Assembly: GCA_017506865.1 (NCBI GenBank)
Contig: JAFCMP010000175.1
Coordinates: 54,200 to 118,199 of the forward strand
Direction of reading: 5' to 3'
From: Tribonema minus
Lineage: Eukaryota; Sar; Xanthophyceae; Tribonematales; Tribonemataceae
DNA length: 64,000 bases
The notes below the pieces were generated by a model that worked only from the letters and a program-made list of their open reading frames with translations, was not told the DNA's origin and ran no database searches. A program made the position numbers and the translations under genes. How positions within the stretch are numbered: position 1 is the stretch's first letter; each line of letters opens with the position of its first letter. Positions 1-64,000 of the stretch are shown one piece after another.

Positions 1-2395
1 AGGTGCCGGTGTGGTGCTTGACCTTCGCGTCCTCCCCCACCCCAGCAGCATAGCCGTCCGTGTTCGAGGCATTTGTTTTGCCTGTCAGGTACGAGCTCGC
101 TGTGGGCGCGCGCACACTTGTGTCTAGCACTATTCCCTTGTTACGGTATGCACTGCTAAAGTGCAGACACCCTGGGTCAATGACTGTGTCCGCCCGATAC
201 CCCGGTACCTTGAAGACGCTAGCGTCCTCATTGCGGACAATAGAGACATGGTGCTGTCTCAAGATGCGCTGCAGGCACCGCTTTTGGGCAGTGTGTGTCG
301 CGTTGTGCCCCCGTATGTGCTGGCTGGGGCAGCTGATCGCATGCGTGGAGGTGGGGCTCACATCACTGCACCGCCATGGGCACACCTCGCCCTGTATGCC
401 CCACCCGTCTATGAAGATCGCAATCAAAACCATCGTGGCTGCTGCCATACTGGACATGGGCGCCGCACCCGGGCGGTCATTGGCAGTGGGTGGCACGCTC
501 ATCCACGCCATTGCCCCGGACGCACGCTGGCTGCGCAGCTGCGCCAGGACCCGTGCGCTAGCCTGTTGGCGGCGGCGGCTGGTGTCGCGCGAGTCACCAA
601 TAGGTGCAGCCTGCGTCGGCTTGCCCACGGCACCAGCCGAGGCAGCCTCTAGGTCCTCCACCAGGCAATCCTCGTATTGACGTCGAAGAACATTTGAAAG
701 GCCGGCTTGTAGTCCGTGCGTGAAGTGACCGCGCCGGCGGCGGGGCACTACCTTCCTGCAGATCTCGTCAGCATAGGCCTCCCAGTCGTCGTCGTCGTCC
801 TCCTGCCCGCCGCTGCAGCTGCTTTCTTCCGCGCTAGTTTGTGTTTTAGCGGGCGTGGAAGGGGCAGCCGCGGCAGCGGCTTGAGGGCCAGGTACGGTCG
901 CCGCCGCAGCGGCCGCCTCGGCGCCAGGCACAATGCCGTGGGTGTGTGGGGCTGGCTCAGTGGTCACTGTCTCCGTGACGGCAGTTGCGGCGTAGATCGC
1001 TTGCACCGCAGTGGGGAGCGTCGACGCTGCGGCCGTCGTATCTGCTGCCCACCGTAGCAACGATGCTGGGAGCTGCTCGGCCACAGCTGTGCGTGATTTT
1101 TCGCCGCCATCAGCTGTCAGCGCTCGCGTAGAGCGTCGCACGGCCTCGATGATTGGCGGCAGTCCCTGGTCCTCGCGTATTGCGCATGAGTGCTGCGCGA
1201 ACCAGGTGACTGCGCCGTGTTCGTCAGTGCCGAGCCTCAGGGCCCCTGCTGCCACAGTGGCATGAATTATTGCCGGCCTCAGTGTTGTGCATGCCTGGGC
1301 CGTGCATGCGGCTGGTGCCAGTAGCCCCAAAAGCGGCATGCCCAGACCGCCTCGTCGCTCCGGCAACCGTGACGCCCGCAGTGGCACTGCGATGTCCGTG
1401 AGTTCTGGCGGGCCCAAGCGCGGCAATACCAGCACGCTGCCACTGCTGGCTTCCTCATTGTCACCAGCAGTGCAGGCGGCCAGCAGGTGTGACTTCATGG
1501 CTGCCGCGGTAGAGCAGCCGTGCAGATGCAGCATGCGTTCGAGCGTCCATGCACAGAACCCGTCAAACGCGTGCAGCCATGTCTCACTCAGAGCCGTGTC
1601 AACGACCCGAGCTAAGAAGCCCATGCGCTTCGTCAGTGACCTGCGTAGAATGAACTGTGCTGCCTGTAGGTGATGCCGCGCCATTCCAGCTAGCTGCCAC
1701 GACAATCGCCATGTCCCTGCGTCGACAAGATGCTTGCTCATGGCAGCGTGCACATAGGCTGGGTGCCCTACCGGTACCCCGACCGACGTAAAGCCCTGAC
1801 TAGATTCTGGCATGGTGGTGTCCACAAACGGTATGTCAAGGGCGCGCAGGCGTGCTCTGGCCGCTTCATCAAACACTGTGCCGCGCATGGCGATGGCCAG
1901 CGACTTGTCTGGTCGAACGCGTAGGCCCCCTGCCGCCAGCCGGCGGATCACCTCTGCCACCCCAGCGGCCGCTGCATCGTCGAAGTAGGCAGCTTGCAGC
2001 ACGTTGAGGTCATCCAGGAAAGCGCAGTGCGGGGCTGGCGGTTCCGCTGTGCTGTGGCCGTAGGCCGGCATACTGCCGGGCGTCGCATTCACTCCATCAG
2101 GGTAGAAGAGTAGGAAGGCCGCTGCCACTGCAAAGCACAGCGGCCCTAGAGGGTCCCCTTGCTGGCACCCTAGGTGGGAGCAGATAATGCGAGCTTCACC
2201 GTTCACCTCCACCCGCATCTCTGGGGCAGTGTCACCACAGTATACGGACTCAAAGTGCGGGAGCAGCTCCGGACAGAAGAGCATAAGCCCCCGCACAATG
2301 GCGGCGCGATCCACACTGTTAAATGCGTTCTCACAGTCCAGTTGGATAGTGGTGCCATACAGCTCGTGCCACACGCGCGCGCGCGCTGCCACATG
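1..2395 (-). mobile_element. RLE-type non-LTR retrotransposon, 5'-truncated copy 1
   Basis: This minus-strand copy matches 52141-53408 almost base for base (by eye about one difference per 40-50 bases). Its homology starts abruptly at 2395, inside the reverse transcriptase, and upstream flanking DNA is unrelated. Truncation of the 5' end is the usual outcome of target-primed reverse transcription. The 3' end lies beyond the left edge. The high identity to the 50 kb copy suggests recent activity. Confidence 0.85.
1..2395 (-). CDS. Retrotransposon reverse transcriptase + C-terminal restriction-like endonuclease, partial at both ends
   Basis: The minus strand is open from about 2395 to the window edge (about 795 codons) with no stop. 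Reading from 2395: RT motif A region with NAFNSVDR, motif B LGCQQGDPLGP, motif C FLDD (metal-binding aspartates), the thumb, an Ala/Glu/Asp-rich spacer around 780-960, then a zinc knuckle (CPWRC...HAISC, about 310-390) followed by an RGHN block, RADTVI and KGIVLDTS blocks (about 120-200) and KVKHH near the edge. A C-terminal knuckle followed by a (K/R)-x-D ... D ... K pattern is that of the restriction-like endonuclease of R2-type and related non-LTR elements; that assignment is by motif only. The product would nick target DNA and copy the element RNA. There is no native start codon because the copy is truncated. The same C-terminal half, more diverged, is at 41963-43638. Confidence 0.85.
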
Positions 2396-4080
2396 CAGTC
2401 AAGTTACTACTGGCCACACTGATCCGTCCAGCATTCAACCAGTTGGATTTGTTAAAATGTAACTGTATGCTGCAGCATTGTAGCTCAGCAACAACACCAA
2501 CTGCTGGCTGGACACCAGATCTGCTATGCAATCCGTTCATCATTCTCTCTCTGTGCCTCTGCGTGTAGTACGTATACGCGTACGTCATATGGAATTGTGC
2601 ACTGCATATGGTCACGCCGCGGCTGGAAAGCAATCATCTGGCACAGTGATTAACAGCTCGTGAGAGCACCAATGCACTCGACGCAGTGTGCCTTGAAAGA
2701 GTCCGGGTGGGGAATCTTCTCTCAAGAGTTATAATATGGCAGGCGGCTTGAGGCCCTAAGTTGAGGGTGCCTGAAATGCTGCACCTGTTTTTTGCAAATG
2801 ACATGTTTGGTGTTGGAGTTCTGATTTAAAAAGTATTGTATGCTGGAATTGAGGCAACTCTGGCACATACACAATTTTTTCCTTGCAAGTATTTTTTTTA
2901 TATCCAAGCCAGCAACTTCATCAGAGTGACACATCAGAGTAGCTAGCTTCAGATACATAATCACTTCAAGCCAGCAAGATCGTGTAATGTAGAGTTGCTG
3001 TTTGCACACAACATTGTTCACCACTGCAAGATGCGGGTCCAACGTACATCCTGCCAGCCACACTGATGCAGTGCATGAGGCCACCTCATTTTCCTGTTCG
3101 TATGTACACAAGGCATCCTCCCGCTCCCACTCGTGCAGTGCACGGACACGACTTTTTAGAGTGGCTCCTTGAGTTGACCAGAGCACTGCCCTGTGTCGCA
3201 ATCAGGCAAAGTTGCAAGCACGGCGTGCAACAAGAGCATCACCGGAGCGCGCGCGCAACAAACACACAAGAATGCATTCATCCGGGGCCCCCTCAGCAAA
3301 AGTGTCATGTGCACAGACTGCGCCCCTTACAGGCCAGCACGCAGCCCCAGCTGAGCACTGGCGCAATGTGTTGACCGTCTGTGCACGTCCATGTGTTGCC
3401 GGACACCGGCGGCTCCAGACTCGAACAGCCACAAGATTGCCGGTCAACTGCACTATGCACCGCAGTGTGCCGGGCTGTGCTGCTTGGCGATGGGCATCCT
3501 ACACGTAGGCTGGTGGATGCTTAGATGAGCCCCCGGAGGGGATCTCCTGAGCACTGCTGTCGCACCACAGAGACACAGCACACTAGTGTCGCAGTGGCCC
3601 GCATCACAGCGCTGCCACACCACCCCCTTTATACTGCGCTCTACGCTTCGCTTGCGGGTTGCGCACGTAGCGGCGCTGGCATTAACGCGCGAACACACAT
3701 TCTGATACACACTGCGCGCTGGGCTGCCTTACGGATCTCGTTCATGCAAGGCTGCGCTGCCGACGCCACATGCAGGCATCACTGGCTTTAGTTGATGCAC
3801 TTCTATCGTGCCACTGCTCATGTCCTGCCAGTGCCCGTGCTGCCAAAAAAACATTATGGCGTGCAGGCCGGGGCTGGCAGCCCCCACCAGCCATCCGCCA
3901 GTCACTCCCCGTTTTTTAGAAATCCATTGTTGCTTGAGCATTCGTACTGCTCCTCCACGTACTCTGCAGCTGTTGCCGCCGCTGCCACCACAGACTACAA
4001 CAGTGCTGACAGTAGGGCAGTGCCACGTCGCCGCTACCGTCCGCTGACATCTGAACCGTTGCCAGCAAACAGCGAGACGG
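2396..4080. other. Intergenic stretch without a recognised gene
   Basis: I find no convincing coding region, RNA gene or element in these 1.7 kb. Open frames on both strands are under 160 codons, lack domain-like composition and show no splice-consistent chain. The sequence is less GC-rich than the flanking exons, as expected for intergenic DNA. It should contain the 3' untranslated region of the nucleoporin gene that ends at 4081. Confidence 0.5.
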
Positions 4081-5542
4081 CTATGCGCTGCCCCCACTGC
4101 CGTCAGCGGAGCCACTCGGCGCGCCGAACATCAGCCGCTGCACCCCAGCCGCTCCACTTCCCGCGCCGCCGCCACCGCCGCCGCCGCCGCTGCGTGCCCC
4201 AGTGAACTGGAAGGGGGACGAGGCCGGCGCAGCGCCGCCGTTGCCGCCGCCGCCGCCGCTGGGCGCAAAGGCATTGAGCGGTGCTGCAGGGGTACCGGAG
4301 CTGCCGGGTCCCTGCGCCGCGGAGCCAGGCGCAGCAGGGGCAGAGGCGCGCATGCCAAAGCCGGGGCTGAACACGCCGCCTGCGCCGCCGCCGCCGCCGC
4401 CTGCGCCGCCGCCGCTGCCGCCCGCGTTGAGCGCTGACGGTGGCTGAGCGTTGCTTCTGCCTGCGCCAGCGCTCTGCGGCGGCGCGACGCCCCCGTTGCT
4501 GATGCCGAAAACGTTGCCGGATGGGGCAGGTGCTGCGAAAGCGGCGTTCGTGCTGCCGGGCGGCGCCGCTGCCGCTGCTGCCGCCGGCGGCGCAGGCGCA
4601 ACGGCGCCGAACGAGAACCGCGGAGCGCTGCCACTCAACGAGAAAGGCGCGGCGGGGGCAGGCGCCGCTGCGGCGGCAGCAGGCGCTGCGAATGCGCCGC
4701 CAGCATTGGGCTGCGTCGCCGGCGGCGCTGGTGCTGCGAAGGTGAAGAAGCCACCCGCTCCGACTGCGCTGGGGGCAGCGGGGGGCGCGGCGCCGGTGCC
4801 GCCGCCGCTGTTGCGCGCGCTGCCAAACTTCTTGAAGTCGAAGCCGGCAAACCCGCCGCCACTGCCATTGTCACCGCCGATTCCAGAAGAGGAGCCGGGG
4901 CCAGCGCCGCCACTGCTGCCGCCAGCGGCGGCGTTCCCGAACGAGAAGCCAGGGGCACTGCCGCCATTGCTACCGGTAGCGGCGCTGCTGAACGAAAAGC
5001 CAGGACCCAAGCCACCGCTGCCACTGCCGCCGGGAGGGGCGCTTCCGAATAAAAACGCTGGGCCGGCGTTGGCATTTCCGAATGAGAAGTCAGGGCCAGG
5101 GCCGCTGCTGCCGCTGCCGCCGCCGCCACCGCTGCCGCTGCTGCCGCCACCGCCAGCACCACCCTCGTGGGCGGTCTCGCAGGCGATGCACTTGAACCTG
5201 TCCTTGTCGTTGGTGACGAGGCAAGCCGAGCACTTCCACGAGCCCGGCGCGGGCGCAAACCGCGACATGTCGAACGGCGTGTTGTCCGCCGCCGCCGGCG
5301 CTGCTGCTGCCGCCGCCGCCACCGCCGCGTCGGTCGCGGGGCGCTTGGCGGGCGGCAGCATGGCGCTGCTGCTGCCGCCGCTGCTGCTGGCGAGCGGCGC
5401 GCGCTTTTGCGGGCCGGGGCGCGTGAAGTCAAACTTGGCGTGCGGCGCGGCGGGCGCCCTGTTCTCGTCGCTGGCGGCGGCAGCGCTGAGGGGGCGGGGA
5501 ATGGTGAAGTGGAATTCGCCAGCGGCGGCGTCGTCCGCGGGA
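4081..5542 (-). CDS. FG-repeat nucleoporin with RanBP2-type zinc finger (terminal exon)
   Basis: The 3' exon of a minus-strand gene encodes about 486 residues ending at the TAG at 4081-4083. Its acceptor is a C-rich tract followed by ccgcag at about 5543. Early in the exon are FHFTIPRPL and KFDFTRPG. Next comes a zinc finger of pattern W-x-C-x2-C-x10-C-x2-C (WKCSACLV ... RFKCIACE, about 5160-5240), the RanBP2 type. The rest is Gly/Ser/Ala/Pro-rich with scattered FG-like units (FSFGN, FLFGS, FKKFGS, FSFGA, LMFGAP). FG tracts plus this finger are typical of nuclear-basket nucleoporins such as Nup153, which line the pore and bind Ran and transport receptors; exact orthology is not claimed. Probable upstream exons are 5704-5735 (ISAFARFMPR; its phase fits this exon) and 6204-6271 (RAQRIGEEEAARALAKIIREEAR region). 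The start of the gene is unresolved; 6959 is one candidate. Confidence 0.75.
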
Positions 5543-6416
5543 CTGCGGCAGTGGGGGTGAGGTGGGGGAGGGGAGGGGAGGGGGGGGGGGAGCAGTAGAC
5601 AGATGCAGAAAGAGGTGAGGCATGTAAGTGGTGGATCAGTGAGGGGGGCGGGGGGGGGGACGCTGGGGGGGTAATTGGGGCCCGAATTCATCCAGATTTG
5701 GACTTGCGCGGCATAAACCGGGCGAACGCGGAAATCTGCGAGCAGGCAGGGGGGGCGATGAAGCTGGCGACGCGTGTGGGGGCAGTGGTCGCAGTGCACA
5801 GAGGAGGCTCTCCATTTTTGAACAGCGCAACTATGGCGTAGGTGACTGGGGCGCGGCCACAGGAAAAAAGGTTACTTAATGCGCTCAAGCAAGCAGGACT
5901 GGGACATGAGTTTTGGAACGGTCAGCAGTACAGTGCGCTGCGCATTAAGGGGGGGGGGGGGGGGGGGGGCACCACTGGGCTGAGCACACGGGCTGTGCAC
6001 AAGAGCGTCAAGCACTTCACGTGTCGTATATAACACAGTTTCAGGAACGTTGCCCGACGCTTTCTTCTTTACATTACACCCCCAATATGGTTGAAAGTAC
6101 ATGTTCATGCTCATTTGAGTACACATGTCGCCGGGTGTTGAACTGTGCTTAGCTCGTCATTGCCAGCTGTGTACGACTGCAGAGGACGAAAGCTGCGCCC
6201 TACCTGGCCTCTTCCCTGATAATCTTGGCAAGGGCACGAGCCGCTTCCTCCTCGCCGATGCGCTGTGCGCGCTGCGCAGCCGGCAGTTACAAGGTAACTG
6301 TGGTCAGCCACAGGGAGCTTGTGCAGGAGGGCTGGCAGTGCGTGCAACCGAACTTTTCCAATGACATTGCACGAGCACGGAGCGCTGTGCATGCTTGTGA
6401 GGTTTGAAAACACAAG

Positions 6417-6959
6417 TCATTCTGAACATTCACTATTGAATGGAAGAGATGTCTGCAAAGTTGTGGGCACTGTGAAAGAACCAGAGTTTGGTGGGCATGT
6501 TCGTTCTTCCGCATCCACAGCACTGCCATTTGCTATGCGCGTCATCAAATCGCTACAGATTCTGCAGGGAAACACTGGCGCAGCAACAGCGCTTTGCAAA
6601 ACATACAAGCAACCACCATCCAAACACTTGAGCACCCATTCGCCTATGGAATAATCGAAATTTGGTTTCTGCAGCACATTGTTGTAGTGTTCGCTCACCT
6701 CAAACGCTAGGTCGCTGCTGACTATTGATCGCTGCTGCTGACGTCCTCCAGCGCTGCGCACACAAAGTACACCATCACGGCAGTCAGCAGTGCACAAGGC
6801 GACACAGTCGGTAGTGGCGGCTTTGTTAGGCACACGAAGCGTTTTCTGGGCAGCAAATGACGAATCGCCACCGAGCAACACGCCGTCGGATGTATGCTTT
6901 GGCTTCATGTAAGCACCGGCGCGCTGCGCAATCAGCTCGAACTCAGCGAGTGCAACCAT
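6417..6959 (-). CDS. Uncharacterised 180-codon open frame, possible nucleoporin 5' exon
   Basis: An ATG in good context (accATGG) opens a 180-codon minus-strand frame beginning MVALAEFELIAQRAGAYMK and ending at a stop at 6417. Base composition here is near 50% GC, where so long a frame is unlikely by chance. The predicted protein is of mixed composition, unlike the Ala-rich neighbours, and has a Cys-rich middle. I recognise no family. It lies 72 bp past the TGA that may end the upstream chromatin-protein gene and precedes the exons leading into the FG nucleoporin. It could therefore be that gene's first exon, spliced from an internal donor, or a nested or spurious frame. Confidence 0.35.
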   Translation of the reverse strand: MVALAEFELIAQRAGAYMKPKHTSDGVLLGGDSSFAAQKTLRVPNKAATTDCVALCTADCRDGVLCVRSAGGRQQQRSIVSSDLAFEVSEHYNNVLQKPNFDYSIGEWVLKCLDGGCLYVLQSAVAAPVFPCRICSDLMTRIANGSAVDAEERTCPPNSGSFTVPTTLQTSLPFNSECSE

Positions 6960-7031
6960 GGTAGCCGCAGCGGCATTGCTGCCACAGGCTACCTACCACC
7001 GCTCTATCGTTCACCGCTGCCACCTGCTAAC

Positions 7032-10000
7032 TCACCGTGCGGGCGTGCCGCGGGCGACCACCGCGTCAGCGCGCTGCTGCTGCGGCGCTGCGCGCTGCGG
7101 CAGCGGCGCCGCACGCTGGCCCTGCTGCCGTGCTGCCGCTGCCGCCGCGGGCTGCCGCCGCTGCTGCTGCTGCGGCGCCGGCGGCGCCTGGCGCTGCGCG
7201 TTGCGGCGGCGGATGGCGCGCATCTCGTCGCGCGTGAGCTCATGCCCCGTGAGCGCGCGCATGATCTCGCGGTACGCCTGCTGCGTGATGATGGGCTGCC
7301 ACGTGTCGTCCGCGCGCAGCGCCTGGCCCGCCGCCATGGCCCTGTTGAAGATCTGGAGGAGCAAGGGGGGGGGGCGCAACGGGGGGGGGGGGGGGGGAAT
7401 CAGAGAGCGCTTGACGGGGGGTGCATGCACGGAAGGGTGGGGCGAAGAAGCACAGCCCTCATCGTATCGTATAGAAGTATGACTTATCTGTGGTATATTT
7501 CACGAGGTATGTATTTATGGGGTCGCTGATTGGCAACGTGCGTTCGACCTCTGTTGTGCCTGCAAGCACCCTCATTCCTGACAAAGAAGGATTATCAGGT
7601 GAGCGCATGCAAGGTTTGGTGTTGACCCCTGACCGCGACCGCAAGATCCTGCTGCAGTGGTAACCTTCAGATACGGCAGTGCAGGCAACATGGCGCTGTG
7701 GAAGGTGAGCAACGCTGCCAATGCAGTGGTGGAGCACTGTCTAAGACTTAGGGCTCAACCCAAGCCCTAACCCTGCTTCGTGTGCCTGAGCATCAGCCTT
7801 GACACAGCAAAGTCGACAAAAAGACTTGCTCGATACCTCACTGACCCGGCAGGCAGACACACGTACAAACTCAGAGAGCGCCGCAGACACTTCCACGAGT
7901 GCAGTCTTCCGCCAACCCCCGAGCAACACTGCAGCCCCCGTGCACCAGCAGCACAGCAGCAACGCTCAACCCCTGCGGCAGCGCTCACCTCGATCTGCTC
8001 CGGCGTCAGGTACTCGGGCAGGCGGCTCCAGCGGCGCCGCGCCTCCGCCTCCGTAGGGCGCGCATGGGGGTTGGTAAACAGGCCACCGCGCCCCCCCCCC
8101 TCTGCTGCGCCCTCGCCAGCGCCGGACGTAGCCGCGAAGTCGCCTTCCTCTGAAGCTGCAATGTCCTGCAAAGCTGCCGCCGCCGCCTCCGTAGCTGCCG
8201 CCGTGGCGGCAGCAGCGGCCTGCGCCGCCACTTCCTGCTCGGCACGCGCTGCCGCTGCAGCCTCTGCAGCCGCCGCCGCCTGTGCTGCCTTCGCAGCCTC
8301 TGCCTGCCTCTCCGCCTCCGCTGCCGCCGCCTGCCTCTCCGCCTCCGCTGCCGCCGCCTGCCTTGCCCTCTCAGCATCTGCTTGCCTTGCCCTCTCAGCC
8401 TCTGCCTGCCTGGACCTCTCGGCCTCTGCTGCTGCCGCCGCCGCCTCCGCTGCTGCTGCCGCCTCTGCTGCAGCTGCGGCTTCCGCAGCCTCCGCTTCCG
8501 CCGCCTGCGCCGCTGCCGCAGCCGCGGCCTCCTCCACTGCAACTTGAGCCTGTGCTGCGCCTGCTGCAGACACCAGCTCTGCTGCTGCCGCCGCTGCCGC
8601 CGCCTCCGCCGCTTCCTCTGCCTGCGCCACCGTGGGCGCCTCCGCCGTGAGCACTGCCGTCGCCGCCGCCGCTTGCATCGTGACGGTGGCCTCCACGACC
8701 ACGGCAGCGGCGGGCGCCGCTGCTGCTGCCGCCTCTGGCGCCAAGCTGTCGGGGGACGCGAGCGCAGGCGCGGCCGCTGCTGCTGCGGCGGCGCGCTGGC
8801 GCAGAGGAGACGCGACGGCCGGCGCTGCCTCCGCCGCCATCGCGGCGGCATCCAGCGCCGCGGCCGCCGCAGCCTCCACGCCGAGCTCCGCCGCTGCCTG
8901 TGCCGCGACCGTCGCCGCCTCCGCAGCTGGCGCCACCTCCATTGCCGCCGAAGCACCCGCTGCAGGCGATGCAGGCATGGGTGAAGCTGCGCCTGCCGCC
9001 GCCCCCGCATGCGCAGCGCGCACGTTCGAGGGCACTGCCACCGCCACCGCCGCCACCGCCTCCGTCGCCGCAGCTGCGGCCTCCCGCGCCGCCACCGTCG
9101 CTGCCGCCGCCGCCACGTCCGCTGCTGCCTCCGCGGCCACCGCCACCGCATCCTGCGTCGCCAGCGCCGCCGCCGCCGGCAGCGCCTGGCCGGCGGCTGC
9201 AGGCGCGGCTTCGCGCGCGTCGGCAGCAGCACCGCTGAACACTGGCGCCTCTTCAACGACGAGCGCTGCTGCAAGTTCAACTTCAACAGGCGCGCCGGGT
9301 GCGGCCTCGGCCCCCTGGCCGGGGGTTGCGGTGCGGAGGGGGGACAGGGGGGGAGGGGAGGCGGGCCTCGATGCCGGCTTGCTGGCGGAGGGCGGGGCGG
9401 CACCCTTCGTGGCCTGCCGCGCGAGGGTCACAACAGGGACGGAAGGAAAGAAACCCCCCCTGATGAGCACTGCTGCATTGGCATTGATGTCAGGTCAATA
9501 CTGTGCCGGGGAGTGCAGATGGGATGGGGGGGGAAGGGGGGGGAGATAGCTACAGAGTCGCACGATGGGGCGGTGTACGTGATGAGACGCGCTGCGATCA
9601 GCGGCGCGGTGACAATGCTCAGTGTCGGGGGGGGCGGGCGCGCGAGGGGGGGGGGGGGGGAGAGCACTGCTGTACGGGGTCGCTGGAGGGCAGACATTCA
9701 CAGGATATACTGCTGCAGAATAATGGCATCTCAGTGATCGGCGGCAGTGAAGCAGCTGGGTAGCTGTGCGCAGTGACAGCCGACTCGGGCAGAGGTGAAA
9801 AATCGTTCCAAGCGGGGCGCACATTGCACTGACCAGGCAGATGTCGAAGTATTGATATCATTGAGTATCGAGTCCATTAGTTGTGTATGGGCAATGTACG
9901 ATAGGGGAAATGTGACGGTACCGCCGACGCCAGCACCTCTGATTGCTTGATGGCACTGCACCTCCTTACACCCCAACTTTGAGCGTCGTCGCTGCATCAA

Positions 10001-13000
10001 GTGCACTAACAAGAGTACCTCCAGACCCATTTATTCAGTAAATTGATAGATTTACAACACAGACTTGTGTTGCCGATGACGACTTGAATCAATGCTTGCT
10101 ACATGACAGTGTACACCGTCACACCGTTACACTCGCACACCTGAAGTAGACATCAACTACAAGTACATCAAAAACAGATGGAGCGTCAACATCAATGTCA
10201 GCAACTGCAGCAGCGCTCACCGATGTGGGCTCCTCAATCGCGTCGATGGTGGTGAGGCCGCGCGTTGCCCAATCGTACAAATCCCTACAACACACAGCAG
10301 CAAAACACACCGATGCACAGGAAACGACAACATCACATCAGCACGAGGCAATCGAGTCACGTGCTGCAAGGTAGAGTGCCACATAGGCAATCGAGTCACG
10401 TGCTGCAAGGTAGAGTGTCACATTGTGAAGTGCGGTAAGTGAGCGGAATCTCGTCAGCAGGAGGCGATTGAATGCGCTGGCGATGAGGACTCCTGCAGCA
10501 CATTTTTGGTCATGCTGCAAGGCGGGGCGTCACTCTGTGAGTTGAAGTACATGAAGCTCAAGTGGAAGTTCCGGTCGTACAACAAAAGCGCGCGCGTCCC
10601 GCAAACGACGACGTGACCGCAGTCAATTGTGGTGTGCGCATACAGGGTTAAGGTTAGGCCACCCATAAGAGCAAGAGCGATTTCTGTCACGCAGGCAGCG
10701 CCAACGCTCAGCGGTCCTCCAGGAGCGCCGCCTTGCTAGCCCTAACCCTGACCGTAACCCTAACTGTAACGCTAACCCTAAGCGGCGCATGTACTACAAT
10801 CATAGACCTGAGCGCTGTCACACTGCCGGTGTAACCAATGACTCACTCAATGACTCACTTGGTGGTTCTCTCAAGGAGCTCCGCCTTGCAGCGCGCCACA
10901 TGTACTACAGTCATATGCCTGAGCACTGTCATACAGGCAGCGTTGACAGCGCAAATGCCGACACCCTCACTGACTCACTTGGCGGTTCTCTCCAGGAGCT
11001 CCGCCTTGCGGCGCATATACTACAGTCATATACCTGAGCGCTGTGACACAGCAGCATTGTAACTGACGACTCACTTGGTGGTTCTCTCCAGGAGCTCCGC
11101 CTTGCGGCGCGGCAGCACCGTGCTCTCGTGCGCCACGGTGGCGACCACCTCCCTCAGGTCGGCCATCTTCATGTCCTCCAGTGCCATGCCGTTGAACATG
11201 CCTTGCGCGGCCTCATTCTGGCGGATGAAAGAGCACAAATAAGCGCGGGTTCAGTGCTGATGGACGACAGACCAGAATGCAATGACGGCCATCAAAGCGT
11301 TGATCAAATTCACTTATTGGCAGCAAGCAAGCACGGTTTGGTTGCAGGAACAGTGAACGCGCTGTGATCGCTCGCGGTACATCACCATCACTCGTATCAA
11401 ATAGTGATTAAAACGTATATTGGACGAGACACATAGCACCATGTCTTGAACTTGGTGCCAAGATGTTGATGCTGCCTGCCGTGACGCCAGTTTGTGTACC
11501 TAACCCTAACCCTACCCTCTGATGAAAGGATGGTGCAGGATTGAGCACTGATGTGATGAAGCGCACGACCCCACAATACCCAGTGCGGTGTCATATGGCT
11601 ACAGCAAGTGTGGCTTCGTCTCAAGGACGCAGGCAAGCTTAGGGCAGATGAGTGACACTGCAGAAGTGGCAGTGCAACTGGCCAGGTCTTAACCTGTTTT
11701 TAAAGCGCAAACTCCAACCCAGCCCTAACCCTACTTCATACATTGGCCTAAGGGGCCTCTGTCAACCTTCCTTCACATCATCTTGATAAGTGCAAGGACT
11801 GACAGCGCTGCTAGTCTATAGAAACGACACGTTGGGCCCGGCCTCAAACGTCACACCGGCGTTCAGCAGCAGCGCTCAGCCTCCACTGCACCACATCACC
11901 AACATAGCCTCTGTCACCAACATCATCACATTGGCCTTAGCGACGAGCCCGGAGGCACTGCTGCGCAACTGCTCCAGATGACCTCGGTGATAACAACGAA
12001 GCTGGCTAACCCTAACCCTAACCCTAGTCCTAACCCTAAGTCGCTCTGTGTCAGCGCTCAGACTCACCTGAACGGGCAGCATGGCCTCGCAGAGGCTGTC
12101 CAGCAGCGCGGGCTTGGTGGCATGGCTCACATGCTTGACGCCGAAGCGCTTGCACAGGTCCTGCGGTCAGCAGCGTTCAGCGCAAATCAACAATGAGTCA
12201 GCGCTCCGCTCGTGAAGCAGCGCTCAGCACACATCAGAGTCAGCGCTCTGCTTGTGCTGCAGCGCTCAGCCATCAGACATGCAACACCGCTGAGCACTCA
12301 CTCAGCGCTCAGCTTGTGACGCAGCGCTCAGCACAAGGTAGCGAGCTCGATTACCAATCCTACATCGACGCTCAGCATGAGTCAGTGCTCAACACAAACT
12401 AAACCTGCAGTTAGTTGGTGCAACAACGCTCAGCATGAGTCGGGCTCAGCACGGCCGAACTTGCAGCTAGTGGGTCCCAGTCTCGCAGCTGCGCGTTGTT
12501 ACCTCAGGCGCGGTCGGGCAGGGTCATCAAGGCAGCAGTGCTCAGCACCAATGTGCCCAATCACCGCGTCACCCATCAGCTCGCGTGGGCTAGTCGGCTC
12601 GACGACACTGCCAGAACCACGCGCACAATTCGCCGCAGCGCGGACGCGTAATGACGGAAGCACTCCCCAGCGCCATCACCGGCGACACCACTCAGCAAAC
12701 CGATACGCAAATGGCCACAGCTCTGCACCGGCTCGTGGCGCACAGCGCTGCCGCGTTGCCGCCAATAAGCAAAATCCAAGGCAGCGCAGCCGCGTGGAGC
12801 GCTGCCACCTTGACATCAACCTGCGAAAACCAAGGCAGCGTAGCACACGCGCACGCAGCGCCGCGCCCCCCCCCCCTCCCTGCGAAGCGCAGCCACATGG
12901 ATGTCATCAACGATGAGGCAGCACCGCTCAGCGCGCACACGCACCCGCAGCTCCGCGACCGGCTTGGAGCTCAGCGGCACGCCCCACAGGGCCAGGCGCG

Positions 13001-16000
13001 CGGGCGGCGTGTCCAGGGGCAGCGGCTCAGCCGCCGCCGCTGCCTGCTCGTCGCCACCGTCCTCCTCCTCCTCCTCATCCTGAGCACTGCTGTCAGCGTC
13101 AGTCTCAGCCTCGTCGCGCTGGGCCGTCGCGACCGCCACCGCCGCTGCTGCCGCCGCCACCGCCGCCGCTGCCGCTATCGCCTCCTCTGCTTCCGCTGGC
13201 TGCTGAGCGGTGTCCTCCTGGACCAAAGGCTGCAGCTGCTCGGCGCGATCGGCGGCGGCTGCGGCGGCGGCGCCGCGCGTGCGCTTGGCGGCGGGCGGCG
13301 CGGCTGCAAGCACACATACATACATACATACACGCGTTTCTGGTCAAGCCCTGTGGAATAGCAGTAGTGTACATTGTGTGTGTGTGTGCGCTGCAACTGC
13401 AAGCGCGCACGTACACATTTTCTGGTCACGCGCAGTCTGGTGGTATACTTTGAATTGTGTGCTGCATGTCTGTGTGTGTGCGCGCTGTAGCGGCGGGCAT
13501 CTTTGGGTTAAGGGACATCCAAGCCCTAACCCCTAACCTTACTCTAACGCTCGTGGCTGCAAGTGCGCATGCCTGTCTCTGGTCCAGTGCAGCATCTGTG
13601 TGTGTGCGCGTGTGTGTGTAGGTGTGCGCATAAGTGTGTGTGCTGGCAAACACCACGGGTGGCTGCTGGCGCGCAGGTCCCCTTTTCCTGGTCTGGCGCC
13701 TGAACACTCAGCGCGTCCGGGAGTGCACCGTTGGCAAGCTGCTGAGTTCTATACTGCGATAATTCACAATTTTCATCTCCAAACATGTGTAGACCTCCTA
13801 TGATGTATGTACTTCCATCACAATGCTTCTAGTTAAGTCACCTTTCCGGTGATTGGGTTCCAATTGGAAGCACGACATGAGGTCTGCTGGTACACAATGA
13901 CAAATCTCTCATCCCTGAACCCCTGCTGCCAAGGGCATTACTGCAGTGGTTCACTCATATGCCCCCCCCCCCCCCCCCCGTACACACGTAGCACCAGCAC
14001 ACCCTCACTGCGCACCCCAATCTCACAGCGGATCACCCCATCATGCACACGCTCTGAACCCATGTGTGAAGCCAGTGTTTGAATCCATTGCATGTCACAA
14101 CCCAGTGGCCGCACCTGCCGCCGCCCGCTTCTTGTGCGCCGCGCCGTCCTCCGCTGCTGCTGCTGCGGTGGCCATCGCGTCACCGCTCGGCAGCGCTGAC
14201 CTGAGGGGCCGCCCGGAGCCCGTACGGGGCGCCACCTGGCGCGGCGCGATTGGGCGCAGGTGCGAAAACCACAGTGCTCAGCGCTGGTGTCAAAACAGGA
14301 GCCGTTGTGGGTGCCACTTGGCGCATGATGATTGGCCGCAGGTGTCAGCAAGCCAAGGGCTCAGTGCGGGGGTGGCGAACAGTGAGGCAGTGCTCCCCAG
14401 GGGGCCCGTCCGGGGCGCCACCTGGCGCGGCGCGATTGGGCGCGGTTGTAAGGAATGCAAGTGCTCAGAGGAATTGCTCTGGGTGCCACCCAGTGCATGG
14501 GTGATAAGGAACAGCGGTTGTGAGTGAGGCAGTGCTCCGCACGGGTGGCCTGTCCGGGGCGCCACCTGGCGCGGTGCAATTGGGCGCAGGTGCGAGGGAC
14601 ACAGGGTGCTCAGCGCTGGTGCCAAACAGGAACCGTTGTGGGTGCCAGTTGGCACAGTGCGTTGCGCCGGTGTCAAACAAGAACCACTATAGACAAATGA
14701 TGGGCCGCAGTTGTGCTATAGGCGGTGCGCGGCACTGGGGTCGAGCACGGGTTGCCTGAAAACGCGGTGTGAGCTGGTGCGCTGCAAGGGGGAGGGGGGC
14801 TGTGAGGGGGGGGGGGGGGGGGGGGGGTTAGTCAGGTCGCATTGGAGGCGGCTGAGCGCTGAGAGCAAGGGCATCCGAAGCTGACATTGCATGGCGCGCG
14901 CTGGTATCACGCGGCGCCACGATTCCACAATGCAGGTGCTGAGGGCACTGCAACGAGGGCGGACAGCACGGCACGGCTCAGCAAAGGACCACAGGATTGC
15001 AGTCGCTGAGACTCAAAGTTCAACCACACCCAACGTCAAGTGTGTATGCCACTCACCCGAGCGCCGACAGCGCCGCCTGCCACCCCGCGCGCCCTCCTCC
15101 CCCTCCCGATCCCCTCCGCTGCCCCCTTCTCCTCCGGGTCAACAATCACGGCAACGCGCGCGGCTGGCGGCGGCGGCGAGGCAGGGTGCTTGCGAGGGCG
15201 CCCCCTCCCGCGCTTCACCGGGCTCGGCGCCGCCGCCGCCGCCGCTGCTGCCGCCGCAGCTGCCGCCGCCGCGCGCTCCTCCACCTCCACGGCAGCTTCT
15301 CCCTTTTCCTCCTCATCGGGCTGCGCTGCCGCCGCAGCTGCCGCGGCAGCAGCAGGGGCGTGCTCCGGCGGCGCGCCCCCCTCCCCCTCCAGCGCCTCAG
15401 CATCGCTCGCTGCCGCAGGCGCCGCCGCCGCCGCCGCGGGCGCAGCGCCCCTCCTGGCGGCAGCGGTGACGGCCTTCTTCGGCGGCCGGCCGCGCCTGCG
15501 CTTGCGCAGCGGCGGCAGCGCCACCGCAGCCTCTTTCTCCGCTGCTGCCGCTGCCTCTTCTCCGTGCTGGGCGGCGGCTGCTGCGTCTTCCGCACCCCCG
15601 CCTGCGGCCACTTCTGCTGCGGCCTCCTCCTCCTCCGCAGGTGGCTCCTCAGCAGCCACCGCCGCCTCTGCCGCCGCTGCCTCTGCCTTTGGCGCCGCTG
15701 CCGCCGGCTGCGCCTCTGGCGCCGCTGCTGCCGCCTCTGCTGCTGGCGGCGCGGGGGAGACGCGCCTGCGCTTTGCATAGGGCTCCCCCTCGGCATCATC
15801 GTTGCCTTCATCCTCGTCGCTGCTGCTGCTGCTGCTCTCGCCGCCCGCAGCAGCGGCGCCGCCGCCGCCGCCGAAGATCACCGCGCCCGCGGCAGTGCTC
15901 AGGCGGCGCAGCAGCCCCTTCACGGGCGTGAAGAACCCCGGGCGGCTCGCGACCGCCGCTGCCTCCCCCTCCCCCTCCCCCTCACTGTCCCCCTGCCCCT

Positions 16001-18380
16001 GCCCCTCGCTCTCGTCCGCGTCCATCCCAGCGTCTGCAGCATCGGCGGCGGCAGCGTCAGCCGCAGCAGCATCGGCGGCGACGGCCGGCATGTCCTCCTG
16101 GTGCACGCGTTCGGCACCCTTCGCTGCCGCAGGTGCGCCGCCGCCGCCATCGCCAGCAGGCTCCGCGTCCTCCGCGGCAGCTGTTTCGGTATCTGCGTGC
16201 GGCGCTTCCTCCTCTGCCGCAGACGACGAGTCCGCCACGTCGATGGGTTCGCCGGCAGTGGCGCCGGCACGCTGCGCGACGGTGGCGGTTTTGGGCGCGC
16301 GCGTGAGAACGGCGCTGTGTAGCAATGATTTGAAACGATTGATTTGAAATGATCTGTGCGATCAGCGGCAGCGGGTGGTGGCAGCAGCGGTGTCGTCGCA
16401 GCGACGATCAAACTTCAACTTGACCCATCACGCCTTAGAAAGACGACTCATTGAGTACGGTGATGATATTTTGTCAAATCGCACTGCTTGAGACCTCAGC
16501 CAGCAACAGGTTTGTGCGCCTCCTCCCCTTTTGATCAACGGACAGAAATGACGCCCACATGAGGCGCAGATTAAAGTACTCTTGAGTACACTGGGAGTAC
16601 ATTGCACTCTGATTACCCCATGTACCCAGCCTGAACCCCAAAACTTACCAGGGGGCTTGGAGCATACAGGATTTGGGCGCCGTGCACCGTCGCGAAAGCG
16701 CGCAATAGTCCCAGGGTTGGTTAGGATAAGGCTAAACCTAACCCCAATCATATCATGGCCAAACGGTAATCCCACAGAGTCCACTTCAAAGGACAATTAA
16801 ACACCAGCAGTGCCTGTTAACATACCTGTAGGCGGAGGTGACTCTGCCGCTTGCCCAGCACAAGACCTCAAGTAACAAAGGAAACGTAGGTGCGTACGCC
16901 ACTCGCTCTGCGCCGAAAAAACAACACAGCAGTGCTCGTCAACTGACCTTTGCGCCTCCGCGGCCTGCCCCGCGCTTCCTCTTTGCCGGCAGCATCGCCG
17001 CCGCCGCCACTGCGCCGCCGCCGCGCTGCCGCGTACGTGTCGCGCGCCCCGGCGCCGGCGCCGCCGCCGGCGCAGCCTTCAACTCATGTGCCGCCGCTCT
17101 GCGCGTGCGCCCCGCGCGGTTCGGCACCGTCCGCTCCGCCGCCTCCGCCGCCGCTGCCGCTGATGACGCGGGCTGCGCAGCGGCAGCGGGCTTGCGCGGC
17201 CGTCCGCGCCGCGGCGCTGCTGCTTCCGCCTCTTCCGCTGCCGTTGCCGCTGCCGCGGCGCCGCCTTGCTGAGCGTCCGACGACTCCGGCTCGTGCTCCT
17301 CGGGCTCCGGCGCAGCGGCGGCGGCAGCAGCAGCGGGCGTCTTGCGCGGCTGCTGCTTCAAGGCGTCCGCGCCTTCTCCCTCGTCGGCCGCTGCCTCCGC
17401 GCCTGCCTCCGCCGCTGCCTGGTCTGGCTCAGCAGGGGGGGCGGCGGCAGCAGCAGCAGGTTTGCGCGGGCGCCCCCGCTTGGGCTTGGCCGCTGCCGCC
17501 TCAGGTGCCGCGGCTGCCGCCGCGTTTGCGTCGTCGTGCTCAGCGTGCGCAGGCGCACCTGCGTCGGGCGGAGCCGCCGCCGCCACTGCCTTGCGCGGAC
17601 GTCCCCTTTTGGGTTTTACTTCGAGGGAAACCGGCGCCTCTTCGGTCTCTGACTCGGCTGCGGCGGCTGGGGAAGACAGCGCAGCAAGTAGAGAAAAACA
17701 TGATGAAGTGATGTTGCCGATACACAATTATGAGGTGCGGACATTGAACGGAAATAGTCATACCAGCAATACGCCGCGCTGGTGAGGATGGCGCTTGAAC
17801 TGGCAAGTCCCTGCAATACATGAAGAAACAGCACTTGGAATCTCTGAAATGGAGTCAGTTGCCAAGGTGTGGTTGTTGAGAGATGTGGGACAAATGAATG
17901 AAATGGAGGTGGCATTCCTTGTGATCGTGGCCACTGCAGAAGCAACCGAAGCCCCATGATACTCTTGTTACCGCCATCTGCTTGATACTACATCATGGAG
18001 CAGAGGATGCTGCGTCCATACCAGACATCTTGAAATTTCAACAGCAGAACTTGTAGGGCACTTCAGGGATGTACGAGGACTTCAATCTATTCTCTACAGC
18101 ATCCTATACATGAAAGCACTTTGCAAGACATGGTGCAGTGATTATCCAGCGTGCGCATCGAGCTTAACTTGGTCTAGTGTGTTGATAGGTTCGATCAGAA
18201 TAGCTTGAACTGACCTGACTCAGGTCCTGTTGGCTTTTGCAGCCTCTGACCGCGGCGGCCTTGACGCTGCGTACGCGCTGGTATGCCGGTCTCAATCGCG
18301 CTGCTGTCCTTGCTGCGGGTGCGTGCTCCGACGGGCGGAGCGACGCCCTCCGGCTGCTTGCGCTTACGCGTGGGCGGCAT
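7032..18380 (-). CDS. Large AT-hook / SAP-like / coiled-coil nuclear protein (multi-exon)
   Basis: Reading leftwards from ATG 18380 (MPPTRKRKQPEGVAPP), supported exons are: 18380-18215; ~17810-17764; 17666-16948 with three AT-hooks (KRGRPRK, KRGRPRK, RRGRPRK); 16271-15057 with two more (RRGRPPK, RGRGRPRK) and acidic tracts; ~14215-14105; 13303-12945; an unresolved exon near 12.5-12.6 kb; 12160-12068 (DLCKRFGVKHVSHATKPALL); 11217-11075 (MKMADLREVVATVAH); 10284-10221 (DLYDWATRGLTTIDAIEEP); 9413-7989, a ~475-residue Ala/Glu/Arg heptad-like coiled coil ending LPEYLTPEQIE; and 7352-7032 (IFNRAMAAGQALRADD) ending at TGA. Phases agree from 12160 through to 7352. AT-hooks bind the minor groove of AT-rich DNA. 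The 12.1 and 11.1 kb exons resemble SAP DNA-binding helices (inference). A chromatin or scaffold-attachment role is likely. No ortholog is recognised, and fusion with the downstream nucleoporin exons cannot be excluded. Confidence 0.6.
10712..11075 (-). repeat. Tandem decayed copies of an exon 3' edge plus splice donor
   Basis: The end of the SAP-like exon with its donor (low edge 11075; RRKAELLERTTK then GTGAGT) is repeated inside the following intron at about 10980-11040, 10850-10910 and, more decayed, 10700-10800. Each copy carries the exon tail plus the first ~80 bp of intron (tactacagtcat...cctgagc...ctgt). The oldest copy is interrupted by telomere-like CCCTAA repeats. Confidence 0.85.
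10740..10782. repeat. Interstitial telomere-like repeat (CCCTAA type)
   Basis: Degenerate CCCTAA units (ccctaaccctgaccgtaacc and following) lie inside an intron, within the most decayed exon-edge copy. A shorter run is at 11499-11515. Confidence 0.85.
12006..12040. repeat. Interstitial telomere-like repeat (CCCTAA type)
   Basis: About five to six CCCTAA units with one substitution lie directly 3' (in gene sense) of the exon at 12160-12068, in its intron. Confidence 0.9.
14215..14690. repeat. Minisatellite next to a splice acceptor
   Basis: At least three strong copies (starting near 14219, 14406 and 14549) of a unit containing ggggcgccacctggcgcgg and gattgggcgcagg alternate with weaker copies carrying ccgttgtgggtgccacttgg. 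On the minus strand this array is the intron end immediately before the exon at about 14105-14215, so intron-acceptor sequence has been multiplied. Confidence 0.8.
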
Positions 18381-18850
18381 CACGTACGAGGCCTACCCAG
18401 TCGGTGTGCCAATGGCATAGACCTGCATGCAACAAAAAGTGGACGTTGAGATATTATGATGCATGAGTGCGAGATCCGGTGACAAGCACGCCGCGATACG
18501 CACTAAGGCAGCGCTCTACATGCGCCATGCAGGCGCATCGCACGGTGTGTAAAGTATCCCTGCCGCAAGCTGTAGCCCTGGCCAGCCTTTGGTAGGCTGC
18601 ATTCGAACGTTCCTGAGCCAGAAGAATACATTCTCTCGAAACCACAGGCTGTGGGGACTGCTGCGCATCTGGGGACTGCTGCTCATTGGTGTGCAGCTTC
18701 AAGACGACGAAAAGAAATCCTCTCACATCCCCTAGCGTCACAAGGACGTAGACTCACCGCTAAGACGCCTCTTATGTGTTGCCGGGCGCGACGTGCGATC
18801 CACGGCGAACATATCCACTTACGGTCGAGTTCACCCGAGCACGAGTGGTC
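18381..18850. promoter_or_regulatory. Shared divergent promoter region
   Basis: These 470 bp separate the start of the minus-strand AT-hook gene from the start of the plus-strand adenylosuccinate synthetase gene, so both promoters must lie here or overlap the first exons. I see no clear TATA box or named transcription-factor site. The assignment rests only on the divergent gene arrangement. Confidence 0.45.
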
Positions 18851-31636
<12,786 letters not shown>

Positions 31637-33101
31637 GAGGTTCTCTTCGCGCACGCGCGCGCGGTCTGCTGCTGCCGCGGCCGCTGCCGCCGCCGCTGCG
31701 CGCGCTTTCGGAGCCTCGGGGCTTGATGCTCCTGAGGCGAGCGTTGGGTGGTGGTGGCCGCGCTGTGCGGCCGTGTGCGCGTGCGTGTACGTTGGCTGCT
31801 GTGCAGGATAGGACCTAGGGTTAGGGTTAGGGGCGTAAAGCGTGACGGTGGCGGGGAGGTTCGGGGGGGGGGGGGGGGGGCGCTGAGCGGTGTGATGTAT
31901 GTTGCAGCGCTCGTCCCCTTGTGCCTGCTTGCGCGCACATGCGCGCGTGCGCACCGCACGCCAGCGGTGGGAAAGCTGAGCAGATGCGCAGCGGCAGGGG
32001 CAACATGCGTGCATATCTCACACACATTTGAGTGAACAAGGTGCCCGGTGGGGAAAAGATGGGGGGGAGGGAGGGGGGGGGGATAGGGGGCATCAGTAGG
32101 ACGTCCGTTGCCTGTGGGGTGCGCAATGATCAAATGTTACCTTGGCTTCTGCGTGGCAGAAGCGGCTGACCTTGCGGAACGCGGCGCAGTGCGCGTGTCT
32201 AAATTTACTGTCCATGCTACATCCCATCCCACCGTTGATGATCAGATGTGCTTGGTGTCTCATTCTGCACACCGCTCCCGACAGGTCTCCTGCACAATTC
32301 AACACGCCTGTTCAGTCCAGCACGGCTGGTCTCTGTACATAGGAAACCCTGCTTAAGCGCTTGCTACCGCTGACAGGCTGAATCAGAGCATGGCGCACGT
32401 TGGATGACGATAACAATAACGTGTTGTTTGTGGTAAGTACAAGGCGAGCAGTGTCAACGTGCATTTGTGTTGTCAACATGCATTTGACACAATCAAGACA
32501 CAACCCATGAGCATTACACATCGCAAGCGGAGGAAGGGGCTCATCAGCGGAGTTCCAAGAAAAATATGATGCTGTCACATTGCAGGTCTAGTCTAGCTGT
32601 GACACTTGTCGTGAGCTGCCAATGACACTCACGTGTTGAATGAAACGACACAAAAGTCTATCAACTGCCATTGTGTGCGATGCTCGAGTGCTATGATTAT
32701 GGCACCACAGGCATGACAGCTGACACATTGCACATGCTGACACGTGGTGCAGCACCAGGAATTGCAAAGCCCCGTTCATGTGTATATAGGTAAAGTAGGT
32801 GGTATTCAGTGCGGAAGAAACTTCTCACACGCTTCGCTCTGCGCTTGACGCAACATGGGAAGAAAGGGGCGGTAACTACAGGGAGGGCTTTAGGTTGAGG
32901 AGAACAATTGGGCCACGAAGGGAAAGAGAGAAGGGGGAAGGAATCGAACAAAAAGGATGGGGGGCGCGAATTTGGGTTCTGATCAACCAACTGCAGCTTG
33001 ACAAGGGGGGGGCGCATGAGAACAAGCTGCATATGTACCAAGGCAGAAACCACTGGTGGTGCAAACTGGCTGCGCGCATGACAGCTTCCAGCAGCGCATC
33101 A
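31637..33101. other. Convergent intergenic region
   Basis: This lies between the 3' ends of ADSS (+) and the CBM6 gene (-), so it should hold both 3' untranslated regions. It contains a short TTAGGG run (31815-31832), an ~18-base G run at about 31863-31880 and further G-rich stretches near 32060-32090. I see no gene, tRNA or element. Confidence 0.55.
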
Positions 33102-34146
33102 CTAAACGAGCACGGATAGCGGAGCGGCCCTCGCCTGTGCGCCGCCGTCCCCGCCGGACTTCAAGTTGAAGTTTGATTTTAGGCGGCGGTTCCACTGGCA
33201 CTCTATCACGTTGTTGCCGCACCCGCTCAGCTCCAGGCTGTCCACGGCGTAGCCGGCGTCGCCGTTGAAGCACAGCGTGAGCGTGTGCACGGCCTGCGTG
33301 AGCATGAAGGGCGTGTCGGCGACGTAGCGCACGTACCCCTGAGCGCTGCTGCCGCCACTCTTGTTCTTCGTCGCCTTGTCCCACGCGGCGTCGTCTACGA
33401 AGGCGATCTCGCTCGCGTCGCCGGCCGGCGGGCACGGCGACGGCGCGCCCGCGGGGATGTCGAGGAACAGCGCCCAGCGCATCGACTGAGCGCTGCTGCC
33501 GCTGCCGCTGCTGCTGAGCGGTGCCACCCTCAGCGCGACCGTGTACGCGCCGACGAGGGCGCTGACGCTGTAGCGCAGCGCGTCGCCCGCGTGCATGTTT
33601 GTGATGGCGTCTGCGCCGTCCAGGTGGGCAATGTTCACGTCGCCGGTGGTGCCGCTGGCTGGGTCGAAGGCCTCGGCTTCGATGATGCCGGGGACCCGGA
33701 TAGGGGGGGGCGGGGTGGCTTGGAGCTGTCGGTCATGGGCGTGGAGGTTGATGGTTTTATCGAGCGTGTTGGTGGGGTGCAGCACTTGCAGCGGGGCTTT
33801 TCGTCCCTCGTCCTGGGAAGAACACCAGCACCATGGTGTGGTGAATTGAGGTGAGGCAATACGCAACGCAATCACGAGTTGTGGCGGTTGAGGATGGCAA
33901 ATGGTTTCTGAAATGGTCAGGCCTGGCACACACGGCGGACTGCGTGCATGGAGTACTGGAGCTAGTGTACATTTCTGGTCACGAAAAAGTGCGGCCTGAT
34001 AGCGATAGCGCGGTGTGTTTTGCGCATCTGCGATGATGCTTTATGCAGGAATGACACCACTGTCGTTCATGGGCTTGTCAAATCGTGTCCAACTCACCGT
34101 AGCGCTCGCCTTCTGCGTGAGCTCCCATATACCCCCGGCGTCAACG
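33102..34146 (-). CDS. CBM6 carbohydrate-binding module protein, C-terminal exons
   Basis: Two phase-compatible exons are visible on the minus strand: 34146-34098 (VDAGGIWELTQKASAT) and 33812-33102, ending at a stop. The latter encodes a short linker and then a beta-sandwich module: PGIIEAEAFDPASG, GDALRYSVSALVGAYTVALRVAP, DSLELSGCGN. This is the CBM6 pattern (I-x-A-E opening, aromatic and G-D residues, G-x-Y-x-V-x-L-R core, D-x-L-E-L end), which binds cell-wall polysaccharides in extracellular enzymes. Three cysteines sit near the end of the module. Catalytic or targeting parts should lie in exons further upstream, which I cannot place before the divergent aprataxin-like gene begins near 34.6 kb. 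Confidence 0.65.
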
Positions 34147-34649
34147 CTATGCATCAGCAGCACGAGCGCGAGACATGCATCACGCCACCACCGGCACACA
34201 CTCGCCATGCTCCCGCGCCTCTGTGAGCTTAATGTCCAGTGCGGTTCGTCTCAACGCCTGTTCTCGTTTCCTTTGAAGAGACACACAACACAATGCGGCA
34301 CCGTGTAATATATACTTATAAGCGGTTCACCTGACCTGGCGCTGCCCCTGTCGCTGCAGCATCTTAGCTTAAGAGCGCAGCACCAAGTTCAGTTGAAAGT
34401 GGCCTCGATCATGGACTGAGTACCGGCTCAAAGTCAGACAGAGGTCTGATGGCGGCCCTAGTGAAAGCAGCGTCGTGATGATATGGAAAGTGTCAGCCTA
34501 ACCCTGCTGCTCTGCTCTGCAGGGCTGAACGCCTTGAAGTTCAGTTCAAGTTCCAGCGGTGACACGCTGTTTTCTTGGCAAATCGCGAAGGCGTGGCGCA
34601 GTGAAAGATATGAGCACCTTGGCCGCATATTCTGCTAATGTTGGAGCAG

Positions 34650-35449
34650 TTTCAATCGCCATACCGCCTCTGGTGAGCGCCTGCGCGGCTTGAACTTGTT
34701 GATTTTGGTACTTGCTTTACAATAGAGTTTGCTCCTGCCTCCGCGCTACCGCTACTGATTACTCAAACCCCTGGATGAATGACTATGTGGCGTGCTGATT
34801 CTGTGGCAGAATTGTTGAATTTTCCACTGGGAGCAGATGCTGTCGTTGTCACGGTGCTGGCCTGCAATGCCATGAAAAGCGGAAGCGCTAAATCATACTC
34901 GCATATTCGCAAGCCCGATAAATCATATCCGACCCCACTTTTTCTCTGTTCTGAGAACTGCAGTGCAGCTGTAATGGCTGCTCTTTGACAGTGCAGTTCA
35001 AGGCCGCGCTCTGACGGCCACCCGGTGCAACCCCCACACACTTCACATTTGTGTGCACAAACGATCTCAGCGCGCTTACCTCACAGCAAGTCCCCTCACA
35101 ACGGCCCGAATGCTCGAATCATTCATTAAGTGTGAACCGCTGGCACATCTCTGCACCGCTGGCAGACGCACCGGCAGCTGCGCGTGGATGCAGATGCGGC
35201 AGCGCGAACGGCGCTGGCAGCGTGCCGCGCGTTCCTCGCAGCGGACAGCGCTCAGCGCGGCAGCGTGCGCATCCGCCTGTGCGCCGGCGCCTCGTCCGCG
35301 CAGTACGAGGCGCTGCACTACCACCTGAATGAGGGCGCAGATGCAGCGCAGCAGCAGCAGCAGCAGCAGTCGCCGCAGCAGCCGCAGCAGCAGCAGCCGC
35401 AGCAGCAGCAGCCGCCGCAGCAGCAGCAGTCGCAGCAGCAGCCGCCGCC

Positions 35450-35481
<32 letters not shown>

Positions 35482-37980
35482 CGCATCAGCAGCAGCAGCA
35501 GCAGCCGCCACAGCAGCAGCGACAGCAGGCGGAGCCGCGGTTGACTCTCTCGCCGCGAGTGGAGCTCGGCGAAGCGGATTACATAGCGGTTCCAGTCAGC
35601 GGCGCGGAAGACGCGGCGGTGGCGGCGGCGGCGGCAGCGGCGGCGGCGGCGGAGGCGGAGGCGGCGGTGGCTGCGGGCGCTGTAGATGCTGCTTGCTGTG
35701 ATGAGCTTGGTGAGCATGCGGCTGACAAGAAGTACAAGTATACTTTGAAGTAACTATTACCGCCACACATTTGATCAGGCGTGCCTCGGCGATCCACAGC
35801 AGCGTCAAGCGGAGTCTGATATGAATGCCCTGGTTGCATCAGACAGTCTCGGATGTACGACGATCACGGCCACATGGCATGCCCTGGCCGTGCGTCGCCT
35901 ATGCCATGAGTCGCGGCAGCTTGCTCGATGCGTGCTGACGCTGCATCTGCCGCACGTGCTCGCAGCGGCGCTGATTGCGCAGCACAGCGACGCCACGGCA
36001 GTTACGGCAGTTATAGCTGTGCCCCCTGGCGCGCGCTCAAAGCTGCGCGCAGCGGGCATCCGAGCGCTGCTGCTGGTGAGTCTGTGCGTGTGCGTGTGCC
36101 ATGCTTGCAGCAGCTCATTGAGCTCACGTGCGCGCAGCTGGCCTCGCAAAGTGGTGTGCCATCGGCAGTGCACACGAGGTGTCGAGCGCGCGGAGTGTAA
36201 GATGTTTAGGAAGGTAGATGATGTATGTGAGGATGCCCAGAGCTCTGCAAAGGGGGCACGTCCAGTTGCGGAAGGTATGCAAGCCACAATGACCCATGCG
36301 TGCAACAGCAATGTCAAGTTGTGAGAAGGTGATGTCGGTGGATGCTCAGACGCTGACGGATGGTAACCTGTGTGCCAATGTCTTGTGAGGAAGCTGGATG
36401 TTGAGTTCGGTGTGGCTGGAAGATTGCACCGCCAGCGAGTATGCCCGCGTGTGACATGCATAGGATGGACCCAAGTGTTGCCAGGCACTCGCAACGAGTG
36501 CCCAATGCCCACCTAGCCTGATGCCACCCTTCGCAACTGCTGTGACCCTGCGTAGACATGGTCAGCGATAGTTGGGGCTTGGCGGCTCTTGACGCTTAGC
36601 CCTAACCCTAACACTAATGCTGCATCTCTCAACACGCTGATGCTGCGTGGGTACGCACGTCTGCATCCTCTCACTTCAAGTATTTGCAAAAGCACGCATC
36701 GTTGCATGAGTCGACGACCAGCACCTTGACATTTAGTGTTGTTGAATCAGGGAATTTGGTGTAGAGTGCGCGCTGCTGCACGCGACTGCTGTACTTCCGT
36801 TGTCTCAAGTACGAGAGTGCCATTGCATCGGTTGTTGTGCTGCCGGACTGACAGGTGAACGTGCGCGCGTGTACGCAGCCCACCAACTCAGAAGGTAAGC
36901 TCCTCTTGAGTCACACTCTTGAGTCAAATGCTGTGTACGTTTCAGTGGTTGTACCATGGGCACGATCGGCAGAGCCGCAACAGCGCACGACGCGCATTTG
37001 TACCGCATGTTGCATAGCATGTCGTCGCTCCTTGAAGCGCGGATCATGGCGGTTGTGGCAGGTACACATTGAACTTGAAGTCACTCACCTCATGTAGAGA
37101 CATACACTGTGTGTTGCCACTGCGCCAAAACGATCTGATGCATTCCGTTTAGGCACACAAGCTATGTCCCTGCGTCCCTCGTTCAAATGTGCGCATACCC
37201 ACCTGCCCCTCCCCAGTTACCGCTGTGCTCGCTGTGACCCTGAAATTCTCCTTTGAAGCAGGTCTTGCCAAGTCACAAACTTTGACCACACTGCCCACCA
37301 CTGTGACAACAAGCTTGGCATAGCTCCTTGTAGCCCTTGACCTTCCCCAAGTTCTGAGATGACATGCGAGGCGTGCTTGAACAGTGCTGACGACAGTGCG
37401 CGACGTGTCTTGACGAGTCTGCCTGCTGCCCTGTTGCACCTGCACATTGCAGGTGCCGCCCCCGTTGACCAACTTCGCTGCGCATACGATGTTGTTCTGA
37501 ACTGCTTCTGGGAGTCCGTCACGGCAGCAGCAGCAGCAGCGGCTCAGCAAGGGGGACCACCCACGCACATGGCAGCGCACGAGGGGGCGTCACAGGGGGG
37601 GGGGACAAAAGGGCAGGAGAGCCAAAAGCACGCCCCGCCTGACACAGGGGGGATTAAGGGGGGTGCGCAGGGGGTCCCACAGGAAGGCGACAAGGGGGCA
37701 GATCAGGACAGCAGCGTACCGACAGACCGGGGGGCCTCAGGGGAAAGTAAGTGGAGCACGCGTGTGGGGGAGGCACAGGGGGCACAGCAGCAGGGGGTGC
37801 CCCCAGGCCAGGGCCTCTTCCCCGTGTTCAATCCCCCTACGGAGGCGCCCGGGGGGGCAGTGCGCGCGGCGCATGGGAGCTGGAAAGACGCGCTGAGGCA
37901 ATATATGGAGGGGCGCGGCGACGCAGCACTGCGCTTCTTTGAGGACACGCGCGGCGTTGTCATCTACGATGCATACCCAA

Positions 37981-38011
<31 letters not shown>

Positions 38012-40326
38012 CATGGTACACTGCCTTGCAATCTACGATGCACACCCCAAGGTGTGTGTGTACGTGTGTGTGCGTGTGCATGCATGGTCCTCTGCCTGCG
38101 ATTACCGCCATCCTGCTGCTGCTGCGAACGGTCAGGGTTAGGTCAGGAATAGACTCAATGCCTCACAGCGGCGGCTGCGGAACCTTCTATGTAGTCCTTG
38201 CTCGCTTCAGGCAACGGTTTGTCTGGTTCAGGGTTGCGTGAGCGCAGCGTCCATCACGCCGCTGCGCCGCGCTCCTACGCGTCACCATGTGGTATGCCGA
38301 TACGGAAAGCCTCCGCGCCTGCACGATTGTGTCGAATGAACGGTCCCGCTGTGTCAGCACCAAGCGGGGTCCTGTGCAGTCTGACTCAAACCTGGGGCAC
38401 TCTCTTGTCGCCGACAGTACGGATGAGCCTCAACTTCAACGCCACGATCGCCCGCCCGCCGCACTGCGGCTCAGACCTGCCACAGCCTCATCGTGCCAAC
38501 ATCACAGACGCATGCTTCAACTTCGACGCTACGATTGCGCGCGCTGAGAGCATGGGTGGCAATGCTCAACACGCCTCGGTGCCCCCCTCCCCCCCCCCCC
38601 CCCCCCTCCCCCCCCTCCCCCCTCCCCCCCCCCCTGTCCAGGCCCGCGTGCACATGCTGGTGCTGCCGCGCGCGCACGCCCTGGCGATGGTCGCGGGAGT
38701 GCACCACCTGCGCCCTCACCACCTGGCGCCGCTGCAGGAGTTCCACGCACTCGGCAGAGCAGTCGCTGCACACATGGAGGCCACAGGCGCCAGCCAAGGG
38801 GCCAAGGTAGGCATGTACGCTCTGCGTTTGGTTGGTGTTGTGGCAGGCAATGCTTTTGTCTTGCGGGTCATGTTGCTGGTGCGGCGACAGGCGTGCAGCG
38901 CAGAGTTGTCGGAAGGGAAGGGATTTGCGAGATGTTACATGCCACCGCGCAAATCGAATGTCGCTGCAAAGGCTGCAGGCGCAGCTGGCGCATCTCGTCA
39001 TTGCTCAGCTATATGCTCGCCGTGAGGTTTTTCGCGTGTGTTGCTTGGCTGCCATGTGCTGCTTTCTATCATGCCTCAGCCCCGGCTTGGATACTTACCG
39101 AGACGTGGTCAAAGCGTTGAACTTGAAGAACATTGTTTGTCGTTGCCTCCTGTGCGCATCGGTAGTGACTCGGTGCCGATGCCTGAGCATTTACTGCGCC
39201 CCTGCATGTCAAGGGCCAGGACCTTGGGTGAGCGTTCATGAAGTGGAACCTTTGCACCTGCACGTCAGCAGCCAGGACCTGGATGAGCGTTCAGTTGAAG
39301 TAAAAACTGAAGTTGGAAGTCAAAAACTGAAGTTGAAGTCAAAAACTGAAGTTGAACATGTACACTTTTTTTGTCGTGACCTCAGGTGCGCGTCGGCTAT
39401 CATGCGGTGCCGTCGCTTGAGCCTTTGCATCTGCACGTCATCAGCCAGGATCTGGATGGGCATTCAATGAAGACCCCCAAGCACTGGAACACATTTGCCA
39501 CGCCCTTTTTTCTGGAAACAGAGGTGTGTGAACCGCTTCCATTGGCCCAGAATGCCAAAACACTGCAACATATGTGCCCCCACTGCTGTCTTGAAACAGA
39601 GGTATGTGCACCGTGTCCATTGGCTCTAGTGCGCCAGAGCACTGCAATACATGTTTCCGCGCAACATAAGCATGTGAACCACGCCCAATGGTCCTACTTT
39701 AAGTGACAAGTTTCAAAGCACATTGTGTCACATAAACAGATATGCGCTCAAAAGCACATTGTGTCACATAAACAGATATGCGCTCAGTATCACAATTCAT
39801 GACACTGTACGGACAGGGATGCCGTGCTGCAAACCCTGAGTCAACAACCCTGTCCAGTCGGCTGTTGTTTGCTAAATATGACCTCTCCGATCATCTACTC
39901 TCATCGCACCGCGCCCTTCTCTCCGCCCCGCGATCGCAGTGGGTCGAAGCGCGCCTCGAAGCGCCAACCCCCCCCGAAAGCAATCGGTTGCACATCACGA
40001 CCCCTTCACAGAACGCAGCGCATCCTCCGCTCATCTGCTCTCTTCGCGCCGCGACTCGTCTCTTCGCCCCGCCGTCGCAGTGGGTCGAAGCGCGCCTCGA
40101 AGCCGCGCGCGCCGCGGGCCTCCAGCCGGAGACCCCCTGGACGGTCGGCCGCGCGGCCAGCGACCCCTTCGCCCCCGCCTCCAAGCGCTGGCACGCGCTC
40201 GAGGCGCTGCGGCCGCTGCGCTGCCCGCGCTGCCTTGCGCAGTTCAAGAACCTGCCGGCGGTGCGCGAGCACCACCGGCGCTGCGCGCGGCCAGATCCGC
40301 CGCTGCTCGCCGACCTCGACATGTAG
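34650..40326 (+). CDS. Aprataxin-like protein: macro domain + HIT hydrolase + zinc finger
   Basis: Supported exons: 34650-34672 (SIAIPPL, the conserved macro-domain strand), 35178-35709 (rest of the macro fold, then a Gln/Pro-rich tract), 35843-36075, ~37359-37982 (ending SWKDALRQYMEG ... GVVIYDAYPK), 38642-38806 (ARVHMLVLPRAHAL), 39386-39523 (VRVGYHAVPS ... LHLHVISQDLDG ... KHWNTFATPFFLETE) and 40081-40326 (WVEARLEAAR ... LRCPRCLAQF ... EHHRRC, stop). HIT core, KHWNTF and the C-terminal zinc finger match aprataxin, which removes 5'-AMP from aborted DNA ligation ends. A macro domain in front of HIT is known from plant aprataxin-like proteins. The HIT motif reads P-L-H-L-H-V-I, so the first His of the triad is missing while the middle (nucleophile) and last remain. 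The 5' end and the 36-37 kb junction are unresolved. Confidence 0.8.
35344..35530 (+). repeat. CAG microsatellite encoding polyglutamine
   Basis: Near-continuous CAG/CCG codons encode a Gln/Pro tract between the macro domain and the following region of the aprataxin-like protein. On the opposite strand the same DNA gives an Ala/Leu shadow frame, which I do not call. Confidence 0.85.
37963..38070 (+). repeat. Duplicated donor edge and TG microsatellite in the aprataxin-like gene
   Basis: The exon end atctacgatgcatacccaaa, followed by ggtgtgtgtgtg, is repeated at 38031-38065 as atctacgatgcacaccccaa followed by the same TG run. The donor GT is the first dinucleotide of the TG microsatellite. 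Confidence 0.9.
39140..39480 (+). repeat. Decayed upstream copies of the HIT-motif exon start
   Basis: Two degraded copies of the exon 39386 start lie at about 39155-39240 (gcgcatcggtagtgactcgg ... gccaggaccttgg) and 39243-39290 (aacctttgcacctgcacgtc, agccaggacctggatgagcg). Between the second copy and the exon is a short ttgaag-rich run. Confidence 0.8.
39495..39690 (+). repeat. Copies of the HIT exon's donor edge
   Basis: cttttttctggaaacagagg plus tgtgtgaaccgcttccattg at 39504-39545 is echoed at 39585-39625 (gctgtcttgaaacagaggta ... ccgtgtccattggc) and more weakly near 39665-39695. Exon-end and early-intron sequence are repeated together. Confidence 0.8.
39712..39788 (+). repeat. Short tandem duplication
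   Basis: A ~35 bp unit, aaagcacattgtgtcacata followed by aacagatatgcgctc, occurs twice in direct tandem with no visible mismatch. Confidence 0.9.
39893..40105 (+). repeat. Duplicated acceptor of the last aprataxin-like exon
   Basis: atctactctcatcgcaccgc ... cgcagtgggtcgaagcgcgc ctcgaagc at 39893-39962 closely repeats the intron end and exon start at 40033-40102. The upstream copy keeps an intact CAG acceptor about 140 bp before the real one. Confidence 0.9.
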
Positions 40327-41797
40327 CCATCCTATACATCTTGAAGTACCTGTTGAAGTGACCTCATTGCAGCGGCTCGCGCGCCGCCGCGGCGCGTGCC
40401 GTCGGCGCGAGTCCAGCGGTCCACGCTCGCAGAAACCTTGAAGTTGCGCGTGCGATGCGACCAAGACTTTATGGTGACACAGGGCCGTGTAGGCCTGCAA
40501 CGGCGCCGCGAGGCGGTTTCGCCGCAGGCGGGCAGGCATGCGTCTTGATGTGGTCATCGTGCAGTTGTGGCTGTCAGGACCTACCCGCCGTGCTCTGCTG
40601 CCCAGAATGGGTCGGATTGGACACGACCAGTACTGATCTGGGCGTGTAAGGGCGCAGACAGGCACCTTACGCACACAGTCTCGCAATTTTCAATGTGCGG
40701 CCTGCGTGCCAACGCGCACTGCCACCCGACGCCGGCCAGACTTGGCGCGCAATGCACACGAATGAGCGCCGCGGCCACAGCCGCGTGAGCCGTTCTTGGT
40801 GCTGCCATTCGCTGATCAAGCGCCCTGCGCACATGAGCACCGCTGCTGCCGTGAAACGCTCGCTGCTGGCCGCTGCGCTGCCCCGCGGCGCCTGGAGCGC
40901 GTGCATACCTACCTACGCGCGAGCACGCTGCGGCCGTCGTCGCCGTTCACAGCCGTGCGTGTTGCCATTCGCCAAGGGTGCCTCGCGAATCATGTGCGTG
41001 TTGCACACGTCGCCGAGTGCTGCGCATGTGCTCGCACGCTTCAACAGTAGCAACTTGATCACTGGAAGCAGATGTCTCAGACATACGTCATGCATATATC
41101 CATGCACTTCCGATTCATAGCAGAGCTGAAACAGTCATGCCGCTGTCCAGCGGCAGCAATCATGGTGCTATGAGGTTTCGTGCGCCTGCCGCCTACTGCA
41201 GTGCGCCCCCCCATACCCCCTTTCATTACGCCTTCAGTTCCATGGTAGAAGCGCAGTGGGATGCACACCTGCAGGGGGCATGAGCCCCTGGTCCTTCATG
41301 CATGAGCATCGCGGCCGCCAGGCCATGGCTGAACCGCCATTTATCACTGGATCCCTCACACACATGGGCATGCAGACGTTGAACCGCAACGCATCACTTG
41401 ATCCCTCTTACACACATAGGTATGCAGATGCGTGGCCATGTGTGTGTGCAGGCGAATCGGTGCTGCAGCCGAGAGGAATCAATAAAAAATACAGCGGGAG
41501 CGGGCCTCGGGTGTGTTCAAGCACGTCGCAGACTCTTGCATCCACAGGCTGTGCATTGCAAATTGGAGCGCCAGCAGCGTTTCGAACTGTACATCGGTGC
41601 CAAACAACGCATTTGCGCAGCTTGCACAGTGCACCCCTATCCCTCTGAGTGCGTGAGAAGCATAGACAGTGCATGCAAAGCATTGGAGTCTCTGTGATCG
41701 GCAATGACACCAGTCATGCTTTCAATCACTTTTCAACGCATCCGACAGCATGGCGCTGCCACAATAGACAGCGCTTTGATGCTGCGTTGAGGCGCGT
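40327..41797. other. Intergenic region without a recognised gene
   Basis: No convincing exon chain, RNA gene or element is visible. There is a short internal duplication near 41341-41430 (cac.tgatccctc.cacacata.g.atgcag). The aprataxin-like 3' untranslated region should lie at the left. Confidence 0.5.
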
Positions 41798-41854
41798 ATC
41801 CCAGCGCAGGGCTTACCATCATGAATGGTAGCATTGTGGGCGCTACCATTGTAC

Positions 41855-43638
41855 TTTTTATTAATTCTCGCTCAGGGCGCGAAAAAGCCCAGATGATTGG
41901 CATCTAGCTGTAAAGAATCTACATGTCGTATGACAGTCTGAAAGTGTCGGAACGACAACCACTCAAACGCCGCCGCCGCCAAATGGCATCTCGGGGTCCT
42001 CCCCTACGTCCTCCTCCATGTGCCCCCCCCCCCTGGATTCTGCCATGTGTGTCATGACACGGCCAGAGTACGCCATGTGGAGCGCTGCCGACAGTGCCGA
42101 GCGTAAGCGCGCCAGGGCGATGCCCTTGAGAGCTTTAGGGCGCGCTCCTCCGGGCACTGACATCCTGCTGGCATACTCCGTCGCCACAGCCTCCAGCAGC
42201 TTCCGCCCCTGCTCCCCGATGCTGCCAAATGACCCTATTGCCAAAGTGGCAAGTTTGTAGCAATTCTGATCATAATGACCAGAATAGTGGGTAGTCTTGG
42301 CGGCCTCTTGGTCGCGGCAGCGTCGCTCGGGGTCTGCTGCAGTCTTCGCCGCCCGCGACGCCACCTGTGCCTCGAAGCAGGTAACGTCCACCATGAGCGG
42401 TAGGTGGCGTGTCGGGTCGTCGTAGCCGGTCACCGCGAAGGCGTCGGCAGGCAGCACAATGTCCATCCTGCGACTCCCCGGCGGCCCGGCGGATCCCAGA
42501 AATGGCGTGTAGTCCTCGTCCACCAGTCCCGTTTTGAGGTATTGCCGCAGGATGCGCTGCGTGGCCCTCTTGACGCTATTGTGGACGATGGTGTCGTGCG
42601 CCTTGACGCGTGGCGCTTGACACAGCCGTGCATGCAGGGTGCCGCCCGGCGACTTCCCGCACAGCTTGCAGCCTGCCGTCTGCTCCTCTACTCCGATGGC
42701 GCGTTTGACGGCCAGCTGCCAGGATAGGCCATCGAACGAAGCCGTTGTGGAGTACATGGGCTCGTTGAGGAATGCCATGCCGATCGAGTGCATGTGGCGC
42801 TGCGACCGGAATCGAGCAAGTGCTTGCGTGCGTTGCGTGCCCTGCGGCAGCTGTTGCAGGTCCGCCTGCACCTTATCTGCAAGCTCGGTAGCAACGGCAT
42901 CTGCAAGCGCACTCTGATTGGGGCGCTTCAGGCTACACTGCAACTGCAGAGCACTGGCGTCAAGTACGCAAGCAGCATCCGCACCAGTGCCACCACCTGC
43001 TGTCGGCCACAGCGGCGGCTGCTGCGTAGGTGGTTGCTGCTGCAGGGGCGTTAGCGCTGGTGGCAGTATATGTTCCAGCTTGTCACCTGTTGCTGCACGT
43101 AGGGACGCGGCAGCTGTGGCGATCGTCCGCATGAGGGGCAGGCGCGCCACCTCTGCTGCTGCTGCGCCTTGTAGCATTGCTGGTGTGGAACGCGCAGCGC
43201 CTGCATTGACGGCTGCCGCTGCTGCGTGCGCTGGTGCTGCAGCTGCGCCGCCTGCCGTTGCTGCTGCTGCCAGTGGTGTTGCTGCTGCCGCAGGTGTTGG
43301 TGCAGCACCTGCCGCATTGGCCGCTGCCACTGCCATTGCCGCTGTCGCAGCCGGCACGGTTGCGGCGCCGCCTGCCGACGCTGTTCCTGTTGCAGGTGCT
43401 GCAGCAGCCCTAGTAGGGCCTGGAGCAGCTGTGTTGCCTATGCCCGCAGCAGCTGCTGTTGATGCTGCAGTTAGTGATGCCGCCGAGGCCACTTGAGGTG
43501 CAACATGTGCTGCCGCTGCTGCAGCAGCCTCTGATGCTGGAGCAGCTGCTGCTGCCGCCGCTGCTGCTGCCGCCGGAGTAGTTGCGCCGTGCGCCGCCGC
43601 TGCTGCTGCCGCTGGTGCCGCCTGTGCTGCCGCCGCGG
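41855..43638 (-). mobile_element. RLE-type non-LTR retrotransposon, 5'-truncated copy 3
   Basis: This 1,784 bp insertion is flanked by the 8 bp direct repeat CATTGTAC (41847-41854 and 43639-43646). The site is confirmed by the uninterrupted paralog at 44838-45023, which reads CACGGTAC at this point. The 3' end on the minus strand is A-rich (ttaataaaaa), and the 5' end is truncated within the Ala-rich spacer. The 3' untranslated tail (about 41855-41960) matches 49570-49690, showing that both belong to one family. Confidence 0.92.
41963..43638 (-). CDS. Retrotransposon C-terminal region: Ala-rich spacer, zinc knuckle, RLE-like endonuclease
   Basis: The open minus-strand frame ends at the stop at 41963. 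It has a long Ala/Thr/Pro-rich segment (43638-43080), a helical region (RPNQSALADAVATELADKVQ), QALARFRSQR, then a knuckle CKLC...HARLC (about 42630-42680), HDTIVHN, RRMDIVLPADAF and LMVDVTCFEAQVASRAAK. The last blocks align with RADTVI and KGIVLDTS of copy 1 at 1-400 and probably form the endonuclease metal site (inference). No RT is left. The only ATG (43657, MCQMYN) lies in target DNA, so the native start is absent. The protein is clearly diverged from copy 1, so at least two subfamilies are present. Confidence 0.8.
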
Positions 43639-44325
43639 CATTGTACATCTGGCACATGCTTCAAAGTGCCGGTCAGTACACTCTTAAATGTAACATCCTG
43701 TGCTGCTGCAAATTGGGGCCAGGAGGCACCAGCATACACAATTTACTTGAAGTGCGCCGTGTGCACCTGAACAAAGCACATCCAGGCGAAGGTGCCAATG
43801 TCAAGGATGATGACAAAGTGACCATGTATGTATGGACTTGTACACTACAGATGCGCTTTTCAGAAGGCGGGGAGAAGCCACAAAACAACCAATGCGTAAC
43901 CTGTATCAAGGCTGCAAGTTTAGTGCATCGGCGTCACATACTGTGCATTGTGCACGTGCTGGGCGCCTTCAGCTCAAGGGATCTTGCGGAACACTTCAAG
44001 CTCAAGAGCAGCGCAGAGACCGTGTACATGGTGAGAATAAATGCAAGCGCCAGACTTGGCTCATCTGGTCCTCACATCCAGCCGATCAGGTATGTTGCAA
44101 ATATGTGTGTCGTCAGGTGTGTATTTCGCAGTGCTTTATTGTGATCATTCCAAAACAACAACTAAGAGCGCGCCACACGTGGGTACCACAGCGTGACCGA
44201 ACACTACTCCCAGCGCAAATGGCGCTAGTGCGATGCGCCAGTGCTCGCCCATGAGAGCTGCGAGGGCCCTCATCTTGGCTGACTTGCAGCCGATTTGGTC
44301 TGTTCAGGTTCTAAAACGTGCCATT

Positions 44326-47300
44326 CTACTCTAGCAGAGCTGCCAGAGCCTGTATCTGCTGCTTCACATCAGCAAGAAGCTCCCGGGGTTCGTCCAGTTC
44401 GGCCTTGTAGTTGGTCTCCTCGCTCAGCTGCTGGACCTGCAGTAAAAAAAAAACAAGTACAGTACATTACACATGTGAACTACCATAGTCGGTACACTAC
44501 AGTACAAACGTGAACCACCACAAGTAGTCGGTACACTACAGTACAAAAATGAAGTTGCCATAGTCAGTACACGCGGGCAGGGCGCATTTGCGCTGTCATG
44601 CGTGCACACTCCACATTTCACTGCCAACACTGAATGGACTAGCCTTAGACATGTAAGTAGGTCTGCGATCCTCATAGCCGCAAAAAAATGCAGGAGGATC
44701 AGGCACAAAATATGGTCAAATCCTTCCAGTCACAGTTTTCCCTTCAGGGTTTCCAACCCTGATCTTAAAGGTTCCCAGCTCACAGATGCTGGTACATCAA
44801 GCGTCACTAGCATGGCAACAGCTTTGCAAGTCACTCAGCGCAGGGCTTACCATCATGAATGGCAGCATTGTGGGCGCTACCACGGTACATCTGGCACGTG
44901 CTTCAAAGCGCCGGGCAGTGCACTCCTCAAATGTAACATCATGTGCTGCTGCAAAATTGGGCCCAGGAGGCACCAGCATACACAATTTACTTGAAGTGCG
45001 CCGTGTGCACCTGAACAAAGCACAACTCAGCACCTGAGCCACTCTTTCATCAGTACTTTGCAGGTTATAGCCTGAATCTCAACGTGTGCCTCATTGTACT
45101 GTATCACGTTGCTTTGTCTGGCTTTGTGAGTGTCGAGAATGGTGGGCCAAGCAGGCACATGAGTGACAGCACCGCCCACCTGGTTTTTGTCGACCATGTT
45201 GAAGAACACAACCCTGTCACGAATGAGGGTGCGTGCAGGCAGAACAGAGGTCAAACGCAAGGTGGCTGACTGGCGCCCACATACATAGAAGTACATACCT
45301 TGTGAAATACCCCGCAGATAAATCATACTTTTATCTCATGTGATAAATGCAGTGCTTATCGTCGCACAGCAAGGTCTTCGAGCCGCAAGGCTGGCGGCGT
45401 TCTTGACGGCGCCACAAACATGCAATGCGTCACTGTGTGGCAGTTGGTGTCGCCGCAAGGGTCGCGCTGCACAACTTGTGACGGCAGCGCTACGCACAAT
45501 GGCCGTTCGCTCGCGCTCCTCAGGGCTAGGGCTAGGACTAGGTGTAGGCTTGAGGTCAGATTGTAGGGTTAAAAATTGGGTATAGGCGTTGGGATCACAA
45601 AGGTGAGGGTTAGGGTTAGGGTAAAAACTGCCGCGCCTGGTTGGCGGTCTGCACCAGCGACATGCGCATCAAGGAATGCAGCAAACTCGCCAACAAGCAG
45701 CAAGTGAAAGGCCCTCTCACAACCGTGATCACAACCGTGAGCAGTCAAACCAGTCTCCTACCAGTGGTGCTGACAATGATCACAACGTGATCCAAACTTC
45801 AGGTACATACGCAAAGTATACAAAAACTCTCCAACCTCTTGCCCCAAGTTGCTCGCGTTTGCGAATGTGATCTGACCCCCGCGCATGTCGGCTTCATCAT
45901 TGTGCAGAGCATAGACCAGTGGTATGCAAAGAGTTGCAAGTATTGCGTGCGCATCTTTGGCAAACCATAACCCCATACTTCCAGGTATTTCAATGAAAGC
46001 CCCAATGGGGCGCTGGCACACAGCTGCGGTTGCACTTGAGGTTTTGGGGGCTCACGAACTTGCCTGTTGGAGAAGGCATAGTCTTCAAGCTGCTGCAGCG
46101 CAACTCCTGCCTGCAGCGCGAATGCGACACGCAGTGTCAACGCTGAAGTGAAACCGCCTGTGAGCCGCATGAATAGACTACAGATGCACGCCCGCAAGAG
46201 TTGAAATTCTGCCGCAGCACCCCACCACCAATGGCTGCGAACCGTGACACGCTGTGAACCTGTATTCACAACCTTCATCGGTGAAGTACAGAGATTGACA
46301 ATGATTCCACACAACACCGCAACTGCACAGCTGTTGGTGGTACAAAAACCGCTGCGGGCATTCAGTTTTCACGCGACCTCAAATGGCATTCACGAGCTTG
46401 TAACCACAGCCTTGGAGTCCAAAGTGCGCATCTGGAAATGCCACCTCCCAAGAATAAGAAGAATAGTGTACGTGGCTGGAGCAACATGAGCATGGCAGCA
46501 TTTTGGGGTGGTAATGTAAAGCCTCGATGTAACCCTTACTCTGACCATAGCCTGAGTTGACCAATCAAATCATCACGCAGAGAGCTGTACTTGTATAGCA
46601 ATTGCTGCACGATGGCGTCTGTATCCTGAGCTAGGGCCAGGTATCGGCGTGCTGGCAGCTGGTGCATGAATGGAGTGGCAGCATTTCATGTCAAGTCGCA
46701 TGCGCACAGCAGCAGGCATTTCTGCTGCACGCAACCCAGGCCGCAACCCAGGCCCTGCATGAGCTTTATCGCGTCGCCATCGACACAGCGCTGTTTGTGA
46801 TTCTGCATTTTGACAGAATCAGCATCGTGGTGCGGGGCGTCAACCGCACTTCAAGCAGGCAGAAACACTCCAAGCTGCAGGTTTGTACCACATGCGCTGC
46901 TGCACTTGAAGCTCAACTTCAAAAAGCAGCTTCTCAAGCAGCGCTCACCTCTGCTGCTGCCTCAGACACTTCTGCGGCCTTCGCGAGACTCAGAGAAACA
47001 GTGCGTGCCAGTGCCTGCACATGTCAAACGCGGCAAGCATACGATGCGGTATCGGTATCCTAGAGCAGTTGTTCAGTTGTCTCAGAGCACATGCGGTGCG
47101 CAGATGACCGCAGCAGTGCTCAGCAGGTTTGTGGCAGCCACTCTCTCGATTGCAGCGCAGGCTTTCAAAGTACTTATCACATATGTATTCGGCCCGCGAA
47201 ACAACCACGTTGTAATGTGCACCAGGCGCAGGTATGTACAGTACGTATGGTACGGCAGTGCTTGGACAGCTGGTGATGAGACAAAGAGAATGGTGACAGC

Positions 47301-49353
47301 GCTCAATGCGCTGTTGACAACGATTTGGCCTCCACTCATTGATCATGACAGACGAGCCTGCTACAGTAATCCAATTTGTGCAATGAGGCCAACTACACGT
47401 AGCACTCGTGCTTCCACAGCGCTTCCACAGCCCCTTTTTTTCCATGCGCATGTGCAGATCACAAACTCCGCGTTGGTCAAACTTGTGAGCCTACACGCTG
47501 GTGCCATGAGTCATGGCTTGTCGCGAAGTGTGCACAGAAGTAAGATTGAACTGGGGCGTTTTGTATGCGCTCAAAGGTAGGTGCTTCAAAAATTGTCACG
47601 GACAACACTTGTGTTGGTGCGGATGGGGGAGAGCCCGAACACGGCGACGAGTTTGAATGTTTGGGCAATCACTTTAGCCCACTCTCCAGCAGTATCGCAG
47701 AAGAGCTGCATTTCGACTGAAACCACGCAACCCTGACTAACCGATCCACGTTCAGGGTTGAGTATTTAGAAAGACATACATTCAGTCACATCAGTGTCAC
47801 GAAGCCGCATGCTCATCAGACGTGGAGCTCAGCTGAATGCGCCCAATTTCTGACATGCTCATTCTGGGCCCCTTCTCTCATCAGTGTGCACGCATTTCAA
47901 CTTGCTTATTCTGGGCTTGACTCAGTGTGCACGCACTTCACAACTTCAACACCAGCACAACGCGCGCTCACCGAAACGCGCAGCCCAGGCCCAGCGCCGC
48001 GCTCAGGGTTGAGTGTTGTGTACATACATGCAGTTGCATCAATGTCATCATACCAAATGCTCATCGAACGTGCAGCTCAGCTGTACGCGCCCTTATTTTC
48101 CGACATGCCCAATCTCTGAGCCTTCTCAGCCTGCATGCACTTCAACTTCAACATCAGCACAACGCGCGCTCACCGAAACGGAGCCCAGGCCCAGCGCCGC
48201 GCTCTTGAGCAGCGTCAGCGGCGCGCCCCTGGTCTTTGCCAGCACTCCATCCCAGTTCTCCTTATCCACGAGCGGCGCCATGGCCTCAGCCTCTGCCAGC
48301 ATGCCTTTCAGCGCCGCGTCGAAATCCGCCCTGCTGCTGAGCACCTGCGATCGCGCACGAAGCCAAGGGGGCGCATGGGCAGACCTCGCATGAGCGCCAG
48401 CTGACACGGCGACAGTGCACACCGAGGGCGTGCCGGTGTTGGTGGAGCAGAAGCCGGGGGGTCCCTGGGCTGCTGAGCATCTGCTATTGCATCAACGTTT
48501 GTGTGGAGAGGCGGGCGCACAGAGGGCAACTTAAATGACAGGGGTGACGGCGTGTTGGCTGACGGTGTTCGCTGATACTGCATCAGCATCTGCACGCTGG
48601 CGGAGCCGCTGTGATCGCCCGACATGCGAGCGCGTGCTCGCAGTCGTCACTGCTGTCACAGCTGTTGTTGATGTAGCGGCTAAGCACACGATGGCTAAGC
48701 ACACGATGCACACACAGCAGGTTCAACCCAACCACAGTGAGCAACATCCTCCGGAGATGTTGACGCGAGTGTCGGCGTGACTGTTGAGCAGCTGCACTGA
48801 ATGCAGGTCTCGCACAAGCGGACATACGCATCACCGGATGGTGTTGACGATACGAACGGCACCCATGTACAGCAATTGCAAGGAAGACATGGATTCGAGC
48901 TTGCTCATAGCTTATGCCAACAAAAGCGGTTCAAACTATTTGTGCAGCAGGCAGAGAAGCAATTATCACCACGAACTACAATCAGGAGGTGCTGCTCATG
49001 CTGCTCAGACGCACCAGTTGCTGGACCTTGGTGCCCCCATCGCTGCGCCTCCCGCCTATCATGTAGTTGTTCGTCTTGACCACCGACCCTGGACCTCCGT
49101 TGTACTCATCTATTGTGGGTACAGCTGCGTCGCCTTGAGCTGAGCAGCCCGTTAGCACTGCCACTACGCCAGCAATGCTTTGTAAAGCCTGCCTGCGGCT
49201 TGGCTTTAGCCAAGATGCATGCACGGCATCATCCGGTGATGCCGCTGCTCTTGCTGCTGCTGCTGAAGCAACAGCAGGGGCTACCACTGCTTTACTTGGC
49301 AGCGCAGGTGCTGTCGCTACAGAATGGTTCCACACACACGAAGAAACACGCAT
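44326..49353 (-). CDS. Thylakoid-lumen protein, PsbQ/Psb31-like four-helix candidate (6 exons)
   Basis: Minus-strand exons 49353-49027, 48344-48174, 46658-46562, 46106-46064, 45213-45180 and 44436-44326 (TAG stop) join in phase to about 260 residues. The N-terminal ~90 residues are Ala/Ser/Val-rich and end in SRRQALQSIAGVVAVLTGCS...GDAA, a twin-arginine-like thylakoid signal with a hydrophobic core and small residues at the likely cleavage site. The mature part starts near VPTIDEYNGGPGSVV and is otherwise helical: ADFDAALKGMLAEAEAMAPL, ENWDGVLAKTRGAPLTLL, AQDTDAIVQQLLYKYSSL, VALQQLEDYAFSNR, and a charged C-terminal helix ending QALAALLE. Length, lumen targeting and helix layout recall extrinsic photosystem II subunits PsbQ and Psb31; that family call is inference. 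A further upstream exon with an ER-type signal is possible if the plastid is complex. Intron 4 starts with GC (AACAG/GCAAGT). Confidence 0.75.
44450..44575 (+). repeat. Short minisatellite
   Basis: Three imperfect copies of gtacactacagtacaaa followed by tgaa.c.accata.gtcg, about 40-50 bp each, lie in the last intron of the lumen-protein gene. Confidence 0.8.
44838..45023 (+). repeat. Dispersed repeat R1, uninterrupted copy (empty site)
   Basis: About 186 bp matches 41798-41854 plus 43639-43783 without the retrotransposon. It lies within an intron of the thylakoid-lumen protein gene, between its last two exons. Confidence 0.9.
45606..45622. repeat. Interstitial telomere-like repeat (TTAGGG)
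   Basis: There are nearly three GGGTTA units, with degenerate relatives (gggctagggctagg) at 45526-45545, in an intron of the lumen-protein gene. Confidence 0.85.
47770..48215 (-). repeat. About three tandem copies of the lumen-protein exon-2 end and following intron
   Basis: The exon-2 end and donor (plus strand acgcgcgctcaccgaaacg.. agcccaggcccagcgccgcg, 48160-48205) recur at 47955-48003. The adjoining intron segment (atgctcatc.gacgtg.agctcagctg ... ttctgacatgc) occurs near 47810-47865 and 48057-48118. The period is about 200 bp. Confidence 0.85.
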
Positions 49354-49569
49354 TGTTGCTGTGTTCTGTTTTTTGTGTCACGGATGAACTTCTTGCGGTG
49401 ACTCACCTGCTGAGTTGCAGTTGGGAATCACCCACAGACTGGGCCACAGTAGTGTAGTAGTAGTGTGTAGTGTAGTAGAGTGGTGGCATGAGGACCCACC
49501 TCGCCAAGCTATTGACACGTTGTCTACTGTACAGCTAACAATGACTCGTACTACAAGTACCACCACTTT

Positions 49570-49690
49570 TTCAGACACACGACATGAAGATTCCGTACAG
49601 CGAGCTTAGATACCACTCATCTTAGATGCCATTCATCTGAGCTTTTTTGCGCGCCCTGAGCGAGAAATTTAAATAATAAAAAATACCGAT
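49570..49690 (+). mobile_element. 3' tail fragment of a non-LTR retrotransposon (copy 4)
   Basis: The plus strand holds agatgccattcatctgagct followed by tttttgcgcgccctgagcga and an A-rich end (aataaaaaata). It matches the minus-strand 3' tail of copy 3 (41855-41960), and weaker similarity extends back to about 49570. No coding part is attached. It ends immediately before copy 2 begins, on the same strand. Confidence 0.8.
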
Positions 49691-49721
49691 ACTTCTGCCA
49701 ATATCTGCATGTTTATTCTGA

Positions 49722-51788
49722 ATGTATGATGTATCCTGCATATTTAAACTTCGCTTCGTGGCTGTACACATGCATCTGGATGTGCTGTGGACGCCGCCTG
49801 GGCTATATACAAATGTAGGACACTTTGAACTGCTTGTCGCCCCTGCGGCAGCTCCGCCCTTGCCAACCACTGTGACAGCGTCGGCGACCACTCAAGCTGA
49901 CAGCACCCACATCACGGCTCCGAGTCGGACACAGCCCCGTACTGCGCTGCAGTTGCCACAGCAGCCTGAGCCACTGAGGTGTCCACTATGCACACTGGCA
50001 TTTTGGCAGCTTGGTCAGAAAGAGGACAGCAAACAGCGAGGCAAACTGTCAGCTGCGAGCCGCATGGCACCGGTAGTGGCCCACTTCAACGGTGGTAGCT
50101 GCACGAGGTCGATGCTGAACCCTGAGGCGAGCACATCACACTGTCAGCAAAATCCGGCGGCAGCATACGCCAAGGGCATCCGGCAGCAGGTTGATCACGA
50201 CCCATCCGGTGACCGTGCCCCTTCAGGCAGCAGTACCTGCAACACTGGGGCACACCATGCCAAGCGTGTGCAGGAGATGAGCACCATGTATGGTTGCACG
50301 GCAGAAGACTTCCTACGGGCGGTAAGGAAGCTGAGTGCATGCACAGGTGCCTGCGGTCTGGTCCATATGTCAGCCAGCGCGGGGCAGAGGCAATGCGCGC
50401 TGACCTCGCCATGCCACACGTGTCGACGGAATGGAAGCGCCCCCACGCGCGCACGCCCGGCAGTACCCCCGGGCCAGTCCGAGGGGCCCGGCGGGGGTGC
50501 GGGTAGCGACGGCGCGGCCGCGGCGGCGGGGGCTGCCGCAGCGACACCTCCAAAGCCACCGGCGGTGCCGGCTAGTGGCGCTGCCAACTCAAAGTCCAGC
50601 AAGAAACGCCCGGCGGCCACGGCAACCGGCGCGCAAAGGAGGCGCCGAACGGCAGCTGCTGCGGCACCGCCTGGCAGCGCCGGCAGCCGCACTCAGTCTA
50701 ACAGCCTAAGGCTGCAGGACAGCAGCCCCCCCCACGGGACGGCGGTGGGATGGGCGGACATGGACTTGGACCCGCCGGACGATGCCGCGTCACCGCCCGC
50801 CCCGACCACCACCACCAGTGGCAGGCCCTCAAAGCCCCAGGCACGAGCATCCCTGGCTTGGGACCTCTCGACGCCCTCGGTCGTCCACGCACTTGACCAG
50901 ACCAATGAGGCGGATCTACTGCTGCTACGGTTCACCACGACTGCCAACCCCTTCCGCACTCAGCTGCAGTGCACCCAGTGGGCACGGCTAGTGGAGCACG
51001 CCACACGACTACTGGCGGACGCCACAGACAGTGCACGTGAGGCGGCACGGGTGCGCCTCCACCATGGTGCCGGGGCGTTTGCTCTGAGTCATCAGGTTTC
51101 TCAGACTCTAGTGCAGCGCGGCTACAGGCTGCTGCACCTGCTAGCAGCAATGGCCTTTGGTAGGCAACCGGAGGGAACCGGTATGCCGCCTGCGGCCCGG
51201 CTGGCAGCGTTGCTGTCTGGCGACTTTGCGGAGCTACTGAGAAAGACGCTGTCAGCAGCAGCGGCGCTGCGGGCCCCCAAACCAAATAACGCAGCTACGG
51301 CGTCGGCGCAAACGAACTTCGATGCCGACTGGACGGAGGCTGACTCCAGGCAGCAAACAGCATGCGCTGCCCTCTCAGGCAAGCGACGGGGGGTAGGCCT
51401 GGCTGCCGCACGACTAGAGGCGCGTGAAGCATGCGCCCCAGCAGACGAGGTCACGGCACAGGTGCTGGCAGCAAAGCACCCTGAAACTGGCACCCGGCCC
51501 GGGGTAGTAGATACGCCAATGGAGCAAGTGCGCGGCCTGGTACGCGACGCCCGGCGGCACTGCTTGCACGGCGCAGGGGTGGCAACGACCGCCGGGCCCG
51601 CTGGCAGCGGCAGTCCCGTCTTCGAATCGGGTCACTGGCGCATGATCGCAGCGATAGGCCTGAGGATGCTGCCAGCGCAGCCGGACGGCGCCTCGAGGTG
51701 GAGGCGACAGACATACTGTCGACCTTGTCCGCAGCAGGGGCGGGGAAGGCAGGAGGGCTGGACGGCCTACGCTATGAACACCTCTTGA
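49722..51788 (+). CDS. Retrotransposon N-terminal region (zinc finger, Ala/Pro linker, RT lead-in)
   Basis: An open frame of 688 codons. Near the start is CPLCTLAFWQL ... VVAHFNGGSC, a possible C2H2/CCHC nucleic-acid-binding finger. A Pro/Ala/Thr-rich linker with basic clusters (SKKRPAAT, QRRRRTA) follows, then a helical domain (LDQTNEADLLLLRFTTTANPF; LAALLSGDFAELLRKTLSAA) and AKHPETGTRP, which resembles the lead-in to non-LTR reverse transcriptases. From about 51690 the RT sequence continues in another frame (51698-53408), so a one-base-type shift separates the halves. It is either a mutation that kills this copy or a sequence error. The true start codon is uncertain. Confidence 0.7.
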   Translation: MYDVSCIFKLRFVAVHMHLDVLWTPPGLYTNVGHFELLVAPAAAPPLPTTVTASATTQADSTHITAPSRTQPRTALQLPQQPEPLRCPLCTLAFWQLGQKEDSKQRGKLSAASRMAPVVAHFNGGSCTRSMLNPEASTSHCQQNPAAAYAKGIRQQVDHDPSGDRAPSGSSTCNTGAHHAKRVQEMSTMYGCTAEDFLRAVRKLSACTGACGLVHMSASAGQRQCALTSPCHTCRRNGSAPTRARPAVPPGQSEGPGGGAGSDGAAAAAGAAAATPPKPPAVPASGAANSKSSKKRPAATATGAQRRRRTAAAAAPPGSAGSRTQSNSLRLQDSSPPHGTAVGWADMDLDPPDDAASPPAPTTTTSGRPSKPQARASLAWDLSTPSVVHALDQTNEADLLLLRFTTTANPFRTQLQCTQWARLVEHATRLLADATDSAREAARVRLHHGAGAFALSHQVSQTLVQRGYRLLHLLAAMAFGRQPEGTGMPPAARLAALLSGDFAELLRKTLSAAAALRAPKPNNAATASAQTNFDADWTEADSRQQTACAALSGKRRGVGLAAARLEAREACAPADEVTAQVLAAKHPETGTRPGVVDTPMEQVRGLVRDARRHCLHGAGVATTAGPAGSGSPVFESGHWRMIAAIGLRMLPAQPDGASRWRRQTYCRPCPQQGRGRQEGWTAYAMNTS

Positions 51789-53408
51789 TGGCCGCTGGGC
51801 CTGGTGCACCAGTGAAAGCAGCCACCCGCCCCGTGGGCAGTGCCGCGCCAGGACTAGCTGGTGATTCAGAATCGGATGTGATGGAACCGGCATTCGCCCA
51901 TCACCTGGCCAAGGTGTTCACGACGCTGCTTGTTGAGCCCGAACTGCTGCCGGAGCAATCGCAACGGCTTCTCCGCGCCGCGGCCCTCTCAGGCATAGGA
52001 CAGAAGCGGCGTCCGATCGCCTGCTCCAGTGTCTGGCGCAGACTCCTCGGGTCCACAGCGGCACGGAGTGTCAAGGGCAAAATATCGGGGCTGCTGGCCT
52101 CCATGTCGCAGTTTGGCGTAGGATACCGGTCTGGCGTCGAGCATGTGGCAGCGCGCGCGCGCGTGTGGCACGAGCTGTATGGCACCACAATCCAGCTGGA
52201 CTGTGAGAACGCATTTAACAGTGTGGATCGCGCCGCCATTGTGCGGGGACTTATGCTCTTCTGTCCGGAGCTGCTCCCGCACTTTGAGTCCGTATACTGT
52301 GGTGACACTGCCCCAGAGATGCGAGTGGAGGTGAACGGTGAAGCTCGCATTATCTGCTCCCATCTAGGGTGCCAGCAAGGGGACCCTCTAGGGCCGCTGT
52401 ACTTTGCAGTGGCAGCGGCCTTCCTACTCTTCTACCCTGATGGAGTGAATGCGACGCCCGGCAGTATGCCGGCCTACGGCCACAGCACAGCGGAACCACC
52501 AGCCCCGCACTGCGCTTTCCTGGATGACCTCAACGTGCTGCAAGCTGCCTACTTCGACGATGCAGCGGCCGCTGGGGTGGCAGAGGTGATCCGTCGGCTT
52601 GCGGCAGGGGGCCTACGCGTTCGACCAGACAAGTCGCTGGCCATCGCCATGCGCGGCACAGTGTTTGATGAAGCGGCCAGAGCACGCCTGCGCGCCCTTG
52701 ACATACCGTTTGTGGACGCCACCATGCCAGAATCCAGTCAGGGCTTTACGTCGGTCGGGGTACCGGTAGGGCACCCAGCCTATGTGCATGCTGCCATGAG
52801 CAAGCATCTCGTTGACGCAGGGACATGGCGATTGTCGTGGCAGCTAGCTGGAATGGCGCGGCATCACCTACAGGCAGCACAGTTCATTCTGCGCAGGTCA
52901 CTGGCGAAGCGCATGGGCTTCTTAGCTCGGGTCGTTGACACGGCTTTGAGTGAGACATGGCTGCACGCATTTGACGGGTTCTGTGCAGGGACGCTTGAAC
53001 GCATGCTGCACCTGCACGGCTGCGCTACCGCGGCAGTCATGAAGTCACACCTGCTGGCCGCCTGCACTGCTGGTGACAATGAGGAAGCCAGCAGTGGCAG
53101 CGTGCTGGTATTGCCGCGCTTGGGCCCGCCAGAACTCACGGACATCGCAGTGCCACTGCGGGCGTCACGGTTGCCGGAGCGACGAGGCGGTCTGGGCATG
53201 CCGCTTTTGGGGCTACTGGCACCAGCCGCATACACGGCCCAGGCATGCACAACACTGCGGCCTGCAATAATTCATGCCACTGTGGCAGCAGGGGCCCTGA
53301 GGCTCGGCACTGACGAACACGGCGCAGTCACCTGGTTCGCGCAGCACTCATGCGCAATACGCGAGGACCAGGGACTGCCGCCAATCATCGAGGCCGTGCG
53401 ACGCTCTA
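51698..53408 (+). CDS. Retrotransposon reverse transcriptase, frameshifted and truncated by LTR insertion
   Basis: The frame carries the RT lead (DILSTLSAAGAGKAGGLDGL), palm motifs QLDCENAFNSVDR (A), LGCQQGDPLGP (B) and CAFLDDLNVL (C, FLDD), then the thumb. It is near-identical to the minus strand of 1-2395 up to codon 570. The last ten or so codons before a stop at 53440 come from the inserted LTR, not from the element. The endonuclease domain present in copy 1 is therefore missing here. The RT would synthesise cDNA at a nicked target. It has no ATG of its own, which agrees with a frameshift from the upstream frame. Confidence 0.85.
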
Positions 53409-54451
53409 TGTGTCGTAAAGCGGCCCCCTTATCTGGCTAGTTCAACCTAAAAAGAGGGTTTCCCCTTGGGTCGTACTTCAACTGTGTGCGGGAACGCTGT
53501 AGGGCTTAGTAATCAGACACGACTTTAACCTTCAACATGGCACAGCTTCTTCTGCTTCTACCTGTTTAGCCACGCTTGCATATCAGGGTGATATTGCACT
53601 TGGGGAGGGCGCTCCGGTCCACCTCCCACGGCACCAGGCAGTGGGCATTTCCGGCTGTTTCAAGTCAAGGTTGAGACTGGGTCTCACACACTTTCACCCT
53701 CTGTGGTTGGCACACCACCACAATGGCTGATCTCGGCAGGTGCTGACCTGTCACGTACAAGTTCGCGTAGTGCTCGGGGCACTGCACGCACGGGAGTGTT
53801 CGCTGTTTCCGTCGGCACCTCTGCTGCACGCAACTGAGGTGGCGGCTGGGGTTCGGGTTTCTGCACCATAAGCTGTGCTGTCTACTGGCGTTCTTTCGGG
53901 AGCGGCACTTACAGCACTCGTGAGTCCAGGACTTGGGGGCCAGTCACACACGGAGTGCCGGGCAGACAGCAGCTGTAAGCGGCGACAACGCCATCTCCGT
54001 TTTTCGGGCGGATATTTTGCTTGGGTAAGTTGCTGCCGCGCCTGCGCAGGGCACAGCAGTTGTTTACCTCTTTTGTTTGCGATACCTATCGCCTGTGTTG
54101 GTTCACGAGTCTCTGGCTCGGGTGAACGGCGTGTGCGTGCGTCAGACTGCACGCCGTGACCGTATCTTTTTATTGCGGGCGGAGCAAATTTTTCCGTATT
54201 TGCGTAAGTTTGACAGATACTGCTCTTCACGTTCGCGTAGCTTTGCGTTCTTGCTACATTACTCTCTACGGGCTCGTTCACTTCGTTTGGGTGTGCTACT
54301 TCTGCTGTTTCGTCTAGCGTCAAATTACATTGACGCTGGGGGGGAGAACTCGAACAGCAGTCGGCACTGAACAAGCAGGGTTCAGCAAGTAAGGAGTGAT
54401 ACTGAATACTTCTCAATTAATTTTTCAAATATTTTTAATGAAGTAGTCAAT
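53409..54451 (+). repeat. 5' LTR plus untranslated leader (inner border not fixed)
   Basis: This is non-coding sequence from the insertion point to the first gag ATG (54452). It starts with TG as LTRs do. Promoter and polyadenylation signals should lie here. I could not fix the LTR end or a tRNA primer site: candidate TGG-starting stretches (for example near 54334) fit poorly. The second LTR would settle it. Confidence 0.6.
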
Positions 54452-54847
54452 ATGTCAGACAGCGGAACTAGCTCTCAGACCAGCATGGCTCATGGAGTGC
54501 ATAGGGCACCTGAGAGTGTGGGCTCGTTCACCACATCTGTGAATTCAAGCCGTAAGGCAAAAATTGAGGCGCTGGTGGAAACAGTACCTCTGCAAGGCAG
54601 GACCATTCATAAGGAAGGTGACCCACTGACGGTAGCACTGACGCAGGTTGAGAAGCGCAATGTGGCAGCTCTTTGGCACCGCTACCCAGAGGGGTTCTTG
54701 CAGGCGCGCAGCGCACTTAAGCGTATGCGCGAGGAAGATGTCTGGCTGGTTAACCAGAGATCCGAAGTCCGGGCAGATGAGGAGCCCCACACCGGTGAGA
54801 TGTTTTGGTGTGGTTGGAGCGTGATGAAAAACGCATTGCCCGTGTAG
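54452..54847 (+). CDS. Gag N-terminus, separated from the main frame by a -1 shift
   Basis: ATG at 54452 (MSDSGTSSQTSMAHG) opens 131 codons ending at 54847. Near 54795 the reading that fits the downstream protein moves to the -1 frame (…GDVLVWLERDEKRI), overlapping this frame by about 40 bases. There is no classical slippery heptamer; a TTTT run at 54803-54806 is nearby. It may be programmed frameshifting, a lesion in this copy, or a base error. The sequence is polar and helical with no recognised motif. Confidence 0.6.
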   Translation: MSDSGTSSQTSMAHGVHRAPESVGSFTTSVNSSRKAKIEALVETVPLQGRTIHKEGDPLTVALTQVEKRNVAALWHRYPEGFLQARSALKRMREEDVWLVNQRSEVRADEEPHTGEMFWCGWSVMKNALPV

Positions 54848-57800
54848 GGGTGGTGGTCAAGCATGATGACAAAACGTTTGCGACGCGGCTGCAGCGTGAC
54901 TATGCGCGCGGAGATGATGAGCCCGCGCAATGGGAAGTTGAGTTGGTGGGGGGTATAGAGCCAAACTATGTGAGGTGGAGGCCGTCTGGGTATGAGTTGG
55001 CCATTCTACACCCAGTGAATCCGAAGGGTGCAGGTGTGAATAGGGAAGGACGACCGGACCAAGCCGTGATTGTGCAGGTTGCGCCGGCCTGGTGCCAGCC
55101 GTTGGGCCGTTTCCCTAGAGCTCATGCCATCACTGACCACATTGTTGTACGGACACTGGTGAACCCTACAGCGATGCAGGTCGCGGCGCACACTCTGACT
55201 CCTTGCATTCTCCCACAGGGTACCCCTATGAGGGCCAAAATAGGCAGGGCATGGCGCACATGTGTCATGGTGCAGGATTTTGTGGGCACTGACACTCATG
55301 TGCTTGACAGGAATGTGTTTGACCCCTTGTTGCTTGTGCGGGGCGATGACACGGGAGAAGACTTTTATTTGCCTGCGTCGTGCACCAGATTGCAAGTTGC
55401 TAGACCCTACTGGGTGCAGCCGTTGGCCCCTGCGGAGCCGCTGGCTGACGCTGCCAACTGGGCGCGCGTAGAGGGCCCATTGGCTGCTGACTGCCTTGAT
55501 CCTGACAAGGGCCCTGTACTGACAGTGCCTCCCTCGGTGCCAATCGCAGGCCTTGAGTTCACTATGCCAAGAGATGCCATAACTGACCGCTGTGTAGACC
55601 GCACTCTTGCTCAGCTCGTACACCAAATGAGGGGTAACCTCAATGACCCCATAGCTGTGAACGAGCTGCATACGTGGCGCGAGCAGGCTCACCAGTTGCA
55701 GCTGCAGCAACAGGGTTTGCCGCTGCAGCAGCACCAGCAGCAGCCGCAGCAGCAGCCGCAGCAGCAGCAACAGCAGCAGCCGCAGCAGCAGCAGCAGCAT
55801 CAGCAGCAGCCGCCGCCGCCGCAGCAGCAGCAGCAGGCTGAGCCTCAGGGTCAATGGCAGTTGTCAGAGCGGTGGCAACGACACCGGCAGCAGCAGACGG
55901 AGGACGCACAGCCGCCGCCGCAGCAGCAGCAGCAGCAGCAGCTGGCGCCATCGCCGCCGCCGCTGCAGCAGCTGCCAGTGGCGCCGTCGCCGCCGCAGCA
56001 GCAGCAGCAGCAACCGCCGCCGCCGCCTCCTCCGCCGCAGCAGCTGACGGAGGATGACGACCCGCAAGTGATCACCAGGCAAGAGGCAGCCCAGCAACGC
56101 ACGGCTGCCTTGCGCGCGATGGCTCCTCGGGCGCTCAAAGGTGTGTCACATGAAACGCTCTATTTTTTGGATGACCCCCCGGAGGCAGGTTTAGAGTACC
56201 GAGGGGTGGACAACAAGGCCATCAGCCATGAGGTCATTACGTGCATGATGCAGGAGTGGTTGGACTCGCTTGCAGCGCGTGTGTCGTTTGAAGGGGTGCA
56301 GTCGATCCCCGATCCCAACTCGGACCTGCGCACTTGTCCGTCATATGTTGCTTTGATGCTGCAATACTGCTTGTCCGCCGAGCTGCGTAGGAGCATTAAG
56401 GCGTTCCTGCACGAACATAGGGGCGCTAATGGCGACCTGTCAGGCAGGCAAATCAGTGCGTTGCATGCTCACCTCGACCGCGAGTATAGTGAGTCAATGC
56501 AGCGTAGCAAGGCAGACACAAGGTTGGAGCAGCTGCGCCTGGAGCCGGGAGTGAGCATCCAGGTATTTTTATTGGACTTTGAGAAAGTGCTGCGATACAC
56601 ATTGCACGGATTGGAGTTGGGAGAGAAGGTGTTCAGAGACAGGTTTGTCAGAAGGCTCATTGACACTCTGGCAAGATCCAAAGATGTGAAGGCCCGAGTT
56701 GAAAAGTTCTTGGAGGCACTGGTAGAGTTCAGGGTGGTGCTCGAGCGCCAAGGGACGGATCAAGTGGACATGGCGTCGGTAAGGCTGAAACTGCAGCAGG
56801 CAGAGAGTGTAGTGGCTGCGACGAAGAGCATGTCAGTGCGCGCATACTTGGCGGCAGAGGTGAGTAAGAAGTCTGAGAAGCGGGGGGGCTCGACATATGC
56901 ATTTAGTGGTGGCGGGTCAGAATCTGAGTCGGAAAACTCTGAGGGCGGCGCTTCTGGGGCTGACGTTCTTGCCACGCAGGGCGGCAGCGGCGCTGTGCCT
57001 AACACCCGGGCTACTGACACTAACGCTGAAACTCCGTGGAATGCAGCGCTGGACAGGTTCAGCTCCCATCTTCAACAGCATGCCAGTGACATGAACCAGC
57101 GTTTTGACTCACTTATCCGCGCAATGAGTCAACGTCACGGTGCTCCTCTGCAAACCGCTCCTCACAGGCAGCTATACTACCCTGCTGGCAACCGCCAGGG
57201 CCCGCCCAATTACGGCAGGCAGGGCTGGGGCGCCGCGCCCAACATCGGGGGCAACATCAACTCCAGGCCAAACGGGGGTTTGATCTCCAACACCGGGGGG
57301 GGGGCTCGTGTCGCTAACAACTTCCCCCTTGATCCCTCCAGTCTCTCCCCTGAGTTGGTGCAGGCTGTGCTGGCAATTGTACACGGCGAGAGGCCAGCAG
57401 TAGGCCCCACTGCGCCCACGTGGTCCACTGTGTTAGGCGTGGGGGCGGACAACGAGGCAGAGTACTTCTTCTCGGCGCGCACCTACTTCGCGTGGGATCC
57501 CTCGGCAGGCCCGGTGTGTCTGAGCTGCGACCCCGACAAGTTCGCTGAGTGCTGCTGCTTCGTGGCAGATGATGAGGTAGCAGAGGTGAGTAGTCTGGTC
57601 TGCGTGGCAGGTGCTGATGCTGGTGGCCAAATTGGCAGGATGGCCCCAGTGGTGCTCATGGTAGAGGCGCAGATTCACAATGTCATGCCTGCAGTGGTTT
57701 ATCTGGATTCGTGCGCAGGCTGCGATGTGATGCAGTTCAGGGCATACTGCCTTCTGTTGCGTAAGCTGAGAGACAGGGCAGAGACGGCGCAGCAGGCAGT

Positions 57801-60800
57801 GCGTTTGGAGCAATCCCAGCGCCAGCCCACATTTAAGGCGATTCGTGGGGTTGGCAGGCACCTGGTAGCAGTGATGTTTATGGTGACTGTGCAGGTGGAG
57901 ATTGCGGGCGTCTCAGCTCAAGTTGACTTTCATGTGAGCAACCAAATCGACCCTCAGTTCCTGCTCAGCTACAGCACCATTGCGCGTATGCGGTTGGACA
58001 TGCTCACGAGTCGCTCGCCTGCCATGGTACAGCATCCTGACTTCCCTAACAAAGCAGTCAAGTCGCTGACCCCTGATGAGGTAGCAGCCAAGCGTGACCA
58101 ATGGCGTAGCGCGCGCAATGCTGGCAACCAACAGGGAGTACAGTCGGCCGAAGTTGCAGTTGACCTAGGCTCGGTGTTGAAGTTTGAGTATGGGTCGCTG
58201 CCCGCGGAGCTGTTGGAGGAGCGTGCGGAGAATGGTGAGCCTGGCCCGAAGTTTGTGTTGAGCAAGGGCACGCAGCGAATGCAACCACCTATTGACCTTG
58301 ACAGTGTTGATGATGAGAGGGTAATCAGGGTGGATGATCTGCCGAAAGCGGGATGGGAGGTAGACGTGCAGCACAGACACTGGCACAACGGTGAGTTGAG
58401 TGAGGTAATGTCGGTCAGCTCAGAGTCGATTGACAGTGCCTCAGAGGACGGAGAGCCGGCTGACAGGTATGTGGAGGAGACAGACTGGACAAAGATGTCA
58501 GGTGAAGATTCAGCAGACGACAGTGACATGGAGCTCGATGCTGCGCGCACTCAGTCTTGTGATGAGACAGTTGAAGTTGAAGTTGACGTGGCGCTTGCTG
58601 AGCTTGATGCAGATAGGCGCTCAGGGTGCTACGACAAAAAGGGGGGGTCAACTTGGGCAGTGCAGGATTGCCACCCAGACAGGTGGGCAGCAATTTCACC
58701 AGTGGAGCGCGGTGAGTACCCAAACGTTGAGCACATGACCGTGTCAAGCCTCACAGTGGTAGACTTGGGGGCGGGCATTGGCAGCTCCGTGAAAGGTGCG
58801 ATTATGGGAGGGGCGCAGGTAGCATTGGCAGTGGAGATAGATGATACATATGCTGCCATCTTTCGCGCATCTCACCCCAACGTGCCCTTGCTGGTGGCAG
58901 ACTACACATCTAATAAGGTGTGGGACAGGATTATGGAGATAGACCCTGACCTAGTAACTGCCAGCACCCGTTGTGAAGGCGCCAGCAGACAGCGCTTCAA
59001 GCCAGCTGGGGAGATCAGAGTTGATGCAGAAGCAAATCAGGTAACCCCAAAGTTGGTGGACAAAGCCATTCAGCGAGGCGTGAAATGCCTGATGATTGAG
59101 AATGTGCCAGAGATCAGCGAGACAATCAGCGGGCAGTTGGCGATTGAGCATGCGCACCAGGCAGGATACCATGTGTTGTCATTTGAGCTCTCAGGTGCAG
59201 ACCTAGGGTTCCCTAACCTGCGCAATCGCGTGTTCTTTCTCATCACCAGGGGAGACCAAACTGTTGTAGACACCTTGCGTACAGTGGCAGGCAGGATTGA
59301 GGAGGCCAAGTATGGCGGTCACAAGCAGGAGAGAGTGCAGATTAACCCTGGTGAAATGTGGGGCGTGTCTAACCCTGTGTATGTGCTGCCGCCGCGCAAT
59401 GCCACAGCTCGCTGGACACATGACGCCAAGCGCAGTGCTCCCACTCTCATTTCACGCCACTTCCATGTGTTTCGCCAGCCTGCAGACGACCACATGCGTC
59501 GAGGTGACATTGAGTTCTCGCTCTCACAGCGGTATGTCCCCTCGCAGGCTGACGTGATGCGAGCCAACGGCTTGTGGTGGATCAAGGTGCCGCCGGGGGT
59601 CAGTCAGACTGCCCTGGCAAAAGGTTGTGGCCAGATCGTGCTGGCACCAGTCATGTCATTTATTGTGCGCATCTTGCGCACTGAGCCTGTGTTGTTTGAC
59701 ACGCAGCATCGCCTGCACCCAGCGGCGTCGCGTCTCATTGAGGATGGCATTTTTGTGCAGACACTTGGCCCGTATGCACTGCCTGAGGATCACCGTCAGG
59801 GCGGCACTCTCGTGGGGCCTGTACTCATTGCCTCCTCTCTGCCTAGCACGCCATTTTTGCGCAAGCTACGGCACATGCAGGGCTCGGTCAAGAGCGCTGG
59901 CAACAACAACCGCGAGCCAGGACCACAGCCGACCTCTACCTCAACTTCAACTTCAAGCACCAGCACCACGGCAAGAAGCACCGACGCGGACAGCGGTGAA
60001 GACGCAAGCAACGGCGACGGCGACGCCAGCGGTGAAGACGCTGAAGGCCATCGCAGCGGCGGGGCGCGCACGCCAGGTAAGATGACAATGTTGGAAGCAT
60101 ACAACCAAGTGATGGATGAGCTTGATGAGCGCTTGGGCAAGAATCACATGTCAGAAGACCCAGGCGTAGCCGCTACCGCCAATGCTAAATTGCCAGGGTG
60201 GGACGATATTCTGCTAGTTGCTGAGCAAGGCGCATCGGCGCACAAGCAAGCTACAGTACGCGTTGCCAAACAATACCCAGTAACTGAACCTACAACAGCA
60301 GGAGTTGCAGTGTTGGTGACGTGGACAGGGTGGGTGCCGCCGGGCAACTATGTGCTAGAAGGGGTAGTAGACCCAAAGGGGCACTGGGCAGTGCGGCGCC
60401 AGCGAGTGTTGGTGGAAGAAGGTAATCAAACCAGCACTATAAACATCACTATTGTGAAGCGTACCGGTAAGCTGAAACCGGGTGTTAAAGTGGGGCATCT
60501 ACACTTGTTGGATGAGCGGATGTGGAAGAAGGAGGTACACCAACATGAAGTAGGCATTACACGCAGTTTGCTGAAGCTGTCCGCGGAGTCGTTGAGACAG
60601 ACTGATACACCTGCGCGTGACAGTAAATTGGCAGCGGTCAAAGCCAGGATAGCGAGTGTTGAACGCAATGATCGTTTGGCCACAGCCTGCTTCATGGTAG
60701 CGATGGGGTGTGTCACGCCTGCGGAAGCACGTGCACAGTCTGAAGGGGCCATAAATGGAACAGCTGCGGAGAATTTGTTTGCGCAGAGTAGTGCGCATGG

Positions 60801-63324
60801 TTGGGGGCGCCAAGTTGAAGTTGAGGGGATGAGCACTGCTGATGACAGAACAATCCCTGTAGCAGGCACGGTACCGGGGGTACGACCGCCTGCAGAGCCC
60901 CCACCAGCGAAAACTTCTTGCACTGCAGTCTCAGAAACTCACGCTGGAACTAAACAGGAAGCAAAGATTGATGTAGAATCGCAACCTGGTGTTGACACTG
61001 GCGCAGGTACAGAACCTGTCAATGAGTGTACGGACGAAGAAGCAGTGCAGCGAGCGCGGGAGTTGGAGTGGTTTGCCGCGTTCAAAATAGGGGAATTGGA
61101 TCACCTTACAAACAAGCAGAAAGAAATTTTAACGGATTTGCTGCGTAGCATGGCTAGGAAAGGTATCTTCTCATTTGATGGCAGGCCCGGAAAGACGTCG
61201 TTGGTCCGTCACCATATTGATGTAGGGGATGCTAGACCAGTACGTGCAAGATTGCGCAAGTACAGCTTGAAGGAGCTTGAAGTGCTGTGGAAGGAGATAG
61301 ATTTTTTGATTAAGAAAGGTGTGATTGAACCGTCAAATTCGCCTTGGAACTCCCCTTTGATGATAATACCCAAGCCGGATGGGGGACTGCGAGTAGTGCA
61401 AGACTTGAGGGCGGTTAATCAAGCGGTCAAAGAAAAGGGCAGCGGCCAGGATGGTTTTCCGTTGCCACGCATTGATGAGGTGCATTCAGCGTTGAGTGGC
61501 TCTGAGTGGTTCAGCTCTATGGACGCGGTAGCTGGATTCTGGCATGTTGAACTTGATAGAGAATCCAGGCCGCTAACAGCATTTCAGACCAAATGGGGGT
61601 GCTACCAATGGAAGGTTGGACCCATGGGGCTCATGAATATGCCATCTACTTTTCAGCGTCTGATGCAGTTGGCCATGGGACATGATGCGTTGTGGGTGTA
61701 TGCATTAGTGTATGTGGACGATATTTTGGTTTTCAGCAAGACTTTCGAGGAACACATGAAGCATTTGAAGGTAGTGCTGAGCCGCTTGCTCTCAGTTGGT
61801 ATCAAGCTGAAGCCATCAAAGTGTCATTTCGCAATGAAAGAGGTCAAGTTTCTGGGCCACATAGTGGATGCGCGAGGTAAACGTGTGGACCCATCAAAAG
61901 TGGCAGCCATCGACAAAATACCACTTCCCACTGACCTCCATGATGTGCGTTCCTTTTTGTGTATGGCAGCATATTATAGGCAGTACATTTCCAATTTTTC
62001 TACAATCACGGAGCCCCTGGTAAACCTCACGCGCAAAGGTGTGCCGTTTGAGCTTTCTGATGATTGTGTAGCAACTTGGCAGGTTTTGAAGGAGGCGCTA
62101 AAAACGTCCCCTGTGCTAGCTCATCCAGACTTGAAAGGGATCCTTAATGGTACAGTCAAGCTGGTATTGCAAACAGATGCTTCAGACTATGGAGTTGGAG
62201 CAGTGCTGACGCAAATTTGTCCTGTCAATGGTGAGCATCCCATAGGATATTATAGTAGGACTTTAAAAACTGCCGAGCGCAACTACGGCACCTATGATAG
62301 GGAAGCGCTAGCGGCCGTGGAAGGGGTTCACTACTTCAGGCAGTTTTTGCATAATGGCAACACGTTCACTCTACAAACTGATCACTCTGCGCTAGCGCAT
62401 CTCATGGGTGGCTCAGAACCGCGAACTAAGCGGCAAGAACGTTACATATCAGAACTGCAAGAATACAACATGGATATAGTACATAGGCCTGGTAAAGAGA
62501 ATGGTAATGCAGATGCTCTCTCTCGTATCAGGGACGGTGCTTATGTCATGATGTCTGCAGGTGTTGACCTCTCTGTGAATGCAGCGCAGACCTCGCTGCA
62601 TGGGGGCGTGCAGAGGCCCACACCTGACACCAAAGAAAGAATTGCAGTGCCTGTTCTTGCTTTTAGCGACGTTGAGAAGACAGGTGGAGTGCAGTGCTCG
62701 AGAGTGCAGGTCAGCATGACAGCGGTGGCGCAATTGTGGCCAGAGGGCGAAGATGATCACCTAGGAGAACCAACGCTGGACGATGGAGACGAGTTTGACA
62801 GTGACGAAGAAACAGGTGGTTCATTAAAGTTTAAGAAGCGGCAGCGTCCAGTTTTTCAGTCGAGTGACTTAGCGGATTCTTTGGGCAGCGATCCAGTGCT
62901 TGGCAAGGTTGTGAAATACCTCCAAGCAAAAGCCAGTAGTAGGGCTCATGGTCTAACCCCAGTTGAAGTTGAAGAGGCGCGTGCTTTTGAACGTGCAGGT
63001 TATTATATGCGCGAAGCTAAGATGTATATTGCTGCAGGGGGAAGGTCACACAGGGCAGGGACAGACTTGTTGGTTATACCAAAGGCTCTGCGCGAGCGCG
63101 TGTTGCTTGAGTGTCATGACGGTGCAATCGGGGGAGGCCACAGTGGTTTTGCTCGCGCCTATGACAAGGTTAGGCGCAGGTACTTTGGCCAGGCATGTAT
63201 GCGGATGTTTTTCATTGGGTGCTTTCTTGCATGGCGTGTCAGAAGCGCAAGTCAAGGCGTGATGCACGAATTAGGGTACATGGCTTTGGAGATATTGATT
63301 TGCAACATGCATTCCAGTTGGTAG
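54805..63324 (+). CDS. Gag-protease-DNA methyltransferase-RT-RNase H polyprotein
   Basis: A single frame of about 2,839 codons without ATG at its head. Gag: poly-Gln tracts (55690-55840, 55915-56045) and a capsid-like helical region (56240-56860). Protease: VVYLDSCAGCDVM (about 57697-57735) with D-S-C-A in place of the usual D-S/T-G-A. C5 cytosine methyltransferase, 58650-59690: motif I VVDLGAGIGSS (58756-58788), motif II VEIDDTYAAIFRASHP, motif IV STRCEGAS with the catalytic Cys at 58972, motif VI IENVP (59095), motif VIII FPNLRNRVFFL and motif X GCGQIVLAPV. RT, about 61180-61860: KPDGGLRVVQDLRAVNQ, FSSMDAVAGFWH, YVDD at 61711. RNase H, 62155-62525: QTDASDYGVGAVLT, NADALSR. Integrase zinc region begins at about 63100 (ECHDGAIGGGHSG) and the frame breaks near 63190. 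A linker (59700-61020) of unknown function separates methyltransferase and RT. Confidence 0.92.
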   Translation: MVWLERDEKRIARVGVVVKHDDKTFATRLQRDYARGDDEPAQWEVELVGGIEPNYVRWRPSGYELAILHPVNPKGAGVNREGRPDQAVIVQVAPAWCQPLGRFPRAHAITDHIVVRTLVNPTAMQVAAHTLTPCILPQGTPMRAKIGRAWRTCVMVQDFVGTDTHVLDRNVFDPLLLVRGDDTGEDFYLPASCTRLQVARPYWVQPLAPAEPLADAANWARVEGPLAADCLDPDKGPVLTVPPSVPIAGLEFTMPRDAITDRCVDRTLAQLVHQMRGNLNDPIAVNELHTWREQAHQLQLQQQGLPLQQHQQQPQQQPQQQQQQQPQQQQQHQQQPPPPQQQQQAEPQGQWQLSERWQRHRQQQTEDAQPPPQQQQQQQLAPSPPPLQQLPVAPSPPQQQQQQPPPPPPPPQQLTEDDDPQVITRQEAAQQRTAALRAMAPRALKGVSHETLYFLDDPPEAGLEYRGVDNKAISHEVITCMMQEWLDSLAARVSFEGVQSIPDPNSDLRTCPSYVALMLQYCLSAELRRSIKAFLHEHRGANGDLSGRQISALHAHLDREYSESMQRSKADTRLEQLRLEPGVSIQVFLLDFEKVLRYTLHGLELGEKVFRDRFVRRLIDTLARSKDVKARVEKFLEALVEFRVVLERQGTDQVDMASVRLKLQQAESVVAATKSMSVRAYLAAEVSKKSEKRGGSTYAFSGGGSESESENSEGGASGADVLATQGGSGAVPNTRATDTNAETPWNAALDRFSSHLQQHASDMNQRFDSLIRAMSQRHGAPLQTAPHRQLYYPAGNRQGPPNYGRQGWGAAPNIGGNINSRPNGGLISNTGGGARVANNFPLDPSSLSPELVQAVLAIVHGERPAVGPTAPTWSTVLGVGADNEAEYFFSARTYFAWDPSAGPVCLSCDPDKFAECCCFVADDEVAEVSSLVCVAGADAGGQIGRMAPVVLMVEAQIHNVMPAVVYLDSCAGCDVMQFRAYCLLLRKLRDRAETAQQAVRLEQSQRQPTFKAIRGVGRHLVAVMFMVTVQVEIAGVSAQVDFHVSNQIDPQFLLSYSTIARMRLDMLTSRSPAMVQHPDFPNKAVKSLTPDEVAAKRDQWRSARNAGNQQGVQSAEVAVDLGSVLKFEYGSLPAELLEERAENGEPGPKFVLSKGTQRMQPPIDLDSVDDERVIRVDDLPKAGWEVDVQHRHWHNGELSEVMSVSSESIDSASEDGEPADRYVEETDWTKMSGEDSADDSDMELDAARTQSCDETVEVEVDVALAELDADRRSGCYDKKGGSTWAVQDCHPDRWAAISPVERGEYPNVEHMTVSSLTVVDLGAGIGSSVKGAIMGGAQVALAVEIDDTYAAIFRASHPNVPLLVADYTSNKVWDRIMEIDPDLVTASTRCEGASRQRFKPAGEIRVDAEANQVTPKLVDKAIQRGVKCLMIENVPEISETISGQLAIEHAHQAGYHVLSFELSGADLGFPNLRNRVFFLITRGDQTVVDTLRTVAGRIEEAKYGGHKQERVQINPGEMWGVSNPVYVLPPRNATARWTHDAKRSAPTLISRHFHVFRQPADDHMRRGDIEFSLSQRYVPSQADVMRANGLWWIKVPPGVSQTALAKGCGQIVLAPVMSFIVRILRTEPVLFDTQHRLHPAASRLIEDGIFVQTLGPYALPEDHRQGGTLVGPVLIASSLPSTPFLRKLRHMQGSVKSAGNNNREPGPQPTSTSTSTSSTSTTARSTDADSGEDASNGDGDASGEDAEGHRSGGARTPGKMTMLEAYNQVMDELDERLGKNHMSEDPGVAATANAKLPGWDDILLVAEQGASAHKQATVRVAKQYPVTEPTTAGVAVLVTWTGWVPPGNYVLEGVVDPKGHWAVRRQRVLVEEGNQTSTINITIVKRTGKLKPGVKVGHLHLLDERMWKKEVHQHEVGITRSLLKLSAESLRQTDTPARDSKLAAVKARIASVERNDRLATACFMVAMGCVTPAEARAQSEGAINGTAAENLFAQSSAHGWGRQVEVEGMSTADDRTIPVAGTVPGVRPPAEPPPAKTSCTAVSETHAGTKQEAKIDVESQPGVDTGAGTEPVNECTDEEAVQRARELEWFAAFKIGELDHLTNKQKEILTDLLRSMARKGIFSFDGRPGKTSLVRHHIDVGDARPVRARLRKYSLKELEVLWKEIDFLIKKGVIEPSNSPWNSPLMIIPKPDGGLRVVQDLRAVNQAVKEKGSGQDGFPLPRIDEVHSALSGSEWFSSMDAVAGFWHVELDRESRPLTAFQTKWGCYQWKVGPMGLMNMPSTFQRLMQLAMGHDALWVYALVYVDDILVFSKTFEEHMKHLKVVLSRLLSVGIKLKPSKCHFAMKEVKFLGHIVDARGKRVDPSKVAAIDKIPLPTDLHDVRSFLCMAAYYRQYISNFSTITEPLVNLTRKGVPFELSDDCVATWQVLKEALKTSPVLAHPDLKGILNGTVKLVLQTDASDYGVGAVLTQICPVNGEHPIGYYSRTLKTAERNYGTYDREALAAVEGVHYFRQFLHNGNTFTLQTDHSALAHLMGGSEPRTKRQERYISELQEYNMDIVHRPGKENGNADALSRIRDGAYVMMSAGVDLSVNAAQTSLHGGVQRPTPDTKERIAVPVLAFSDVEKTGGVQCSRVQVSMTAVAQLWPEGEDDHLGEPTLDDGDEFDSDEETGGSLKFKKRQRPVFQSSDLADSLGSDPVLGKVVKYLQAKASSRAHGLTPVEVEEARAFERAGYYMREAKMYIAAGGRSHRAGTDLLVIPKALRERVLLECHDGAIGGGHSGFARAYDKVRRRYFGQACMRMFFIGCFLAWRVRSASQGVMHELGYMALEILICNMHSSW

Positions 63325-63905
63325 GGTTTGATATAGTAGGTCCTCTGCCAACATCAGACGATGGCAACCGTTTTATTTTGGTTTTCACGGACTACCTCAC
63401 TAGGTGGCCGGAGGCCTTTGCAATCCCTGATAAGTCAGCCCAGACGGTAGCGCGCAGCATCGTTAGTGAAATAGTACCTAGGCATGGGTGCCCGCAGATG
63501 TTTCCTGTGTGATAATGCGAAAGAATTCAGGGGAGCGTTGATGAAAGAGCTGACCAGATTGCTGGGCGTTGAGCAACGTTTCACTTCACCCTACCCCCCC
63601 ATGCAACGGTCTCACTGAGCGCACCAATGCTCACTTGTGACATTTTGTCCATGCTTGTAGAAGACAATCAACGCAACTGGGATCGTGTGCTCCCGCAGGC
63701 CCTCTTCAATCACCGCGCTTGCACTAACACCACCTATGGCATGTCACCTTCCGCATGTTGTACGGTCGCGAGCCGTGTTGCCGTTTGGAGGCTATGCAGG
63801 AGATAGACGTGTGTAAAGTTTGTCCAAACAGGTGGCGTACTGACCGCGGAAGCACCTGGAGGCTTCCGATGACGATATACGGGAGGGCTACCGCTATGGT
63901 ACAAT
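63195..63905 (+). pseudogene. Integrase with multiple frameshifts
   Basis: After the break near 63190 the integrase continues in another frame from 63195: SCMACQKRK (second half of the H2C2 zinc site), FDIVGPLP with the first catalytic Asp, TDYLTRWPEA, and HGCPQMF. A further shift near 63504 leads to CDNAKEF (second Asp). Others near 63597, 63634 and 63737 interrupt GLTERTN, NWDRVLPQALFNHRACTNTTYG and MLYGREP. Each break is a change of one or two bases, mostly at short homopolymers. Integrase would insert the cDNA, so this copy as read is inactive. Confidence 0.82.
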
Positions 63906-64000
63906 CATCGCCTTAAAGAGCAGGAGAGAGAGGCTTGCCGCGCCTGAAGAAGCAGCCAAGGAGAAAGTCGGCTATGCCGCGGCGCTTCCAACCGGTGATA

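Follow-up and report, generated by a model that had tools for sequence, protein, structure and literature searches.

Organisation of the element

The stretch analysed here (the window, 64,000 nucleotides of Tribonema minus DNA) constitutes the final 64 kb of contig C175 in a 158-Mb genome, and contains an LTR retrotransposon of the Ty3/gypsy type whose features are collected in Table 1. Searching for telomere repeats gave a single, internal hit. As the end of the window is also the end of the contig, the 3' LTR is visible in other copies alone. In C445, whose interior is incomplete, the two LTRs are identical at 311 of 312 positions and there is a target duplication of CATG. The repeats are plain direct LTRs in the sister element C511, and a DIRS-like arrangement, hinted at by inverted pieces in C190, was rejected, C190 being taken as a rearranged copy. 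The first 15 bases of the primer-binding-site-like stretch also come after the 5' LTR of C511; a tRNA partner was sought for the stretch and none was identified. The polyprotein frame ends in the window at 63324, inside the integrase, and extends further in copies C533 and C15; in C533, a 3105-aa frame starts with the peptide of the upstream open frame. The element itself starts within the end of another reverse transcriptase (RT) frame, at 51485-53440 on the forward strand (RVT_1 32.2 bits, above the cut-off), and a further RT frame lies at 2-2398 on the reverse strand (28.6 bits, just below the cut-off); our guess would be that both are LINE-like.

Table 1. Features of the methyltransferase-bearing element, in window coordinates.
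Feature	Position	Strand	Basis or remark
5' LTR (TGTCG...CACCACA, 312 bp)	53411..53722	+	so called because the identical repeat terminates copies C15, C190 and C445
Primer-binding-site-like stretch	53723..53742	+	immediately 3' of the LTR
Upstream open frame, 158 aa	54371..54844	+	fused with the polyprotein in copy C533
Polyprotein frame, 2841 codons, stop-free	54799..63321	+	open-reading-frame reading
Gag-like region (weak)	56119..57078	+	Retrotrans_gag E 0.18, under the cut-off
D-S-C-A motif, retropepsin-like (weak)	57707..57718	+	sequence reading alone
C5 cytosine-methyltransferase domain	58735..59700	+	Pfam, PDB sequence matches, AlphaFold and Foldseek
Motif IV loop (R-C-E...)	58969..59043	+	the 75 nt absent from the sister family
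Cys codon at the catalytic position, residue 1392	58972..58974	+	aligned to the cysteine of Pro-Cys in DNMT2 and other families
Reverse transcriptase	61366..61866	+	RVT_1 E 2.1e-33
RNase H	62056..62466	+	RT_RNaseH E 2.5e-28; RT_RNaseH_2 E 4.9e-26
Integrase zinc finger	63076..63186	+	Integrase_H2C2 E 7.2e-6

RT, RNase H and the H2C2 finger of the integrase follow one another in the window in the order of a gypsy-type pol, and the methyltransferase domain and RT share one frame. The Pfam matches thus bear out the central claim of the preliminary description, i.e. that a C5 methyltransferase lies inside the pol of a Ty3/gypsy LTR element, in the same uninterrupted frame as RT. The DNA_methylase, RVT_1 and RT_RNaseH profiles expected there are all significant, and the domain does lie upstream of RT; its placement downstream of a protease is less secure, as the protease is represented by the D-S-C-A motif only and a Pfam search of the element gave no protease match up to E 5.

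The DNA_methylase match covers residues 1319-1492 and scores 37.4 bits, the cut-off being 22 (E 2.6e-9). An AlphaFold model of the window-family domain (pLDDT 67.1, pTM 0.71) has C5 methyltransferases as its top Foldseek matches, with the loop at residues 124-144 below 50 pLDDT. Motif I (from 58759), the ENV of motif VI (59098-59106) and an R-N-R at motif VIII (59221-59229) are all present, motif I having a glycine after D-L, where an aromatic residue or cysteine is usual. The domain matches DNMT2 in a PDB sequence search, and its motif IV cysteine is aligned with the DNMT2 cysteine; motif IV nevertheless reads S-T-R-C-E, not Pro-Cys, and motif X is weak by sequence reading. Hence motifs I, VI and VIII and a cysteine at the motif IV position stand as first described, whereas the claim of a catalytic cysteine in canonical order was overstated, since the other sequences compared have P-C where this family has S-T-R-C-E.

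In a profile search against the PDB, DNMT2 and HhaI were the best matches and further chains included DNMT1; no DNMT3-named chain occurred in either 46 matches (E up to 1) or 56 (E up to 0.01). By sequence profiles alone, and with a tree built without DNMT3, the domain is not detectably DNMT3-like, and the captured enzyme appears closest to the DNMT2, HhaI and DNMT1 chains. Among long proteins, a homologue search gave no match at E 0.001 from 2334 candidates; none of 59 pattern matches in viral contigs was confirmed, and none of 67 phage records covered 80% of the query (five matches are listed, at 25-34% identity).

Copies and related families

A protein search of the genome with the domain (384 candidates, 112 scored, so that all counts are lower bounds) gave at least 141 matches, of which at least 18 are full length at 98% identity or more, 17 of these 18 being stop-free. 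At the DNA level, at least 20 copies, on 19 contigs, span window positions 57640-61900 entirely at 99-100% identity, and one more is nearly whole at 96%; the 4261-nt stretch from upstream of the D-S-C-A motif into RT is accordingly intact in at least 20 copies. At least 21 RT matches are full length and of the window type (98-100%), and pairing by hand among the matches listed places the domain upstream of RT in 18 of them (in pieces in C479). The remaining three are C74, which has only the last 53 residues of the domain, and C158 and C227, in which the DNA match starts at window position 60026 and no domain is found among the matches listed. The latter two loci (C158:134852-136726 and C227:22864-24738) are window-type copies at 97% that share their start point, and may represent either a chimeric or deleted subfamily or a single duplicated locus. 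Among the copies examined, none was found that is free of the domain and has duplications flanking its place. C335, C479 and C551 are broken at, or start at, window position 59942, a simple-sequence stretch just 3' of the domain that is perhaps a hot spot for nested insertion.

Two related sequences come from other collections. In EukProt, a peptide derived from a Trinity assembly matches at 94% identity across 381 residues that take in the end of the domain and the part downstream, which indicates that some copy or relative is probably transcribed. A metagenome protein, P0001, is 74% identical across 48% of the query with the same motif IV as the window element.

Three further families in the genome are related to the window family in both RT and domain. 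The first (the 60% family) has a domain 59-60% identical over most or all of its length at no fewer than six places, with RT at 89-92%. The second, a sister family in which the catalytic loop is deleted (the deleted family), has RT at 92% and a domain that is 66-67% identical over residues 147-366 at most places and 62% end to end. Both have the same architecture as the window element, and RT, RNase H, H2C2 and rve were each found in C550 (60% family) and C214 (deleted family). The third, the distant family (C176, C216, C312 and two places on C212), has RT at 58-60% and a domain at 24-28%, the latter lying approximately 2.4-2.7 kb upstream of RT (2.5 kb in the window); those members whose sequence was read have a canonical G-P-P-C motif IV.

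Beyond these window-related families, a genome scan with PF00145 (378 candidates, 123 scored) identified at least 123 places. At least 24 of them, paired by hand among the RT matches listed, have an RVT_1 match downstream on the same strand and in a frame of equal length; the spacing is 2742 or 2787 bp in 22 of the 24. The 2742-bp group (C4), the group whose domain was read, has A-P-C at motif IV; a C89 family has a sub-threshold aspartic-protease match 3' of its domain, and the tree families B, F and H have long frames in which no RT was seen. C101, C84, C145, C340 and C378 (L038-L042), and others, likewise contain canonical C5-methyltransferase domains in long frames (1385-2936 aa at these five), such that the genome looks rich in domains of this kind. 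Three short HhaI-like methyltransferase frames of 367-390 aa were also observed (L031, C223:937874; L032, C223:702740; L033, C181:39962), of which L031 and L032 lie apart from the long-frame families in the tree. A separate RT match (C311:6724-7197) falls within a 6208-aa open frame, by far the longest among the matches listed. To judge from their motifs, the families with canonical Pro-Cys are probably real methyltransferases.

Active-site variation and loss of the catalytic loop

In a midpoint-rooted tree of 23 domains, the window family, the 60% family, the deleted family and P0001 cluster at 100/100, and the distant family joins this window clade at 95/91. The long-frame families and P0004 also cluster at 95/91 (15 rows), away from DNMT2, two short-frame enzymes and five database proteins. 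Given the midpoint root, the absence of DNMT1, DNMT3 and DNMT5 sequences and a warning from the tree program that long branches meet, including where the distant canonical family joins the window clade, a single common capture is only suggested by this topology. Motif IV divides along the same lines: Pro-Cys is present in all 19 rows outside the window clade and in none of the four inside it, where S-T-R-C-E occurs in three (window family, 60% family and P0001) and the motif is absent from the deleted family. Conservation of this cysteine in all three suggests that it still matters there. Motif I, EN(V) and RxR are kept in the window family, and the deleted family retains EN, RxR and the glycines of motif I.

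The loop surrounding the cysteine is poorly conserved between the window and 60% families (9 of 26 residues identical, against 224 of 396 overall), only 19 of 370 windows of that comparison being as low. It is among the best conserved parts of the domain in two of three canonical pairs (351 of 371 windows being no better in one and 362 of 383 in the other) and average in the third (197 of 359); between the window family and P0001, 19 of 26 loop residues are identical.

In the deleted family, 25 codons, including the catalytic cysteine loop, have been removed in frame. A search for the deletion junction gave 29 places, 28 of them exact and one with three mismatches, and none in a backward control; no undeleted copy, with 66-96 nt between the same exact flanks, was located, a search that diverged undeleted copies would escape. 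C511, a member of this family, measures 13,406 bp; its two LTRs agree at all of their 398 positions, and it has a target duplication of CAAA and a single 3455-aa frame. Frames of 3452-3455 aa occur in this family at a minimum of four places (C33, C214, C292 and C511). Identical LTRs together with the target duplication show that C511 moved recently without a catalytic cysteine of its own. The domain of C214, scanned in two pieces, scores 15.1 bits with DNA_methylase, under the cut-off, so that a PF00145 scan at the cut-off would, judging by this one copy, overlook the deleted family.

A model of the deleted domain (pLDDT 70.3, pTM 0.72) is poor in its C-terminal part, with a core (residues 51 to 210) in which 10 of 16 ten-residue blocks have pLDDT of at least 90 and 14 of 16 at least 84. 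Foldseek matches this model best to C5 methyltransferases, with modest query TM-scores of 0.34-0.54. The fold thus appears, in these predictions, to have been retained after loss of the catalytic site, and the family would no longer be catalytic given that the cysteine loop is missing.

Possible roles of the domain and comparison with known systems

We propose that an ancestral Ty3/gypsy element took a C5 cytosine methyltransferase into pol, which would have been inherited vertically since, that the active site shifted from Pro-Cys to Arg-Cys-Glu in the window clade, and that the catalytic loop was then deleted in the sister family without halting amplification of the elements or releasing the constraint on the core of the fold. 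On this proposal, to which we give an even chance of being correct, the domain would now work in the window clade mainly without catalysis in cis. The non-catalytic role may be to bind SAM or nucleic acid within the Gag-Pol particle or, alternatively, to be the dead partner of an active methyltransferase, as DRM3 or DNMT3L are for their paralogues. Continued transposition of the loop-less sister family argues against self-methylation in cis being required, and so weighs against the role suggested in the preliminary description, i.e. that the element marks its own DNA.

A possible, if less likely, explanation is that the window domain is an active enzyme with an Arg-Cys-Glu site that methylates the cDNA or DNA of the element, the deleted family borrowing activity from related elements or from the host. 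The retention of S-T-R-C-E in three sequences and of ENV and RxR in the window family, and the presence of canonical relatives within the same genome, are consistent with this, as is the activity in yeast of SymbioDIRS-Dnmt3 enzymes (available text of PMC5890265). Sequence variation among the copies also bears on the question. Across 12 window-family copies, 14 of 19 C-to-T/G-to-A variants lie in CpG, compared with 467 of 2314 C/G positions (Fisher p 6.7e-7), suggesting that some enzyme, probably, methylates the CpG sites of these copies. However, when unpolarised pairs are compared, transitions in CpG (4/13 in the deleted family, 20/61 in the 60% family, and 9/18, 12/29, 6/16 and 3/7 in the window family) do not clearly differ between the window and deleted families. 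Depletion of CpG was considered as a mark of self-methylation and is not decisive, as the ratio is lowest in the deleted family (0.67, against 0.72 in the window family and 0.80 in the 60% family; positions 1-49000 of the window give 0.91). Further points against an active enzyme are the loss of proline ahead of the cysteine, a loop that shows lower conservation than the remaining domain when set against the 60% family and has low confidence in the window model, and the inactivity in yeast of KnitGypsy and SymbioLINE enzymes, described as inconclusive by the authors of that work (PMC5890265, in the portion available).

That the domain is instead a functionless, decaying passenger in the window clade, kept in frame only for read-through of pol, seems improbable, and was weighed using dN/dS calculated by the NG86 method. 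Between families, the domain has a dN/dS of 0.15-0.21 and gag one of 0.17-0.34, with RT at 0.05-0.06 and the linkers at 0.19-0.37 (both where defined), values that are only rough because dS is high (approximately 1.1-2.8; 1.6 between the window and 60% families) or saturated. Tolerance of the loss of the catalytic loop favours a passenger, as do the overlap with the linker range and a domain dN some 3 to 3.6 times that of RT. By hand, the branches leading to the deleted, window and 60% families have dN of 0.072, 0.155 and 0.183, respectively, for the domain and 0.034, 0.043 and 0.052 for RT, the short domain branch of the deleted family speaking for the proposal of a role without catalysis in cis; exchange of the domain between families was rejected as the source of its higher divergence, dS being alike across domains, though high or saturated. 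Also on the side of a passenger, 12 young window-family copies differ by 52 variants within 4.1 kb, and the nine non-synonymous and four synonymous changes that fall in the domain (0.70 per site) give no sign of strong current constraint; a thirteenth row, L008, was excluded because most of its differences stem from a non-homologous end. Against a passenger, the between-family ratio for the domain is at a gag-like level and lower than five of the seven defined linker values, and the motif I glycines, EN and RxR persist in the deleted family. At the codon level, what remains of the domain is constrained between families, and the deletion may be recent on its branch and postdate that constraint.

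A one-off insertion or assembly artefact, for which only the two RT copies lacking a listed domain (C158 and C227) might speak, is ruled out for practical purposes by the full-span copies on 19 contigs, the related families with the domain, and the matches to P0001 and to the transcript-derived peptide.

More specifically, and somewhat more tentatively than the proposal of capture followed by loss of catalysis, the window clade may have made a captured methyltransferase into a pseudo-enzyme kept for a structural, SAM-binding or nucleic-acid-binding job. The deleted family would then represent a natural loss-of-function experiment, indicating that methylation in cis is not the reason for keeping the domain. 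DNMT3L is a catalytically dead DNMT paralogue, and DRM3 is another (available text of PMC2965745). Both resemble the deleted family in that a methyltransferase has been retained after loss of its catalytic site, but they are DNMT3-class host genes, whereas here the domain is part of a retrotransposon polyprotein.

The wider question is why retrotransposons capture methyltransferases, which usually act against them. Published suggestions are that a retroelement methyltransferase self-methylates retrotranscribed DNA (PMC5890265) or serves antiviral defence of the host (PMC6338049), as far as the available parts of both papers extend. Canonical, altered and loop-deleted versions within one genome, the latter two in close sisters, make this question testable by a comparison of methylation and activity across families, and the altered active site and a deleted, recently moving sister family raise the interest of the element described first. 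In the literature searched, subscription-only papers aside and some sources being available in part, no retroelement methyltransferase with a deleted catalytic loop was found. An Ectocarpus DNA transposon with a ParB-like/N4-N6 methyltransferase gene is a different thing (PMC12477816, available text).

The bare finding of a gypsy element with a methyltransferase is one more of a known kind, as the preliminary description had anticipated: KnitGypsy-Dnmt3 of Klebsormidium nitens, already published, is likewise an LTR gypsy element with a cytosine methyltransferase, DNMT3-related, in its Pol frame, for which purifying selection and conserved key residues are reported (PMC5890265, available text). 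Other work describes DNMT3 carried by LTR and DIRS elements, dinoflagellate LINEs with orphan DNMTs, and a ChloroDNMT lineage (PMC12344493, available text). SymbioDIRS-Dnmt3 and SymbioLINE-Dnmt of Symbiodinium are, in the accessible description, also retroelements carrying C5 methyltransferases, the SymbioDIRS-Dnmt3 enzymes methylating CG de novo in yeast (PMC5890265); unlike the window gypsy element, they belong to the DIRS and LINE classes and have conserved key residues. KnitGypsy-Dnmt3 differs from the window families in having DIRS-like repeats, where these have direct LTRs and a 4-bp target duplication, and from the window clade in its DNMT3 relationship and conserved residues, where the clade has no DNMT3 match and an altered or deleted site. 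Since the published gypsy and DIRS cases are DNMT3 and none matched here, the acquisition was probably a separate one. What is new in comparison with these systems is a domain not detectably DNMT3-like, at least 24 other places with domain and RT, an Arg-Cys motif IV and a loop-deleted sister family.
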